DNA from: [Bacillus] enclensis
Lineage (GTDB): Bacteria > Bacillota > Bacilli > Bacillales > Bacillaceae_B
Direction: 5' to 3'
DNA: 64,000 nt
Assembly: GCF_001456935.1 (NCBI RefSeq)
Contig: NZ_KQ758484.1
Location: 314,793-378,792, forward strand
This document shows, one piece after another, positions 1 to 64,000 of this stretch. The notes under the pieces are model-generated. The model was not told where the DNA came from. It ran no database searches and worked only from the letters and a program-made list of their open reading frames with translations. The first letter of the stretch is position 1. Each line of letters opens with the position of its first letter. Both the position numbers and the translations under genes were made by a program.

Positions 1-630
1 ATCGGAGCCCTTGATCATATTTTTGACCGTTTCTTCATCAAGGCCGTATTTCGTCAGTTTTTCCTGGTCAAATACCAGATTGGCTTCTTGGATTTCCTGT
101 CCGGAAACCTGAACAGAAGCTACACCGTCAAGACCTTCAAGTCCCGGAATAATGGTCTCTTCAACTGTAGAAGTCAACTGGGCAAGTGACTGATCCTCGT
201 TTGCGACACTCAACGCGATGACCGGAAAAGCGTTCATACTGATTCTTGTCACATCAGGATCCTGGACGCCTTCAGGAAATGAAACTTCGGATAAAGCTTC
301 TTCTACTTCTGTCTTTGCTTCATCCATATCTTTTGAAAATTTGTATTCAATTTGGACGGAAGATGCGTTTTGAAAAGATGAGGAACTCACCACATTCACA
401 CCGTCCAGGTTTTCCAGACGTTTTTCAATCGGTTCAGAGACTTTATCTGCCACATCTTCAGGCGCTGCGCCCGGGTAGACAGTCGTCACACTGACAACCG
501 GTACATTGATATTTGGAAGTGTTTCAAGCTTCATATTAAACCCTGAATATAAGCCTGCCACGATGACGATGATGGTCATCAGCCAAACAGCAAACTTATT
601 CTTAAGCACAAAATTGATTATACTGTTCAC
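1..630 (-). CDS. swrC: RND efflux permease, N-terminal part (SwrC/AcrB type)
   Basis: First 210 residues of an RND-family membrane efflux pump, running off the left edge of the window. One membrane segment near residues 11-29 (FAVWLMTIIVIVAGLYSG) is followed by the periplasmic porter region with the typical stretch LETLPNINVPVVSVTTVYPG. The GTG start at 630 is preceded by an AGAAGGGATG-like ribosome site. In B. subtilis the pump YerP/SwrC (surfactin resistance) lies beside the TetR-type regulator YerO, and the same divergent pairing is seen here. Function as a proton-driven drug or lipopeptide exporter follows from the family; the substrate is inferred from synteny only. Confidence 0.88.
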   Translation of the reverse strand, partial: MNSIINFVLKNKFAVWLMTIIVIVAGLYSGFNMKLETLPNINVPVVSVTTVYPGAAPEDVADKVSEPIEKRLENLDGVNVVSSSSFQNASSVQIEYKFSKDMDEAKTEVEEALSEVSFPEGVQDPDVTRISMNAFPVIALSVANEDQSLAQLTSTVEETIIPGLEGLDGVASVQVSGQEIQEANLVFDQEKLTKYGLDEETVKNMIKGSD

Positions 631-653
631 TCTTTATTCATCCCTTCTCTTTC

Positions 654-753
654 TGACTGACTAGTCATAACATAGACTAATATAACTGACCGTACAGTCA
701 ATAGTCAATACTTGTTAGAAAATAAAGGTTTATTTTTACTGACCAATCGGTCA
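654..753. promoter_or_regulatory. three TetR-type operator palindromes
   Basis: The divergent promoter region holds three 14-bp palindromes of the form TGACY-N4-RGTCA: TGACTGACTAGTCA (654-667), TGACCGTACAGTCA (687-700) and TGACCAATCGGTCA (740-753). Arms and spacing are the same in all three while the four middle bases differ, as expected for binding sites of the TetR-family protein encoded just downstream. They probably control both the efflux gene and the regulator. Binding is inferred. Confidence 0.65.
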
Positions 754-789
754 TAATGTAAATAAGGAGTTTACCGGGGAGAGAAAAGC

Positions 790-1641
790 ATGAAGGAAAA
801 AGAAAAGTTAATCATCGAAACATCCATAAAGTTATTTGCCAGCAAGGGATTCAATGCCACCTCAGTCCAGGAAATCGTCAATGAATGTGACATTTCCAAA
901 GGGGCCTTTTACTTATATTTTAAATCGAAGGAAGCCCTCCTGCTGGCCATCATGAAATATTATTTCGAAATGATCAGAGATCAGGTGGATCTTATCGAGC
1001 ACGAAGACCTGGCGCCATACGAAAAATTCCGCAAGCAGCTCGAGTTCCAGCTCGTGGAAGTCTGGAAACATAAAGAATTCATCATCATGCAGATCAGGGA
1101 AAACGCGATGCCGTTCAACGAAGACATCCACGCCCTGCTTCACCAAATGAAGGTACACACGTATGAATTTTATAAACGCAGGCTGACCGCCATTTACGGA
1201 AAAGAAATCGAACCATATTTCTGGGACCTGTCACTGATTATCCAGGGAATCCTCAAATCGTACCTTGAAGTCGTGATGCTCGATAAGGTCGAAATGGATT
1301 TCCGCTACTTGTCAGAATTTATAATGAAACGTGTGGATGACCTGGTTCACGGCCTCCTCGGAAGCAGAGAAGAACCTGTCCTGTCCACCGAGAAACTGGC
1401 TCCCCTGCTGCAGTCGGCAGAAGCCGGGCCGGTAAATGAAGATATGCTGGTCAACATGATCGATGAACATCTTGAAAGTGTTGAAGACGAAACAGGATTG
1501 GTCTCGCTTGAAGTGATTAAAGAAGAAATATTAAAAGAAGAAACACGGACGGTTGTGATCAAGGGAATGATCGTTAACATAGAAGGTGACCCTTCGCTGC
1601 GCGGATTGGTGGAGAAAATCAGGGAGTATTACGAACTTTAA
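790..1641 (+). CDS. yerO: TetR/AcrR family regulator (YerO-like)
   Basis: A 283-residue repressor-type protein. Residues about 5-52 form a TetR helix-turn-helix (KLIIETSIKLFASKGFNATS, then DISKGAFYLYFKSKEALL). The C-terminal ligand and dimer domain is long for the family, as in B. subtilis YerO, ending in an acidic tail near residues 195-283. ATG start follows a GGGGAGAGAAAAGC leader. It is divergent from the RND efflux gene and shares an intergenic region with three TGACY-N4-RGTCA palindromes, so it most likely represses the pump and itself. Ligand unknown. Confidence 0.85.
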   Translation: MKEKEKLIIETSIKLFASKGFNATSVQEIVNECDISKGAFYLYFKSKEALLLAIMKYYFEMIRDQVDLIEHEDLAPYEKFRKQLEFQLVEVWKHKEFIIMQIRENAMPFNEDIHALLHQMKVHTYEFYKRRLTAIYGKEIEPYFWDLSLIIQGILKSYLEVVMLDKVEMDFRYLSEFIMKRVDDLVHGLLGSREEPVLSTEKLAPLLQSAEAGPVNEDMLVNMIDEHLESVEDETGLVSLEVIKEEILKEETRTVVIKGMIVNIEGDPSLRGLVEKIREYYEL

Positions 1642-1657
1642 GAGCTTCAGGCATGGG

Positions 1658-1683
1658 CCGGGTAGGGATACCCGGTTTTTTGA
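1658..1683 (+). terminator. terminator after yerO
   Basis: Seven-bp stem CCGGGTA (1658-1664) / TACCCGG (1669-1675) with a GGGA loop, followed directly by six T; classical intrinsic terminator 17 bp after the stop codon. Confidence 0.85.
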
Positions 1684-1738
1684 TGGTTTGGGCCCTGAGG
1701 TTGGATTGGAAACCGCCATATTAGAATCATTATTATAA

Positions 1739-1868
1739 GAGCATAAAATCTTGATTTAGAGCATATATTTTCAGATTGGAGCATAAAATCCGGGTTAGGA
1801 GCATAAATTTCCAGTTTGGAGCATAAAATTTGAATTAGGAGCATAAACCCCTGGATGGGAGCATATCT
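1739..1868. repeat. 20-bp pitch word array W1 (GAGCATAAA)
   Basis: Seven copies of a GAGCATAAA-like word whose GCATA starts lie at 1741, 1761, 1781, 1801, 1821, 1841 and 1861, an exact 20-bp pitch. Only the word is kept; the 8-10 bases between copies vary. The array fills the gap between the convergent yerO and DUF1284 genes. Nothing else was recognised in 1684-1998. Function unknown. Confidence 0.9.
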
Positions 1869-1998
1869 TCCTTCCTGCTAATAAAAACAACCATTATCCA
1901 GGTATATCCCTCAATACATTAACCGGACTTGACTAAATCCCAGCTGAATCCATCTAAAAAACCTGCCAAATTCATCACCAATCCAACTCACTTACCCT

Positions 1999-2424
1999 CT
2001 AACCCCCATACTTCTCTTTCAACTCCCTGATCCCTTCCTTGCAGACCCCATATTCAAGCCAGGAACATCCTTCACATAAGTAATCGAGATCATCCGGGTT
2101 CACCTTTTCAACTGTCAGCTGGACAAGGTCTGATTTCATATAGGTCTCCCCGGCTGTTAATCCTAAATGGCTGATTACTTTCCCATCCATCGACAGGACG
2201 TGCCCGTTTGAGTCCTCACTCTTCTCGCATGCTGTCCGGCCCCTGTGCGGACAGGCCTGGCAGGCATCATCGAATCCCTGCAGCACCTGCACCTGAAAAT
2301 CCGAATATTCATCACGGATATCATCAGTGATATCTGACATGACTTTAACAAATCCCTCACTGTACCCCATCCCCCTGAATCCGTGGGTACATAGGAGATG
2401 GTGGCCCCTCAGCTTCCTATTCAT
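1999..2424 (-). CDS. DUF1284 domain protein
   Basis: A 141-residue protein of the DUF1284 family, recognised by the N-terminal KLRGHHLLCTHGFRGMGY signature and conserved cysteines (CQACPHRG, CEGCSW, C-KEG) that may bind metal. The start at 2424 (MNRKLRG) is chosen because AAAGGAGG lies 10 bases before it; an in-frame ATG seven codons upstream precedes that ribosome site. Function of the family is unknown. It is a single gene flanked by the W1 array and a divergent small secreted-protein gene. Confidence 0.85.
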   Translation of the reverse strand: MNRKLRGHHLLCTHGFRGMGYSEGFVKVMSDITDDIRDEYSDFQVQVLQGFDDACQACPHRGRTACEKSEDSNGHVLSMDGKVISHLGLTAGETYMKSDLVQLTVEKVNPDDLDYLCEGCSWLEYGVCKEGIRELKEKYGG

Positions 2425-2496
2425 CCATGCAGCGCCTCCTTTCATATTTTAATAGAGTTCCTTATTCTAATACTAAAAGAAATCCCCATCATTTTC

Positions 2497-2524
2497 TAGA
2501 CACTCCGGTAAAAGCAGTTATAAT
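2497..2524 (+). promoter_or_regulatory. sigma-A type promoter
   Basis: TAGACA (2497-2502), 16-bp spacer, TATAAT (2519-2524), 35 bp before the GTG start of the small gene at 2559. Sequence fit only. Confidence 0.5.
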
Positions 2525-2558
2525 AGATTTAGTCTTGTTTGAGAAGGAGGTTTTGAAG

Positions 2559-2885
2559 GTGAAGAAGTTTGCTCTATTATTTCTGTTAAGCACTATCGTG
2601 TTTTTCTTTCCTATGCAGAATACAGACCGCTATGTATTGATTACAGACGATGAGCAGAGCATAACCGACAACTCCTATATTACAGGAGTCGATGTCATAC
2701 TTTCATCGGTGTCATCTTTGCCGCAGCTTCCTGACATTTTGCTGCCCAAAAAGCCTTCTTTACATTTCAAACAAGCCATCCTCACTTCACTTTCCAATGT
2801 GAACTTATTTGCCATGGTCATTTCGCCTGATTCCGGCGGATTCCTCCATATGGTCATGCACTGTTCGAATTACCTCTCTATCTAA
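2559..2885 (+). CDS. small hypothetical secreted or membrane-anchored protein
   Basis: A 108-residue protein that I do not recognise. The GTG start at 2559 is chosen because GAAGGAGG sits 8 bases upstream. It opens KKFALLFLLSTIVFFFPMQN, a positively charged start plus hydrophobic stretch typical of a signal peptide or anchor, then a moderately polar region with three prolines (LPQLPDILLPKKP). The end contains HMVMHC. A good promoter lies upstream and there is no obvious partner gene. Function not assignable. Confidence 0.6.
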   Translation: MKKFALLFLLSTIVFFFPMQNTDRYVLITDDEQSITDNSYITGVDVILSSVSSLPQLPDILLPKKPSLHFKQAILTSLSNVNLFAMVISPDSGGFLHMVMHCSNYLSI

Positions 2886-2991
2886 ATCTCATACTCAAAT
2901 GAATAGATGATTTATTTTCAACTTCAGTCATTTCTGAGGTTTGTTTGTATTGCCTTAGAAAATTAAATTCCGAGGATAGGAGAGAATTTAA

Positions 2992-3183
2992 TTGAGAGAG
3001 AACAATTATAGTAAAGAGTCGATTATTTGTATCATCACCTGCCTTGCAGGTCTGGCGGCTTTCTTAGCGGCAATTTATTTTTCTTCCATCTTAATGGGAG
3101 AAAGCCTGGATTCCATTTTCCCCGATATTCCTGCGTCGCAGTTGATGAACTGGGATAAGATTGCAAAGATATTCGGCCTCTGA
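2992..3183 (+). CDS. small membrane protein upstream of uppP
   Basis: A 63-residue protein beginning with TTG at 2992, seven bases after AGGAGAG. It has one hydrophobic segment near residues 10-33 (SIICIITCLAGLAAFLAAIY) and a polar tail ending KIAKIFGL. It ends 59 bp before uppP in the same direction, so the two may be co-transcribed. I do not recognise a family; a role linked to undecaprenyl phosphate recycling would be guesswork. Confidence 0.5.
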   Translation: MRENNYSKESIICIITCLAGLAAFLAAIYFSSILMGESLDSIFPDIPASQLMNWDKIAKIFGL

Positions 3184-3242
3184 CCGCCGCGGGTACAGAG
3201 TTTTATCGCCCCACATTATTTTTTACAGAATGGAGAACAACA

Positions 3243-4079
3243 ATGGATCTATACACATTAATTAAAGCAGTCATCTTAGGACTGGTCGAAGGTCTGACTG
3301 AATTTGCGCCAATCTCATCGACAGGACATATGATCATTGTGGATGACCTGTGGCTGCAGTCAAAGGAATTTCTGGGTAAGTACCCGGCGAATACATTCAA
3401 GGTAGTCATCCAGCTCGGCTCGATATTGGCCGTGATCGTCATCTTCCGGGAACGGTTCATGGATATGCTGGACTTCAAGTCCCGGAGAACAGCGGTTAAA
3501 TCTTCAGGCGATAAACTAAAATTGTCACACATTATTGTCGGCCTGCTTCCGGCAGGTGTGTTAGGTGTCTTATTCGAAGACGTAATCGATGAATATTTAT
3601 TTTCAATAGAGACAGTCCTGATCGGTTTATTCGTCGGCGCGGTATTCATGATCATTGCCGATATGATCAGTTCGAAATACAACTCTGTGAAGGTTGAATC
3701 GGTGGACATGATCACTCACAAGCAGGCGTTGATCGTCGGACTCATCCAATGTCTCGCACTTTGGCCGGGCTTTTCACGGTCGGGTTCTACGATATCGGGC
3801 GGGGTCCTGCTTGGCATGAATCACAGGACGGCAGCAGATTTCACCTTCATCATGGCCGTTCCGATCATGCTCGGGGCAAGCGTGCTGTCTCTCGCAAAGA
3901 ACTGGCAGTACTTTACGATCGATGCCTTTCCTTTCATGGCTGCAGGGTTCATCTCTGCGTTTATTTTCGCGCTTGTTTCGATTAAATTCTTTTTAAAGCT
4001 GATCAACAAAGTGAAATTGATTCCGTTTGCGCTCTACCGCATTTTGCTGGTATTGGTCATTTATGTACTTTATTTCTAA
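3243..4079 (+). CDS. uppP: undecaprenyl-diphosphatase UppP (BacA)
   Basis: A 278-residue multi-pass membrane phosphatase that recycles undecaprenyl diphosphate to undecaprenyl phosphate, the lipid carrier for peptidoglycan and other envelope polymers; overproduction gives bacitracin resistance. Both family motifs are present: EGLTEFAPISSTGH near residues 16-29 and PGFSRSGSTISGG near 175-187. Length is normal. GGAGAA lies just before the ATG. It shares a bidirectional terminator with the convergent putP. Confidence 0.95.
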   Translation: MDLYTLIKAVILGLVEGLTEFAPISSTGHMIIVDDLWLQSKEFLGKYPANTFKVVIQLGSILAVIVIFRERFMDMLDFKSRRTAVKSSGDKLKLSHIIVGLLPAGVLGVLFEDVIDEYLFSIETVLIGLFVGAVFMIIADMISSKYNSVKVESVDMITHKQALIVGLIQCLALWPGFSRSGSTISGGVLLGMNHRTAADFTFIMAVPIMLGASVLSLAKNWQYFTIDAFPFMAAGFISAFIFALVSIKFFLKLINKVKLIPFALYRILLVLVIYVLYF

Positions 4080-4082
4080 AAC

Positions 4083-4118
4083 AGAAAGGCCCGATACCGG
4101 AGTATCGGGCCTTTCTTT
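4083..4118. terminator. bidirectional terminator uppP/putP
   Basis: Fifteen-bp perfect stem, AGAAAGGCCCGATAC (4083-4097) and its complement (4102-4116) around CGGA, with T/A runs on both sides, between two convergent genes. Confidence 0.9.
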
Positions 4119-4126
4119 TATACTGA

Positions 4127-5596
4127 TTAATCTCTTAAACGAGCTTTCACTGTATCGAATTCTTCCTGTACTTCTTTTGAAGGGCCATTGCCGACAAAAC
4201 TGAAGATCATGATTGCAATCGATGCAAAGATGAATCCCGGAAGTAATTCATAGACGTCGAACAGTCCGCCGCTCAGCTGTTTCCAGATGATGACGGTTGC
4301 TGCACCTGTCAGCATACCTGCAAGCGCACCATTACGCGTCATGCGTTTCCAGAACAAGCTGAAGATGACAACCGGTCCGAATGCGGCACCGAATCCTGCC
4401 CATGCATAACTTACAAGCTCCAATACTTTACTGTCACGGTCATATCCAAGGAAGATGGCGATGATCGCGATGACCACAACTGAAATACGGCCGACGAGAA
4501 CTTCTTCTTTCTGACTTGCATCTTTTCGGAAGATTGCAGAATAGAAATCCTGAGCCAGTGCACTTGAAGAAACAAGCAGCTGTGAATCCACTGTGCTCAT
4601 GATCGCAGAAAGGATTGCCGCCAGTAAGAATCCTGCTACCCAAGGGTTGAACAGAACTTGGGAGAACATGATGAATACTGTTTCTGAGTTCTCAAGCGGT
4701 GAATCTGCAAAGTAAGCGATACCTGAGAATCCGACGAAGATTGCTCCGAATAGGGAAACAATCATCCACACCATACCGATCAGGCGTGCTTTTGGAATTT
4801 CCCTTGTTGATTTAATCCCCATAAAACGGACGATGATATGAGGCTGTCCAAAGTATCCAAGACCCCATGCCAATAGTGAAACGACACCTACAAATGTAGC
4901 GCCGGTGTAGATATTAAGATAAGACGTATCGATGGCTCCGACAGCACTTACTGTTTCACTCCAGCCGCCGAGCTCATTGATTGCAACAATCGGGATGATG
5001 ATCAATGCAAGGAACATCAGGATCCCCTGGATAAAGTCCGTCCAGCTCGCTGCGAGGAATCCGCCGAAGAATGTGTAAGACAAGATGACTGCAGCACCTA
5101 CCCATAATGCCAAACGGTAATCCATATTAAATGATTGTTCTAATAAGATTGCTCCACCTACTAAGCTTGATGAAGTGTAAAAGGTGAAGAAAATGAGAAT
5201 GATTATTGCAGAAAACACTCGAAGTATTTTGCTTTTATCGTGGAAACGATTTTCAAAGAAATCAGGAACGGTGATTGAATCGTTCGCTACTTCCGTATAA
5301 ACCCTGAATGGTTTCGCAACGAATTGCCAGTTCAAGTATGCACCCACAGCCAGCCCGATTGCCAGCCAGATGGAACCCATACCGCTTGCGTATACCGCAC
5401 CCGGCAGTCCAAGCATCAACCATCCACTCATGTCCGAGGATCCCGCACTCAGCGCTGCAACTCCCGCGCCCAGTCGTCTTCCTCCCAATACATAATCAGA
5501 TAAATTACTTGTCAATTTAGCGGCCAAATAACCGATGATTAACATACCTACTAAATAAATGATAATCGACGTTAACGTTTCTATATTGATATCCAT
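4127..5596 (-). CDS. putP: sodium/proline symporter PutP
   Basis: A 489-residue solute:sodium symporter. The N-terminal region GGRRLGAGVAALSAGSSDMSGW and the sequence ASWTDFIQGILM are typical of PutP/OpuE-type proline carriers, and about 13 hydrophobic segments are visible. It imports proline as nutrient or osmoprotectant. The ATG at 5596 lies 10 bases after the stop of a 35-residue membrane peptide gene, whose last codons (AAAGGAG) form the ribosome site, so translation is probably coupled. Confidence 0.93.
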   Translation of the reverse strand: MDINIETLTSIIIYLVGMLIIGYLAAKLTSNLSDYVLGGRRLGAGVAALSAGSSDMSGWLMLGLPGAVYASGMGSIWLAIGLAVGAYLNWQFVAKPFRVYTEVANDSITVPDFFENRFHDKSKILRVFSAIIILIFFTFYTSSSLVGGAILLEQSFNMDYRLALWVGAAVILSYTFFGGFLAASWTDFIQGILMFLALIIIPIVAINELGGWSETVSAVGAIDTSYLNIYTGATFVGVVSLLAWGLGYFGQPHIIVRFMGIKSTREIPKARLIGMVWMIVSLFGAIFVGFSGIAYFADSPLENSETVFIMFSQVLFNPWVAGFLLAAILSAIMSTVDSQLLVSSSALAQDFYSAIFRKDASQKEEVLVGRISVVVIAIIAIFLGYDRDSKVLELVSYAWAGFGAAFGPVVIFSLFWKRMTRNGALAGMLTGAATVIIWKQLSGGLFDVYELLPGFIFASIAIMIFSFVGNGPSKEVQEEFDTVKARLRD

Positions 5597-5606
5597 AGTC
5601 TGTTAT

Positions 5607-5714
5607 CTACTCCTTTGTTTTTTCTGTAAAGAATGTAATGATCGATAAAAGAATCAATAGCGGCATTGGTATGGTCAGCCATAACCACGTTGCCATAGTC
5701 AATTGTTCTCCCAC
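5607..5714 (-). CDS. symporter small accessory-type membrane peptide
   Basis: A 35-residue peptide starting at GTG 5714 with TAAGGAGG about 9 bases upstream. It is one hydrophobic helix, with WLWLTIPMPLLILLSIITFF near residues 10-29, and a charged end TEKTKE. It stops 10 bp before putP and supplies putP's ribosome site. Tiny single-helix peptides in front of sodium symporter genes are known, for example MetS with MetP and others named small accessory proteins; family membership here is inferred from size, topology and position. Confidence 0.75.
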   Translation of the reverse strand: MGEQLTMATWLWLTIPMPLLILLSIITFFTEKTKE

Positions 5715-5979
5715 GCAGCAACAACCTCCTTATACATATTTTTGTATTTTTTATACACAATAAATCTCTTCTGCAATAACCTTCTCCGATGTAGACACAG
5801 GAATTATCATAACATAACACAGAAAAAATAAAAGTCCGGTATTCAAAAAACGAGGATGTTAATGAATAAATATACATTAAATATCCATTTTAAACACAAA
5901 TATAAAGTATTACTCGATATTTATTCATCAAAAATTATTTAAATTTATTTTAAAGAGACCATGACATTTTTCCTGTTTT

Positions 5980-6543
5980 TTAGAAAGAAAGACCGATTTG
6001 ATAGGCTTCTTCCATAGTTTTTTCATAATCGAATTTTTTATCCTCATCACTCGTGTCGAAAAAGAATTTTGTTTCTGAACTCATTATGCCCATTTTTTTT
6101 GAAATACCATGAATAAGTTGGTGTTTTAAAGCGTTATCATGTCCGCTTGAAGTAAATTCCTGCTCGGTGTCGCCGGCAAGTCCCAGCCAGAGCACTTTGT
6201 CCGCACGGAATTTAGAAGGAGAAGGGTAGAAGAATACTCTATCTATATACCCTTTTAATATGGCCGGTAAACCTCCCCACCATATCGGAAAGATAAAGAC
6301 GTAAGCATCATAACGTTTTAGCCTTTTCCTTTCACTTTCCACCACATGTGTCGCCCGCGTTTTAACGGGGTTCCCCCATCCGGGCTCATCTTTTTCCTTT
6401 AGCACTGGATCGAATTCTTCCCTGTAGAGATCCAATACTGTCGCTTTGTGCCCCTTTTCCTGCAAACCTTCCTGAAAATGCTTGGCAATCGAGAACGTCA
6501 ATGAATTTGTTCTGGGATGTGAAATAATGATCAATACTTTCAA
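5980..6543 (-). CDS. flavodoxin-fold NAD(P)H-dependent oxidoreductase
   Basis: A 187-residue protein of the NAD(P)H:quinone oxidoreductase / Flavodoxin_2 family (KefF, YwrO, MdaB type). It starts KVLIIISHPRTNSLTFSIAK with the SHPR-NS FMN-binding start, and has the FIFPIWWGGLPAILKGYIDR core. Expected role is two-electron reduction of quinones or nitro compounds with FMN. TTG at 6543 is the likely start because GAGGTGATATT precedes it. The gene stands alone; its electron acceptor cannot be told from sequence. Confidence 0.85.
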   Translation of the reverse strand: MKVLIIISHPRTNSLTFSIAKHFQEGLQEKGHKATVLDLYREEFDPVLKEKDEPGWGNPVKTRATHVVESERKRLKRYDAYVFIFPIWWGGLPAILKGYIDRVFFYPSPSKFRADKVLWLGLAGDTEQEFTSSGHDNALKHQLIHGISKKMGIMSSETKFFFDTSDEDKKFDYEKTMEEAYQIGLSF

Positions 6544-6677
6544 AATATCACCTCTTAGTTATCAATTGTAACAATAAGGAGGGCTTTTGAAAAAAATTGT
6601 TCGTTCGACCCTCTGACTGAATCGGCCCGAAACAGACAAATATAAAAGACCTGATCCCTATAAGACCAGGTCTTACA

Positions 6678-6878
6678 TCAGTAAACGTCATCATCGAAAA
6701 ATCGTTTGATCTTTTCGATCTCTTCATTGCTCGTTTCTGATGAGATGTACGGATTGTCTTCGGTGACCGGCGTATCAAGATTGGTTTTGATTTCAAAAAA
6801 GGGGCCTTGTGAAGGCTCCGCAATCAGCCGATCATCAAGCTGCTTGAAGTCAGGCAGTTCTTTTTTTCCTTTATCCAT
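6678..6878 (-). CDS. small acidic hypothetical protein (NLDTPV type)
   Basis: A 66-residue protein starting MDKGKKELPDFKQL at 6878, eight bases after GGAGG. It is hydrophilic and acidic and ends KRFFDDDVY. It shares the short pattern N(L/F)DTP(V/I) plus a following polar P-containing stretch with the 70-residue product encoded two genes upstream, so the two may be paralogues. Third gene of a three-gene minus-strand cluster. No known family recognised. Confidence 0.65.
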   Translation of the reverse strand: MDKGKKELPDFKQLDDRLIAEPSQGPFFEIKTNLDTPVTEDNPYISSETSNEEIEKIKRFFDDDVY

Positions 6879-6894
6879 TTCCCCTGCCTCCATT

Positions 6895-7035
6895 TTAATG
6901 AGCTTCCTTCTCTTTTTTATAGGCAATAAGCACAATATCTTCATCGGTTTGGCTGCGCAATTCGCTTTCAATATGCTGTAATTTGTCCAGCGTTTCATCT
7001 GAAAGCTTTGCCACCGGATAATGTTCTGTGTTCAT
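6895..7035 (-). CDS. 46-residue hypothetical protein
   Basis: A short protein MNTEHYPVAKLSDETLDKLQ continuing to KKEKEAH, 46 residues, starting at 7035 with GGAGGAG seven bases upstream. The sequence LSDETLDKLQHIESELRSQ is predicted to be helical and amphipathic. It lies between the two NxDTP-motif genes with gaps of 12 and 16 bp, so the three are one operon. The size and DEDIVLIAYKK end are reminiscent of small uncharacterised Bacillus proteins; function unknown. Confidence 0.65.
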   Translation of the reverse strand: MNTEHYPVAKLSDETLDKLQHIESELRSQTDEDIVLIAYKKEKEAH

Positions 7036-7047
7036 TACGACTCCTCC

Positions 7048-7260
7048 TTATCCATTTTCATTTTGCTGGCCGATTTCTTTCCCGGCAAAATAAATATTCC
7101 CTTCCTCGATCGCCCTCAGTTCATCAACTGATTCCCCGTGGAATGCTTCCTTAAATTCCACAGAAGTATAGCGCCCATCCTTCTCCGGCATGAAGCTTTG
7201 ATATTCCGGATTGATGGGTGTGTCAAAGTTCAGTTCGGTTTCTTTTTTATCTCTTTCCAC
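7048..7260 (-). CDS. small acidic hypothetical protein (NFDTPI type)
   Basis: A 70-residue protein. GTG at 7260 is preferred because GGAGGTGG lies six bases before it; an ATG five codons upstream overlaps that site. Sequence includes TELNFDTPINPEYQSFMPEK and a C-terminal EEGNIYFAGKEIGQ. First gene of the three-gene cluster and related by the NxDTP pattern to the last. No transmembrane segment or known domain. Function unknown. Confidence 0.65.
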   Translation of the reverse strand: MERDKKETELNFDTPINPEYQSFMPEKDGRYTSVEFKEAFHGESVDELRAIEEGNIYFAGKEIGQQNENG

Positions 7261-7328
7261 CTGTACCACCTCCATGTTTTAGTATGAGTTGTGCGGATTC
7301 AAAACATGCAGGGTTGTTTTTCGTCTAG

Positions 7329-7465
7329 CTCTTTTCGCATACTTTGTTGCTTTTGAACTTGGGTATTTACTGATGTCCGTCCACCTGTAGTTTAAACTTG
7401 AATTCGAAAAGAGCACGTCCACGAGCAATATTCAGACTGCCAGCCAATTTACGAAAAGCAACAAA
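7329..7465. repeat. inverted repeat element, about 137 bp
   Basis: TTTGTTGCTTTT (7343-7354) is inverted as AAAAGCAACAAA (7454-7465), and CTCTTTTCG (7329-7337) as CGAAAAGAG (7405-7413). The pairs overlap, so two alternative foldings are possible. Lies upstream of the small-gene operon and downstream of the YebC-family gene. No coding potential; resembles a degenerate miniature inverted-repeat element. Seen once in this window. Confidence 0.55.
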
Positions 7466-7497
7466 CTTTTAAAAAACAGCATCGTCTAAAAAAGCAA

Positions 7498-7529
7498 AAG
7501 AAAAAGCGTATCCCATTAAGGAATACGCT
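7498..7529 (-). terminator. terminator after YebC-family gene
   Basis: Minus-strand stem AGCGTAT (7529-7523) / ATACGCT (7511-7505), then TTTTTCTTTT, directly after the stop of the YebC-family gene. Confidence 0.85.
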
Positions 7530-7538
7530 ACAGGTTAT

Positions 7539-8258
7539 TTACTCTCCCAAATCCACATTATGATAGACCTGCTGGACATCTTCCAGGTCTTCAATGGCAT
7601 CGATCATTTTTTCGAATTGTGCCTGAGCATCTTCAGGAAGCTCCACATCATTTTGGGCAAGCATCGTCAATTCAGCAACCGTGAACTCGTCCACGCCTGC
7701 ACCTTTGAACGCTTCCTGCACGGCATGGAACTGATCCGGCTCGGCATAAACGATGACTGCTTCATCTTCTTCAAGAATATCGCGTGCATCTACATCTGCT
7801 TCCATCAAAATCTCAAGGACTTCCTCTTCAGATTTCCCTTCAACTCCAATGACTGCAGTTGCATCAAACATATACGCAACCGAGCCGCTCACACCCATGT
7901 TACCGCCGTTTTTACCGAACGCTGCCCGTACTTCCGAAGCTGTGCGGTTCACATTGTTTGTAAGTGCATCAACGATGACCATTGATCCATTCGGGCCGAA
8001 GCCTTCATAGCGCAGCTCATCATAATTCTCCTCGGAACCGCCCTTAGCCTTTTCAATGGCACGGTCGATGATATGTTTAGGAACGTTGTACGTTTTCGCA
8101 CGCTCCAGCACGAATTTCAAATTCTGATTCAGGTCTGGATCAGGCTCGCCGGATTTCGCCGCTACATAGATTTCACGTCCGAACTTCGCATAAATACGGC
8201 TTGTATTTGCGTCCTTTGACGCTTTCTTTTCTTTAATATTATTCCACTTACGTCCCAT
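7539..8258 (-). CDS. yeeI: YebC/PmpR family protein (YeeI type)
   Basis: A 239-residue YebC-family protein. The opening [20 protein letters not shown] matches the YeeI subgroup of Bacillus rather than the AGHSKW-start main YebC (YrbC). Core motifs [19 protein letters not shown] and [14 protein letters not shown] are present. Members act as transcription regulators or, as recent work suggests, translation factors that ease stalling at proline stretches; which applies to this subgroup is not clear. Single gene with its own terminator. Confidence 0.9.
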
Positions 8259-8374
8259 TCTGTTTCACTCTCTTTCAGTCTATAAAATTAATCGATAATG
8301 AATGTTTGTTTGTCCATTTCATTATACATGAAAAGGGCGAAAGTTGGCTAATGTGTTGGAGTGAGGCTAAAATA

Positions 8375-8432
8375 CGCAGTTGATTTCCGTGCAATGCTTC
8401 GCTTTCCGTCGGCGGTTGGTGAGCCTTAAGGT
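8375..8432 (+). repeat. R1 hairpin repeat, left arm only
   Basis: ACGCAGTTGATTTCCGTGCA and the following GCTTCGCTTTCC...GGTGAGCC match the left arm of the R1 element (complete copy at 34750-34880). No right arm follows. It lies in the 493-bp gap between gntK and the YebC-family gene; the rest of the gap holds only the W2 array and gntK's terminator. Confidence 0.75.
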
Positions 8433-8552
8433 TGCTCTTTTTTGTGCAAAATCGTCTTTGGTGAGTAAAGAAAATGGATATTTGTGCAAATAAAATCCTC
8501 ATTCGACTTTATGAGAATTTTGAACGGCGGAAATTTGGTGGTCGGGACGGGG

Positions 8553-8660
8553 TTATGATCCATTTTGGCGATTTATGTTCCATTTTAGAAATTTATGATC
8601 CATTCTGAAAAAATACGTTCCATTCTGGGAATTTATGATCCATTTCAGGAAAATATGATC
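8553..8660. repeat. 20-bp pitch word array W2 (GGATCATAAAT on minus strand)
   Basis: Blocks beginning CATTYT start at 8561, 8581, 8601, 8621 and 8641, with a weak sixth at 8661: exact 20-bp pitch. Each block ends ATGATC or ACGTTC/ATGTTC. Read on the minus strand the unit is GGATCATAAATT-NC-AGAAT, close to the W1 unit GGAGCATAAATTTCCAG. Function unknown. Confidence 0.9.
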
Positions 8661-8741
8661 TTTTAAGAATCATTCTAAATAAGTGGTCTGCTAAAAAGTA
8701 AATTGACATCTATATTATTCCTATTAAAAACTTCAAAAGAA

Positions 8742-8765
8742 AAAGCCGGCTCTACAGCCGGCTTT
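8742..8765 (-). terminator. terminator overlapping the end of gntK
   Basis: Perfect 10-bp stem AAAGCCGGCT / AGCCGGCTTT around a 4-base loop; on the minus strand followed by TTTCTTTT. The last three gntK codons and its stop lie inside the hairpin. Confidence 0.85.
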
Positions 8766-10278
8766 GTTCCTGGTATGCACTGATTTCTTCGTATTCGCTT
8801 TCCAAAAGACGCGGCAGGCGGATGAAGATCGGCATCAGTCTGCGGTAGGCTTCGGTTGCTTTTTCGTCAGGCTGATGGGAGTGGACGGAGCCGACCATCG
8901 ATTTGACTTCTTCAAGCGAGTCCAGCGTTCCCTGCCCGTACATGCCGAGGACGACCGCTCCAAGACAGGAGCTTTCAAAGCTTTCCGGCACTTCGACTTC
9001 CTGGTCGAAAATATCCGCGAGCATCTGGCGCCACAGCTCTGAGCGTGCGAATCCTCCCGTTGCCTGTACGCGGGTTGGGGAACCGATCAGTTCCTCAAGG
9101 GCGAGCAGCACGCTGTACAGATTCATGACGATCCCTTCAAGCACCGCACGGATCATATGCTCTTTTTTGTGATGCATCCCGAGCCCGAAGAATGATCCGC
9201 GGGCTTTTGCGTTCCATAATGGCGCCCTTTCCCCTGCCATATACGGGTGGAAGAGGAGCCCTTCAGATCCCGGTTCGACTTTTTCTGCGATGTCCGTGAG
9301 TACTTCATAAGGATCTTTCCCTATCCGCTTGGCGACTTCCACTTCGGCTGAGGCGAGTTCGTCACGCACCCATCTAAAAATCATTCCGCCGTTATTCACC
9401 GGCCCTCCGATGACCCAGTGCTTGTCCGTCAATGCGTAGCAGAAGATCCGTCCTTTGGGATCGGTCACAGGCCGGTCGGTGACGGCCCGTATGGCTCCGC
9501 TCGTACCTATGGTCACTGCCACGACACCCGGTTCGATGGCGTTCACCCCGAGATTCGACAGGACGCCGTCGCTTGCGCCGACTACAAAAGGTGTGTCCGC
9601 CGGCAGCCCGAGCATTTCTGTATATTCCTCTTTCAAGCCTGTCAGACTTTCGGTTGTAGGAACAGGTTTTGATAATTGAACGCCCGTTACACCTGCTGTG
9701 TTTAATGCTTCTTCATCCCAGGCGAGATTTTCCAGGTTGAACATCCCAGTGGCAGACGCAATGGAATAATCGACTACATATTCACCGAAGAAACGGTGGA
9801 AGACAAATTCTTTTATAGATATAAATTTCGCTGCTTTTGAAAATAAATCATTATGCTCCGCATTGAGCCAGGCCAGTTTCACAAGGGGCGACATTGGATG
9901 GATCGGTGTGCCCGTCCTGCGGTAAATGTCCATCCCATTGTATTCCTTCTTGATTTTCTCAGCCCATCCGGCGCTGCGGTTATCTGCCCACGTAATCGAT
10001 CCCGTGAGCGGCTGGCCGTTCTCATCGACAAGGATCAAGCTATGCATCGCTGAACTGAACGAAACAAACGAAATCTCTTCCTCCGCTTGCACCGTCACTT
10101 CCCTGATTGCTTTTATGACCGCCTGGAAAATTTCTTCAGGGTCCTGTTCAGCCGTTCCCGGTGCAGGTGTATGCAATGGATATTCCACTCCATGACGGCA
10201 GAGTGCTTCTCCTTTTTCATTAAAAAGTACCGCTTTCGTACTTGTTGTTCCGATATCTACGCCAATCATCTGTGCCAT
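8752..10278 (-). CDS. gntK: gluconokinase GntK (FGGY family)
   Basis: A 508-residue FGGY sugar kinase, starting MAQMIGVDIGTTSTKAVLF at 10278 with AGGAGG seven bases upstream. It phosphorylates gluconate to 6-phosphogluconate for the pentose phosphate pathway. Visible: the N-terminal phosphate motif IGTTSTK, the hinge ASDGVLSNLGVNAI, and the C-terminal ATGGFARSELW ATP-site motif. B. subtilis GntK has nearly the same length. It lies 139 bp after gntP with a stem-loop between them, so its transcription may be partly attenuated. Xylulokinase is the alternative, but the gntP neighbour decides. Confidence 0.9.
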   Translation of the reverse strand: MAQMIGVDIGTTSTKAVLFNEKGEALCRHGVEYPLHTPAPGTAEQDPEEIFQAVIKAIREVTVQAEEEISFVSFSSAMHSLILVDENGQPLTGSITWADNRSAGWAEKIKKEYNGMDIYRRTGTPIHPMSPLVKLAWLNAEHNDLFSKAAKFISIKEFVFHRFFGEYVVDYSIASATGMFNLENLAWDEEALNTAGVTGVQLSKPVPTTESLTGLKEEYTEMLGLPADTPFVVGASDGVLSNLGVNAIEPGVVAVTIGTSGAIRAVTDRPVTDPKGRIFCYALTDKHWVIGGPVNNGGMIFRWVRDELASAEVEVAKRIGKDPYEVLTDIAEKVEPGSEGLLFHPYMAGERAPLWNAKARGSFFGLGMHHKKEHMIRAVLEGIVMNLYSVLLALEELIGSPTRVQATGGFARSELWRQMLADIFDQEVEVPESFESSCLGAVVLGMYGQGTLDSLEEVKSMVGSVHSHQPDEKATEAYRRLMPIFIRLPRLLESEYEEISAYQEQSRL

Positions 10279-10349
10279 GTTCATTCCTCCTGTAACCATT
10301 GCTGTGACAAGTATAAGACGGGGTTTGTTAAAAGTCACCCGTTATGATA

Positions 10350-10392
10350 GAAAACAGAGAAAAGGAAGAAGCCCCGGGAGCCCTTCCTTTTC
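10350..10392 (-). terminator. stem-loop between gntP and gntK
   Basis: Minus-strand stem GAAAAGGAAG (10392-10383) / CTTCCTTTTC (10368-10359) with a 14-base GC-rich loop, then TCTGTTTTC. Could terminate part of the gntP transcripts or protect the 3' end. Confidence 0.6.
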
Positions 10393-10417
10393 TTTCTTTG
10401 ACTTTAGTATGAAACCT

Positions 10418-11761
10418 TTAAGAGATAAAAATACCCAGGATGAACGCAACCGCGAATCCGACGAAACCAATGAGGGTTTCCATCACGGTCCATGATTTCA
10501 ACGTGTCTTTAACGTCCAGCCCGAAGTAACGGTTGACCAGCCAGAACCCGCTGTCATTGACATGCGAGAATACTGTCGCGCCGGATGCGATGGCGATTAC
10601 CATCAATCCCAGTACAGGACCTTCCAAGCCCAGTGTTGAAATCAGCGGGCTCATCAGACCTGCCGCGGTAACCATCGACACGGTCGCAGAACCTTGTGCA
10701 ACACGCACGACCATCGCAATCAGGAAGGCCAGGGCGATTGGAGGAAGACTCGATCCCGCCATCATTTCACCAAGGACCTCACCAACTCCTGAGTCGATCA
10801 AGACTTGCTTGAAGACTCCTCCGGCACCTGTTACAAGGATGATGATCCCTGCAGGTTCAAGTGCTTTTGTTGCAATTTCCTGCACTTCATCCCTTGTGTA
10901 GCCGCGCTTCGTCCCAAGAAGGATGAATGTAAGGATCGTCGCGATAGTGAGCGCAACGAACGGATGACCAAGGAATGTCAAGATCGAACGCAGTGTATTC
11001 CCTTCATCCAGCAATACTCCTGACAGCGTATTCAAAAGAATCAATACGAGTGGAATCGAAATCAATGATGCAATCAGACCGAAGCTTGGAAGCTCCTTAT
11101 CATATTCCATTTCTTCTACCTGCATATAATCAGGCACAACTGCATGAATTTTTTTCGAGATGAATTTTGCAAAAAGCGGTCCAGCAATAATCATGGACGG
11201 AATCCCTGCAATCACCCCGAAAAGAATGACCCAGCCAAGATCTGCACCGAGCAAGTCGGCAACCGCAATCGGTCCAGGTGTCGGCGGAATGAAACTGTGT
11301 GTTACGGCAAGACCCGCAAGCAGCGGAATACCATAGTACAATAATGATTTTCCTGTTTTTCTTGCCAGTCCGTATACGATCGGCACAAGGATGATGAAAC
11401 CGACATCGAAGAATACGGGAATCGCTACAAGGAACCCTGTAATTCCTAGTGACCACTGTGCTTTATCTTCCCCGAATTTGTTGATCAATGTCTGGGCAAG
11501 ACGTTCTGCCCCTCCTGAAACTTCAAGCATGCGCCCAAACATCGCACCTAAACCAACGACGACAGCGACGAATCCGAGTGTCCCTCCCATTCCGTTCTGG
11601 ATCGAGGTGACAACATCACCAAGAGGCATACCCGCTGCAATCCCGACGATTAAACTTACCAGAAGCAGCGAAACAAAAGCATGAAGCTTCGTTTTAATAA
11701 CTAAAAATAATAGAAGAAAAATTCCTGCTAACGCAACCAATATCAGCATTTGATCTGACAT
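10418..11761 (-). CDS. gntP: gluconate permease GntP
   Basis: A 447-residue gluconate:proton symporter of the GntP family, with about 12 hydrophobic segments spread over the whole length and the conserved ATVFSHVNDSGFWLVNRYFG near the C-terminus. Imports gluconate for GntK. First gene of the operon; its upstream region (11762-12037) is shared with a divergent RpiR-type regulator and has two cre-like sites. Confidence 0.93.
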   Translation of the reverse strand: MSDQMLILVALAGIFLLLFLVIKTKLHAFVSLLLVSLIVGIAAGMPLGDVVTSIQNGMGGTLGFVAVVVGLGAMFGRMLEVSGGAERLAQTLINKFGEDKAQWSLGITGFLVAIPVFFDVGFIILVPIVYGLARKTGKSLLYYGIPLLAGLAVTHSFIPPTPGPIAVADLLGADLGWVILFGVIAGIPSMIIAGPLFAKFISKKIHAVVPDYMQVEEMEYDKELPSFGLIASLISIPLVLILLNTLSGVLLDEGNTLRSILTFLGHPFVALTIATILTFILLGTKRGYTRDEVQEIATKALEPAGIIILVTGAGGVFKQVLIDSGVGEVLGEMMAGSSLPPIALAFLIAMVVRVAQGSATVSMVTAAGLMSPLISTLGLEGPVLGLMVIAIASGATVFSHVNDSGFWLVNRYFGLDVKDTLKSWTVMETLIGFVGFAVAFILGIFIS

Positions 11762-11818
11762 CTTGAACCCCTGCCCTTCTTTTTTTGAATATACTTATTT
11801 CTTATTCCAACCAATACA

Positions 11819-11832
11819 TTTAAGCGTTTACA
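11819..11832. promoter_or_regulatory. cre-like site for CcpA, gnt operon
   Basis: Reads TGTAAACGCTTAAA on the minus strand, one mismatch from TGWAARCGYTWNCW, 58 bp upstream of gntP. Carbon catabolite repression of gluconate genes through CcpA is established in B. subtilis. Confidence 0.6.
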
Positions 11833-11873
11833 AAACACATTATGTAAGTGAGCCTCTCAACCTGTTTATCTAG

Positions 11874-11981
11874 GAAAATATTTTCTTGAGAAGCGCGCGA
11901 GTCGGAAAAATTATTTTTTCTTGATATCTCTATTATAAAAAATATTTTTCGAATTGCAACCGTTTACAAAAAATATTTTTC
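11874..11981. promoter_or_regulatory. AT-rich operator repeats between gntP and RpiR gene
   Basis: AAAAAATATTTTTC occurs twice exactly (11937-11950 and 11968-11981), and GAAAATATTTTC at 11874-11885. The AATATT centres are 64 and 31 bp apart, close to six and three helical turns. Likely sites for the RpiR-family regulator, though binding is inferred. A TATAAT at 11999-12004 is the probable -10 of the regulator gene. Confidence 0.5.
11955..11968. promoter_or_regulatory. second cre-like site, gnt region
   Basis: TGTAAACGGTTGCA on the minus strand, one mismatch from the cre consensus, overlapping the AT-rich operator region. Confidence 0.5.
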
Positions 11982-12037
11982 TTTTTCTTTTATTCTAGTA
12001 TAATAAAATCATGAAAACCCTTACAGGAGTGTTGCCC

Positions 12038-12892
12038 ATGATGAAAGAACATCAGCATTGTCTGGCAAGCATCCGCTCACATTACCCGCAATTCAGTGAG
12101 ACGGAAAAAAAGATTGCCGATTATATATTGGAAAATCCCACCCAGATCATTCATTCCACCATCAACAGCCTGGCTGAAGATCTTGGTGTAGCTGATTCAA
12201 CTGTCTTCCGATTCTGCAAACGAATCGGTTTCAAAGGCTACCAGGCTATGAAAATAGCACTCGCCTCCGAAATCGTGACAGGGCTGAAAGACATCCATGA
12301 ACGGGTCGATGAGGGCGACACCCCTCAAACAATCGCCTCAAAAGTATTCCGTTCAAACATCAAAACGATCGAAGACACCCTGATGGTCGTCGATGAAAGC
12401 AGGCTTCAGGAAGCAGTCGATGCGTTAACCGGAGCTGAATCTATCGAGTTTTTCGGAAGCGGAGGCTCGGGCGTGGTTGCACTGGATGCCTATCACAAGC
12501 TGATCCGGACAGGACTTCGCGTTCGGGCAACTTCGGACAGCCACATCCAGCTGATGACCGCTTCACAGATGACTGATACAGATTGTGCCGTTTTCATCTC
12601 TCACAGCGGTTCGACGAAGGATATCCTTCAAACATTGGAAGTTGTAAAGGAAACGGGAGCGAAGACCATTTGCATCACAAACTTCGCAAAATCCCCGTTG
12701 AGCCAAGGGGTCGACATTCCCTTATATACCGTATCAGAAGAAACGGATTACCGATCAGAAGCCCTTTCATCGCGGATCGCGCAGCTTACGCTGATTGATA
12801 CCCTGTACGTGAACATCATGATGAAGCGTGAAGCCACCGGACAGGATGCGTTGAAGAAGATGCGGAAGGCAATATCTTTGAAGAGGATTTAA
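12038..12892 (+). CDS. RpiR/MurR family regulator (probable gluconate regulator)
   Basis: A 284-residue regulator: N-terminal RpiR helix-turn-helix (residues about 1-77, with ADSTVFRFCKRIGFKGYQAMK) and a C-terminal SIS sugar-phosphate domain (FFGSGGSGVVALDAYHKL; FISHSGSTKDILQ). The start at 12038 (MMKEHQH) has AGGAG eight bases upstream; an ATG nine codons earlier lacks a ribosome site. Divergent from gntP, so probably controls gluconate uptake in response to 6-phosphogluconate or a related compound. B. subtilis uses a GntR repressor for this instead. Ligand is inferred. Confidence 0.87.
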   Translation: MMKEHQHCLASIRSHYPQFSETEKKIADYILENPTQIIHSTINSLAEDLGVADSTVFRFCKRIGFKGYQAMKIALASEIVTGLKDIHERVDEGDTPQTIASKVFRSNIKTIEDTLMVVDESRLQEAVDALTGAESIEFFGSGGSGVVALDAYHKLIRTGLRVRATSDSHIQLMTASQMTDTDCAVFISHSGSTKDILQTLEVVKETGAKTICITNFAKSPLSQGVDIPLYTVSEETDYRSEALSSRIAQLTLIDTLYVNIMMKREATGQDALKKMRKAISLKRI

Positions 12893-12901
12893 ACTATAGG
12901 T

Positions 12902-12932
12902 GCGCGGGCCATTTTTGGTCCGCGCTGTTTTT
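12902..12932 (+). terminator. terminator after RpiR gene
   Basis: Stem GCGCGGGCC (12902-12910) / GGTCCGCGC (12917-12925) with loop ATTTTT, then TGTTTTTTT. Confidence 0.88.
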
Positions 12933-13026
12933 TTGTTTTGGAAGGTGCTTTTGAAATGTTTTACTATTCAGACCATTTGGATTATCATTCTATGTAAAGA
13001 AGAAACTAATAAAAGGCGGGATCAAG

Positions 13027-14304
13027 ATGTCACAGAAGCATACACTCGAACATGCAAAGGAACTTGATAAGAGCGACTCTCTCGCTCGTTTTAAAGACGA
13101 ATTTTACATAAAAGAAGACCATTACTATATGGACGGCAACTCTCTCGGCCTATTATCGAAACGTGCGGAGAAAGCGCTTAATACTTCACTCCAGGATTGG
13201 AAGGATCACGGCATCGACGGCTGGATGAACGGCGAAGAGCCCTGGTACTATTATTCTGAAAAACTAGGTGCTAAAACAGCTCCCTTAGCCGGGGCCAAAC
13301 CGGAAGAAGTCATCGTGACGGGATCGATCACGACAAACCTTCATCAACTGATTGCGACATTCTATGAGCCTGAGGGAACCAGGACAAAGATCTTGGCCGA
13401 TGAATTGACGTTCCCTTCAGACATTTACGCAATCCAAAGCCAGCTGGAGTTAAAAGGGTACAGCCATGAGGAGCATCTCGTGCAGGTGAAAAGCCGGGAC
13501 GGATATACTCTGAAGGAAGAGGATATCATCGAGGCCATGACAGACGATATCGCCCTGATTCTCCTTCCTTCCGTCTTATACCGGAGCGGTCAGCTCCTGG
13601 ACATGAAACGGTTGACGGCGGAAGCCCATAAGCGCGGGATCATCATCGGCTTCGACCTGGCCCATTCAATCGGCGCCCTTCCCCATCAGCTTCATGAAGA
13701 CGGTGTGGATTTTGCGGTATGGTGCAATTATAAATACCTGAACAGCGGACCAGGCGGAGTCGGCGGATTATATGTCCACGAACGCCACTTTGGGAAGAAA
13801 CCTGGTCTCGCAGGCTGGTTCGGTTCAAAAAAAGACAAACAGTTCGATATGGAGCATGTGCTCACCCCAGCGGAATCCGCCGGGGCATTCCAGATCGGGA
13901 CGCCGCATATTTTGAGCAGTGCGCCTTTACTGGGATCCCTTGAACTTTTTGAGGAAGCGGGAATCGGGGAACTTCGAAAAAAATCCCTCTCCCTGACAAG
14001 ATTCTTGATGGACCTTGTGAATCAAGAACTTAATGGATACGGGTTCAAAATCTGCAACCCGATTGAAGATGAAAGGCGCGGCGGTCATATCAGCCTTCAG
14101 CACGACGAAGCCGCCAGGATTTGCAAGGCCTTGAAAGTCAATAAAGTGACGCCTGACTTTCGGGCGCCCAATAATATCCGCCTTGCTCCCGTGGCCCTGT
14201 ATTCGTCTTATGAAGACGTTTGGAACACCGTCCAGATTTTGAAGAAAATCATGGAGAACGAAGAGTATAAACAATTTGAAAACGTCCGTGACGTTGTAGC
14301 CTGA
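13027..14304 (+). CDS. kynU: kynureninase KynU
   Basis: A 425-residue PLP enzyme that cleaves kynurenine to anthranilate and alanine (or 3-hydroxykynurenine to 3-hydroxyanthranilate). The start region [20 protein letters not shown] and the PLP-lysine region [20 protein letters not shown] are typical, as is GWFG for substrate binding. AAAAGGCGGG precedes the ATG. It lies 10 bp before kynB in one operon. No tryptophan 2,3-dioxygenase gene is next to them, so the first step of the pathway must be encoded elsewhere or kynurenine comes from outside. Confidence 0.93.
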
Positions 14305-14314
14305 GGAGGTCATT

Positions 14315-14944
14315 ATGAAAATCATCGATATTACACAGCCATTGCACAATGATATACCAGTATGGCCGGGCGATACCCCTTTTTCCTTTTCTCTCAATTG
14401 GGCAATGGAAGATACGGGCTCGGTCAATGTGGGACAGCTCAACATGAGCGCCCATACCGGAACCCACGTGGATGCCCCGTTTCATTTCAGAAATGACGGC
14501 AGGCGAATATTGGATCTGCCGCTGGACCGCTATATCGGACCTGCCGTCGTCGTTTCGGCTGAAAACGCTGAGAGCCTCGGCCCCGAACACCTTTCAGGCA
14601 TAGACTTAAGCGGGGTTGAAAAAGTACTTTTCAAAACAGGTGCGTGGAAAGATCTTAATGCTTTCCCTGAGTCCATCCCCCCGATCCAGCCGGAACTGGC
14701 ACCGTTGCTAAAAGAGAAAGGCATCCACCTGATCGGGGTGGATCTCCCTTCGGTGGATGAACTGGACAGCAAGGAGATGGAAGCCCACCATGCACTGACC
14801 GAGAATGATATATTGATCCTGGAAGGCATCGTGTTGAACGATGTAGAACCCGGTTATTATGACCTGTATGCCATGCCGCTCGCCCTCAGGGACGGTGACG
14901 GTTCACCGGTCCGTGCGGTATTGATTGACCGGGAAGGAAAATAA
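14315..14944 (+). CDS. kynB: kynurenine formamidase KynB
   Basis: A 209-residue cyclase-fold hydrolase converting N-formylkynurenine to kynurenine. The metal-binding motif HTGTHVDAPFHF lies near residues 48-59, and the entry sequence ITQPLHNDIPVWPGDTPF is typical of bacterial KynB. ATG at 14315 follows TGAGGAGG, the kynU stop being part of the ribosome site region, so the genes are translationally close. A strong terminator follows. Confidence 0.92.
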   Translation: MKIIDITQPLHNDIPVWPGDTPFSFSLNWAMEDTGSVNVGQLNMSAHTGTHVDAPFHFRNDGRRILDLPLDRYIGPAVVVSAENAESLGPEHLSGIDLSGVEKVLFKTGAWKDLNAFPESIPPIQPELAPLLKEKGIHLIGVDLPSVDELDSKEMEAHHALTENDILILEGIVLNDVEPGYYDLYAMPLALRDGDGSPVRAVLIDREGK

Positions 14945-14956
14945 TTTTGTTTGTTG

Positions 14957-14984
14957 GAAGCAGCTTTATGGCTGCTTCTTTTTT
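14957..14984 (+). terminator. terminator of kynUB
   Basis: Stem GAAGCAGC (14957-14964) / GCTGCTTC (14971-14978), loop TTTATG, followed by six T. Confidence 0.9.
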
Positions 14985-15033
14985 GTAGGGGGGGTTTGGA
15001 TTGAGGACTGGGCCGGGAACAATCGAGTGGTTT

Positions 15034-15210
15034 TGTGCCTGGTACAATTTGGCCTTTCTGTGCCTGGCACCTTCGATTTTAGGGGTGGTGCCTGGCTGGG
15101 GTGCCTGGCTCAATTCTATTGTTATGAGCCAGGCTCGTGACCGCGGATTTGAGCCAGGCTCAACTTCTCCCCTGTACCAGGTACAATCCGCCCCAAATGT
15201 GCCTGGTACA
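15034..15210. repeat. array of CCWGG-centred palindromic words
   Basis: Eight words such as GTGCCTGGCAC, GAGCCAGGCTC and TGTACCAGGTACA, all centred on CCTGG or CCAGG, with centres at 15040, 15065, 15093, 15106, 15131, 15156, 15179 and 15204: mostly 25 bp apart. The first four have CCTGG, the next three CCAGG. No convincing coding sequence. Occupies most of the 430-bp gap after kynB. Confidence 0.8.
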
Positions 15211-15374
15211 CCCCCACCTCCCGCACTCAGCTCCCATTCCCTGAAAAAACCTCTGCCTCACTTAATTCCCCGCCAACAGATATAAATTCCTCACAATGTT
15301 CATAGACTTAACGTATAAAGGTTTAAAATCCTGGAAAGTTTGTCATAACTGATAAGGCGGAAGGAGGAAGATGA

Positions 15375-15518
15375 ATGGGTATATTGACGACAGTGGGATT
15401 CATTGTGTTCCTTGGTATGATTTTAGGCGTCCTCATCTATTTCTTAAGACAAGCCCTGGACTCGAATGATTCAAAGCGGATTGACCAGCACAAGGATCAT
15501 GACCATTTTTCACAATAA
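15375..15518 (+). CDS. small membrane protein with charged, histidine-containing tail
   Basis: A 47-residue protein starting MGILTTVGFIVFLGMILGVL at 15375, with AAGGAGGAAG just upstream. One membrane helix (about residues 3-24) is followed by a cytoplasmic-type tail with RQALDSNDSKR and the end HKDHDHFSQ, three histidines alternating with acids, which could bind metal. Single gene. Looks like the many small single-pass Bacillus proteins; no specific family recognised. Confidence 0.7.
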   Translation: MGILTTVGFIVFLGMILGVLIYFLRQALDSNDSKRIDQHKDHDHFSQ

Positions 15519-15609
15519 CAGCGGCGTTTTCATTGGAAGAGAGTTATCCTTCCGGTGGAAACGTTTTTTCGTATCCGGCATTGCCTCCTTGATGTCCCCG
15601 GCTCATTTA

Positions 15610-15700
15610 TTTTCAAGTTACAGACTTTTGTTTTCAACTTTAATACTTTTATCTTCAAGTTGGATGGGTTTATTTTCAACTTCCGCAAACTTATTTTCAA
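15610..15700. repeat. 21-bp pitch word array W3 (TTGAAAATAAA on minus strand)
   Basis: TTTTCAA or TCTTCAA at 15610, 15631, 15652, 15673 and 15694: exact 21-bp pitch over five units. On the minus strand each reads TTGAAAATAA. The last unit runs into the helicase terminator. Lies between two convergent genes. Confidence 0.88.
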
Positions 15701-15704
15701 TTCA

Positions 15705-15736
15705 CAAAAAAGCCCCTCCATCCAAGGCAGGGGCTC
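15705..15736 (-). terminator. terminator after helicase gene
   Basis: Minus-strand stem AGCCCCT (15735-15729) / AGGGGCT (15717-15711) followed by TTTTTTG. Confidence 0.85.
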
Positions 15737-15745
15737 ATCTTATCT

Positions 15746-17998
15746 TTAGCTGTATACTTCTTTCTCCCCAAGCTCCATCGGGCTCGAGCACATCGGGCAT
15801 TTCTTTTTATCCGCAGCCGTTTCACCAGCTTCCCGCCTTTGCCAGGCGATGCAGTTCCCTTTCGTACAGAGCCAGGCTTTGACGCGGTGCAGCCTGCCTG
15901 TCCGTTTCTCACGGGAGCCGCCGCTTTTCACCTCGTCCTTGTGGGGTGCTTTGCTGAAGATATCACTGATGAAGCGCGAACACTTCCTTGTCTCCCCCTG
16001 ATAATAGGCAGGGGATGAGATATAGAGCTTCTCTTTGGCACGGGTGATCGCCACATAGGCGAGCCTTCTTTCTTCTTCGAGCGCCCCTTTCTCTTTATGG
16101 GCAGATTCTTTATAGATCTTGTCTTCCAGTTTCCCGGCATTCAAAGCGGAGCTGTGCGGAAGATTGCCTTCGATCGCTCCGATCAGAAAGACAACCGGGA
16201 ACTCGAGACCTTTCGAACGGTGAATCGTCATAAGGGACACGCTGTCTGTGTCGCGGTTCTTATTCTGATTCACGTCTTCGTACTTTGCTTTCATTTCATC
16301 TATGAAGGTGATGAAGCTCGATATCGTTTCAAATCTCTTTGCCGAGCCTTCGAGTTCCGACAGCATTTCTTTGATCAGTTCCTTCTGCTCCGTCACGACA
16401 TGTGATTCCTGGGCATCAAGGTATTGATGGTAGAATTCTTTGCGGATTTTCTTGATGGCCGTCTCGGGCGAATCCTCCTGAAGGGATTTAATGAATTTCA
16501 TCCTAGATTTTATATTTTTCACCTGAAAAGGCTTCAGCCCGTTCATGGTGGTCAGGTGGATGAGCGGATATTTTTTTCTTGCCTTGCTGTCTTCCTGTAA
16601 AATATGGGCCATCCCCTGTTCCCTTCTGATGAACATGGTCGGGAGGATGTTTCCGATCGCGTCAAAGTTTCGCGGCACGATACATAATCTCAAGTAATCG
16701 ACGACAGGTTTGACCGTCCAGTTTTCATAAAATAGAGAGTCTTTCTGATTGTATGGCTGGAAAGGGATTTCCTTCATCAACAGCTGCTCAAAGACCGCAC
16801 GTCCGCTGCTCATTGTCCTGTGCAGGATGGTGATGTCTCGATAAGAATAGCCCCCTTCTACCAGTCTTTCAATCTCTTCTGTCACCCAGACCGCTTCTTC
16901 ATCGGCAGTCGCCGGCCTTGCGTAAAGAGGCTTCTCTTTTTCTTCTTTCGTGGCTATCAATCTCTTATTCCGCCTGTGGACATTACGGTCGATGACCTCA
17001 TTCCCCAGCCCGATGATACAGGCATCGGAACGGTAGTTTTCTTTCAAGGTGACGATCCTGGCTTCGGGGAACTCCTCATCAAAGTCGAGTATGAACTCGT
17101 TCCGTGCCCCGTTGAAGGAATAGATCGTCTGGTCGTCATCACCTACCACGAACAGGTTTCCATGGGCCGCGATCATCTTGATCAATTCATATTGTATGAG
17201 GTTTGTATCCTGGAACTCATCGACCATGACATACTGAAAACGGTGCTGCAGACTTTGCAGGAGATTCGGGTTCATGTCGAGCAGATCGTATGCTTCGGTC
17301 AGGATATCATCGAAATCCATCTTGTGATTCCTTCGCTTCCATTCTTCGTAACGAATCAGGATGTCCCGGATTTCCTTGTCTGACTTTGAAGAGTGCGGCA
17401 TTTCTTTTATGTTTATTTTATTTAATTTATAGTGCGAAAGCTTCGCAAGCAGTGTTTCGGCATCATATGGGTCGTAGATATTCATTTCACGCTGGAGCTG
17501 CTTCAGGATGATTTGCTTGTAGCGGTCATTCCCAATAATCTCCTGGGTATAATGCCTCGAACGCAGCAAGTAGAGGAACAGTGCATGAAAGGTGCTGGCC
17601 TGGATACTGCGTCCCCTTCCTTCTATGCCCGGAAGCGAGTTGATGCGCTGCTTCATTTCCTCGGCTGCTTTTTTCGTGAACGTGACGAGGAGGATGTTCT
17701 GCGGCATGATGTCCTTCACATTCATCAGATATCCTGCGCGGCATACAAGGACCGTCGTCTTCCCTGTCCCGGCACCCGCAAGTGTCAGGCACGGACCGCT
17801 CCCGTGACGCACCGCTGCTATCTGCGCTTCATTCAAAAGAATGCCCGCCTCTTCTATTTTCCTGAAAAAGAATGCATCCCCCTCTTCTGAAGCAACCAAT
17901 TCCCTTGACGTTTGTCCTTTATGTAATGAGGCTGAGGGGATGTCCGTCTTCTCTGCCTCAAATGGATAAATCGAGTAGTTCGCTTGTACTTTATTCAA
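15746..17998 (-). CDS. yjcD: UvrD/Rep-type ATP-dependent DNA helicase (YjcD-like)
   Basis: A 750-residue superfamily 1 helicase. Motif I AGAGTGKTTVLVCR lies near residue 76, motif II VDEFQDTN, motif III GDDDQTIYSFNGA, and the C-terminal TIHRSKGLEFPVVFL and YVAITRAKEKLYIS. The very end has CTKGNC and CPMCSSPM, four cysteines that could form a zinc site, absent from PcrA. Length agrees with B. subtilis YjcD. TTG at 17998 has AAGGAG upstream. Probably unwinds DNA in repair or recombination; single gene with its own terminator. Confidence 0.88.
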   Translation of the reverse strand: MNKVQANYSIYPFEAEKTDIPSASLHKGQTSRELVASEEGDAFFFRKIEEAGILLNEAQIAAVRHGSGPCLTLAGAGTGKTTVLVCRAGYLMNVKDIMPQNILLVTFTKKAAEEMKQRINSLPGIEGRGRSIQASTFHALFLYLLRSRHYTQEIIGNDRYKQIILKQLQREMNIYDPYDAETLLAKLSHYKLNKINIKEMPHSSKSDKEIRDILIRYEEWKRRNHKMDFDDILTEAYDLLDMNPNLLQSLQHRFQYVMVDEFQDTNLIQYELIKMIAAHGNLFVVGDDDQTIYSFNGARNEFILDFDEEFPEARIVTLKENYRSDACIIGLGNEVIDRNVHRRNKRLIATKEEKEKPLYARPATADEEAVWVTEEIERLVEGGYSYRDITILHRTMSSGRAVFEQLLMKEIPFQPYNQKDSLFYENWTVKPVVDYLRLCIVPRNFDAIGNILPTMFIRREQGMAHILQEDSKARKKYPLIHLTTMNGLKPFQVKNIKSRMKFIKSLQEDSPETAIKKIRKEFYHQYLDAQESHVVTEQKELIKEMLSELEGSAKRFETISSFITFIDEMKAKYEDVNQNKNRDTDSVSLMTIHRSKGLEFPVVFLIGAIEGNLPHSSALNAGKLEDKIYKESAHKEKGALEEERRLAYVAITRAKEKLYISSPAYYQGETRKCSRFISDIFSKAPHKDEVKSGGSREKRTGRLHRVKAWLCTKGNCIAWQRREAGETAADKKKCPMCSSPMELGEKEVYS

Positions 17999-18119
17999 CG
18001 CACATTCTCCTTGCTCTATAGCAAAAGTTCATTTCCGAAATAGGTAACCTTTTTATCATAACAAGCGCCGCCGGCATCCCGCAATCGATTCTCGTGAAAA
18101 TCAATTTCTGCCAATTCTC

Positions 18120-18301
18120 TTAAACAACTGTTTAAATCCTCTACATGCCGTTATCATTAGGTTTCCGGAAGTTAATCAAACGTTTGTTTAAATTTTTCGA
18201 TCAAAACGTTGATTTCATGGGATTGGAGTTAAACAACTGTTTAAATCGTTTAAGCCTGCTGCTGCAAAGTTTGCGTATGTTAATCAAACGTTTGTTTAAA
18301 T
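18120..18301. repeat. alternating palindromic sites TTAAACA...TGTTTAA
   Basis: Two near-palindromes alternate: A, TTAAACAACTGTTTAAATC, at 18120 and 18229; B, GTTAATCAAACGTTTGTTTA, at 18171 and 18279. A-to-A is 109 bp and B-to-B is 108 bp. They lie 120-300 bp upstream of the helicase gene and before the small gene at 18477. Could be a regulator-binding array or another repeat type. No gene seen in 17999-18476. Confidence 0.75.
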
Positions 18302-18320
18302 CGGGTTTTATATACCACTG

Positions 18321-18372
18321 CCCGATTTCCGTGGAAGACTTCGCTTTCCGCGGGCGGACAGCGTCCCTCCTT
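18321..18372 (+). repeat. R1 hairpin repeat, left arm fragment
   Basis: CCCGATTTCCGTGGAAGACT and TCGCTTTCCGCGGGCGG match the R1 left arm; no right arm follows. Confidence 0.7.
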
Positions 18373-18476
18373 TCTTGTGCCTGCAGCGAAAAGGGACGGG
18401 CTTAAATTCAAAAACTGGCTCCACAACTCTCCTTCCCAGGATTAAACCAAGCCAAAAAAAGGTAAGTAACAAATAG

Positions 18477-18719
18477 GTGATGAACGTGAAAATAACAAAA
18501 TGGGGTTTTACCCGGCACAATTCGATAAAGGCAGAGTTTGATCTGTTCCCTCATTCTTTGGTGATACTCAGGAAAATCAGATCGTTTTATTTTGTCAATA
18601 AGGTGCACTGGTCCTCCCGTGATCCGGTGGTTGAAACACATCACCTGGAAGAAATGGAGCTGCTCGTCAATAGGGAAATGGGGTTTGAACACTATTACCT
18701 TTCGCGCAGGCAAGTGTAG
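18477..18719 (+). CDS. small basic hypothetical protein
   Basis: An 80-residue (or 77-residue from GTG 18486) basic, non-membrane protein: KITKWGFTRHNSIKAEFDLF near the start and MGFEHYYLSRRQV at the end. AATAGGTGATG gives a weak ribosome site. No family recognised and no close neighbour in the same direction; codon pattern looks ordinary. It could be a real small gene or a chance reading frame. Confidence 0.45.
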   Translation: MMNVKITKWGFTRHNSIKAEFDLFPHSLVILRKIRSFYFVNKVHWSSRDPVVETHHLEEMELLVNREMGFEHYYLSRRQV

Positions 18720-18870
18720 TTTCAAAAAATGAGATAGAATGCGATAAAGAAAGATAAATGCCTATTACGATTTGAAATTCGTCTGAAATCGGAAAATATG
18801 GACTTTTCTGAACATTTAAATAACCGGTGGGATTTGCTACTATATATTTAACAAAAGATTTACACAATCT

Positions 18871-19276
18871 TTAAGGAAGGCGTGATTCCAATGACGCAGT
18901 GAAAGCAAAGCATGTCAACATCACATCTTGCAACTGAAATCGGCCCGTGAAAACTGATTTCAAGATGTGTGGATATGCGGGGACGCGCAAATCTTATTTC
19001 AGGAGATGATTCCAATGAAGAGTGTAAGCGAAGCATGCTAGGATCATGTTGCATATAGAAGATAGCCCGTGAAAACTATCTTCGCACCATGTGGGCATGT
19101 GGGGATGCAGCGAAAGAAAAAAATAAACTAAATAACATGCAACACCATTAATTTAAATTAATTGAATGTTTGGTATGTGTATTAGTAAGAAAGGATAGAA
19201 CGTGTAATTGAAAAAGATTTACTTACATTAAGGCGCTGTTTATGTGAAAGATACATAGACAGCGTCTATTGTTTAT
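18871..19276 (+). ncRNA. candidate structured RNA with two tandem stem-loop modules
   Basis: A gene-free 553-bp gap contains two related modules about 123 bp apart. Each has GATTCCAATGA (18884, 19008), AAGCRAAGCATG (18903, 19027), and the loop CCCGTGAAAAC (18944, 19066) closed by a stem, then GGGGAYGC (18979, 19101). Module 1 stem: CACATCTT/AAGATGTG plus GAAATC/GATTTC. Module 2 stem: GAAGATAG/CTATCTTC. Stem sequences differ but pairing is kept, while loops are identical, which argues for RNA structure. A TATATAT box (18841-18847) precedes and a terminator follows. No known riboswitch consensus was recognised; Rfam families such as Bacillaceae-1 were not testable here. Confidence 0.5.
19232..19276 (+). 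terminator. terminator after candidate RNA
   Basis: Fourteen-bp stem GGCGCTGTTTATGT (19232-19245) / ACATAGACAGCGTC (19253-19266) with two G-U pairs, then TATTGTTTAT. Also the 3' boundary of the convergent acetyltransferase gene. Confidence 0.75.
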
Positions 19277-19824
19277 ACATACTCCCCTTTCAAAATAGAG
19301 CAGACTGCCGCATCACAGAATACCCCTTTTTCAAATGCTGATTTCCTTAATACCCCTTCAAAGATGAAGCCCGCTTTAAAAAGACAATCCCTCGAAGCCG
19401 TATTTTCCGGGTCATAGAAAGCCTCGATCCGATTCAGGGACATCATTTCGAATCCATATTGGATAATCGGCTTCAATACTTCCGACATGACACCCTTCCT
19501 CCAGTAATCCGGGTGCACTTCGAAACCGATTTCCGCTTTGAAATGTTCCTTCTCCCAGCAGTGGTATCCGCAGCTTCCGATGATTCTGCCGGATTCTTTA
19601 TCTGCGATTCCCCATCTGATTCCTTCTCCCTTTTGAAATCTCGTATTCCACTGGTCAATAATCTCAACTGCCTGGCCTCTTTCGGTAAATGTTTCAAGAT
19701 CATAGTACTTCGTCACTTCATCTTTTGAAAAATAAGCAAATACGTCCGGCGCATCTCTTTCTTCCATCTGCCTCAACATATATCTTCCGGTTGTCAGAAC
19801 CGGGAATTTCTGTGTGTGATCCAT
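19273..19824 (-). CDS. GNAT family N-acetyltransferase (RimJ/RimL type)
   Basis: A 183-residue acetyltransferase. The sequence RYMLRQMEERDAPDVFAYFS is the usual start of RimJ/RimL-like proteins; the acetyl-CoA region is FEVHPDYWRKGVMSEVLKPI near residues 114-133, followed by NRIEAFYDPENTASRDCLFK. AAAGGAG lies eight bases before the ATG. Substrate (ribosomal protein N-terminus, small amine or antibiotic) cannot be told. Single gene. Confidence 0.9.
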   Translation of the reverse strand: MDHTQKFPVLTTGRYMLRQMEERDAPDVFAYFSKDEVTKYYDLETFTERGQAVEIIDQWNTRFQKGEGIRWGIADKESGRIIGSCGYHCWEKEHFKAEIGFEVHPDYWRKGVMSEVLKPIIQYGFEMMSLNRIEAFYDPENTASRDCLFKAGFIFEGVLRKSAFEKGVFCDAAVCSILKGEYV

Positions 19825-19966
19825 CTTATTAACTCCTTTGTTTCTTGTCTGTTAACTTTATTCAATACCCCGCCTTCAATCACCTCTTTTTTGAAAATAA
19901 TGGTGTTTTTCAATGTTCAGCATTCTGTATAATGAAAAGAAACGATCATTGCAAAGGATGAACAGA

Positions 19967-21574
19967 ATGAAAGCACAGAAAATCATTAAGAGTGCGGCTT
20001 TATTTACCGGTACCTCCCTCTTCCCTGCACCCGGGTTTGTTGCGCTGAATAGAGATAAAATCATTGGTACGGGTGCTCCTTCTGAACTGGAAAGCTATCT
20101 TGATGCTTCGACGAAAGTATACGACATGGGGAACCGGCTGATCATGCCCGGGTTTCATGATTTTCATGTTCACTTTTTTCTAGGGTCGATGTTTGAAAGC
20201 TTCTGTCAGTTGACATATGGAGGAACGGAAGATGAGACGGCTAAGATGGCAGCGGACTATGCCTTAGCCCATCCCGAGGATGAATGGGTTCTCGGCTTAG
20301 GGTGGCATCACGTCCGCTGGCCGGGCCAGAAGCTTCCGAGCCGCCATTCACTGGACCGCTTCCTCCCCGACCGTCCCGCCATCCTGTTGAACGAGGAAGC
20401 ACACAGTGCGTGGCTGAATACAGCCGCACTCAAGAAGCTTGGAATCGACCAGTACACACCGGAGCCTCCTTTCGGCCGGATTGAAAAAGATGAGAATGGC
20501 GATCCAACCGGGTTCTTATATGAGACTGCAGTAAAATACGTCACGAGGGCATTTCAATTTAGTGAGTCCGTGAAGGCAAAGTTAATGGAGAATATGCTGA
20601 AAAAAACCGCTTCATTCGGCATCACTTCAGTAGGGGATATGCTCCCGCTTCCAGGCTATACGCTTGGTGACCCTTCTTTTTACCGCAGGTTTGAAGAACG
20701 CGGGAGATTGACGACGCGGATCCACTTCCTTGACGTGATGGACGGGGATCTTGCCAGAAGCCGCGCCTTGAAAGAAGAGTTTCAGTCGGACCGCCTCCAG
20801 TTCTCCGGGTTGAAGCAATTCCTGGACGGCGTCCCCCTTACGTACACCGGCTATCTGCTCGAGCCTTACGCCGACCGGCCGGATGAAAGAGGCGGAACGA
20901 TCTATGAAGTGGAGCAGTACAAAAAATGGATCGAGGATGCAGACCGGGAAGGCTTCAGGGTCAGGCTCCATGCATGCGGGGACGGGGCTGTCCGCATGGG
21001 GCTCGATTTATTCGAGCATGCAGAAAGCGTGAACGGGAAGCGCGATTCGCGCCATACAATCGAGCATATCGAAGTATGCCATCCAAGTGACTTCAACCGC
21101 TTCAAAGAGCTTGGTGTCATCGCATCGATTCAACCTGAACATCTGACCTCGGGCTCGATGGACACCCATGCATACATAGACCGCCTCGGTTTGGAGCGTT
21201 CAAGATACACTTGGCCGATCGGTTCCCTGAATCAGCATGGTGCCCCGATTGCATTCGGGACGGATTTTCCAATCGTCGACCTAAACCCGATGCTCGGCAT
21301 ATACAGGGCGGTCACAAGAAAACATGAGGATGGCACACCTGAGGGAGGCTGGAACCCTGAGGAAAAAATAACATTGGGCGAGGCGCTCATCCATTATACA
21401 AAAAGCGCGGCATACGGGAATTTCCGCGAGAACGACCTCGGGACGATTGAAGCCGGCAAGAAAGCGGACCTTGTTGTGCTCGACCGCAATTTATTTGAAG
21501 TACATCCCGAAGAAATCCTTGAGGTGAAAACAGTTATGACGATAATGGATGGGGAGATTATTTTTGAAGGCTGA
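19967..21574 (+). CDS. YtcJ-like metal-dependent amidohydrolase
   Basis: A 535-residue amidohydrolase of the YtcJ/ExoVI subgroup. Metal ligands: MPGFHDFHVHF near residue 55, HACGDGAVRMGLDLF, TIEHIEVCHP and FGTDFPIVDLNP (the final aspartate). The end KSAAYGNFRENDLGTIEAGK is typical. ATG at 19967 is chosen because AAAGGA lies eight bases before it; a longer frame starts upstream but lacks a site and would overlap the TATAAT at 19928-19933. Hydrolyses an unknown amide or cyclic substrate. Convergent with yfmL. Confidence 0.85.
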   Translation: MKAQKIIKSAALFTGTSLFPAPGFVALNRDKIIGTGAPSELESYLDASTKVYDMGNRLIMPGFHDFHVHFFLGSMFESFCQLTYGGTEDETAKMAADYALAHPEDEWVLGLGWHHVRWPGQKLPSRHSLDRFLPDRPAILLNEEAHSAWLNTAALKKLGIDQYTPEPPFGRIEKDENGDPTGFLYETAVKYVTRAFQFSESVKAKLMENMLKKTASFGITSVGDMLPLPGYTLGDPSFYRRFEERGRLTTRIHFLDVMDGDLARSRALKEEFQSDRLQFSGLKQFLDGVPLTYTGYLLEPYADRPDERGGTIYEVEQYKKWIEDADREGFRVRLHACGDGAVRMGLDLFEHAESVNGKRDSRHTIEHIEVCHPSDFNRFKELGVIASIQPEHLTSGSMDTHAYIDRLGLERSRYTWPIGSLNQHGAPIAFGTDFPIVDLNPMLGIYRAVTRKHEDGTPEGGWNPEEKITLGEALIHYTKSAAYGNFRENDLGTIEAGKKADLVVLDRNLFEVHPEEILEVKTVMTIMDGEIIFEG

Positions 21575-21589
21575 ACGAAGTGCATAAAT

Positions 21590-21633
21590 AAGGCCCGTCC
21601 CCCAATGCTTTAAAGCATTGGGGGACGGGCCTT
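21590..21633. terminator. 22-bp perfect palindromic terminator cassette
   Basis: A 44-bp perfect palindrome opening AAGGCCCGTCCCCCAATGCT, between convergent genes. A close relative closes thrB at 26472-26513 (GCTTTAAAGC centre, GGGACGGGCCTT right end shared), so this is a repeated module and not a one-off hairpin. Confidence 0.9.
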
Positions 21634-21637
21634 CCAC

Positions 21638-22768
21638 TTATTTGCGGGGTTCTTTCAATCCTCCGCCGTGAATGGTTTTTTCCTGGAATGGAAGGTCCAG
21701 TTCCCTGCTCAGTTTCTCCAGGAAACTTTGCTCGCGCTTGGAAACGAGGGAAATGACGGTTCCTTCCGCTCCCATACGGCCTGTCCTTCCAGAACGGTGG
21801 ATGTACTGCTTGGTGTCCGTCGGAAAGTCAAAATGAATGACGTGGGTTACGTCGGTGATGTCGAGGCCCCGCGCCGCTACATCAGTCGTAAGAAGAAGCG
21901 GCACCTTCCCTGCCCGGAAGCGGTCAAGGGATTGTTTTCGTTCCGTTTTCTTCGATTCCCCTGCGAGAACTTCGAGCTCAACGCCTTTATACTTCAATTT
22001 TTCTTCGGCTTCGGACAGTTTATCCAGCTGATTGAAGAATACAAGCGCCTTGATGTCTTTGAAATAGGCCAGGCTCCTGAGCGCTTCGATTTTGTCGCGA
22101 AGCTCGGTATATACGTAGATATGGTCGACTTTCGGGTTGTCGAGATTGGCATCCATCTTGACGATTTCATGATTTTGGAGAAGTTCTTCCGCCACTTCCT
22201 CCGTCCGGTCGGAAAGAGTCGCCGAGAAGAAGAGGACCTGCCTCTCTTTAAGCGTCGACTTGATGATATCCTCCACTTCGCGTTTATGCTCATGACCTAC
22301 CATTAAATCAAACTCATCGACGACGATCGTTTTGACTTCATGCATTTTCAATTTTTTCAGTTTCATCAGTTCCAGAAGGCGTCCTGTCGTCCCGACCACG
22401 ATATGAGGCTTCTTCTTTAATTTCTCCAATTGCTTCTTGATATTGGCGCCTCCGATGAAAGCCGCACTTGTCACATCACTGCCCTTGGCCCATTTTTGGA
22501 TTTCCTGCTGGATCTGCATCACGAGTTCCCGGGAAGGAGCAATAATGACGGCCTGTGCCTGTTTGCGCGCCGGGTCGATCCCTTGAATGATCGGCAGTAA
22601 ATAGGCCAGGGTTTTCCCTGTTCCTGTCGGAGATTCACAAACCACGTCTTTGCCGTCAAGGATGAGCGGCAGCACACGTTCCTGGACCGGTGTTAACGCG
22701 GAGAAACCCGATTCCTCCCAATTGTTTTTTAAAAAAGATGCTTGGATCATGTCAGATATTGTATTCAT
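21638..22768 (-). CDS. yfmL: DEAD-box RNA helicase YfmL
   Basis: A 376-residue DEAD-box-type helicase of exactly the length of B. subtilis YfmL. Q motif SALTPVQERVLPLIL, motif I SPTGTGKT near residue 46, Ia PSRELV, motif II VDEFD (DEFD in place of DEAD), SAT, and motif VI HRSGRTGRMG. No C-terminal RNA-binding extension. YfmL is linked to 50S ribosome assembly in B. subtilis. ATG is two bases after the stop of the upstream histidine kinase gene, so the two are co-transcribed. Confidence 0.9.
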   Translation of the reverse strand: MNTISDMIQASFLKNNWEESGFSALTPVQERVLPLILDGKDVVCESPTGTGKTLAYLLPIIQGIDPARKQAQAVIIAPSRELVMQIQQEIQKWAKGSDVTSAAFIGGANIKKQLEKLKKKPHIVVGTTGRLLELMKLKKLKMHEVKTIVVDEFDLMVGHEHKREVEDIIKSTLKERQVLFFSATLSDRTEEVAEELLQNHEIVKMDANLDNPKVDHIYVYTELRDKIEALRSLAYFKDIKALVFFNQLDKLSEAEEKLKYKGVELEVLAGESKKTERKQSLDRFRAGKVPLLLTTDVAARGLDITDVTHVIHFDFPTDTKQYIHRSGRTGRMGAEGTVISLVSKREQSFLEKLSRELDLPFQEKTIHGGGLKEPRK

Positions 22769-22770
22769 TT

Positions 22771-24132
22771 TTACGATTTCCTTTCCCTCTCGGCCGTTTC
22801 ACGCAAACTGTTTCCCTGGATCAATGGCAAACATATTTCCACGACCGTTCCTTTTTGTTTTTCACTGTGAAAGACAATTTTCCCTTTATGTTTTTCGATG
22901 ATTTTTTTACAGATTGCGAGTCCCAGTCCGGTACCTTTTTCTTTTGTAGAGTAAAAAGGTTCGCCGACCTTCTCGATTCGTTCGGGATCCATCCCTGTAC
23001 CGTTGTCCGACACGATGATAATCGCCTCGTTGTCTTTCCGGTTGAGAGATATGGACACCCTTCCTCTTCGATCATAGGGAATCGCCTCCACCGCATTTTT
23101 GATTATATTAATAAAGACCTGTTTCAATTGATTTGCTTCAGCTTCAACATATAACGGCTCAACTGAATAAGGTTTATGATCTATCGATACATTGTCAATA
23201 TTCGCCTGTGCTTTCATCAATACAATCACTTGCTTCAGGATGGAGTCTACATTTTCAATTTGATAGTGCAGATCCTGCTGTTTCCCTAAAATCAGCATTT
23301 CACCTGATATCAAATCTATACGATCGACCTCTGAGAGCATGATATCCAGATGATCACGGTTGACGCTGCCGGTTGTCTGCATCAGCTGGATGAATCCTTT
23401 AAGGGATGTGAGTGGATTCCTGATTTCATGGGCCACCGCTGCAGCCAGCTGCCCGATGACGGACATTTTTTCAGAGACGATCATCATTTCCTCGTTTTTC
23501 CTGAATTGAGTGATGTCCCTGGCAATCGCGAATACGCCCGTCACTTCACCGCTTACAATAATCGGGATGAAGGAACAGCGCAGGATCTTTGCTTTTTCTC
23601 CTGCAAGATGGATATTCGTTTCAAACATCGATCCTTTTCCAGAAAGCGTATCAATAAAATGACCCGTTACGACCTTTATGTCCTCTTCCTTCAGGAAATT
23701 TCTCAATTGAATATCTTCCAACTCTTCCTGGGAAGATTCCAGAAGCGCTTCAGCTTCAGGATTGACAGCCATGATTTTCCCCTTCAAATCCAGTTCCAAT
23801 ACACCATCAGGATTATGTTTGAACAGCGAATGATACTGTTCATTCTGAATATATAATTCCCGTTCTTTCTTTCGCAGCTGTTCATTTGAATGAAGTACAT
23901 CCCTGGTCCTGCGGTAGACCAGCAGATACAGGATGACTCCTGTGACAAATATAAAAAACCAGCCCTTGAAGCGCTGAAAGTAAATGTACAGACTAAGCTT
24001 CTCATGCGCAAGGATCACAGAAAAATAGTCTGACAGAATAACCCACAGTATGCCGAGCAGCACATAAGCAAGAGCTACTTTAAGGGCAATCTCTTTGGCT
24101 TTTCTCATATTGAGTGATTCACCTAAATTCAC
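22771..24132 (-). CDS. PAS-domain sensor histidine kinase (KinA/KinE-like)
   Basis: A 453-residue membrane kinase. Two membrane helices near residues 18-38 and 55-73, PAS domain about 100-210 (YHSLFKHNPDGVLELDLKGK), phosphoacceptor AVAHEIRNPLTSLKGFIQLM near 240, ATPase boxes NIIKNAVEAI, DNGTGMD and KGTGLGL. No response regulator gene is adjacent, as for Bacillus sporulation kinases that feed the Spo0F phosphorelay; that role is inferred. GTG 24132 (AGAGGT upstream) or ATG 24108 (AGGTGA upstream) may be the start. Lies between antiporter and yfmL genes, same strand. Confidence 0.88.
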   Translation of the reverse strand: MNLGESLNMRKAKEIALKVALAYVLLGILWVILSDYFSVILAHEKLSLYIYFQRFKGWFFIFVTGVILYLLVYRRTRDVLHSNEQLRKKERELYIQNEQYHSLFKHNPDGVLELDLKGKIMAVNPEAEALLESSQEELEDIQLRNFLKEEDIKVVTGHFIDTLSGKGSMFETNIHLAGEKAKILRCSFIPIIVSGEVTGVFAIARDITQFRKNEEMMIVSEKMSVIGQLAAAVAHEIRNPLTSLKGFIQLMQTTGSVNRDHLDIMLSEVDRIDLISGEMLILGKQQDLHYQIENVDSILKQVIVLMKAQANIDNVSIDHKPYSVEPLYVEAEANQLKQVFINIIKNAVEAIPYDRRGRVSISLNRKDNEAIIIVSDNGTGMDPERIEKVGEPFYSTKEKGTGLGLAICKKIIEKHKGKIVFHSEKQKGTVVEICLPLIQGNSLRETAERERKS

Positions 24133-24185
24133 TTTAGTCTTACCTCTATACTTTCACAAATGCCTGAATTTTATCACTTTCCTGC

Positions 24186-25382
24186 TTAACTCCTTTTTGA
24201 AAAGAGTATTTTGGAAAAAGGATAAATCGACAAGCTCTGAATAATAAGTGAGAACATGATCACGCCGAACGAAATGGATTGAATCGATTCTGCTCCTTTT
24301 CCTTCCATACCAAGAAGCAGGGCAACCGACATCGTCCCCTTTATCCCTGATAATGTCAGGATAAATACTTCTTTCCAGCCGTAGGTGCTTCTCCATGTTT
24401 TTCTTATCTTTACAACTCCAATAATAATAACATAGCGGACCAATAAGGTAATGATAAATAAGAAGAAAAACCATCCCATCATTGAAAAAGAGATATAATC
24501 GACCGCTTTGATCCCGATCAATAAGAACAGGAAGGTGAGGATGGTGGGTTCAATGACTTCCCAGAAACCATCCAGCTGTTTTCTGAAATGATCTTCTTTA
24601 ATGGTCCGTTCATATTCAAAGGAAAGCATAATGCCGCTTGCCACGGTTGCAAGCACTCCCGAAACACCTATTTCCTCACCAATATAGAAGCTTCCATAAG
24701 CTAAAATCACTGATAGCATAATCTGATAGCGTGAATCTGAAGTGAAATGTATGGCTTTGGTCACCAGCCATCCAAACACGATCCCGATCACCGCTCCCCC
24801 AATGGATACCCATAGAAACTCCATTGAAAAGGAAGTAATTGAAAAAGATTCATCTCCGAAATAAATTCCCGCTGCGAGTGTGAATAGAACAATGCTGGTG
24901 CCGTCATTAATCATCGATTCACCTTCGACCACGCTCGCAAGCGCTTGTTTATTGGATGACTGTTTCAAGATAGAAACAACCGAAACAGGATCCGTCGGGG
25001 TTAAAATAGTGGATATCAACAAGGCTTCTATATATGAAATCGGGAGTACGGGCTGGAGAATATAATAGATCAGTATACTCATGAGAAGTGCTGTGACCAG
25101 TATTCCCAATGTACTTAAAAGGAAAATCTCGCTGCCGTGCTTCCTCAGCTCCTTGACCTGAAACTGATAGGCCGAGATGAATAATAACGCAGGAAGAAAC
25201 AAATAAAAGATGGTGTCCTTCGTCAGTTCAAGTCCTTCAAATCCGGGAAAGAATCCAATAAGCGCCCCGATTATCAGCAGCACCACCGGCACAGGGATAT
25301 CTTTTTTCTTTTTATCAATTGTATACACCAAATAACCAATCATAAGCAGGATCAACATGCTTAAAGGTTCAATGATAATCAC
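24186..25382 (-). CDS. cation:proton antiporter (CPA1, NhaP type)
   Basis: A 398-residue antiporter with about 12 hydrophobic segments. Conserved transport-site sequences STILTPTDPVSVVSILKQ and EGESMINDGTSIVLFTLA are those of CPA1 Na+/H+ or K+/H+ exchangers. It exports sodium or potassium against protons for pH and salt homeostasis. No large C-terminal regulatory domain. It ends 53 bp before the histidine kinase gene, so antiporter, kinase and yfmL may be one transcript. Confidence 0.9.
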   Translation of the reverse strand: MIIIEPLSMLILLMIGYLVYTIDKKKKDIPVPVVLLIIGALIGFFPGFEGLELTKDTIFYLFLPALLFISAYQFQVKELRKHGSEIFLLSTLGILVTALLMSILIYYILQPVLPISYIEALLISTILTPTDPVSVVSILKQSSNKQALASVVEGESMINDGTSIVLFTLAAGIYFGDESFSITSFSMEFLWVSIGGAVIGIVFGWLVTKAIHFTSDSRYQIMLSVILAYGSFYIGEEIGVSGVLATVASGIMLSFEYERTIKEDHFRKQLDGFWEVIEPTILTFLFLLIGIKAVDYISFSMMGWFFFLFIITLLVRYVIIIGVVKIRKTWRSTYGWKEVFILTLSGIKGTMSVALLLGMEGKGAESIQSISFGVIMFSLIIQSLSIYPFSKILFSKRS

Positions 25383-25511
25383 CTCCTAACGATGTTCATT
25401 TCACTATTTATTCCCTTCGCACTTCCTGACCTAAACGTCCATCCTCAGTCATATGTACCATTTTCCCGGGAATGTGTTTACCCTTTCCAAATTTAGGGTT
25501 AAACGATATAT

Positions 25512-25859
25512 ATGGAAAAAGACTTACAGGTCAAAAAGGAAAGCAGGTGTTTCGATATTTTGAGCCAGGTTTACGAAAACAAAACCTTCAGTAACAGCGG
25601 TATGATCACATTACCCAAACAGTGGAGGCAGCGGTTCGGACTCATCCCGGGGAGATTGGCAGAGCTCATCTATCAAAACGATTCCATTTATATCAAACCC
25701 GCCCGAAAACATACTACCAATAACAAACGATATGTATCTGAAAAAGGAACCGTCCACATCCCGAAGGAACTCCGAGATGAAATGGGCATCACACCTCAAG
25801 ACTCCTACACCTTACACATCAATGAAGAACAGCGCTGTTTTATCCTTACATGCGAATAG
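25512..25859 (+). CDS. protein with two SpoVT/AbrB-like domains
   Basis: A 115-residue protein whose halves each look like an AbrB/MazE swapped-hairpin DNA-binding domain: SNSGMITLPKQWRQRFGLIP (residues about 28-47) and SEKGTVHIPKELRDEMGITP (about 77-96). One chain would therefore supply what AbrB forms as a dimer. No clear ribosome site precedes the ATG, so expression may be leaderless or weak. Could be a transition-state-type regulator or an orphan antitoxin; no toxin gene is adjacent. Confidence 0.72.
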   Translation: MEKDLQVKKESRCFDILSQVYENKTFSNSGMITLPKQWRQRFGLIPGRLAELIYQNDSIYIKPARKHTTNNKRYVSEKGTVHIPKELRDEMGITPQDSYTLHINEEQRCFILTCE

Positions 25860-26066
25860 AAAAGCGGAGGCGGCTCGTTCAGAGGCGACAAGCATAAGAC
25901 AGGGCGGCCATAAAGGCGTTTTTTGCCTTTTTGGCTGGCATGGCTTATGTCTCGAGCCTCTAGCCGCCGGAGCTGGACAAAGAAAAGCGGAGGGGCTTTG
26001 CCAAGAGGCGTGTGGCATAAGACGAACCGGACGGGAAGGCGGTCTTTGCCTTCTTAAATCATCCTG
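25858..26066 (+). repeat. R2 hairpin repeats, two direct copies
   Basis: Copy one (25858-25980) opens AGAAAAGCGGAGGCGGCT and closes AGCCGCCGGAGCTGGACAA, forming a hairpin with inner arms AAAGGCG and GCCTTT. Copy two starts directly at 25981 with AGAAAAGCGGAGGGGCTTTG and breaks off near 26066. Starts on the stop codon of the AbrB-like gene. Confidence 0.8.
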
Positions 26067-26112
26067 TGTACAGTTTGGATATTTTTGGTAAGTGGTGGAA
26101 TAAATCCTGGAA

Positions 26113-26217
26113 TTAAAAGATTATCCAGCAGAATTCGAAGATTATTGCCCGGAATTGAAAGATAAAGTCCAATTTTCGAAAGATTTTCGGCCAAAATTAA
26201 AAGATTACCCCGATTCC
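26113..26217. repeat. 21-bp pitch word array W4 (AAAGATTA)
   Basis: Five consecutive 21-bp blocks from 26113, with AGATT/AGATA at 26118, 26139, 26160, 26181 and 26202. Words include TTAAAAGATTA and TTGAAAGATAAA; spacers vary. Lies between convergent genes, between two R2 remnants. Confidence 0.88.
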
Positions 26218-26379
26218 ACCCGTTCCGAAGGCTGAACTAAAGCGCTTTTTGAGCCAAAACACTGATTTCCCCTATTAGGGCGGGTGCAGCCAATTCGTAT
26301 ACAGCGTCAAACAAGCCTAAAACCCCAGTATTCCTCCTTAAAAAACCATTTTTGACCTCGAGCCTCCAGCCTTCGTTAC

Positions 26380-26470
26380 TGCACAATAGAAATTCGGAAG
26401 GTCTTTGCCTTCATGGACCGTTTAGCTTATGACCCCCGTTCCTCTAGCCGCAGCAACTGGACAATAAGAA
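26380..26470 (+). repeat. R2 fragment
   Basis: Right half of an R2 element: GTCTTTGCCTTCATGGACCG to CCTCTAGCCGCAGCAACTGG, then ACAATAAGAAAA. The remaining sequence 26218-26379 shows nothing recognisable. Confidence 0.65.
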
Positions 26471-26471
26471 A

Positions 26472-26513
26472 AAGCCCGCCTCCACCGCTTTAAAGCGTTG
26501 AGGGACGGGCCTT
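26472..26513 (-). terminator. terminator cassette closing thrB
   Basis: Imperfect palindrome AAGCCCGCCTCCACCGCTTT / AAAGCGTTGAGGGACGGGCC related to 21590-21633. The thrB stop codon TAA lies at its centre, so the final residues ARPSTL are encoded by the hairpin arm. Confidence 0.85.
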
Positions 26514-27431
26514 CTGTTCAGCTTCATTACATTCAACTATACTTCCGGTCGTATCGATGGAGAGTCTACGGATGTCCATGGAAGGGAATGATTGGCGGAG
26601 CTGCTTCAGCAGCCACTGACCAGCGCCCTTCTCGGCAAAGCAGGCAATGGTTGGACCCGCTCCGCTAATTGCTGTGCCGAATGCACCGAACTTCCGGGCT
26701 GTTTCCTCGACTGCTTCGTAGTGTGGAAGCAGCTTCTTGCGATACGGCTGATGATAGCGATCCTCTTTCATCATCTTCCCCGCCAGCTCCCAATCTCCGT
26801 TCATGAAAGCAGCCACTAGCACATTTGATACCGCACCGCCCTGAACGGATTCCTGAAAACTCATCTCATCCGGCAGGACATTCCGCGATTCTGAGGTCTT
26901 CAATTCAGTCTTCGGAATCACCGCAACCACTTCAACCGGCAGCTGAGATACATGCAGCATCTGGACTCCCGTGTCCGTCCGGCAGCTTACGACGAACCCG
27001 CCATAAAGGGAAGCCCCGACATTATCCGGGTGACCTTCATATTGCGTCGCGATTTCGAGCTTCTCCTGTGCAGAGAGGTTCAATCCTCCTGAAATATCCG
27101 CAAGTTCTATCCCTGCCACGACGGCAGCCGCACTGGAACCCAGCCCCCTTGTCAGCGGGATATCACTTGAAATATATAGTTCACAAGGCGTGAGATTCTT
27201 TCCGCATGCTTCTGCAGTTTCTTTAGCCACCTCGACAATAAAATGAGATTCATCAGAAGGGAATACCTCAAGCTCCGGGGACAGGGCCGTCACTTTCCAT
27301 GTTTCGGACTCCACGGCTTCCACTGTCAAATACAGATCCAGTGCCAGGCCGAGCGAATCAAATCCTGCCCCCAAATTGGCCGTACTCGCGGGGACGGTTA
27401 TTTTCCAGGAACGAGCCTCCCGCTTCTTCAT
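26490..27431 (-). CDS. thrB: homoserine kinase ThrB
   Basis: A 313-residue GHMP kinase that phosphorylates homoserine with [23 protein letters not shown] at the start and the ATP motif [16 protein letters not shown] near residue 95 identify it. ATG overlaps the thrC stop by four bases (ATGA). The last six residues come from a terminator palindrome and so are not likely to be functionally conserved. Last gene of hom-thrC-thrB. Confidence 0.95.
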
Positions 27432-28489
27432 ACTCCAATTGTCCCTTTGATGTAATCCTTCACCTTTTCCTTGTCATTCGGAAGCTTTACCGGCTGAACG
27501 GGACTATATTCCATGGCTGTGACGGGGTCCTTCAATCCGTTGCCTGTCAGCACCGCAACTACCTTGCTTCCTTCCTTCAACAAACCTTTCTCAAGGCTTT
27601 TCTTGACTCCTGCTATCGAGGCACAGGAGGCAGGTTCTGCAAAGATCCCTTCCTTTTTCGCAATCAATCTGTATGCATCAAGGATTTCTTCATCAGTCAC
27701 TTCATCGATATGACCATTCGACTCTTTCAACGCATCCACTGCAAAATCCCAGCTTGCCGGGTTCCCGATCCTGATTGCCGTAGCAATCGTCTCAGGCTCT
27801 GGGAATACCCTGTTGTGAACAAGTGCAGCAGCCCCCGACGCTTCAAACCCGAACATTCGCGGCAGGCTTGATTCTTCGCGCCTGCTGTATTCCTTGAACC
27901 CTTTCCAGTAAGCTGAGATATTCCCTGCGTTGCCGACTGGGATGGCCAGCACGTCTGGCGCCTGGCCCAGACCTTCAATGACTTCAAAGGCAGCAGTCTT
28001 CTGCCCTTCAAGACGGTAGGGGTTCACTGAGTTAACGAGAGTCATAGATTCCGTATGACTCAATTCCCTCACGATTTCCAGCGCATCGTCAAAGTTTCCT
28101 TCGATTGATACAATCTCTGCTCCGTACATGACGGCCTGGGCAAGCTTGCCTTGAGCAATCTTCCCTTCAGGAATGACGACGATGCATTTGATGCCTGCAC
28201 GAGCTGCATAGGCTGCAGCCGAGGCTGATGTATTCCCTGTTGACGCGCAAATCACCGTCGAACTTCCGTCTTCAACCGCTTTTGCTACTGCAAGGACCAT
28301 CCCGCGATCCTTGAACGAGCCGGTCGGATTGGCACCTTCGACTTTTGCATAAAGCTCGATTCCCCATTCCTCGGACAGCGTCTTCAATTCAATCAATGGT
28401 GTATTTCCTTCATTCAGGCTTAAAAGCGGAGTTTCTTCCGTAAGGGGAAGATGCTCACCGTATTGTTCCAATAAACCTTTCCATCTCAT
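27428..28489 (-). CDS. thrC: threonine synthase ThrC
   Basis: A 353-residue PLP enzyme converting O-phosphohomoserine to threonine. The PLP-lysine motif is [17 protein letters not shown] near residues 55-71, the phosphate-binding loop is [14 protein letters not shown]. Short, Bacillus-type threonine synthase. Overlaps both neighbours by four bases (ATGA with hom, ATGA with thrB), so the operon is translationally coupled. Confidence 0.95.
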
Positions 28490-29784
28490 CCCTTCTCTCC
28501 CCCTTCCACCCGGTAAGAGCTTTCGATTGAATGAATAGCATGATAGTCTTTCAGCTCCATCAGAATATCCTCATAATGATCGAGTGATGCTTTATGCGTA
28601 ACGAGGACGATTTCGGAATAACCCGCTCCATTCAATGGATTTTGAAGAATCTTCTCGAAACTGACACCATGATTTGAAAAAATGGACGTCAGCTTTGCCA
28701 GCACTCCGATTTCATCCTGAACATGAAGGCGCAAAAAGTATTGAGAGGAAATTTCTTCGCGTTCCTTCAACTTTTTCTCGAACTGAGGGTTCACGGCGCT
28801 CTTTCCCGTCACTCCCAGTCTCATGTTCTTCATTGTGCAGACCATATCGGAAACAACCGCTGTCGCCGTCGGCAGGCTTCCTGCCCCCGGTCCGTAAAAC
28901 ATCGTTTCACCTACAGCCTCTCCGTATACATATACGGCATTGTATTCATCATTTACCGATGACAGCGGGTGTTCATTCGGCAGCAATGCCGGCTCTACGC
29001 TCACTTCCACCTTTTCCCCGTCGCGATGTGCGTATCCGATCAGCTTCATCGTATACCCGAACTGTCCTGCATATTCGATGTCTTCTGCCGTCACATCTGT
29101 GATCCCCTTCACCTTTACATCGGATAGATCCACGTTCATGGAAAAGCCAAGCGTCGACATGATCGCCATCTTCCTCGCTGCGTCAAGACCGCCGACATCC
29201 GCAGTCGGATCCGCTTCGGCAAACCCGAGGTCCTGTGCTTCTTTCAATACATCATCGAAGGTCCTGCCCTCTTTCGTCATCTTCGTCAGGATGAAATTCG
29301 TCGTCCCATTGACGATCCCCATCATTTTCGTGATGCGGTCGGATGCAAGCCCGTCTACGAGCCCTCTTAAAATAGGGATCCCTCCAGCTACACTTGCTTC
29401 GTAAAACAAATCACATTCATTGGCGGAAGCGGCTTTCAGGAGCTCCGGTCCATGTACGGCCATCAGATCCTTGTTTGCCGTCACGACGTGCTTCTTATTT
29501 TTCAAAGCCTCGAGGAGATGTTCCTTTGTAGCTTCGATCCCTCCCATTACTTCGACCACAATATCAATTTCAGGGTCGGCCAGGACGTCCTCGGGATCCA
29601 AGGTCAAAATCCCGTCCTCGATGGCAAGTCCCCTATCCTTTTCCAAGTCCTGAACAAGGGCTTTTTTCACTTTCACAGGACAGCCGATTTGATGCGCCAG
29701 TTTATCCTGATGATTCTCGATGATCTTCACAACTCCGGCTCCCACTGTTCCGAGTCCCAAAAGTCCGATTGAAATTGATTCCAT
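28486..29784 (-). CDS. hom: homoserine dehydrogenase Hom
   Basis: A 432-residue enzyme reducing aspartate semialdehyde to homoserine. Rossmann motif [15 protein letters not shown] at the N-terminus, catalytic [13 protein letters not shown]-type stretch [14 protein letters not shown], and a C-terminal ACT domain from about residue 350 ([20 protein letters not shown]) that usually gives feedback control by threonine. GGAGG lies before the ATG. First gene of the threonine operon. Confidence 0.95.
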
Positions 29785-29841
29785 AAGTCGAAAACCTCCA
29801 ATTGTTTATTTCTGGTGTACATTTGTATTTGTATAGAGGAC

Positions 29842-29870
29842 ATTATAGTAGAAATAATTTCCTATTACAA
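29842..29870 (-). promoter_or_regulatory. promoter of hom-thrC-thrB
   Basis: Minus strand: TTGTAA (29870-29865), 17-bp spacer, TATAAT (29847-29842), about 58 bp before the hom ATG. No T box or other leader structure fits in between. Confidence 0.75.
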
Positions 29871-29947
29871 TACCTTTTTTCGTATTTTCTGAATGTAAGA
29901 GCTTTCTTTGTTGGTAGATTGGGAATAAAAAATGTACTGTTGAATAC

Positions 29948-30207
29948 CGCTTTTGATTTCCGTAGAAGACTTCGCTTTCCGCGGGTGACCCGTGAGCCTC
30001 CTCGTCGCTGCGCTCCTGTGGGGTCAGAAAAGCGGAGGGGATTTGCTCAGAGGCAGGTGGCATAAGGCGAATCGGCCACGAAGGCGTTTTTTGCCTTCTT
30101 GGACGAGTTGACTTATGACATGGGCCTCTAAGCCCCAGAGCTAGACAGGTCTCACATTTGCCACTTCTCCCGCAGGAGTCTTCGTCTTCCACTCCAATCA
30201 AAAGCTG
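29948..30207 (+). repeat. R1 hairpin repeat with nested R2
   Basis: Left arm CCGCTTTTGATTTCCGTAGA to GGGTC (29948-30025), right arm GGTCTCACATTTGCC to AATCAAAAGCTGG (about 30147-30207). The ends GCTTTTGATT/AATCAAAAGC pair perfectly. An R2 element occupies the middle. This and its flanks fill the hom-ilvA gap. Confidence 0.85.
30026..30148 (+). repeat. R2 hairpin repeat nested in R1
   Basis: Opens AGAAAAGCGGAGGGGATTTG, closes AAGCCCCAGAGCTAGACAG; internal arms GAAGGCGTTTTTTGCCTTC. GGTC is present on both sides, possibly a 4-bp target duplication. Confidence 0.8.
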
Positions 30208-30306
30208 GATAGGTTACTATAAACGATTATCTAAACATAACCATTCCCGTTCGTACTAAGGACCTTCTCCATTCAATGAAACAACCCGATCTGAAAAATC
30301 CCCATT

Positions 30307-30356
30307 TTAATAACAGAGGACCGCCCCTGATCTCGGTTCAGATCGGGAGCCGTCCT
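30307..30356 (-). terminator. terminator of the ilv-leu operon
   Basis: Minus-strand stem AGGACGGCTCCCGATCT (30356-30340) / AGATCAGGGGCGGTCCT (30333-30317), 4 bases after the ilvA stop, then TGTTATTAAAA. Confidence 0.75.
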
Positions 30357-30359
30357 GCT

Positions 30360-31343
30360 TTATCCGATATAGTGAAGCTGGCGGACCATTTTTGATAGTT
30401 CCCGGTAGACGGGGATTTTGCTTGGATCCGCGTTGCCCCCGGAGATGACACATCCGACCTTCTTCCCATGTACTTTGACTTTATGGCACATGGCGGCAGC
30501 TAAGGATGCGGCACCTGCGCCTTCGACGAGTGTTTTTTCACGCTGCAGCATGAACATCATCGCATAAGCGATTTCTTCGTCGGTCACAGTGACCATGTCA
30601 TCCACGTATTTGCGGATGATCGGGAAGGTCAGCTCACCCGGTTTCTTCACTAGGATTCCGTCGGCGATTGTGTGCACGTGATTCAGGGAGCCTTTATTTT
30701 TCCCTGTGAAAAAATTATAGGTTGCAGGGGCACCGAGTGCCTGCACGCCAATAATGTTTACCCGGGGGTTGAATGTTTTCACTGCCAGCGCCATGCCGGC
30801 AAGCAATCCCCCGCCGCCGACCGGAACAAGGATCGTGTCCAGATCGCTGAGCTGCTGAAGCATTTCAAGTGCGACGGTTCCCTGCCCCGCCATCACTTTT
30901 GGATCATCAAATGCATGAACGAATGTCGAGCCCTTTGTCCTCATTTCATCGACAGCCGCACGATAGGCTTCTTGATAGGTCTCGCCTTCCAACACGATGT
31001 TCGCCCCGTAATGCTTTGTCGCCTCCACCTTCGCAGATGGAGTCCGCTTCGGCATGAATATCTTCGAGTCCGCGTTGCGCTGGGTGGTGGCAAGTGCGAC
31101 TCCCTGCGCATGATTCCCTGCAGAAGCGCAGATGATTCCTCTCGCGGCTTCTTCCTCTGATAAGGACATCACTTTATTCATTGCCCCTCTTACTTTAAAA
31201 GACCCGGTCCGCTGCAAGTTTTCCATTTTCATAAAAATGTTTCCGCCGGTAAAAGTATTCAATGTTGAAGACTGCTTCAACGGCGTTCGATGCACTTGAC
31301 CGCAAATTCTTTCCATCGCTTCTACAACATCAGCACTTTTCAT
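30360..31343 (-). CDS. ilvA: threonine dehydratase, short form without ACT domain
   Basis: A 327-residue PLP enzyme deaminating threonine (or serine) to 2-oxobutanoate (pyruvate). PLP lysine in RTGSFKVRGAMNKVM near residue 50, glycine loop PVGGGGLLAGMALAV. It stops at the end of the catalytic domain, so the regulatory ACT-like domain of isoleucine-sensitive IlvA is missing, as in TdcB-type enzymes. Position as last gene of the ilv-leu operon argues for a biosynthetic job (isoleucine). Start overlaps the leuD stop (TAATG). Confidence 0.88.
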   Translation of the reverse strand: MKSADVVEAMERICGQVHRTPLKQSSTLNTFTGGNIFMKMENLQRTGSFKVRGAMNKVMSLSEEEAARGIICASAGNHAQGVALATTQRNADSKIFMPKRTPSAKVEATKHYGANIVLEGETYQEAYRAAVDEMRTKGSTFVHAFDDPKVMAGQGTVALEMLQQLSDLDTILVPVGGGGLLAGMALAVKTFNPRVNIIGVQALGAPATYNFFTGKNKGSLNHVHTIADGILVKKPGELTFPIIRKYVDDMVTVTDEEIAYAMMFMLQREKTLVEGAGAASLAAAMCHKVKVHGKKVGCVISGGNADPSKIPVYRELSKMVRQLHYIG

Positions 31344-31948
31344 TAAATCCCCAAGACACTCACCTCGTTTTGTTTTTCGTATTGCTCGATTTTCCCGCCG
31401 TATTTCAATGTGAGATCAATTTCATCGAGGCCTTTCATCAGCATCGTCTTCCAGTAAGGATCGACCTCGAACGATGCAATCAGCCCTTCGGAATCACACA
31501 GCATCTGTGATTCCAGCGACACTTCAATTTTATAAAGATCGGCTTTCTTTTCATTCTTGAACAGAGCATCCACTGTATCTTCCGGGAGCCGGATTGGCAG
31601 GATACCGTTTTTCAGGCAGTTATTATAGAAAATATCTGCATAACTCTTGGCGATGATCACTTTGAATCCGAAATCCTGAAGGGACCACGGCGCATGCTCC
31701 CTCGATGATCCACAGCCGAAATTTTTCCCGCCAAGAAGGATTTCCGAATCGCTGTACTTCCTGGTATCAAGCTGAAAGTCTTGTTTCAGCGTCTTCCCGT
31801 CATCCTCGAAGCGCCAGTGGTAAAACAGGAACTGTCCGAACCCTTTGCGCTCGATTCTTTTTAAAAACTGCTTCGGTATGATTTGATCGGTATCAACATT
31901 ATCGCGGTTGAGAGGGAATACCTTCCCCGCCAGATGATTGAATGCCAT
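31343..31948 (-). CDS. leuD: 3-isopropylmalate dehydratase small subunit LeuD
   Basis: A 201-residue small subunit of isopropylmalate isomerase. LNRDNVDTDQIIPKQFLKRI near the start and LLGGKNFGCGSSREHAPWSL near residue 71 are diagnostic. Works with LeuC to convert 2- to 3-isopropylmalate. Good GAGGAGGTGG site 16 bp after the leuC stop; its stop overlaps the ilvA start. Confidence 0.95.
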   Translation of the reverse strand: MAFNHLAGKVFPLNRDNVDTDQIIPKQFLKRIERKGFGQFLFYHWRFEDDGKTLKQDFQLDTRKYSDSEILLGGKNFGCGSSREHAPWSLQDFGFKVIIAKSYADIFYNNCLKNGILPIRLPEDTVDALFKNEKKADLYKIEVSLESQMLCDSEGLIASFEVDPYWKTMLMKGLDEIDLTLKYGGKIEQYEKQNEVSVLGI

Positions 31949-31963
31949 CAGTAGTCCACCTCC

Positions 31964-33379
31964 TCAGGATACTGTCGCTGCTTTTAGTTTTCTTACGTCT
32001 GTCAGTTTGCCGGTTACCGCTGCTGCCGCGGCCATTGCAGGACTGAGGAGATGGGTGCGTGACCCGTTCCCCTGGCGCCCTTCAAAGTTCCGGTTGGAAG
32101 TCGATGCACATCGTTTCCCAGGGGGAACGATATCATCATTCATCGCAAGGCACATGCTGCATCCGGCTTCTCTCCATTCAAACCCTGCTTCTTTAAAAAT
32201 GTCATGAAGCCCTTCTGCTTCAGCGGCCTGCTTTACCTTGAATGAACCGGGTACGACAAGTGCGGTCACGTCCTCTTTGACCTTGTGGCCTTTCACCACT
32301 TCCGCCGCCGCTCTCAAATCGCTCAATCTTGAATTCGTACAGGAACCGATGAACACATAATCGACCTCAATGTCTTCGATCCTCATGCCGGGTTCAAGCC
32401 CCATGTAGTGCAGCGCCCGCTCCGTGCCTTCCTGATCGGAGGGATCCTGAAAATCTCCCGGATGGGGGACATTGCTTGAGATGCCGGCACCCATTCCGGG
32501 GTTCGTACCCCATGTCACATGCGGCTCGATGTCTTCCCCTTTGATCGAGATGTGATCGTCGTATGCGGCATCACTGTCGCTTTGAAGAGAACGCCACTCC
32601 TTTTTCAGTTCGTCATAAGAAGTGTGGTTAGGCAGATGCTCCCTGCCTTCAAGATACTCGAATGTCACCTCATCCGGAGAGATCAATCCTGCCTTTGCAC
32701 CTGCTTCGATGCTCATATTACAGACCGTCATCCGCTCTTCCATCGTGAGATTCCGGATGACATCGCCTGTGAACTCAATGACATATCCGGTTCCGAATCC
32801 GACCCCGTATGCGGAGATGATGTGAAGGATCACATCTTTTGCCGACACGCCGAAACCAAGTTCGCCGGTCACTTCCACCTGCAGCGTTTTCGGTTTCGCC
32901 TGCCAGAGGGTCTGGGTTGCGAGTACGTGCTCCACTTCACTCGTCCCGATCCCGAATGCGAGAGCACCGAACGCTCCGTGAGTCGAAGTATGGCTGTCAC
33001 CGCAGACAATCGTTTTACCCGGCTGGGTAAGCCCGAGCTCGGGACCGATGACATGGACGATCCCTTGATCCGGATGATGGATGTCGGAAAGCTCAACACT
33101 GAACTCTTCACAATTTTTCTTCAGCGTATCCATCTGCAGCCTGGCGATTTCATCCCGCACGATATGGCGCTCACGGGTCGGAACATTATGATCCATCGTG
33201 GCATAAGTCAGATCCGGCCTTCTCACCTTTCTGCTCTTGAGACGGAGTCCTTCAAAAGCCTGGGGAGATGTCACCTCATGAACAAGGTGCAGATCGATAT
33301 ACAGCAAATCCGGCTTCCCTTTCTCTTCATGCACGATATGCTTTTCCCATATCTTTTCAATGATATTTTTCCCTGCCAT
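31964..33379 (-). CDS. leuC: 3-isopropylmalate dehydratase large subunit LeuC
   Basis: A 471-residue aconitase-fold subunit. [37 protein letters not shown] and [12 protein letters not shown] supply the cysteine ligands of the 4Fe-4S cluster. AGGAGGGAGATC precedes the ATG. Separated from leuB by 219 bp holding a word array, unusual inside an operon whose other junctions are mostly tight. Confidence 0.95.
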
Positions 33380-33450
33380 GATCTCCCTCCTGGTTTGTTT
33401 GTCTTTATAGCTTCTATTGTGGTTCGTATCCCTATGAAAATCTTACTTTA

Positions 33451-33540
33451 TGCTCGGAATTTTCGATTTATGCTCGAAAATCCTGCAAGTATGCTCGCTT
33501 TCATCATATTTTTGCTCGAATTCTATGATCTTTGCTCTAA
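33451..33540. repeat. 20/21-bp pitch word array W5 (GAGCATAAA on minus strand), inside leu operon
   Basis: TGCTC at 33451, 33471, 33492, 33513 and 33533 (steps 20, 21, 21, 20). On the minus strand the word is CGAGCATAAA, the same core as W1. It is transcribed with the operon, between leuB and leuC. Confidence 0.88.
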
Positions 33541-33598
33541 ATGTCGAATTTCATCGAGTGTCCACACACGTTGAAGCGAGTCTATTATCCTTTCCTTC

Positions 33599-34711
33599 TT
33601 ACAAATAAGCCGCCAAGATCGAGCTCAATGCATGATCCGCTTCCAGACGTTCCACGACGAGCTGGCTCATCGCCCCTGTCCCGACGACGGTGCCGCGGCC
33701 CATCGTCCACAGGTCGCCGGTACGGTAGCCGGCGTTCAATACTTCCTGGACGGCCAGCTCGATCATTTCTGCTTCTTCTTTCAGTCCGAATGAGTGACGG
33801 AGCATCATTGCTACGGACAGGATCATCGCATGCGGATTGGCTTTTCCTTTACCGGCGATGTCCGGTGCGGAGCCGTGTACTGGTTCATAGAGTCCGAAAG
33901 AGTCTTCTCTTAAACTTGCAGAAGGCAGCATTCCGAGGGACCCTGTGATCATGGACGCCTCATCACTGAGGATATCCCCGAACATATTCTCCGTCACCAG
34001 TACATCGAATTGCTTCGGCTGATACATCAGTTTCATGGCAGCCACGTCCACCAGCATGTGCTCGACTTCCACATCCGGGTATTCGACAGCTACTTCATTC
34101 ACGACTTCCCGCCACATTCGGCTCGTTTCCAAAACGTTCGCCTTGTCAACGGACGTCAACTTTTTCTTTCGTTTCTGAGCAAGAGCAAATGCTTTATGGA
34201 CGATTCGTTCGATTTCACTTCGTTCGTACACCAGGGTATCGACTGCTACCTCATTGTTTTTCCCCTGGCGGCCTGATGGCTGACCGAAATACAGGCCGCC
34301 CGTCAACTCACGGACAATTACCAGATCGACGTCTTCGACCATTTCTTTTTTCAGAGGAGACGAATTCAGCAGGCTTTCGAATGCTTTGACCGGTCTCAGA
34401 TTCGCAAATAGATTGAATTCTTTACGGATGGCAAGCAGTCCTTTTTCAGGGCGCTGTTCTTTTGGCAGGTGCTCCCACTTCGGGCCGCCGACTGCCCCTA
34501 AGAGCACGGCATCACTTTCCCTGCAAAGCTTGACTGTTTCAGGAGGTAACGGGGTACCGAAACGGTCGACCGCTGCTCCGCCGATGTAGCCTTTTTCTAC
34601 CTCGAATTCATGGCCGAACCAGTCACCCACCGCTTTCAGTACTTCTAATGCACCATCCATGATCTCTTGACCGATACCGTCTCCAGGCAACACTGCGATT
34701 TTTTTCTTCAT
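33599..34711 (-). CDS. leuB: 3-isopropylmalate dehydrogenase LeuB
   Basis: A 370-residue NAD-dependent oxidative decarboxylase of the leucine pathway. [20 protein letters not shown] at the start, [17 protein letters not shown] for substrate binding, [20 protein letters not shown] near residue 272. AGGAGGTAGTTCTA before the ATG. An R1 hairpin separates it from leuA upstream and the W5 array from leuC downstream. Confidence 0.95.
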
Positions 34712-34749
34712 TAGAACTACCTCCTGTTTTTATAAAATCTGTTACAAAA

Positions 34750-34880
34750 CCGCTGTTGATTTCCGTGCAAGACTTCGCTTTCCGCGGGTGACCCGTGAGC
34801 CTCCTCGGCTTCGCCTGCGGGGTCTCACATTAGCCACTTCTCCCACAGGAGCCTTCGTCTTGCACTCCAATCAACAGCTA
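34750..34880 (+). repeat. R1 hairpin repeat, complete copy, inside leu operon
   Basis: Cleanest R1 copy, 131 bp. Left end GCTGTTGATT pairs with right end AATCAACAGC; GTGCAAGAC pairs with GTCTTGCAC; the centre holds CGGGTGACCCGTGAGCC and GCGGGGTCTCACATTAGCC. It lies between leuA and leuB and would be transcribed as a large stem-loop. Confidence 0.85.
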
Positions 34881-34952
34881 GATCTTCCCATACCATTGCT
34901 TTGAATAAAGTACCTGCCTTGAGACAGGTATCATCAAAAAACTAATAAAAAT

Positions 34953-38101
<3,149 letters not shown>

Positions 38102-38105
<4 letters not shown>

Positions 38106-39823
38106 GGTTTCACCCCTAACATTTCGTGGATTCCTTTGCCTGGGGCGACCATCGGATAGACGTTTTCCTTCGGATTCACCAGGCAGTCGATGAGGGCCGG
38201 TTCGTCACTTGTCAGTGCCTCTTTTAAAACCGTTTCGGCTTCTTCCTGTGTTTTCACGCGATAACCTTTGATTCCGTATGATTCGGCCAGTTTTACAAAA
38301 TCGGGCTGCAGGGAAAAGAGTGATTGTGAGTACCTTTCTTCATAGAAGGTTTCCTGCCACTGCCTCACCATTCCCAGCGTACTGTTGTTCAGCAGGACGA
38401 CTTTGACAGGAAGATTGAGTTCTTTTAAGAGGACCAGTTCCTGCAGTGTCATCTGGAAGCCGCCGTCCCCGACGAATGCTACGACCTTGCTTGAAGGATT
38501 CGCAAGCTGGGCGCCGATTGCCGCCGGGAAACCGAACCCCATCGTTCCGAGTCCTCCGGAAGTGACCCAGTTATTCGGCTTTTTGAATGAGTAGTACTGA
38601 GCTGCCCACATTTGATGCTGACCGACATCTGTGGTGACGATCGCTTCCCCGTTTGTCATTTCGTATACCTGCTCGATCAGTAGCTGAGGGGACAGGACAT
38701 CATTCGTCTTCGTATACCAGAAAGGATTCTCAAGTTTGTATGCCTGAAGATGGCGGTGCCAGTCTTCTGTATCTCCCCTTGCCGGCTGATGTTCAAGTAT
38801 TTTCAAGAGAGCCTGTTTGGAATCGGCCACAATCGGGATATGCGTTGTCACGTTCTTGCCGATTTCAGCCGGGTCGATATCGATATGGACCACTTTTGCT
38901 TTCGGTGCAAAGGTGGCAAGATTCCCGGTCAGCCTGTCATCGAATCTGGCGCCGATATTAATTAAAAGGTCGCATTCATAAAGTGCCATATTACTTGTGT
39001 AACAGCCGTGCATCCCTGCCATCCCTAAAAATAACGGATGATCTGCCGGAAAGCCGCCCAACCCGAGAAGGGTATGGATAACCGGAAGGTCGTAACTTTC
39101 GGCAAAGTTTTTTAATTCTTCTGACGCTTTGCCGTGCAGGACGCCCGCCCCAGCTAGGATCACCGGTCTTTTCGATACTTTGATTGCATCCACAAGCTTC
39201 CTGATCTGCAGCGGGTTCGGATAAAAATTCGGCTGATAACCGGGCAGATCCATTTCCACGTCTTTCACCTGCGGGGCATCCTGAACAGTCAGATCCTTTG
39301 GAATATCGACGAGGACCGGACCCGGCCGCCCTGTCGAGGCAATATGGAAAGCCTCCTTTACGACCCTCGGTAAATCCTTGATGTCCCGGACCTGGTAATT
39401 ATGTTTCGTGATCGGCATCGTGATCCCGACAACATCCGCTTCCTGGAAGGCATCGGTCCCGATCACTCCTGACGCAACCTGGCCGGTGAAGATGACGAGC
39501 GGCAGTGAGTCCATCATGGCATCTGCGATCCCGGTTACGAGATTTGTTGCACCGGGACCTGAAGTCGCGATGACGACCCCTGGTTTTCCCGAAACCCTCG
39601 CATACCCTTCTGCAGCATGGATGGCTCCCTGCTCGTGCCTGGCGAGCACGTGTTTAATCGGGGCTTTGTATAGAGCATCATAGATTGGCAGGACCGCTCC
39701 ACCCGGGTACCCAAACAGAATTTTCACTTGTTCCTCTTTTAACGCCTTCATGAGCATGTCAGCACCGTTGGCTTTTTCTGTCTCTGTGTGCGAAACCGGT
39801 TCTGCCTCTAGCTTAGCTCTCAT
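38102..39823 (-). CDS. ilvB: acetolactate synthase catalytic subunit IlvB
   Basis: A 573-residue thiamine-diphosphate enzyme making acetolactate or acetohydroxybutyrate. [20 protein letters not shown] near residue 34, [10 protein letters not shown], and the TPP motif [20 protein letters not shown] with [25 protein letters not shown] precedes the ATG at 39823. First gene after the internal T box, so its expression depends on antitermination as well as on the upstream promoter. Confidence 0.95.
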
Positions 39824-39884
39824 TTTTTCATCTCCTCCTCAAAAAATGGATTTCTATCAGCCGATAGTTTATTGATTTTCCATA

Positions 39885-40185
39885 TAAAAAAGCCTTTCCA
39901 CCCACTACGTCAGAATTTGATCTTTCGCAGGGGTGAAAAGGCTTTGTTCCTTTCCACGGTACCACCCTAGTTCAGAGACGACACGGGGCCGTCTCCCTCA
40001 GCAGGCTGACTTTATTGGCATCAGCCTTTGTTTTTGTAACGAGTAACAGCTACTCGATCGTTCCTACTCCGATGTTTCAGAACGATACTCAGAGGGGATG
40101 TCGGTATCGGATGTATTACTGGTTTGCAGCACCACCAGCTCTCTGGAAATACAAGTCCCGATCCTTTAACCTCTTCAACGCTTTC
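39885..40185 (-). promoter_or_regulatory. T-box riboswitch between ilvD and ilvB
   Basis: Minus-strand leader with the T-box sequence AGGGTGGTACCGTGGAA (39968-39952), a terminator stem formed by 39945-39931 and 39903-39889 with a T run, and a long stem I region including GAGAGCTGGTGGTGCTGCAA and ACCAG. It senses an uncharged tRNA and allows readthrough into ilvB. The specifier loop appears to be in GATACCGACATCCCC; ATC (Ile) is a candidate but I could not fix it with certainty. B. subtilis ilvB has a leucine T box in the comparable position. Confidence 0.9.
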
Positions 40186-40188
40186 AAT

Positions 40189-41856
40189 CTATTCGGTTTT
40201 CAAGATGCCGCCTGTGCTTGCGGATGTAACCAGCTTTGCGTATCTTGCGAGATAACCTTTTCTGATTTTCGGAGGCGGCTGGACCCATTCCTGCTGCCTG
40301 AATTTCAGTTCTTCTTCGGAGACCATGAGTGAGATGGTCCGGTTCGTTAAGTCGATAAGGATGGCGTCCCCGTTTTCAATGACGCCGATTGGGCCGCCTT
40401 CAGCCGCTTCCGGAGAAACATGGCCGATGGAAATTCCCCGCGATGCCCCGGAAAACCTTCCGTCTGTCATGAGCGCCACTTTCTTTTCGAGTCCCCTGCC
40501 GGCAATCGCTGCTGTCGGGGCGAGCATCTCAGGCATCCCCGGACCGCCTTTTGGTCCTTCGTACCGGATGACGACGACATGGCCTTCCTTCACTTCCCCG
40601 CTTTCGATTCCAGCGAGTGCTTCATCCTGGGATTCATAAACGATTGCTTCTCCCATGAATGTCTTGATCGAAGGATCGACCGCTCCGACTTTAATGACCC
40701 CTCCATCAGGGGCGATGTTTCCGAAGAGGACCGATAATCCCCCGACCGGGCTGTGGGCGTTTTCCTTGCTCCTGATCACATCGTCGTTTTGAATGTGCGC
40801 TTCTTTTACATTTTCATAAAGAGATTTTCCTGTGACCGTGATCCTCTCTTTATGTACAGCACCCATTTCGCATAGTTCCTTGATGATGGCGCTGACTCCG
40901 CCGGCATTGTGGACATCCTGCATGGAGTAGTCGGATGCCGGGCTTATTTTAGATAAATAAGGGACGCGTTCGGCCACCTTATTGATACGGTTGATGTCGT
41001 AATCGATTTCCGCTTCATTTGCGATCGCCAGGGTATGAAGGACGGTATTGGTTGATCCGCCCATCGCCATATCGAGTGCGAATGCATCGTCGATCGTTTC
41101 TTCCGTGATGATGTCACGCGGCTTGATGTCTTTCTTGACCATTTCCACCAGATGTTTGGCTGCATCCTTGATCAGCCTGTGACGGTCTGCGGAAGTGGCG
41201 ACGATCGTCCCGTTCCCTGGAGGCGCCATGCCGAGCATTTCCATCAGGGAGTTCATCGAATTCGCTGTGAACATCCCCGAGCAGGAACCGCATGTAGGAC
41301 AGGCATTCTGTTCGATGTCGAGGAGCTGTTCGGCTGTCATTCTGCCTGACTGGTGGGCACCGACGCCTTCAAAGACAGATACAAGTGATAAAGGATCTCC
41401 ATCACTCGATACTCCCGCTTCCATCGGTCCTCCCGATACAAACACGGAAGGTACATTCGTCCTGACTGATGCCATCAGCATCCCGGGAGTGATTTTGTCA
41501 CAGTTCGGGATGTAGAAGACTCCGTCGAACCAGTGGGCGTTGATGACGGTCTCCGCTGAATCCGCGATGAGTTCACGGCTTGGAAGTGAATACCTCATCC
41601 CGATATGTCCCATCGCGATCCCATCGTCTACTCCGATTGTATTGAACTCGAATGGAATTCCGCCTGCTTCACGAATGGCTTCTTTCACCACCTGGGCAAA
41701 ACCGTTCAGGTGCATATGCCCCGGAATGATATCGATGTAGGAGTTGCACACCCCGATGAATGGTTTTTCCATATCTTCAAGTTTGACCCCTGTTGCATAT
41801 AGCAAACTGCGGTGAGGGGCACGGTCGATTCCTTTTTTGATCATGTCACTTCGCAC
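40189..41856 (-). CDS. ilvD: dihydroxy-acid dehydratase IlvD
   Basis: A 555-residue Fe-S enzyme converting dihydroxy acids to 2-oxo acids. [12 protein letters not shown] and [18 protein letters not shown] carry the cluster cysteines; [20 protein letters not shown] near the end is diagnostic. GTG at 41856 has GGAGGTGATGAC upstream. Second gene of the operon, 15 bp after ilvE; the T box begins right after its stop. Confidence 0.95.
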
Positions 41857-41871
41857 GTCATCACCTCCAAC

Positions 41872-42771
41872 TTATCCGACTTGAGCATTTTGTTTGTAAA
41901 CTTTTCTTCCATCCTGCGTGACAGTGTTTCTGAATTCCTGCAATAATTGCTTTGTATAGGATCCCGGTTTACCGTCTCCGATGACGCGGCCGTCCACTTT
42001 CACTACTGCGATGACTTCCGCCGCTGTTCCGGTCAGGAATACTTCATCCGCTGTATAGACATCATGACGGGTAAATACATCTTCCTTGATATCGAAACCT
42101 GATTTTTCAGCGAGTTCGATGATCGCGTTCCGTGTGATCCCTTCCAGTGCGCCAACGTATCCCGGCGGCGTAAGGATCTTTCCTTTTTTCACGATGAAGA
42201 TGTTGTCGGCAGATCCCTCAGCTACGTACCCCTGGTCGTTCATCATGAGCGCTTCGCTCACACCAGCAAGGTTTGCTTCGATCTTAACCAGGATATTATT
42301 TAAGTAGTTCAGTGATTTTACTTTCGGTGAAAGCACATCGGCACGATTCCGGCGGCTTGCGACGGATACGATTTCGATGCCTGATTCATATAATTCTTTC
42401 GGGAAAAGGGCCAGCTGTTCTGCGATGACGATCAGCTGCGGCCGCTTGCAGGAAAATGGATCAAGACCAAGATTTCCTACTCCGCGGGAAATGACTACTC
42501 TGATGTATGCATTCTCCAGTTGGTTTTTCTTCAATGTATCTACGATAATGTCGCACATCTCTTCTTTCGACACTTCAATGTCGAGCATGATGGCTTTTGC
42601 TGAGTCATAGAGGCGGTCAACATGTTCTTCAAGGCGGAATACGTTACCATCGTACATCCGAATCCCTTCGAACACTCCATCTCCATAAAGAAAACCATGG
42701 TCGTAAACTGATACGACTGCGTCTTCTTTTTTAACGTATTGACCGTCTAAGTAGATCCATTGTTCGTTCAT
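41872..42771 (-). CDS. ilvE: branched-chain amino acid aminotransferase IlvE (class IV)
   Basis: A 299-residue fold-type IV PLP aminotransferase. MNEQWIYLDGQY at 42771 is the preferred start (AAAGGA nine bases upstream); YDHGFLYGDGVFEGIRMY, SPKVKSLNYLNNILVK with the PLP lysine, and VAEGSADNIFIVKKGKILTP are diagnostic. Performs the last step of Ile, Val and Leu synthesis. First gene of the operon, 160 bp downstream of a strong promoter. Confidence 0.93.
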   Translation of the reverse strand: MNEQWIYLDGQYVKKEDAVVSVYDHGFLYGDGVFEGIRMYDGNVFRLEEHVDRLYDSAKAIMLDIEVSKEEMCDIIVDTLKKNQLENAYIRVVISRGVGNLGLDPFSCKRPQLIVIAEQLALFPKELYESGIEIVSVASRRNRADVLSPKVKSLNYLNNILVKIEANLAGVSEALMMNDQGYVAEGSADNIFIVKKGKILTPPGYVGALEGITRNAIIELAEKSGFDIKEDVFTRHDVYTADEVFLTGTAAEVIAVVKVDGRVIGDGKPGSYTKQLLQEFRNTVTQDGRKVYKQNAQVG

Positions 42772-42941
42772 GTTCATCATTCCTTTCGCGGGAGTATTTG
42801 TTTTTGTATAGGTTGATAGATTTGTATGTTTTGCAGCTTAAATCCGGTGCTGCTTATGAGCCATTTTCCAGTGGTCTCGACTGCGTTCATGGAGCGGCCG
42901 ATGACCGGTTTGCTGCGGCTCGAATTTTTATATTGAGGACA

Positions 42942-42970
42942 ATATTACGCCCGTTTCCCGGGAAGGTCAA
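42942..42970 (-). promoter_or_regulatory. promoter of the ilvE operon
   Basis: Minus strand: TTGACC (42970-42965), 17-bp spacer, TAATAT (42947-42942). Start of transcription expected near 42935. Confidence 0.8.
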
Positions 42971-42983
42971 CAGTATTTTTATA

Positions 42984-42998
42984 AATTTTTAGACTATT
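42984..42998. promoter_or_regulatory. possible CodY box, ilvE promoter
   Basis: AATTTTTAGACTATT has three mismatches to AATTTTCWGAAAATT and lies between the cre site and the -35 box. CodY repression of ilv genes is known in B. subtilis; the match is weak. Confidence 0.35.
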
Positions 42999-43016
42999 TA
43001 GATTTATCTGATTTAT

Positions 43017-43030
43017 GGTAACCGCTTACA
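43017..43030. promoter_or_regulatory. cre site at about -88 of the ilvE promoter
   Basis: Minus strand TGTAAGCGGTTACC, one mismatch from the cre consensus, centred about 88 bp upstream of the expected start. Upstream cre sites at this distance mediate CcpA activation of the B. subtilis ilv-leu operon. Confidence 0.7.
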
Positions 43031-43168
43031 TCTTTGTCCTAATCATGTTTGTTTGGTTTAAATTTTTTTGGAATTTTTTTAATGAGTGGTGATTCATTTG
43101 TTTGGCGCGGGTTTGGGGGAATTCGACAAGGTTTGATGGTCATTTTTTTGTAGAAGGAGGATGGGCCT

Positions 43169-43225
43169 ATGAATAAGGATTTAGGTGATTCTCAGTTTCA
43201 AAGAATAATTGATAATAGCGAATGA
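43169..43225 (+). other. 18-codon reading frame with strong ribosome site
   Basis: AGAAGGAGG followed 9 bases later by ATG and 18 codons (MNKDLGDSQFQRIIDNSE). Ends 15 bp before an R1 element. May be a leader peptide, the remnant of a gene broken by the repeat, or chance. Confidence 0.3.
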
Positions 43226-43240
43226 GTATCGGACTTTAAT

Positions 43241-43494
43241 ACGCAGTTGATTTCCGTGAAAGACTTCGCTTTCCGCGGGTAGCCCGTGAGCCTCCTCGGC
43301 TGCGCCTCCGGGGTCTCACTTGTACAGCTGCAGGGCTTAGAGGCACATGTCATAAGCCAAACCGACCAAGAAGGCAAAGAACGCCTTCGTGGCCGATTCG
43401 TCTTATGCCACCCGCCTCTTAGCAAAGCCCTTCCGCTTTTCTATTAGCTACTCTTCCCGCAGGAGTCTTCGTCTTTCACTCCAATCAACTGCTG
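43241..43494 (+). repeat. R1 hairpin repeat with nested R2
   Basis: Ends GCAGTTGATT/AATCAACTGC and inner arms GTGAAAGAC/GTCTTTCAC pair perfectly but differ from the copy at 34750, showing paired changes. Nested R2 at 43324-43442. With the ilvE promoter region and the terminator at 43605 this fills the 878-bp gap; 43495-43604 shows nothing else. Confidence 0.85.
43324..43442 (-). repeat. R2 hairpin repeat nested in R1
   Basis: Opposite orientation to the copy at 30026: begins ACAGCTGCAGGGCTTAGAGG, ends AGCAAAGCCCTTCCGCTTTT; inner arms GAAGGCAAAGAACGCCTTC. Confidence 0.8.
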
Positions 43495-43604
43495 GATTCA
43501 TCCAAAACTTATATTTGTCCTTGAACACAATAAGTCTGAATTAGGGGAGACATTTCAATAAAATCCCACCACTCTCCTAACTTAAATTAAAATTTCTACA
43601 AATA

Positions 43605-43647
43605 AAAAACCAATTTAAAGTGCGTCAGGCACTTTAAATTGGTTTTT
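43605..43647 (-). terminator. terminator of the bcd-bkd-hpp-hmg gene run
   Basis: Nineteen-bp perfect stem (43605-43623 / 43629-43647, arm AAAAACCAATTTAAAGTGC) with loop GTCAG and flanking T runs, next to the hmgA stop. Confidence 0.9.
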
Positions 43648-43649
43648 GG

Positions 43650-44795
43650 TTATGTCCAAGTAAACATATACTTCTCATCTTCGACATCTTTTGCTTTTTT
43701 GACGATTTTTAGTGGTTTGAAGGTGTCGATCATGACGGCGAGTTCTAGTGTTTCTTTTTTGCCGATGCTTGCTTCGGTTGTTCCGGGATGCGGGCCGTGC
43801 GGGATTCCGCTTGGGTGGAGGGTGATCGATCCTTTCTTGATTCCTTTACGGCTCATGAAGTTCCCTTCCACGTAGTACAGCAGTTCATCGCTATTTACGT
43901 TGCTGTGGTTGTACGGGGCAGGGATCGCTTCCGGATGATAGTCATATAATCTCGGCACAAAGGAGCACACGACGAAATTATGGCCTTCGAATGTCTGGTG
44001 GACCGGAGGCGGCTGATGGACGCGCCCGGTGATCGGTTCGAAGTCCCCGATGTTGAAGACCCACGGATATAAGTAGCCGTCCCAGCCGACCACATCGAAC
44101 GGATGGTGATCCAGAATGTGTGAATGAAGGGCGCCGCGTGATTTCAGGATGACTTCGAATTCGCCCTTTTCCTCAAAGGTTTCGAGTTTCTCCGGTCCGC
44201 GCAGATCCCTTTCGCAGAACGGGCTGTGTTCGAGGAGCTGGCCGTATTCATTCCGGTAGCGCCGCGGCGTGGTGATTTGGCTGAAGGATTCGACAATCAG
44301 CATTTTTGTGTCTTCATCAGGGACCACCCGGTAAATCGTGCCGATCGGGATCACGACATAATCTCCTTCTCCGTACGTGATTGTCCCGAACATCGTTTCG
44401 ACTTTCCCTGTTCCGAAATGGATATACAAAACCTCATCGCCGTCTCCATTACGGTAAAAGTTCTTCATTCCTTCTGTGACATACGCCGTCCCGATCAGGA
44501 GATCCGAATTTCCAAGCAGGTATTCCCTGCTTTTTAGCGCATCACCTTTCTTCTCCACCCCGTCCGTCATGAAGTGGCGGTGGCGCACTGCACCGTCTTC
44601 TTCAAACTCAGGTCTATAGCTGCCGAGAAATTCCGTCTTTGTGACGGAAGTCGGCAGGTGATGATGATACAGGATCGACTGCGTGCCGGAGAATCCTTTT
44701 GTCCCCATGACCTGCTCCCTGAAAAGCATGCCGTCGTCCTTTTTAAACATGGTGTGACGTTTGTGTGGTATTTTCCCCATTTTGCGGTAATACAT
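43650..44795 (-). CDS. hmgA: homogentisate 1,2-dioxygenase HmgA
   Basis: A 381-residue non-haem iron dioxygenase opening the homogentisate ring to maleylacetoacetate. ATG 44795 (MYYRKMGKIPHKRH) follows GAGGAGGAAAAAG. Iron-site region: PPVHQTFEGHNFVVCSF and PHGPHPGTTEASIGKKET. Its first 53 bp overlap the end of the fumarylacetoacetase gene. Last gene of the tyrosine-degradation block. Confidence 0.93.
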   Translation of the reverse strand: MYYRKMGKIPHKRHTMFKKDDGMLFREQVMGTKGFSGTQSILYHHHLPTSVTKTEFLGSYRPEFEEDGAVRHRHFMTDGVEKKGDALKSREYLLGNSDLLIGTAYVTEGMKNFYRNGDGDEVLYIHFGTGKVETMFGTITYGEGDYVVIPIGTIYRVVPDEDTKMLIVESFSQITTPRRYRNEYGQLLEHSPFCERDLRGPEKLETFEEKGEFEVILKSRGALHSHILDHHPFDVVGWDGYLYPWVFNIGDFEPITGRVHQPPPVHQTFEGHNFVVCSFVPRLYDYHPEAIPAPYNHSNVNSDELLYYVEGNFMSRKGIKKGSITLHPSGIPHGPHPGTTEASIGKKETLELAVMIDTFKPLKIVKKAKDVEDEKYMFTWT

Positions 44796-45726
44796 CTTTT
44801 TCCTCCTCTCTCGTGCCTGCGACAGTGTTTCGCAGCACGCCGAGTCCTTCAATTTCCAATTCGACTTCATCCCCCGCTCTCAGCCAGCGGTGGGTTTCCG
44901 TCCCGAGTTCAAGGATGCAGCCGGTCCCGACCGTCCCCGAGCCGATGACTTCACCTGGATAAAGCGTGACATCTTTTGACGCCCTTTCGATCATGTCGGC
45001 AAACGTGTAGTGAATATCTTTGAAATTCCCCTCGGAAAGGAGCTTCCCGTTTACTTTCGCCGTCATTTTCATATCAAACCGGTCCCCCAACCTGCGGGTT
45101 TCCAATTCATCCTTTGTCACAAGATAAGGACCGAAGGATGTGGCGAAATCCTTCCCTTTGGCCGGCCCTAGTCCGACTTTCATTTCATGCTTCTGGATGT
45201 CCCTGGCACTCCAATCGTTCATGATAAAGTAGCCGAATATATGGTCTTCGGCATCTTCCTTTGCAATATTCCTGCCTTCTTTCCCGATGACGCATGCGAT
45301 CTCCAGTTCATAATCGAGCCATTCACTCTCTGCCGGCCCTGCGACCGCTTCGTCCGGTCCTTTCACCGCCAGATGATTCGTAAAGTAGAATACTGGGACG
45401 TCATACCACTCGGGCACGACATCGAGCCCCCTTTTCCTGCGGGCGGTTCTGACATGCTCCTCGAATGCATAAAAATCGCGGATGCTGACCGGTATTGGGA
45501 TCGGAGCTTTCAGCGTGGCATCCTCCAATAAAATAACCCCTTTGCCGCCTTCGGAAAAAGGTCCGAGGTCAGCGATCGTTTCCAGAGCCCCGCCCCCGCG
45601 TCCCATCAAGGCAAGGATGTCCTTCGGCAGCTTCCCGTCAGTTGCTTCGTACAAATCTATCACAAGGTCATGTTGAATAAGGCCGGTCCTGACTTCATTT
45701 TCCTTTTGAAAACTTACTAGTTTCAT
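44743..45726 (-). CDS. fahA: fumarylacetoacetate hydrolase
   Basis: A 327-residue FAH-superfamily enzyme. YELEIACVIGKEGRNIAKED, FGYFIMNDWSARDIQKHEM and GSGTVGTGCILELGTETHRW form the metal and substrate site. Cleaves fumarylacetoacetate to fumarate and acetoacetate, the final step of tyrosine degradation. The tail TREEEKDVLPQNGENTTQTS is encoded in the overlap with hmgA. No maleylacetoacetate isomerase gene is adjacent, so this enzyme may act on maleylacetoacetate, or the isomerase lies elsewhere. Confidence 0.9.
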   Translation of the reverse strand: MKLVSFQKENEVRTGLIQHDLVIDLYEATDGKLPKDILALMGRGGGALETIADLGPFSEGGKGVILLEDATLKAPIPIPVSIRDFYAFEEHVRTARRKRGLDVVPEWYDVPVFYFTNHLAVKGPDEAVAGPAESEWLDYELEIACVIGKEGRNIAKEDAEDHIFGYFIMNDWSARDIQKHEMKVGLGPAKGKDFATSFGPYLVTKDELETRRLGDRFDMKMTAKVNGKLLSEGNFKDIHYTFADMIERASKDVTLYPGEVIGSGTVGTGCILELGTETHRWLRAGDEVELEIEGLGVLRNTVAGTREEEKDVLPQNGENTTQTSHHV

Positions 45727-45732
45727 TGAGGA

Positions 45733-46344
45733 TCACCTTTTCCTGATCATTTCAAACGAATCCGCCAGCGGTTTCGTATACGATTGGCCGGCAAGCCTGC
45801 CGACAGGCTTTAATTTCTGTGAATCGATCTTCCCGTCATAATAAAGGTCATCGTCGATCCTCACGCATTCCACCTTGCCGATCACAAGGCTCCCTGCACC
45901 GGGCTGATCCCCGAAGTGAAGGACCTGATGCAGGGTGCATTCAAGCTGCACCTTGCTTTCTGCAACTCCTGGCGGCCTCACGGTGACCGACTCCTTCTTT
46001 GTTAAGCCTGTTTGTTCAAACTCGTCGATTCCGCGGTCGAATTCAATCGCACAGTTATTCATTTCCTCGACGAACTCTTCACTTACGATATTGATGACAA
46101 ATTCATTCGTCTCTTCGATATTCCAGAGCGTATCTTTTTTGGCCCCGTCTTTCCCCTTTCTCATCGGGGAAAAGCAGACGAGCATCGGCTCCGCGGAAAT
46201 GGCCGTGAAGAAACTGAAAGGAGCAAGATTCGCCCTCCCGTCAGCGTCGAGGGTGGAGACGAAAGCAATCGGCCGCGGCAAAATACTGCCGATCATTAAT
46301 TTATACGCGTCCTGCCAGGGAAGGGTGTGTGGTTTGAGATCCAT
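45733..46344 (-). CDS. flavin reductase-like FMN-binding protein
   Basis: A 203-residue protein of the flavin reductase (DIM6/NTAB) family: LMIGSILPRPIAFVSTLDAD, NLAPFSFFTAISAEPMLVCF and DTLWNIEETNEFVINIVSEE. Binds FMN. Sits between the aminotransferase and fumarylacetoacetase genes with gaps of 0 and 6 bp, so it belongs to the tyrosine-degradation operon; its step there is unknown, perhaps redox support or an isomerase-like task. Confidence 0.87.
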   Translation of the reverse strand: MDLKPHTLPWQDAYKLMIGSILPRPIAFVSTLDADGRANLAPFSFFTAISAEPMLVCFSPMRKGKDGAKKDTLWNIEETNEFVINIVSEEFVEEMNNCAIEFDRGIDEFEQTGLTKKESVTVRPPGVAESKVQLECTLHQVLHFGDQPGAGSLVIGKVECVRIDDDLYYDGKIDSQKLKPVGRLAGQSYTKPLADSFEMIRKR

Positions 46345-47454
46345 TCACTCTCCTCCTTTCGCATTTAAAATTTGTTCCAGTGAAGAAACAAACAGTCTAT
46401 TGTCTTCCTCGGTGCCGATCGTGACGCGCACGGTCGTAGGATATCCGAGCAGGGTCCCGGAGCGGACGACGATCCCTCTTTTCACAAGTTCAGAGGAAAC
46501 ATGATCACCGTTCAGTCCGGTGTCCACCATGATGAAGTTTGCCTGTGATGGAAAATAGCTTACTCCCAAACGGTGAAACTCTTTTTCTAAGTATTCACGG
46601 CCAACTTGATTTTTGTGGGTGCATTCACGTATGAAAGATTGATCCTCGAGCGCGATGACCGCAGATCTCTGGGCGATCATGTTCACGTTGAATACATCCT
46701 TTACTTTTCTCAGCTGTTCGGCAATTTCCTCGTTCATCACGCCGAACCCGACCCGCAGCCCGGCAAGGCCGTAAATTTTTGAAAAGGTCCTCAGGACAAT
46801 CAAATTATCAAACTGAGACAATAATGGTAATGTTTCGAGGTAGTCATCGGTCGTCACGTACTCCATGTATGCTTCGTCCACGACCACCAAAATGTGCGAC
46901 GGGATGCTTTCGAGAAATGCCAGCAGCTCTTTTTTTCCGACGATGGTTCCTGTGGGATTGTTGGGATTGCATACAAAGATGAGCTTTGTCTTTGGAGTGA
47001 CCGCCCGGGCCATGGCTTTCAGGTCATGCGTGCCATCAACCAAAGGGACGATGACAGGTGAGCCTCCTTCAAGGAATACATTCGTCTGATACCTCGGAAA
47101 GGTCACATCGGCCATGACGGCTTCGTCCCCGCAGGACATATATGCCCTTGTCAGCAGCCGGATTACTTCATCCGACCCATTCCCGAACACCAGCTTTTCT
47201 TTCTCCACACCAAGGAACGCTGCAACTTTATTTGATAGTTCAATGGCTGCCCCGTCCGGGTAGAGAAAAAGATCCCCGTCCTGTTCCTTGAACCATTTCT
47301 TCACATTCGGTGAGCAGCCATAAATATTCTCATTTTCCGAGAGCTTCCTGATTTTGCTCAATCCATGCTCTTTCTGCAGATCTGCCAATGTCTTTCCCAG
47401 CACATAGGGAGCGATATGCGTTACCGCTTCTCTTGTTTTAAATTTAAGTGCCAT
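46345..47454 (-). CDS. class I/II aminotransferase (HisC-like), probable aromatic aminotransferase
   Basis: A 369-residue PLP aminotransferase similar to HisC: LSENENIYGCSPNVKKWF, FVCNPNNPTGTIV, VVDEAYMEYV and the PLP-lysine region LRTFSKIYGLAGLRVGFGVM near residue 224. The histidine operon is not here; position after hppD indicates it supplies 4-hydroxyphenylpyruvate from tyrosine (or phenylpyruvate from phenylalanine). HisC-like enzymes often accept aromatic amino acids. Confidence 0.87.
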   Translation of the reverse strand: MALKFKTREAVTHIAPYVLGKTLADLQKEHGLSKIRKLSENENIYGCSPNVKKWFKEQDGDLFLYPDGAAIELSNKVAAFLGVEKEKLVFGNGSDEVIRLLTRAYMSCGDEAVMADVTFPRYQTNVFLEGGSPVIVPLVDGTHDLKAMARAVTPKTKLIFVCNPNNPTGTIVGKKELLAFLESIPSHILVVVDEAYMEYVTTDDYLETLPLLSQFDNLIVLRTFSKIYGLAGLRVGFGVMNEEIAEQLRKVKDVFNVNMIAQRSAVIALEDQSFIRECTHKNQVGREYLEKEFHRLGVSYFPSQANFIMVDTGLNGDHVSSELVKRGIVVRSGTLLGYPTTVRVTIGTEEDNRLFVSSLEQILNAKGGE

Positions 47455-47644
47455 GCATGTCCCCCGCTTTCCTCATGGATGAAGGGGGCCGACCCGTTTC
47501 AAGTAAAAAGCTTCCCCCGCACTGAATAAGCACCTATTCAGCCGGAATCAGCTCCCCTCTTTACGGGTTAACCCCCCTTGACCGGTCCCTTTGACCCCAA
47601 TATCTCTCTATCTTTCTTTATTTATCTGTATCTATTAATATGGT

Positions 47645-48760
47645 TTATAAATTTCCGCGGCGTTCCTGCTCGCGTTCGATGGATTCGAAAAGTGCCTTGA
47701 AGTTTCCTTCCCCGAAGCCCCTTGCTCCTTTACGCTGGATGACTTCGATGAACAGTGTCGGACGGTCGACGATCGGCTTGGTGAAGATTTGAAGGAGATA
47801 CCCTTCATCATCGCGGTCAACCAGAATATTTAGTTCTTTGATCTTTGAAATTTCTTCATCGATTTCGCCTACACGCTCTGAAAGCATTTCATAATAAGAG
47901 TCCGGAGTGTTCAGGAATTCTACTCCGTTTTCTTTTAATTTACCGACTGTTTTCACGATATCTTCTGTGAGTATCGCAATGTGCTGGACACCAGGTCCGC
48001 CGTAGAACTCGAGATATTCCTCAATCTGGGATTTACGTTTCCCTTCCGCCGGTTCGTTGATTGGGAACTTGATTCTTCCCCCGTTATGCATGACCTTGGA
48101 CATGAGGGCGGAATACTCGGTCGTGATATCTTCATTCGTGAAGTGACGCATTTCCTTGAAGCCCATCACTTTCTCATAGTACTCGACCCATTCTTCCATT
48201 CTTTCGACGTTGCCGACAACGTGGTCGACCGCGATGATGCCGGTATCTTCATTGTTCAGTGCCGAATCATATTTTTCAAAGCCCGGCATGAAGATCCCTT
48301 TGTAATCCTTGCGCTCGATCAGCGTGTGGACCGTGTCACCATATGTACCGATCACGGCTTTTTTCAATGTTCCTTCATCATCTTCAAGTGTGGACGGCGG
48401 CATGATTTCGATCGCCCCGCGTTCCACAGCCCCGGTGTAAGCCTTTTCAACATCATCCACCATAAGAGCGATATCCTTGATTCCATCCCCATGCTTATGG
48501 ATGAACTGTGAGACACGGCTTCCTTCGTGCAGACTGCCTGTGATCACCAGGCGCACCTTATTCTGCTGCAGAACATAGGAGACCGTGTCCCGGTTGCCTG
48601 TTTCAAGGCCCGAGTAAGCCACAGTCTTAAATCCATATGCCGTACAGAAGAAGTGGGCGGTCTGCTTTGCATTTCCCGCATAATACTCCAGATAGTCAAC
48701 ATCCCTTACCGGAAATAGTTCTTCCACTTTTTCTTTTTTCTTCGCCGCATTCTCTTGCAT
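47645..48760 (-). CDS. hppD: 4-hydroxyphenylpyruvate dioxygenase HppD
   Basis: A 371-residue two-domain vicinal-oxygen-chelate dioxygenase making homogentisate. AVDHVVGNVERMEEWVEYYE and YGGPGVQHIAILTEDI supply iron histidines, TLFIEVIQRKGARGFGEGNF the glutamate and closing helix. ATG 48760 has GGAGGGATCAG upstream. It is followed by a 190-bp spacer with small stem-loops (CTGAATA/TATTCAG) before the aminotransferase gene. A CodY-like box lies 25 bp upstream. Confidence 0.94.
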   Translation of the reverse strand: MQENAAKKKEKVEELFPVRDVDYLEYYAGNAKQTAHFFCTAYGFKTVAYSGLETGNRDTVSYVLQQNKVRLVITGSLHEGSRVSQFIHKHGDGIKDIALMVDDVEKAYTGAVERGAIEIMPPSTLEDDEGTLKKAVIGTYGDTVHTLIERKDYKGIFMPGFEKYDSALNNEDTGIIAVDHVVGNVERMEEWVEYYEKVMGFKEMRHFTNEDITTEYSALMSKVMHNGGRIKFPINEPAEGKRKSQIEEYLEFYGGPGVQHIAILTEDIVKTVGKLKENGVEFLNTPDSYYEMLSERVGEIDEEISKIKELNILVDRDDEGYLLQIFTKPIVDRPTLFIEVIQRKGARGFGEGNFKALFESIEREQERRGNL

Positions 48761-48785
48761 ACTGATCCCTCCAGATAACTTTTTA

Positions 48786-48800
48786 TATTTTCTGAATATA
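48786..48800. promoter_or_regulatory. candidate CodY box before hppD
   Basis: Minus strand TATATTCAGAAAATA: the core ATTCAGAAAAT fits AATTTTCWGAAAATT with three mismatches, in the lpdV-hppD gap. Confidence 0.45.
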
Positions 48801-48871
48801 TCGTAAATAATTACACGCATCTTCTCAAGAGCGGCCGGTGAAGCTTGAACGCTTTTCTGCAATGAAGCGCA

Positions 48872-50302
48872 CTATCTTCCAGCCGGCTCTTTTTTGCGGG
48901 GAGGCAGATGGACCGACGCTCCCTTTATTGCTTCCACTGCTTCCAAAAGGCTCTCTCCGAACCCCGGATGAGCATACAGGGGAAAACTGAAATCTTCATC
49001 CCTGGCTGCCATTTCAAGTCCGAGGACCCCGGTTTGGATCAACTCGACGGCGCCTGCCCCGATCATATGGATTCCGAGTATAAGATCGGTTTCTTTATCA
49101 GAGACAATCTTCACCAGGCCGTCCGATGCACCTGTCACACCCGCATAGCCATTCGCCCTCACAGGGAATTCGCTCACGGAAACCGCATACCCCTCCTCTT
49201 CCGCCTGGCTTTCACTCAACCCCGTAAAAGCCACTGGCGGAGTAAGCTGGATGACTGTCGGTATATGCCGGAGGTCAACTTCAGGGTGCCTTCCCGCGAT
49301 GGCCTCTGCCGCCGCCTTCCCCTGCTTGATCGCTTTTACTGCAAGGGACGGGCCTTCCGTCACATCGCCTATAGCCCATAGGTTATCAATCGACGTCCTT
49401 CCCAGGTTGTCGGTTTTAATGAACCCGTCCCCTGTCAATTCGATTCCCAGGCGGTCAAGGCCCAGATTTCCTACATTCGGCCTTACACTTCCGCTTACAG
49501 CGAAATGACTGCTTTCGATCGAGATGGTTTCGCCATTTTCTTTCTTCAGAATCGTGCGAACCCCGGATTCGTTCCTCGATACCTCCTGAAGCTCACAGTC
49601 TTTCAGCACGGTTATCTTCTGCTTTTTAAAAAGTCTCAGGAGTTCTTTTGTAATACTGGAATCGAATGGCAGTTCCTCCGGCAGGATCAGTGTGACACTG
49701 CACCCGAGCGCCGCAAAGGACGAGGCGATTTCGAGTGAAATATAATCCGATCCGCAGACAGCCAGTTCATTCGGAATTTCTTCCAGCGTAAAGATGTCGC
49801 GTTCTTTCAGAATTCTTTCTGAGTCAAACTGAATGCCTGCTTCATAATGGAATTCTCCCCCGGCCGCTATGATCGCCTGTTTAAAATTAAACAGTGAGAA
49901 CTCGTGCCCGTTTTCCACTCCGATCCTCGAATCCGAGAGGAAAGAAGCCGTCCCTTTCACGATTTCGATTTCATTCGCTTTACAGAGTGCTTCCACCCCT
50001 TTGCGGAGCTGGGTGACCTTTTTCTCCCTGTACTGTTGAAGGAGGGACATGTTCAGATCTGTCTGCATGAATTCCATTCCCATTTCCGTTAGATGGCCGA
50101 GTTTCTTATATTCTTGTGCAAAATGGGTGAAGATCTTGGACGGTATGCACCCTTTATTGAGGCATGTGCCCCCCAGTTCTTCCTTTTCGATGAGGGTCAC
50201 CCGCCGCCCAAGGCCTGCAGCCCTGATGGCGGCATGATATCCGCCCGGTCCGCCGCCGATGACGACAACATCTTTATCTTCCGTGATTTCTCCCACTACC
50301 AT
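48872..50302 (-). CDS. lpdV: dihydrolipoamide dehydrogenase (E3 of branched-chain 2-oxo acid complex)
   Basis: A 476-residue FAD flavoprotein. FAD motif VVVIGGGPGGYHAAIRAAGL, redox disulphide ELGGTCLNKGCIPSK near residue 43, second FAD site TSIDNLWAIGDV, and C-terminal AHPGFGESLLEAVEA with the His-Glu pair (HPGF in place of the usual HPT). Reoxidises the E2 lipoyl group. ATG directly follows the E2 stop. In B. subtilis lpdV precedes the E1 genes; here it is last. Confidence 0.9.
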   Translation of the reverse strand: MVVGEITEDKDVVVIGGGPGGYHAAIRAAGLGRRVTLIEKEELGGTCLNKGCIPSKIFTHFAQEYKKLGHLTEMGMEFMQTDLNMSLLQQYREKKVTQLRKGVEALCKANEIEIVKGTASFLSDSRIGVENGHEFSLFNFKQAIIAAGGEFHYEAGIQFDSERILKERDIFTLEEIPNELAVCGSDYISLEIASSFAALGCSVTLILPEELPFDSSITKELLRLFKKQKITVLKDCELQEVSRNESGVRTILKKENGETISIESSHFAVSGSVRPNVGNLGLDRLGIELTGDGFIKTDNLGRTSIDNLWAIGDVTEGPSLAVKAIKQGKAAAEAIAGRHPEVDLRHIPTVIQLTPPVAFTGLSESQAEEEGYAVSVSEFPVRANGYAGVTGASDGLVKIVSDKETDLILGIHMIGAGAVELIQTGVLGLEMAARDEDFSFPLYAHPGFGESLLEAVEAIKGASVHLPPRKKEPAGR

Positions 50303-51496
50303 TTATATCAACTCCAGAAGCAAGGTTTGGGGTTCCTCTATGAGATCACGCAAACGGTTGGTGAATCGTACCGCCGTGCCGCCGTCTGCTACCCGGTGAT
50401 CGAAAGACATCGACACATTCATCATCGAACGGATGACGATTTCATCGTTTTCATTCACCATCGGCCGCTTCTTCGTTTTATGGAAGGCAAGCAGTCCGGT
50501 TTCAGGTTCATTGATGATCGGCGTGGCTCCGATCGATCCATTCAGCGGACCGACATTGCTGACCGTGAATGTCCCGCCAGTCATTTCTTTGACCGTCAAT
50601 CTATTTTCCTGCGCTTTGCGCGTCAGTTCTTTCATTTCCTGATGGATGATTTTCATCGATTTCGCTTCCACATTGCGGATGACCGGAACGATCAGCCCCT
50701 CTTCTGTGTCTGTTGCCAAACCGATATGATGCTCCCGTTTAAGATGGACACACTCATTTTTTTCATCAAGTTCCGCATTGAATAGAGGGAACTCTTTTAA
50801 ACAGATCGAAATGACTTTGATAAAATAGGCTCCCATCGAAATGGACTGCCCCCGGCTCTTCATCGTTTCTTTCCATTCCAGCAGATTGGTCATGTCGATT
50901 TCTTCAAAGTGGGTGCAGTGCGCGATCGTGCGAAGGGAATGTGTCATCTTTGAAGCGATTTGTTTCCTTCTTCCCCTGAACGGGATCGTGCTTGTATCCT
51001 TGGCGGCAGCGTCCGGCTGGACTTCCTGTACTTCCAGTGCCTCTTCAGCGCGTATAGGCTCTTCAGGCTGTGAGCCGGTGTCTTTTTGGAGAAAAGTGTA
51101 CACGTCTTCATCAAGGATCCGTCCGCCTGCCCCGCTGCCGGTGACCTCATCCAGGTCCACACCGTTTTCCCTGGCGATTTTCCTTGTGTAAGGTGAAGCC
51201 AGTACTCTCCTCGCCCTGATGCCCTGGGGCTTTTTCGGCTGTGTGACTGCTTCCGGCATCCCATCTTCCTTTTCCATCAGCAGCACAGTCGTACCGACCG
51301 GGATCGTTTCCCCTTCCCCGACTTTCAATTCTTTTATCCTGCCTGAAAAAGGCGCAGGTATTTCAGCGGTCATCTTGTCCGTCTGTACTTCCACCAGCGG
51401 CTGATCCGCTTTGACCGTGTCCCCTGCCTTGACAAGGAAATGATTCACGTTCGCTTCCGTCATGCCTTCCCCGATATCGTGAAGCTTGACCTCCAT
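50303..51496 (-). CDS. bkdB: lipoamide acyltransferase E2 (BkdB)
   Basis: A 397-residue E2. Lipoyl domain residues 1-75 with the lipoylated lysine in VEVQTDKMTAEIPAP, subunit-binding domain near 113-148 (ASPYTRKIARENGVDLDEVT), and catalytic domain ending in SMSFDHRVADGGTAVRF. Transfers branched acyl groups to CoA. Lies 21 bp after the E1 beta gene. Confidence 0.92.
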   Translation of the reverse strand: MEVKLHDIGEGMTEANVNHFLVKAGDTVKADQPLVEVQTDKMTAEIPAPFSGRIKELKVGEGETIPVGTTVLLMEKEDGMPEAVTQPKKPQGIRARRVLASPYTRKIARENGVDLDEVTGSGAGGRILDEDVYTFLQKDTGSQPEEPIRAEEALEVQEVQPDAAAKDTSTIPFRGRRKQIASKMTHSLRTIAHCTHFEEIDMTNLLEWKETMKSRGQSISMGAYFIKVISICLKEFPLFNAELDEKNECVHLKREHHIGLATDTEEGLIVPVIRNVEAKSMKIIHQEMKELTRKAQENRLTVKEMTGGTFTVSNVGPLNGSIGATPIINEPETGLLAFHKTKKRPMVNENDEIVIRSMMNVSMSFDHRVADGGTAVRFTNRLRDLIEEPQTLLLELI

Positions 51497-51517
51497 ACTC
51501 TCCCCCCTCTTATCAAT

Positions 51518-52513
51518 CTAGTATTCTGCCACTTTCTTGACTGCCTCCAGTACGCGTTTCTTGTCAGGCAGATAAAAATCTTCAAAACCGAAATACGGAA
51601 CGGGTGTGTCAAAGCCCGTCACACGCTCCACCGGTGCTTTTTGATATAAAAAGGACGTATCATTGATGATGGCGAGTACGTCATTCCCCACTCCGCCAGT
51701 CGCGTGTGCCTCGTGCACCACGACTGTCCTTCCCGTTTTCTGGACGGAGTCAGATATCAAGTCCTTATCCAGCGGATAAAGGGTGCGCAGATCCAGCACT
51801 TCACATGAAATCCCTTTCTTCGCAGCTTCTTCTGCGGCTTCTTCCGCCACCTTGACCATGGCCCCCCAGGCGATGACTGTGACGTCCTCCCCTTCTTTCA
51901 CTACCTTCCCTTTCCCGATTTCAACCGTGTACTTCTCTTCCGGCACTTCTTCGCGTGAGGAACGGTAGCATCTCATCGGTTCGAGGAAAAGGACCGGATC
52001 TGGGTCTTCGATGGCCGCAATCATGAGCCCTTTCGCATCATAAGGGCTTGAAGGGCAGACCACCTTGATGCCCGGCATATGAGTAAAGATCGCTTCAGTG
52101 CTGTCGGAATGGATTTCAGGCGCCCTGACCCCCGCCCCGTAAGGAGCCCTGATCACGAGCGGACATGTGAAATGCCCAAGGGTCCTTGAGCGCAGACGGG
52201 AAGCATGTGTCATGATCTGCTCATAGGCAGGATAGATGAATCCCATGAACTGAACCTCTGCCACCGGTCTGAAGCCGTTCACGGCCATACCGATCGCAGC
52301 ACCGATGAACCCGGCTTCACTGAGCGGGGTATCCATGACCCTGTCTTCACCGAACTCTGCCTGCAGTCCGTCGGTCGCCCTGAAAACGCCTCCGTTGGTG
52401 CCGATATCTTCCCCCATAAGCAGCACGTCATCGTGTTCAGCCAGCATCACTCTCATTCCATCCGTGACCGCCCCGACCATCGTCAGCATCTTTGTCTTGG
52501 TTAATGTGCTCAT
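51518..52513 (-). CDS. bkdAB: 2-oxoisovalerate dehydrogenase E1 beta (BkdAB)
   Basis: A 331-residue E1 beta. MSTLTKTKMLTMVGAV start at 52513 behind GGGAGGAGTGAG; GEDIGTNGGVFRATDGLQAE, PLSEAGFIGAAIGMAVNGFR and HEAHATGGVGNDVLAIIN are typical. Forms the heterotetrameric decarboxylase with E1 alpha. Overlaps the E1 alpha stop (ATGA). Confidence 0.93.
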   Translation of the reverse strand: MSTLTKTKMLTMVGAVTDGMRVMLAEHDDVLLMGEDIGTNGGVFRATDGLQAEFGEDRVMDTPLSEAGFIGAAIGMAVNGFRPVAEVQFMGFIYPAYEQIMTHASRLRSRTLGHFTCPLVIRAPYGAGVRAPEIHSDSTEAIFTHMPGIKVVCPSSPYDAKGLMIAAIEDPDPVLFLEPMRCYRSSREEVPEEKYTVEIGKGKVVKEGEDVTVIAWGAMVKVAEEAAEEAAKKGISCEVLDLRTLYPLDKDLISDSVQKTGRTVVVHEAHATGGVGNDVLAIINDTSFLYQKAPVERVTGFDTPVPYFGFEDFYLPDKKRVLEAVKKVAEY

Positions 52514-53580
52514 CGGCTCACTCCTCCCATACTTTTCAGGAGCTTTTCTTTTTGTTCCTGGATCGTCCATGTCGGTTTTTCAAAAACATAATCGAATATG
52601 ACACTTGGATCTGCAGCAGGATAGGCTTCCAATTCATCAACTGCGAGGTCCACTTCCTTCGTACATTCATTCCCGACTGATTCCATCCAATCCTCGTCGA
52701 TCCAGCCCTTTTTCTCCATGAACTTCACGAGCCTGTCTACCGGGTCGTTGTCATGCCTTCTCGCATCGCTCTCTTGCTGGTCGCGGTATTTTGTCGGGTC
52801 ATCGGCAGTCGTATGCGCACCGTATCTCCAGGTGACCGATTCGATCAGGGTCGGTCCCTCTCCGCTTCGTGCCCGTTCCAGGGCTTTTTTCGTTTCAAAA
52901 TACACAGCAAAAATATCATTGCCGTCTATCCTGACTCCCGGAATATCATAAGCCAGTGCTTTCTGGGCAATGGTTTTCGTTTTCATTTGTTTATGCATCG
53001 GGACTGATATCGCATAATGATTGTTCTGGTTAAAAAAGACAACCGGAGCCTCCCATACGCTTGCGATATTCAAGCCTTCATGAAAATCCCCTTCAGACGT
53101 CGCACCGTCGCCGAAGTATGCAATCGCAGCATTCCTCGTCCCTTTCCTTTTCTCGGCATAAGCCGCACCCACCGCATGCGGGAGCTGTGTGGCAATCGGG
53201 ATGCCCGGTGTGAAAATGTTCTTCCCTTCCGGAGGGACGCATCCTTCATTCCTCCCTTTCCAGAAGAGGAGGATGTTCAACAGGGAATGACCGAACGTCA
53301 TCGCGGCCCCGTGATCGCGGTATGTCGGGAAGAGCCAGTCTTTCTCATTCAGTGCGAGGGCAGTCCCGACCTGCGAGGCTTCCTGGCCCTCGTATGGTGC
53401 ATATGTGCCAATCCTTCCCTGCCTTTGAAGACTGACTGCTTTACGGTCAAAGGTTCGGATCCTGATCAAATGACGATAAAACTGCCGGGCCATGTTTTCT
53501 GAAATCTCGTTTTCATATTCGGTTTGAATAAGTTCCCCTTGATTGTCCATCACCTGGACGATTGGAAAATCCTCGATCAT
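52510..53580 (-). CDS. bkdAA: 2-oxoisovalerate dehydrogenase E1 alpha (BkdAA)
   Basis: A 356-residue TPP-dependent subunit. TPP motif YFGDGATSEGDFHEGLNIAS to FFNQNNHYAISVP, phosphorylation-loop-like TWRYGAHTTADDPTKYR. Decarboxylates 2-oxo acids from Leu, Ile and Val. GAGGTGATGAA precedes ATG 53580. A PDH-type substrate is possible from sequence alone; the leucine dehydrogenase neighbour supports branched-chain acids. Separated from bcd by two R2 elements. Confidence 0.9.
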   Translation of the reverse strand: MIEDFPIVQVMDNQGELIQTEYENEISENMARQFYRHLIRIRTFDRKAVSLQRQGRIGTYAPYEGQEASQVGTALALNEKDWLFPTYRDHGAAMTFGHSLLNILLFWKGRNEGCVPPEGKNIFTPGIPIATQLPHAVGAAYAEKRKGTRNAAIAYFGDGATSEGDFHEGLNIASVWEAPVVFFNQNNHYAISVPMHKQMKTKTIAQKALAYDIPGVRIDGNDIFAVYFETKKALERARSGEGPTLIESVTWRYGAHTTADDPTKYRDQQESDARRHDNDPVDRLVKFMEKKGWIDEDWMESVGNECTKEVDLAVDELEAYPAADPSVIFDYVFEKPTWTIQEQKEKLLKSMGGVSR

Positions 53581-53609
53581 TTCATCACCTCGTGTGGTGC
53601 TTATTTTTT

Positions 53610-53850
53610 ATTGTCCAGCTCCAGGGCTTAGAGGCACTTGTCATAAGCCAAATGGTCCATGAAGGCAAAATACGCCTTCATCTTATGTTTGTCACCTCTG
53701 AACGAGCCGCCTACGTTTTTCTTATTGTCCAGCTCCGGCGGCTAGCCCCTCGAGGTCATAAGCCATGGCTGCCATAAAGGCAAAGAACGCCTTTTTGGCA
53801 CCCCTGCCTTATGCTTGTCGGGGCTGAGCAAGCCACCTCCGCTTTTCTTA
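53610..53850 (-). repeat. R2 hairpin repeats, direct tandem pair between bcd and bkdAA
   Basis: Two copies in the same orientation (53610-53723 and 53724-53850), each from ATTGTCCAGCTCC to CGCTTTTCTT (CGTTTTTCTT in the first). The second ends on the bcd stop codon. They fill the gap inside this otherwise compact operon. Confidence 0.85.
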
Positions 53851-54954
53851 TTGCCTTACTGCCCATTTAGGCCGTTTCATGTGTGAGAAGAAGCTGTTTC
53901 TTCTTGAGCGGGAGTGGATGCGGTCTTCGCAGAAGCGGTCCGCTGCTTCCATTGTGGTCATCTGCTGGTTCTCTGCTTGAAGGTAAATATTCTGAAGTGT
54001 GTTATAGATGGCACTTGTCTTTTGAAGGACCCGCTCTTTATTCGGTTCGTATAATTCATCTGCCACCTGGATCAATCCGCCGGCATTGACGATGTAATCC
54101 GGGGCGTAAAGGATTCCTTTTTCATGAAGCTTCAACCCATGGGACAGGTCGAGAAGCTGGTTGTTGGCTGACCCTGCGACTGCCTTCACTTTCAGCTGGT
54201 CGATCGTGTCGTCATTAATGATTCCGCCGATTGCACACGGCACGAAGACATCGGCATCGACTGAATAAATTTCATCGCCTGATACGACTTTGATGGCCGC
54301 TCCCATGCTTTTCGCCTTTGATACCAGCTGATCAATCGAACCTTGATTGATATCGGTCACATACAGATCCGCCCCTTCATCCAGGAGGCGCTCGGCCACT
54401 TTATAACCGACTTTCCCAAGGCCCTGGATCGCATAGCTCTTCCCGTGCAGGTCCCTTGATCCCCAGATGGTCTGGTTCGTTGCCTGCAGTCCGTAAATGA
54501 CCCCCATTGCAGTCGGGATCGACGAGTCTCCGCTTCCTCCGTATACTTCATCGACACCTACTATGCAATTCGTTTCTTTCAGTGCATAGACAAAATCTTC
54601 AGGTTCTGTCCCCATGTCTGTTCCGGTGTAGAAACGGCCGTTCAGGGATTCCACAAATTGACCGAAGGCACGGAATAATTCAGGATGCTTATCCTTCGCA
54701 GGGTCACCGATGATGACTGCCTTTCCTCCCCCGAAATCAACGTCTGCCGCAGCGCATTTGTACGTCATTCCCTTTGACAGGCGAAGCACATCGTTCAACG
54801 CTTCATCCACTGAGCCGTACGGCCTCATGCGGCAGCCGCCGAGTGCCGGGCCGAGTGTCGTGTTATGTATTGCGATTATGGCTTTGAGTCCTGTATCTTC
54901 ATCATTACAAAAAACAACTTGTTCATGGTTCTTGATTTGTTCAAACATATCCAT
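53848..54954 (-). CDS. bcd: leucine dehydrogenase Bcd
   Basis: A 368-residue NAD-dependent dehydrogenase deaminating Leu, Ile and Val. [20 protein letters not shown] with [11 protein letters not shown], catalytic lysine in [20 protein letters not shown], and NAD motif [20 protein letters not shown] near residue 173. Supplies the 2-oxo acids for the Bkd complex. The C-terminus ([20 protein letters not shown]) ends exactly at the R2 repeat. A perfect cre site lies 21 bp upstream of the start. Confidence 0.94.
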
Positions 54955-54974
54955 TCCGATTCCCCCAGACCTTT

Positions 54975-54988
54975 TGTAAACGCTTACA
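54975..54988. promoter_or_regulatory. perfect cre site upstream of bcd
   Basis: TGTAAACGCTTACA, a fully palindromic match to the CcpA site, in the 50-bp gap between the thioesterase gene and bcd. Position within the transcribed region would allow repression by roadblock. Confidence 0.8.
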
Positions 54989-55004
54989 GATTAGAGCTCA
55001 AAAA

Positions 55005-55400
55005 TTATATACGTTCGATTCTTTCTCTTATTTTTTCTTTGGGCAGGACAACCTGTTTGACCTCTCCCCTGCCGATGATCCTGTCATTCTTGAAATCTCT
55101 CACAATCACTTCCGTCACGATGATATTTTTCTCGTATTTAATGACCGCGGCTTTAATTTCAAGACTGGCACCGGTGCCTGCTGGAGCCATGTGCTCAACA
55201 GTCACTTTCGCCCCCATGCCTTCCTCATCTTCCTCCAGAAAAGGAAGAATGATTTTCCTGGACGCCCATTCCATGTGGTAGACCATCGAAACGGTTGAAT
55301 AAACCGGATGCACCACACTTCCTTCGAACTGGGCATGCATGGAAGGGGACACTTCCGTCATGATCGTCGCAGTATGTCCTTCAGCTAAACCGGACTTCAT
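55005..55400 (-). CDS. hotdog-fold thioesterase (FlK-like)
   Basis: A 131-residue protein resembling fluoroacetyl-CoA thioesterase-type hotdog enzymes: VVHPVYSTVSMVYHMEWASR near residue 30, EEGMGAKVTVEHMAPAGTGA near 60 and KYEKNIIVTEVIVRD. Probably hydrolyses an acyl-CoA. AAGGGGGAAAGCG precedes ATG 55400. First gene upstream of bcd with its own promoter and operator-like palindrome; could relieve CoA trapping during branched-chain or aromatic degradation. Confidence 0.8.
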   Translation of the reverse strand: MKSGLAEGHTATIMTEVSPSMHAQFEGSVVHPVYSTVSMVYHMEWASRKIILPFLEEDEEGMGAKVTVEHMAPAGTGASLEIKAAVIKYEKNIIVTEVIVRDFKNDRIIGRGEVKQVVLPKEKIRERIERI

Positions 55401-55443
55401 CGCTTTCCCCCTTTAAACCAACGCATCATACATTTTCATATAA

Positions 55444-55456
55444 CGTTAATTTAACG
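55444..55456. promoter_or_regulatory. 13-bp operator-like palindrome (thioesterase promoter)
   Basis: CGTTAAATTAACG on the minus strand, two bases downstream of the -10 box. Same pattern CGTWRWATWMACG as at 58646-58658 and 61333-61345. Confidence 0.55.
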
Positions 55457-55458
55457 AT

Positions 55459-55488
55459 ATAATAACATTCAGTATTATAAATAGTCAA
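55459..55488 (-). promoter_or_regulatory. promoter of the thioesterase gene
   Basis: Minus strand TTGACT (55488-55483), 18-bp spacer, TATTAT (55464-55459). About 59 bp before the ATG. Confidence 0.7.
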
Positions 55489-55539
55489 TATATTGTTAAA
55501 ATTTAAACATTTCATAAACCTGCATTTTGACCCCCCATA

Positions 55540-55642
55540 CCGCTCATGATTTACGTGCAAGACTTCGCTTTCCGCTGGTAGCCCGTGAGCCTCCTCGTCA
55601 CGTTAACAGGGCGTAACTGTCCAGCTTCAATCAACCGCTGGA
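55540..55642 (+). repeat. R1 hairpin repeat, deletion derivative
   Basis: Left arm CCGCTCATGATTTACGTGCA through GTGAGCCTCCTCG, then a short joint and the terminal TCAATCAACCGCTGG. The inner right arm is missing. Confidence 0.75.
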
Positions 55643-55675
55643 ATGGACTAACATCTCACTATATTTAAACAAAAT

Positions 55676-55703
55676 TAAAACCCCGAGCTAATTTGCTCGG
55701 GGT
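55676..55703 (-). terminator. terminator of the ABC importer operon
   Basis: Eight-bp stem CCCCGAGC (55681-55688) / GCTCGGGG (55695-55702), loop TAATTT; minus-strand side continues TTTTAATTTTG. Confidence 0.8.
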
Positions 55704-55739
55704 ATACTTTGACTAAAATGATTATGATCCAATCTCTTT

Positions 55740-56540
55740 TTAGGATAGAAGCGCGCGGTCGCTTGCGAGTTTGCTGCCGCGGATCCGCTGGAATTCATTG
55801 AGAAGTCCTTCAACTGTGAGGTGTTTCTTCTCATCTTCATTGACTTCAAGGATGATCTGTCCTTTGTCCATCATGATCAGGCGGTTGCCGAGATCGAGTG
55901 CCTGCTGCATATTATGGGTGACCATCAGGGTTGTCAGCTGATATTTCTCCACAATTTCTTTCGTCAGGTTCGTGATCAAATCGGCCCGGGCCGGATCAAG
56001 TGCTGCGGTATGTTCATCAAGCAGCAGGATCGACGGCTCGGTGAAAGTCGCCATCAAAAGGGACAGCGCCTGTCTCTCCCCGCCGGACAGCATTCCGACT
56101 TTTGCGTTAAGCCGGTTCTCGAGACCGAGATGGAGGGTTTCGAGTACTTCTTTGAAAAATTCTTTCCTCTTCTTCGTGACACCGATCCGGAAGGTTCTTG
56201 TCCGGTTCCGGGAATAAGCCATCGCCAAGTTCTCCTCGATCGTCATGGAAGGGGCCGTCCCTGCCATCGGGTCCTGGAAGACGCGTCCGATCAGCTTTGA
56301 ACGCTTATACTCCGATACCCTGGAAACATCATGGCCATCAATGAGGACGTTACCAACATCCGGAAGCAGGACTCCCGATACGATGTTCATGAGAGTCGAT
56401 TTCCCTGCACCGTTACTTCCGATGACCGTGACGAAGTCCCCCGGTTTCATGGTCAGCTGGATATCGTCGAGGGCGATTTTCTCATCCGGTGTGCCTTCAT
56501 TGAAAACTTTATGAATTCGATTTAATTGCAGCACCGTCAT
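55740..56540 (-). CDS. ABC transporter ATP-binding protein
   Basis: A 266-residue ATPase. Walker A IGSNGAGKSTLMNIVSG near residue 38, signature MLSGGERQALSLLMATFTEP, Walker B SILLLDEHTAALDP. ATG 56540 has AAGGAAGGG close upstream; GTG three bases before is an alternative. Overlaps the permease stop by about 30 bp. Partner of the PF04392-type binding protein and single permease encoded upstream. Confidence 0.9.
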   Translation of the reverse strand: MTVLQLNRIHKVFNEGTPDEKIALDDIQLTMKPGDFVTVIGSNGAGKSTLMNIVSGVLLPDVGNVLIDGHDVSRVSEYKRSKLIGRVFQDPMAGTAPSMTIEENLAMAYSRNRTRTFRIGVTKKRKEFFKEVLETLHLGLENRLNAKVGMLSGGERQALSLLMATFTEPSILLLDEHTAALDPARADLITNLTKEIVEKYQLTTLMVTHNMQQALDLGNRLIMMDKGQIILEVNEDEKKHLTVEGLLNEFQRIRGSKLASDRALLS

Positions 56541-57537
56541 CACCCTTCCTTTCAGTAAGAGGAACCTTATTCATTCTTTCCGCCATACGCTGTGCTTTAC
56601 GTTTCTTATCCTTGTATCTGTCCATCACTTTCGGCATGATCAGAGCAAGGATGACGATGACCGCAGTGATCAGCTTCATGTCCCCGGTTTCAAGGAACTC
56701 AACCCGGAGTGCCATACTGACGACCAGCCGGTAGATGATTGCACCGCCTATGACGGCAAGAGTCGTGCGTGCGATCGTCTTTGTCCCGAATAACGCTTCA
56801 CCGATGATGACAGAAGCAAGACCGATGATGATCATCCCGATCCCCATTCCGACATCGGCAAAACGGCTGTACTGGGCGATCAGTGCACCCGACAGCGCCA
56901 CCATGCCGTTTGAAATCCCAAGTCCAAGTATGATCATAAGATTTGTATTGGCGGAAAAGCTGCGGATCATCCGCTGATTGTCGCCTGTTGCTCGAAGCGC
57001 CAGACCAACCTCGGTTTTCAAGAAAGCATCCGTCAGGAACTTGATGGCGAGTGTGATGATCACCATGATGAACAGGATGCTCCACGTCCCCGGGAGAGGT
57101 TCCCCAAGTCCCACTGCCATCCAGAGCTTGTTGAGCGCTGTATCGATGCCGAGCGGTGCCCATACACTTTCAACACCTGTAAAAGCTGTATCCTGGTTCA
57201 ATAAAGGGACATTCGATCGTCCCATGATCCTGAGGTTGATGGAATAAAGGGCAATCATCATCAGTATCCCTGATAATAATGCATTGATTTTTCCAAATGT
57301 ATGAAGCAGACCTGTTATGCACCCCGCTGCAAATCCAATTACGATTGCTGTCAGTGTTGCTGTAACGGGATTGTAGCCGCTGACAATCATGGTGGCGGCG
57401 ACAGCAGCCCCGGTCACGAAGCTGCCATCCACCGTTAAATCAGGAAAATCCAATATCCGAAAGGACAGGTAGACTCCAAGGGCCATAATTGCGTATATGA
57501 TTCCAGATTCAAAGGATGCGAATATTGCTGTTGGCAC
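56509..57537 (-). CDS. ABC transporter permease (BPD family 2)
   Basis: A 342-residue permease with eight or more hydrophobic segments, similar to the LivH/LivM-type branch: YAIMALGVYLSFRILDFPDL, VDGSFVTGAAVAAT and FGKINALLSGILMMIALYSI. The cytoplasmic end is basic (RYKDKKRKAQRMAERMNK). Starts 17 bp after the binding-protein stop. Forms the membrane channel of the importer. Confidence 0.9.
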   Translation of the reverse strand: MPTAIFASFESGIIYAIMALGVYLSFRILDFPDLTVDGSFVTGAAVAATMIVSGYNPVTATLTAIVIGFAAGCITGLLHTFGKINALLSGILMMIALYSINLRIMGRSNVPLLNQDTAFTGVESVWAPLGIDTALNKLWMAVGLGEPLPGTWSILFIMVIITLAIKFLTDAFLKTEVGLALRATGDNQRMIRSFSANTNLMIILGLGISNGMVALSGALIAQYSRFADVGMGIGMIIIGLASVIIGEALFGTKTIARTTLAVIGGAIIYRLVVSMALRVEFLETGDMKLITAVIVILALIMPKVMDRYKDKKRKAQRMAERMNKVPLTERKGDDGAAIKSNS

Positions 57538-57553
57538 GAATCTTCATCCTCCC

Positions 57554-58558
57554 TTATTCTTCAAGAAATTTTCCTAAATCAGACCATGAATCTTTCACTT
57601 CCACACCTTGCTCTTCCGCTGCTTTTTTATTAAACATCAACTCGAAATTTTGCGGAGCCTGTACAGGAATTTCAGACGGTTTTTTCTCACCTTTCAAAAT
57701 CTTGACGGCCATCATTCCCGTTTCGTAACCAAGATCTTCGTAATTGAAGCCGCTTGCTGCAATCGCACCTTTTTTCAATGAATCTAGTTCACCCACGAAT
57801 AAAGGGATATCCTTTTCGTTCGCAACACCGATGACCGACTCTAGTGCTGATACCACCGTGTTGTCCTTAGGGATATAAATGGCATCCACCCGCCCTGTCA
57901 AGGATTCAGCTGCCTGCTTGACATCCGCTGATGTGGAAACGGAAGCTTCTACGACTTTGACTCCTTTGTCTTTGGCAAACTTATTGATTTCCTCTGCCTG
58001 AACGACAGCATTTTGTTCACCGGAGTTATAAATGATACCGATTGTTTTCGCTTTCATTTCGTCTGTGACAAAAGAAAGGGTCTTGGAAATCGCTTCAGGA
58101 TGAGTATCCGTCGTACCCGTGATATTTTCGCCTGGCTCATCAAACGATTTCACCAATTCAGCACCCACTGGGTCCGTCACCGAAGTGAAAACGATCGGAA
58201 TTTCTTTTGTGGCATTGAGCGCATGCTGTGCGCTTGGGGTTGAGTTTGCGAAGATAAGGTCTACGCCGTCACCCACAAGGTTCTTGGCCGCCGTTTGTGA
58301 ATTACTTTGATCTCCCTGGGCTATCTGAACATTGTATTCAACATTTTCGCCTTCTTTAAAGCCGTTCTCCTCCAATGCTTTTTTAAATCCTTCAAATGCA
58401 GCATCCAGGGAAGGATGTTCTACGATCTGGGTGACACCGATGACATATTTCTTGTCACCATCATCTGCCGAACTCTTTTCACTGCTGCCGCATCCGGATA
58501 ATATCGTCATACCCAGAAGCATTGTCATGGCACCGAACAACAAACTCTTCTTCTTCAT
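57554..58558 (-). CDS. ABC transporter substrate-binding lipoprotein (TrpX-like)
   Basis: A 334-residue extracellular lipoprotein; signal peptide with lipobox MTILSGCGSS (cysteine near residue 23). The mature part GVTQIVEHPSLDAAFEGFKK and IFANSTPSAQHALNATKEIP belong to the PF04392 family, whose characterised members bind tryptophan or other aromatic amino acids. A CodY-like box at the promoter supports an amino-acid substrate. Substrate is inferred. Confidence 0.87.
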   Translation of the reverse strand: MKKKSLLFGAMTMLLGMTILSGCGSSEKSSADDGDKKYVIGVTQIVEHPSLDAAFEGFKKALEENGFKEGENVEYNVQIAQGDQSNSQTAAKNLVGDGVDLIFANSTPSAQHALNATKEIPIVFTSVTDPVGAELVKSFDEPGENITGTTDTHPEAISKTLSFVTDEMKAKTIGIIYNSGEQNAVVQAEEINKFAKDKGVKVVEASVSTSADVKQAAESLTGRVDAIYIPKDNTVVSALESVIGVANEKDIPLFVGELDSLKKGAIAASGFNYEDLGYETGMMAVKILKGEKKPSEIPVQAPQNFELMFNKKAAEEQGVEVKDSWSDLGKFLEE

Positions 58559-58597
58559 TGATATCCCCCTTTTTCTCTTGAAAAATTTTATGATTAA

Positions 58598-58612
58598 TAG
58601 TCTAATAGACTA
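58598..58612. promoter_or_regulatory. 15-bp palindrome in leader of ABC operon
   Basis: TAGTCTAATAGACTA is a perfect palindrome around one A, 40 bp before the binding-protein ATG and about 50 bp after the -10. Could be a repressor site or a small RNA hairpin over the leader. Confidence 0.5.
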
Positions 58613-58645
58613 CTAGATCCCCATTGTAATAAAAAATGCCACCTT

Positions 58646-58658
58646 CGTGAATACAACG
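58646..58658. promoter_or_regulatory. 13-bp operator-like site (ABC importer promoter)
   Basis: CGTTGTATTCACG on the minus strand, two bases downstream of the -10 box, the same offset as at the thioesterase promoter. Confidence 0.55.
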
Positions 58659-58660
58659 TT

Positions 58661-58690
58661 ATATTATCATCACCGTCACAAAATAGTCAA
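58661..58690 (-). promoter_or_regulatory. promoter of the ABC importer operon
   Basis: Minus strand TTGACT (58690-58685), 18-bp spacer, TAATAT (58666-58661); same hexamer and spacing as the thioesterase promoter. Confidence 0.75.
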
Positions 58691-58691
58691 T

Positions 58692-58706
58692 AATATTCCG
58701 AAAATT
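58692..58706. promoter_or_regulatory. CodY box upstream of the ABC importer promoter
   Basis: Minus strand AATTTTCGGAATATT, two mismatches to AATTTTCWGAAAATT, immediately upstream of the -35 box. Suggests repression when branched-chain amino acids and GTP are plentiful. Confidence 0.6.
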
Positions 58707-58840
58707 TAAAAATTAATACTAGTATAGACGGTTTGGGTCTGAATATCTAGATGAATTTTTGATTTTTTAATAGTGTGACCGGGAGGGAAGGGTGTTGCTT
58801 TCGTGGTGAGCGCGAATAGTGTCGTATTTTGTAGAATGGT

Positions 58841-58945
58841 CGATATATTAAAATTTCGGACGATAAATTGATATTATGATCGATAAAAAAAAGGTTTTAG
58901 GAGATATCTCAAAAAACGGACGATAAAATCGATAAACGGTCGATA
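58841..58945. repeat. 20-bp pitch word array W6 (GGACGATAAA)
   Basis: CGATA at 58841, 58861, 58881, 58921 and 58941, with GAGATA at 58901: six units on an exact 20-bp pitch. An extra CGATA lies out of register at 58930. Words GGTCGATA and GGACGATAAA. The rest of 58707-59036 shows nothing recognisable. Confidence 0.88.
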
Positions 58946-59036
58946 ACCCGTTGTCTGGCCAGTGCCCATCTGTTGTATTGAAGATTGCTTCCAACAACAA
59001 AGCATGCCCCCCTAAAAGGAACATGCCTCTTCTCCA

Positions 59037-59990
59037 TCATTTAACTTTGTGATTCACTAACCGCGTAAAAATGCCCTCTGCATCTCTCATCATTTTCTCT
59101 ATCAACTCTTTCACTGTCGGGATATCCGATACCAGTCCGGAGATCTGTCCCCCATTGATGAAACCCCGGTCCAGCTTCCCTTCCAGTGCACCGATTCTAT
59201 GAAAATCTTCTGAAGTAAGCTTTCCGAACTCCTCGGCAGGAACGCCTTCTTTCTCTTTTTGCAGCAATTCCGCAGAGTAAGGAGCCTTCATGACCCTTCT
59301 TACTTTTCCGACTGAGCGCCCGACAATCACCGTACTGTCATCCTTTGCATTCAAAAGCGCTGTTTTATAGTTTTCATGAAACGGCGCTTCCTTTGTCGCG
59401 ATCAGGCGCGTCCCCATCTGAACCCCGCTTGCTCCGAGTGCAAGCATGGACGCAAGCCCTCTTCCATCCCCGATGCCTCCTGCAGCGGCCACGGGGATAC
59501 TGACGGCATCAACGAGCTGAGGAATGAGGGCAAGGGTCGTCGTTTCCAGGTTGGAATTGATCCCAGCCGCTTCATATCCTTCGCCCACGATAATATCCGC
59601 CCCTGCTTGTTCTGCTTTCACCGCCTGTTTCTTTGAAGCGACCACACAGATGACCTTCACACCATGTTCATGAAAATATGGGATGAGCGGCGTCGGATTT
59701 CCTGCCGATAAGGATACGACTGGGACCCCATGTTTAACCACCAGGCGGACCATCTCCTGTAAATGAGGAGTGATGGCGATCGGAATATTTAACGCAAATG
59801 GTTTTGTTGTAAGATTCTTTGTCTCTATGATTATACTTTCAACTTCATCGACGTCCATTGTACCAACGCCGATCGTACCCAGTGCACCTGCTTCTGAAAC
59901 GGCTGCAGTCAGAGGAGCATTGCTGATATTCCCCATCCCCCCCTGAAGAATGGGAACATCAATATTGAGAATCCCCGTTAAGTTATTCAT
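59037..59990 (-). CDS. nitronate monooxygenase family FMN enzyme
   Basis: A 317-residue TIM-barrel flavoprotein. PILQGGMGNISNAPLTAAVS at the start, VVSLSAGNPTPLIPYF, GADIIVGEGYEAAGIN, and the FMN-phosphate site PVAAAGGIGDGRGLASMLAL plus GASGVQMGTRLIATKEAP. Oxidises alkyl nitronates; FabK-like enoyl reductase is a less likely alternative. Single gene between the W6 array and an R1 element. Confidence 0.9.
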   Translation of the reverse strand: MNNLTGILNIDVPILQGGMGNISNAPLTAAVSEAGALGTIGVGTMDVDEVESIIIETKNLTTKPFALNIPIAITPHLQEMVRLVVKHGVPVVSLSAGNPTPLIPYFHEHGVKVICVVASKKQAVKAEQAGADIIVGEGYEAAGINSNLETTTLALIPQLVDAVSIPVAAAGGIGDGRGLASMLALGASGVQMGTRLIATKEAPFHENYKTALLNAKDDSTVIVGRSVGKVRRVMKAPYSAELLQKEKEGVPAEEFGKLTSEDFHRIGALEGKLDRGFINGGQISGLVSDIPTVKELIEKMMRDAEGIFTRLVNHKVK

Positions 59991-60088
59991 TATAATCCCC
60001 CTTCGTTAAATTCATGTTATACGTTTACAAAAATTTAGACAAGAGGTAACTTTCGTTATTCTAGTAAAATGATAATCGATACTTAAAA

Positions 60089-60314
60089 CCGCTAATGATT
60101 TCCGTGCAAGACTTCGCTTTCCCCGGGCGGTTGGTGAGCCTCCTCTCCTTATTCAGGATAAGAACTGTCCAGCTTCAGGGCTTAGTGGCACATGTCATAA
60201 GCCAAACCGTCCAAGTGCGCCTTGCAGGCCGATTCGTCTTATACCACACGCCTCTGAGCAAAGCCCTTCCGCATTTCGGTTAGGAGTCTTCGTCTTGCAC
60301 TCCAATCAACCGCT
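60089..60314 (+). repeat. R1 hairpin repeat with nested R2
   Basis: Left arm CCGCTAATGATTTCCGTGCA, right arm GTCTTCGTCTTGCACTCCAATCAACCGC split around a nested R2. Inner arms GTGCAAGAC/GTCTTGCAC pair; outermost bases do not. Confidence 0.82.
60168..60283 (-). repeat. R2 hairpin repeat nested in R1
   Basis: CAGCTTCAGGGCTTAGTGGC to AGCAAAGCCCTTCCGCATTT; same orientation as the copy at 43324. Confidence 0.75.
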
Positions 60315-60346
60315 GTGAAGACGCCAACAAGCATAAATGAAAACTA

Positions 60347-60392
60347 AAACCCGAACTAATTTGGCAGTAAAAAAGCCATTTAGTTCGGGTTT
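60347..60392 (-). terminator. terminator of paaX
   Basis: Thirteen-bp perfect outer stem AAACCCGAACTAA (60347-60359) with its complement (60380-60392) plus an inner TGGC/GCCA helix; lies 22 bp after the paaX stop. Confidence 0.8.
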
Positions 60393-60414
60393 AACATATG
60401 CTAAAACACTTTTT

Positions 60415-61290
60415 TTAATCCAGCAATAAAGGATGGGTCATGATATCGTAGCTTCGATCTTTATTTTTCAGTTCGTTTCCGTCTTCGAATACACTTTCGA
60501 AGAAGCGGGATGCCGGTTCCGCGAGTTCTTTGTAGTACTCGGCGAATAAGGAGGCTGCATGGGACCCAAGCCACTTTTCCGGAAGAAGCTCCTCAGGCAG
60601 TCCGGGATCGACGAATAGGAATTTACGATACTCATGTACGAGCTTCGTGCGTTCCACAAAGCATTCCGCGTCGCTCATATCGCCTTTTTTAATTTTGTTT
60701 TTATCAATCATATACTGCTGGCTGTAGTGAGCAATGAAATCCTGGTAACGTTCATTGATCTCTTTTAAATCCCAGCTCTTTTCGACGATCCGCTGATTTT
60801 CATTCGGACCTTGATATTCTGCTATAAAGAAATCGACGTATTCTTTAATATCATATTTCTTGATCAGCGACTGAACCTGTTTTTCCAAATTGTTCGGTGA
60901 AATCCACGTCGAAGTCGAAAGCGTTCCAAACCCGCTCCAAACCAGTTCCTTTCGAAGTTCATCACGGATGCTGCGGATTTCTTCAGGGATGCTGTACATG
61001 AAGATTCTCCATTTCCCGTCCCAGTCCTGCGGCTTGAGCTTGAAGATCCTGTTTGCCGCCTCTTCCATGCGGTCGACACCGGGCTCTGTCAACGAATAAT
61101 AGCTTTTATTCCCTTGTTTCTCCGCCTGTACCCAGCCTTGTTTGTTCATCCTCGAGATCGCCGCCCGGACGGCCTGGTCATTATGGCCGAATTCATTCAG
61201 CAGCCGGATGAGACTGCCGATCCAAATTTTATTTCCATAGTGGCGTATGTAATCCCCGTAAAGGGTAAAAATCATTGATCTGGTATTCAT
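60415..61290 (-). CDS. paaX: PaaX family transcriptional regulator
   Basis: A 291-residue repressor: N-terminal winged helix (SLIRLLNEFGHNDQAVRAAI SRMNKQGW region, residues about 26-55), central PaaX domain WDGKWRIFMYSIPEEIRS near 90, and C-terminal domain with DPGLPEELLPEKWLGSHAA. In other bacteria PaaX represses phenylacetate degradation and is relieved by phenylacetyl-CoA. Thiolase and 3-hydroxyacyl-CoA dehydrogenase genes of that type lie just to the right. A 13-bp operator-like site lies in its own promoter. Confidence 0.9.
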   Translation of the reverse strand: MNTRSMIFTLYGDYIRHYGNKIWIGSLIRLLNEFGHNDQAVRAAISRMNKQGWVQAEKQGNKSYYSLTEPGVDRMEEAANRIFKLKPQDWDGKWRIFMYSIPEEIRSIRDELRKELVWSGFGTLSTSTWISPNNLEKQVQSLIKKYDIKEYVDFFIAEYQGPNENQRIVEKSWDLKEINERYQDFIAHYSQQYMIDKNKIKKGDMSDAECFVERTKLVHEYRKFLFVDPGLPEELLPEKWLGSHAASLFAEYYKELAEPASRFFESVFEDGNELKNKDRSYDIMTHPLLLD

Positions 61291-61332
61291 TGATGCCTCT
61301 CCTTTTTACTATCTTTCCAAAATATATTATAC

Positions 61333-61345
61333 CGTTTATTTTACG
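61333..61345. promoter_or_regulatory. 13-bp operator-like site (paaX promoter)
   Basis: CGTAAAATAAACG on the minus strand, next to TAATAT (61356-61351) and TATAAT (61331-61326), either of which may be the -10. Same pattern as at 55444 and 58646, so PaaX autoregulation and a small regulon are plausible. Confidence 0.5.
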
Positions 61346-61485
61346 TTTAAATATTATCATATCATAATTTAATTCATATTAGAAAAGCTTTCAGGCAGAT
61401 CCAATCTCAAAAATGGTAGAGTATTAGTGAAACTTATATATGGTAAGTTCGTAAAGTATATAAAGATTATTTTGAAGGAGAGCAT

Positions 61486-62403
61486 ATGGATCTACAAAAA
61501 TATCATACAATTGAAGGAAAGACCGCTCATAAATCATGGTGGGATGAAAAAGGTTACGTCCAAAGATTATTCAATAAGGAAACAAAGAAAATGGAAGAAA
61601 AGGCTGTACCATATCAAAATATGACCGAGGCATTAATAGGCTATGCATATCTGCCTTGGACTTCATCCAGGAGTACAGACCGCACGATTCGATTCAGGGT
61701 CGCTGCAAACATAGTCATTCAATATAAAGATAAACAAACCGACCAGTATTTACTATTCTTAGCGGAAACTCAGGAAGACCTGGCCAAATGGCTGCAACTG
61801 TTCAACGACCACACTATTCCTGTATACACTACTGATCTGGATTTAAAGGATATACCTCATAAGGATTATAAGTTATTTTATGGGGATATAAAGAAAAAGC
61901 AGCTTACATCCAATTCCCAGCTTCCTGACGTAATGGCTGTGACTAAAGAACATAGCACTCATCCTCAATGGCGCCCTGACTCTTACCAGAAAAGAGAAGA
62001 AACAAGTAACTCGAAATGGGCATATAAAAAGAAGAAACTCACAGCATTCCTTGCCGTTAGTTCCTTTTTAACCGCACTGTTTTGGATCCCTGGCTGGGAG
62101 GTAGGGCGTGATCAGTCCTTTGACAATGTACATAGCCTCTTTTTTTCAGCCATGGCACTTATTCTTTTAGGAACATACTTAAAAGATCTGTTGTCCCCCT
62201 ATCAGTCCTTGATGGACACGGCTGTGCTGGGAATTTCCCTGTATGCCGGACTCGCCGCAGCAAACTTATTCACGCCAATCACCACTGAAACATACCTGGC
62301 ATTATGGTATGAATTCTTGATCCTCGCCGTCTATATCAACGCAGGCTACTTCATCATGAGGAAGGTCAATAAAAAGTTAAAACGAAAGACGAGCAGACAA
62401 TAA
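61486..62403 (+). CDS. hypothetical membrane protein
   Basis: A 305-residue protein I do not recognise. The N-terminal 170 residues are soluble and polar (TIEGKTAHKSWWDEKGYVQR; TDQYLLFLAETQEDLAKWLQ); residues about 185-290 hold four hydrophobic segments (LTAFLAVSSFLTALFWIPGW, LFFSAMALILLGTYL, AVLGISLYAGLAAANLF, YEFLILAVYINAGYFIM); the tail is basic. GAAGGAGAGCAT precedes the ATG. Divergent from paaX and convergent with the thiolase gene. Function unknown. Confidence 0.8.
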   Translation: MDLQKYHTIEGKTAHKSWWDEKGYVQRLFNKETKKMEEKAVPYQNMTEALIGYAYLPWTSSRSTDRTIRFRVAANIVIQYKDKQTDQYLLFLAETQEDLAKWLQLFNDHTIPVYTTDLDLKDIPHKDYKLFYGDIKKKQLTSNSQLPDVMAVTKEHSTHPQWRPDSYQKREETSNSKWAYKKKKLTAFLAVSSFLTALFWIPGWEVGRDQSFDNVHSLFFSAMALILLGTYLKDLLSPYQSLMDTAVLGISLYAGLAAANLFTPITTETYLALWYEFLILAVYINAGYFIMRKVNKKLKRKTSRQ

Positions 62404-62431
62404 AGGAAGGACGCCTCCTTCCTTATTTTTG
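62403..62431. terminator. bidirectional terminator
   Basis: Eight-bp stem AAGGAAGG (62403-62410) / CCTTCCTT (62417-62424), loop ACGCCT, followed by TATTTTTG, between convergent genes. Confidence 0.82.
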
Positions 62432-62442
62432 TTTAACAAAAA

Positions 62443-63645
62443 CTATTCCACCTGCTCCACCAGCGTTGCAATCCCCTGCCCCACACCGATGCACATCGTC
62501 GAGAGGCCGTAGCGGGTTCCTCGCTTTTTCATTTCATGTACAAGGGTGGTCAGAATCCTCGCACCGCTTGCACCAAGCGGGTGACCGAACGCAATTGCCC
62601 CGCCGTTGACGTTAACAATTTCCGCGTTAAGTCCGAGATCCCTCATGCAGGCGATCGACTGTGCCGCAAACGCTTCGTTTAGCTCCACCAGCCCGATTTC
62701 ATCAAGCGAAAGGCCTGCACGCTTCAGTGCCTTGCGCGTTGCATAGATTGGCCCGAGTCCCATGACTGAAGGCTCCAGTCCCGCAGTCGCAGAGGTGATA
62801 TACCGTGCCAGCGGTTTCAGGCCTAGTTCCTCCGCTTTCTCCCTGCTCATCAATAACAGCGCGGATGCTCCGTCATTCACTCCTGACGCATTCCCTGCCG
62901 TGACTGTTCCTTCATTAAATAGCGGGGAGAGCTTACCGAGCTTTTCCATACTTGACTGGGGACGGGGATGCTCGTCGACTGTAACAGTGGTGACATTCCC
63001 TTTTCGGTCGGTGATTTCCACTGGAACGATTTCGTCGCTGAATCGCCCTTCTTCCATTGCATGCTTCGCCTTCATCTGGCTCTCAAAGGAAAAGCGGTCC
63101 TGTTCCTCCCTGGTGATTTCATATTGCTTTGCTACATTTTCAGCTGTTTCAGGCATGGAATCCGTCCCGTATCTCTGCTTCAGGCGCGAGTTGACGAATC
63201 GCCACCCGATAGTTGTGTCGAACATTTCCATATTGCCTCTCGGAAATTCTTTGGAAGGCTTCGCCATGACAAAGGGTGCCCGTGTCATACTTTCCGTCCC
63301 GCCGGCAATGAAAATATCCCCTTCCCCGGCAAGAATTGCACGTGCAGCATAATTCACCGCATCCAGCCCGGAGCCGCACAGCCGGTTGATCGTCGTCGCT
63401 CCAACTTCAACAGGCAGTCCTGCCAGCAAGGCGGACATACGTGCTACGTTTCTATTGTCCTCCCCTGCCCCGTTGGCATTACCTAGCACAACCTCTTCGA
63501 TCTCATCCATCGGCATCATGTCATTTCGTTCAACCAGTGCTTTGATCACAATTGCCCCAAGATCATCCGGACGGACATCTTTCAATGCTCCTTTATACTT
63601 TCCGATCGGTGTGCGCACTGCATCTACAATGACTACTTCCTTCAT
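62443..63645 (-). CDS. paaJ: acetyl-CoA acyltransferase, probable 3-oxoadipyl-CoA thiolase
   Basis: A 400-residue thiolase: catalytic cysteine in [17 protein letters not shown] near residue 91, [20 protein letters not shown] and [14 protein letters not shown]-type end ([15 protein letters not shown]). The sequence [20 protein letters not shown] is close to PcaF/PaaJ thiolases, which release succinyl-CoA and acetyl-CoA from 3-oxoadipyl-CoA. Overlaps the upstream dehydrogenase stop (ATGA). Ordinary beta-ketothiolase remains possible. Confidence 0.85.
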
Positions 63646-64000
63646 GGCCGGCTCTCCTTTTCTTTCGTTTCCGAGTAATCATACACGCCCCTGCCGGATT
63701 TCCTGCCGAGTCTCCCCGCCTTGACGTACTTTTCCAAAAGCGGTGCCGGCCGGTATTTCTCACCAAGCTTTTCATGAAGATATTTCAGGTTGTTCAAGCG
63801 CGTATCCAATCCGACAAGATCCCCAAGCTCAAACGGACCCATCGGATAATTCAGACCCAGCTTGATGGCCTTATCGATTTCTTCCGGTGAACCGAGGCCT
63901 TCTTGCAGCATATAAAAGGCTTCGTTTCCGACCAGTGCGCTGATCCTGCTTGTAACGAAACCGGGAAACTCATTGATGACGACTGTTTCCTTGCCCATCA
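63642..64000 (-). CDS. 3-hydroxyacyl-CoA dehydrogenase, C-terminal part
   Basis: C-terminal 118-119 residues of a 3-hydroxyacyl-CoA dehydrogenase, running off the right edge. [20 protein letters not shown] and [20 protein letters not shown] are the family's C-terminal domain; [13 protein letters not shown] closes it. In this context it is probably the PaaH-type enzyme oxidising 3-hydroxyadipyl-CoA before the thiolase step. The start is outside the window. Confidence 0.9.

What the first reader, a model, noticed from the sequence alone, without database searches (positions are those of the whole stretch)
1739..1868. Word arrays on a rigid 20 or 21 bp pitch, six in 64 kb
Six intergenic arrays (1739, 8553, 15610, 26113, 33451, 58841) each repeat a short word 5-7 times. 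Steps are exactly 20 bp (W1, W2, W6) or exactly 21 bp (W3, W4), or 20/21 mixed (W5). The bases between words are not conserved, so these are not ordinary tandem repeats. Each array has its own prefix (GGAGC, GGATC, TTGAA, AAAG, CGAGC, GGACG), and about half of the 34 units continue ATAAA in the same register (17 by my count). All touch the 3' end of at least one gene. A fixed two-turn spacing would place every word on one face of the helix, so a phased DNA-binding or DNA-bending protein, or an RNA-level element at transcript ends, are candidate explanations.
Basis: partly seen in the sequence, partly recalled or inferred. Interest (0 to 1): 0.88.

Follow-up and report, generated by a model that had tools for sequence, protein, structure and literature searches.

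The report
Phased binding-site arrays between bacterial genes
This bacterium and its relatives carry a large set of short intergenic arrays in which one small DNA word, different from array to array, recurs every 20 or 21 bases, and the words have changed more slowly than the bases between them, so they look like working protein-docking sites whose partner is unknown.

Summary
All six arrays are where stated. Five of six pass a chain scan that finds none in 100 Markov-3 copies of the window. In 459 kb of this Rossellomorea genome there are 31 arrays at pitch 20/21, against 0-2 at each of nine other pitch pairs. Fourteen stretches not chosen by a hit hold 15 in 280 kb, roughly 240 per genome. 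Two other species of the genus carry arrays on the same pitch with mostly other words.

They do not look like decayed tandem duplications: word identity between neighbouring units is 0.86, spacer identity 0.41. Against a 90-92%-identical sister species, 15 orthologous arrays differ at 10.2% of word, 20.0% of spacer and 18.1% of flank bases. RNA folding shows no signal. 64 of 67 lie in gaps bordered by a gene 3' end.

Best reading: cooperative DNA-binding platforms of a dispersed, turning-over family of small intergenic elements, each word read by its own protein. The protein, its function and the spreading mechanism were not found. Mu_transpos_C transposases are absent here, and of 20 Y1-transposase loci examined 1 has an array.

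The parts
1721..1738 (+). head unit of W1 (TTAGAATCATTATTATAA), 7-1-7 inverted-repeat type
   Evidence: pattern TTAGAATNATTNT followed by GATCATA: 21 places in the genome, 0 in the reversed-pattern control (W1 itself has GAGCATA)
1739..1867 (+). W1, word GGAGCATAAA, 7 units, pitch 20
   Evidence: no array at 19 relative loci scanned; shortened and partly decayed in the sister species
8554..8662 (-). W2, word GGATCATAAA/GGAACGTATT, 6 units, pitch 20
   Evidence: 6 units at the orthologous site of the sister species with a different word mix
8661..8678 (-). head unit of W2 (TTAGAATGATTCTTAAAA)
15608..15700 (-). W3, word CTTGAAAATAAA, 5 units, pitch 21
   Evidence: 3 units detected in the sister species; other arrays at the same place in other Rossellomorea
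15705..15735 (-). terminator-like hairpin and T run of the helicase gene, directly before W3
   Evidence: sequence read by eye
26081..26112 (+). head of W4 (TTTTTGGTAAGTGGTGGAAT...), similar to heads of other arrays of this word family
26113..26205 (+). W4, word AATTCGAAGATTAT / AATTAAAAGATTAT types, 5 units, pitch 21
   Evidence: absent at the orthologous place of the sister species
33448..33538 (-). W5, word CGAGCATAAA, 5 units, steps 20,21,21,20
   Evidence: retained in the sister species
33539..33551 (-). head of W5 (AAATTCGACATTT)
   Evidence: TTCGACA heads also in other families
58820..58838 (+). head of W6 (TGTCGTATTTTGTAGAATG), similar to heads of arrays in B. pakistanensis and other Rossellomorea
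58838..58947 (+). W6, word GGACGATAAA/GGTCGATA, 6 units (one degenerate), pitch 20
   Evidence: below the scan cut-off; retained with few changes in the sister species

Best explanation
Each array is a row of mostly 5-8 (up to 23 in the relative G045) binding sites on one face of the DNA helix, two turns apart, for a sequence-specific DNA-binding protein that binds cooperatively, probably as dimers over two alternating 20-21 bp units; the special first unit nucleates or ends the row. There are many word families, with a variable prefix of 4-6 bp and a common ATAA-like half, so I infer a set of related proteins with diverging specificity. The rows spread as small dispersed intergenic elements, are lost and gained between species, and while resident are kept by selection on word and, less surely, pitch, most likely because the bound protein does something useful or tolerated at gene ends (for example blocking read-through or organising the chromosome). 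Shown: pitch, words, families, heads, dispersal, turnover, slower change of words than of spacers. Inferred: protein binding, cooperativity, the protein family, the role at gene ends.
For: Pitch spectrum with a single strong peak at 20/21. Words far more alike than spacers inside 78 arrays with 5 or more units: 0.857 vs 0.406 between neighbours (the scan selects for alike words, but finds none in simulated DNA). Alternation: spacer identity 0.453 two units apart vs 0.406 one apart (45 arrays up, 32 down). Constraint in place, G000/G200: 15 orthologous arrays, word 77/757, spacer 155/774, flank 335/1855 substitutions, word vs spacer p 7e-8; in the 12 best aligned 42/542, 92/541, 247/1474, where a detection-bias null expects 0.144-0.163 for words and 0 of 2000 simulated sets were as low as observed at each of three settings, and changes fall on both lineages, 15 on G200 and 18 on G000 of 42. 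Gaps 22 in arrays vs 102 in flanks over 15 loci. Word homogeneity inside arrays: in G200 GGCRCAAT neighbours 32 alike, 6 unlike of 38, expected unlike 17.7. Gene-end placement: convergent 24, co-directional 40, divergent 3 of 67 against base shares 17/65/17.5%. No RNA structure signal.
Against: No binding protein was found: ORFs near arrays form no shared cluster of four or more beyond orthologues and generic ABC and SDR genes. W1 is absent at 19 of 19 relative loci, so that array is not needed there. Only 2 of 22 gaps inside orthologous arrays have the size of whole units (20, 42), so many arrays simply erode. In G000 the GGCRCAAT words are not more homogeneous than expected (6 mixed, about 8.7 expected by my arithmetic). 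Intergenic alignments are noisy. Regions around Y1-transposase genes are array-poor, unexplained.
Confidence: 0.5

Rival explanations
1. Non-autonomous mobile elements: the array is the end (or all) of a small element whose words are transposase or recombinase sites, as at the ends of Tn7-like, Tn5053-like or IS21-like elements; resident copies have no host role.
For: Copies with near-identical arrays in unlike left flanks (two L028 copies: element 0.95, left flank 0.53, right flank 0.75); heads beginning TGTCG in some families; gain and loss between species; placement away from divergent gaps.
Against: Only one inverted same-family pair was seen among the loci (L036 7676/14568), and it encloses ordinary genes by my reading; no Mu_transpos_C protein in G000, G200 or G045, and in 6 of 36 genus genomes only; words change more slowly than spacers at resident loci. 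IstA-type and other rve transposases were not searched.
Confidence: 0.28
2. REP-like elements moved or bound by chromosomal Y1 tyrosine transposases (RAYT-like by length and motif, my reading).
For: All 7 array-bearing genomes searched have 2-3 Y1 matches; G024, without arrays in 140 kb, has none. Some heads have a 6-bp inverted repeat with a 4-base middle. One Y1 gene (G022) has a 5-unit array about 60 bp from its start.
Against: Of the 25 Y1 matches I scanned 20 in 9-kb stretches: 19 have no array of score 6; G027, no arrays in 140 kb, also has Y1 genes; head pairing is not above shuffles, 88.1% vs 84.3%, 145/500; heads of other families lack this hairpin by eye.
Confidence: 0.08
3. RNA-level element at transcript ends.
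For: Gene-end placement; a subfamily with a conserved tail ending in a terminator-like hairpin.
Against: No folding signal and no stem between columns, no strong strand rule (23 with, 16 against), pitch of two DNA turns.
Confidence: 0.06
4. Ordinary tandem duplications that have decayed.
For: 40-bp super-repeats; two unit-sized gaps of 20 and 42 bp between sister arrays.
Against: Decay would not leave 9 columns at 0.86 and the next 9 at 0.41 identity, nor one pitch in all families.
Confidence: 0.03
5. Protein-free curved DNA: phased A/T tracts bend the gene ends.
For: Predicted curvature above shuffles (mean z 0.95, 23 of 78 above 1.64, wedge values recalled).
Against: Part of it follows from any periodic sequence: z 0.58 against column-permuted units; family-specific GC-containing words are not needed for bending.
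Confidence: 0.05

Closest known systems
Iteron arrays of plasmid origins (recalled)
   Same: Direct repeats about two helical turns apart, several copies, lineage-specific words, an operator-like inverted repeat beside them
   Different: Hundreds (by extrapolation) of chromosomal intergenic copies with many words; no shared gene beside them was found
Ends of Tn7-like / Tn5053-like / IS21-like elements (recalled; of PMC8649781 and PMC10122671 only the search listing was seen)
   Same: Rows of similar direct sites of about 20-22 bp, some heads starting TGTC
   Different: No second inverted end with a transposase was seen; Mu_transpos_C absent from this genome
MITEs, REP/REPIN and bcr repeats (PMC3733652, passages seen)
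   Same: Small, non-coding, dispersed, intergenic, species-patchy
   Different: No terminal inverted repeats seen; the unit is a phased direct word; many words on one pitch
TAACTGA intergenic direct repeats of Beggiatoaceae (PMC4679880, abstract and passages seen)
   Same: Short word in intergenic direct-repeat sets at many loci (169 sets there), unknown binder
   Different: One heptamer, the majority just upstream of start codons; no 20/21 bp pitch in the passages seen

Membership tests
Ordinary tandem repeats | whole unit alike, spacer included | tested here: not met
   word 0.857, spacer 0.406 identity in 78 arrays
MITE / small dispersed repeat | multi-copy, non-coding, intergenic, unlike flanks | tested here: met
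MITE / small dispersed repeat | terminal inverted repeats and target duplication | tested here: inconclusive
   none seen by eye in family A copies; no clean empty site was obtained
Tn7-like / Tn5053-like end | TnsB/TniA-type transposase (Mu_transpos_C) in the genome | tested here: not met
   0 in G000, G200, G045; 6 of 36 genus genomes
Tn7-like / Tn5053-like end | second array in inverted orientation closing the element | tested here: inconclusive
   stretches of at most 20 kb were read; the one inverted same-family pair seen (L036 7676/14568) encloses ordinary genes by my reading
IS21-like end | istA/istB in the genome | not tested
   no search made
REP with RAYT | palindrome with GTAG/CGTC tag | tested here: inconclusive
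   heads with TGTCGA or TGTAGA inverted repeats at 7 of 8 starts of one word family printed; pairing not above shuffles
REP with RAYT | elements flank the rayt gene | tested here: not met
   1 of 20 Y1 loci scanned, of 25 matches
Structured RNA family | match to an Rfam model or fold signal | tested here: not met
   no Rfam gathering match at the six arrays, only a T-box elsewhere in the window; mean z near 0
Iteron origin | Rep gene beside the array | tested here: inconclusive
   no shared ORF cluster near arrays; no profile search for Rep proteins was made

The most novel reading that the evidence does not exclude
A chromosome-wide, diversified recognition system: a set of related DNA-binding proteins, each with its own word and its own set of two-turn phased arrays at gene ends, in which protein specificity and array words shift together between sister species while the pitch stays fixed.
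Probability: 0.3. Interest if true: 0.88.

Novelty: new variant of a known kind. Interest (0 to 1): 0.72.

Why it matters
In the four Rossellomorea genomes sampled there is one array per roughly 15-30 kb, and Rfam has no match at the six in the window. If the arrays bind proteins, Rossellomorea has a large unrecognised layer of DNA-protein architecture at gene ends, with natural replicates (by extrapolation hundreds of arrays, many words, sister species with some shifted words) that make the co-evolution of a DNA-binding protein with its sites directly testable. If they are element ends, they point to an undescribed transposition system.

Tried and rejected
RNA hairpins per unit or between units: no signal. 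A partner gene near arrays: none among clusters of four or more ORFs. Mu_transpos_C transposase as partner: absent. Y1/RAYT as partner: 1 of 20 loci scanned. Head hairpin by covariation: not above shuffles with 7 sequences; an eighth start of that family (G200 C105 108140) shows no such head. Phages and plasmids by blastn with one family A element: no match. Viral contigs: the two-word pattern gave 105 stretches, about what chance would give by my estimate; three-word patterns gave 2 and 1 contigs, of which two are perfect 21-bp tandem repeats and one a run of 3-4 units not examined further. The 79-locus scan found 17 arrays at 20/21 but also 15 at 18/19, 9 at 14/15 and 7 at 24/25 over all taxa; 3 of the 17 look like GC-rich codon-type repeats in unrelated bacteria, 14 are in Rossellomorea, nearby Bacillus or Alteribacter, so that call by itself is no pitch test. 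Twenty other genomes of the order, 349 kb in all, two of them under 3 kb: 1 array. Whole-unit gain and loss as the rule: not borne out, 2 of 22 gaps. Literature: five queries on this kind of repeat, of which I saw the listed results only (11 of 11, 20 of 1,112, 8 of 18, 12 of 218, 10 of 1,810), showed no description apart from the TAACTGA repeats; two on RAYT (73, 77) and one on Tn7-like ends (101) named neighbours only. This covers the open-licence library alone.

Full report
What is there. The window is G000:C3:314793-378792 of a 4.48 Mb genome. Its nearest named relatives are Rossellomorea: G200:C105 (373,857 bases) has the length of the R. aquimaris SAMM contig NZ_MINN01000106.1, and the helicase protein next to W3 is 98% identical there.

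Chance. A dynamic-programming chain scan (9-base words, steps 20 or 21, score = matches minus 5.5 per step) finds W1-W5 at score 6 or more and W6 at 4; Markov-3 copies of the window give none in 5 and none in 100. In 459 kb of this genome 31 arrays stand at 20/21 and 0-2 at each of nine other pitch pairs; the same peak is seen in G011 (7 in 200 kb; other pitches 0-1), G016 (9 in 200 kb; none) and G200 (17 in 260 kb; 0-1, but 4 at 24/25). Six of the 20 extra stretches of G000 were picked because W1 had a BLAST hit there; the 14 others hold 15 arrays in 280 kb, about 240 per genome if even. Two genomes of other families had 0 in 140 kb each; G022 had 2 in 120 kb, one of them in a stretch chosen for a hit; 20 further genomes of the order had 1 in 349 kb.

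Anatomy. Oriented by the ATAA-like half, the words are a variable prefix plus (C/G/A)ATAA: GGATCATAAA, GGAGCATAAA, GGCGCAATAA, GGCACAATAA, TGGCTCGTATT, TTTTGATAATA, GGTCGATAA, TCGCCCTTATA, CTTGAAAATAAA, TTCGAAGATTAT, and in other species GACGCATAAA, TAACGGCGAAA, GTGGCACAA and more. Families have heads: TTAGAATNATTCTNATA before GGATCATA (21 places in the genome, 0 in control), TTTTTCGACAAG before TGGCTCGTA, TTTTTGGTAAGTGACGGAATTAT before the GAAGATTAT family, and TGTCG(A/T)ATTTTGTNGAAYGGTCRATA-like heads before GGTCGATA and GGACAAATA arrays (consensus by eye). Units tend to alternate, most clearly GGATC-ATAAAT... and GGATC-GTATTT...; over 78 arrays spacer identity is 0.406 one unit apart and 0.453 two apart (45 arrays up, 32 down), word identity 0.857. 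The scan selects for alike words, so the last figure is raised by selection.

Not RNA. Over 47 arrays the folding z-score against 40 dinucleotide shuffles each averages +0.07 on the oriented strand and +0.23 on the other. A search for pairing columns in 65 arrays gave no outstanding antiparallel stem; several of the top-ranked pairs join the same column of neighbouring units, which is alternation (no significance test). Rfam has no gathering match at the six arrays.

Where they sit. With my own gene calls, 67 arrays (score 6.5 or more) of four Rossellomorea genomes lie in 24 convergent, 40 co-directional and 3 divergent gaps; one more fell in a called ORF and arrays at stretch ends were skipped. 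Bases in gaps of 120 or more are 17.2, 65.2 and 17.5% (binomial p 2e-4 for convergent, 1.4e-3 for divergent; some G000 and G200 arrays are orthologues and not independent). In 39 oriented co-directional cases the medians are 145 bp from the upstream stop and 240 bp from the downstream start. W3 follows directly on a terminator-like hairpin.

Turnover. None of 19 relative loci of W1 has an array. In the sister species W1 is shorter, W2, W5 and W6 are kept, W3 has 3 units detected, W4 is absent. Of 19 arrays in 264 kb of G000, 14 have an array at the orthologous place in G200, 4 do not (W1 among them, decayed) and 1 has no orthologous region there. Downstream of the W3 helicase gene, of 26 loci printed, the scan finds a different array (AACGGTTGATA, pitch 20) in five, a GGACAAATAAT array (pitch 21) in B. 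pakistanensis, and the 3-unit remnant in R. aquimaris SAMM; in the other 19 it finds none beside the gene, though a few look decayed by eye.

Word change. At one orthologous locus the words are GGCGC in G000 and GGCAC in the aligned G200 units; at two others CGCAC in G000 and CGCCC in G200, but there the alignment is poor (spacers 19/42 and 17/56 different), so replacement by another array is possible. Most orthologous arrays keep their word. Words are homogeneous inside arrays in G200: of 38 neighbouring GGCRCAAT pairs 21 are G-G, 11 A-A and 6 mixed, against 17.7 mixed expected (p 7e-5); in G000 30, 2 and 6, close to the 8.7 expected by the same arithmetic. Across 36 genus genomes GGCGCAAT pairs occur in 4 and GGCACAAT pairs in 5; three GGATCATA words at this spacing in 4 of 199 genomes of the order, one of them in another family.

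Constraint. Over the 15 loci with an alignable orthologous array (the 14 above and the decayed W1), substitutions are 77/757 in words, 155/774 in spacers, 335/1855 in flanks (p 7e-8 for word vs spacer), gaps 22 in arrays and 102 in flanks. A first count on 12 loci, made without three that are long or align poorly, gave 42/542, 92/541, 247/1474 and gaps 9 against 64. Arrays were found by their words in G000, so I simulated neutral change with the same detection rule for the 12: expected word divergence 0.144-0.163, and 0 of 2000 sets as low as 0.077 at each of three starting purities (not repeated for the 15). The 42 differences fall on both branches (15 G200, 18 G000, 4 both, 5 ties), and 12 G200-ascertained arrays give word 0.061, spacer 0.177, flank 0.159. 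Without two loci that are nearly identical between the species the values of the 12-locus count are 0.092, 0.202 and 0.193. Of the 22 gaps inside arrays only two (20 and 42 bp) have the size of whole units, so the pitch is kept less strictly than I first thought. This is the strongest sign of a function in place, short of an experiment.

The partner. ORFs of 90 or more residues within 2 kb of arrays form no shared cluster of four or more except orthologues and common ABC and SDR proteins. Mu_transpos_C is absent from G000, G200 and G045 and present in 6 of 36 genus genomes. Y1 genes (RAYT-like by length and motif, my reading) are present in all 7 array-bearing genomes searched; of 25 matches I scanned 20, and 19 carry no array of score 6; the exception is G022. 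Curvature predicted with recalled wedge values is raised, part of it by periodicity alone.

Judgement. I conclude that these are rows of phased DNA-binding sites in a dispersed and turning-over family of small intergenic elements, with selection on the word; that protein binding and the multiplicity of proteins are inferred; and that the transposon-end reading is the main rival. The class (small dispersed intergenic repeats) is known; many words on one rigid pitch, with alternating units and slower change of words, I did not see described in the listings I looked through.

Noticed in passing
window 7327-7480: A dispersed non-array repeat of about 155 bp with 29 further matches listed in the sister genome G200.
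   Followed up: no
window 8366-8426 and 18308-18370: Short multi-copy repeats with many matches in G045.
   Followed up: no
window 25855-26062, 43221-43494, 53604-53853: Further intergenic stretches with more than one match in the fetched part of G200.
   Followed up: no
window 39926-40187 (-): T-box leader, Rfam RF00230, 93.8 bits against a gathering score of 93.
   Followed up: no
L028 15.8 and 17.5 kb, L092, L106 (G200): A subfamily of GGATCATA elements has an about 110-base conserved tail ending in a terminator-like GGGCAGG...CCTGTCCTTTT; a gene or gene start follows in the same orientation where the locus reaches that far.
   Followed up: partly
flanks of arrays in L028, L092, L106, L248 and G000 C3b 37141 (text): GGTACCTGTCCCC-like and TGGTGCCTGGCAC-like repeats recur in intergenic DNA of these genomes.
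   Followed up: no
L070 7924-8625, L066 9929-10186 (G022): In another family of the order, 34-unit and 13-unit arrays at 21 (20) bp; the second lies after a gene related to the kinase gene beside W2.
   Followed up: partly
L439-L441, L445-L447, L451-L457: About 117 kb around 13 Y1-transposase loci of five Rossellomorea genomes hold no array of score 5 or more, where about 4-8 would be expected from the densities.
   Followed up: no
L245, L246, L247 (G045): Long GGAGCATA arrays of 20, 23 and 17 units, the first after a metal-ATPase-like gene and before a coxB-like gene (gene names by my reading).
   Followed up: partly
G200 stretches: Four chains at pitch 24/25 in 260 kb, above the other control pitches.
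   Followed up: no
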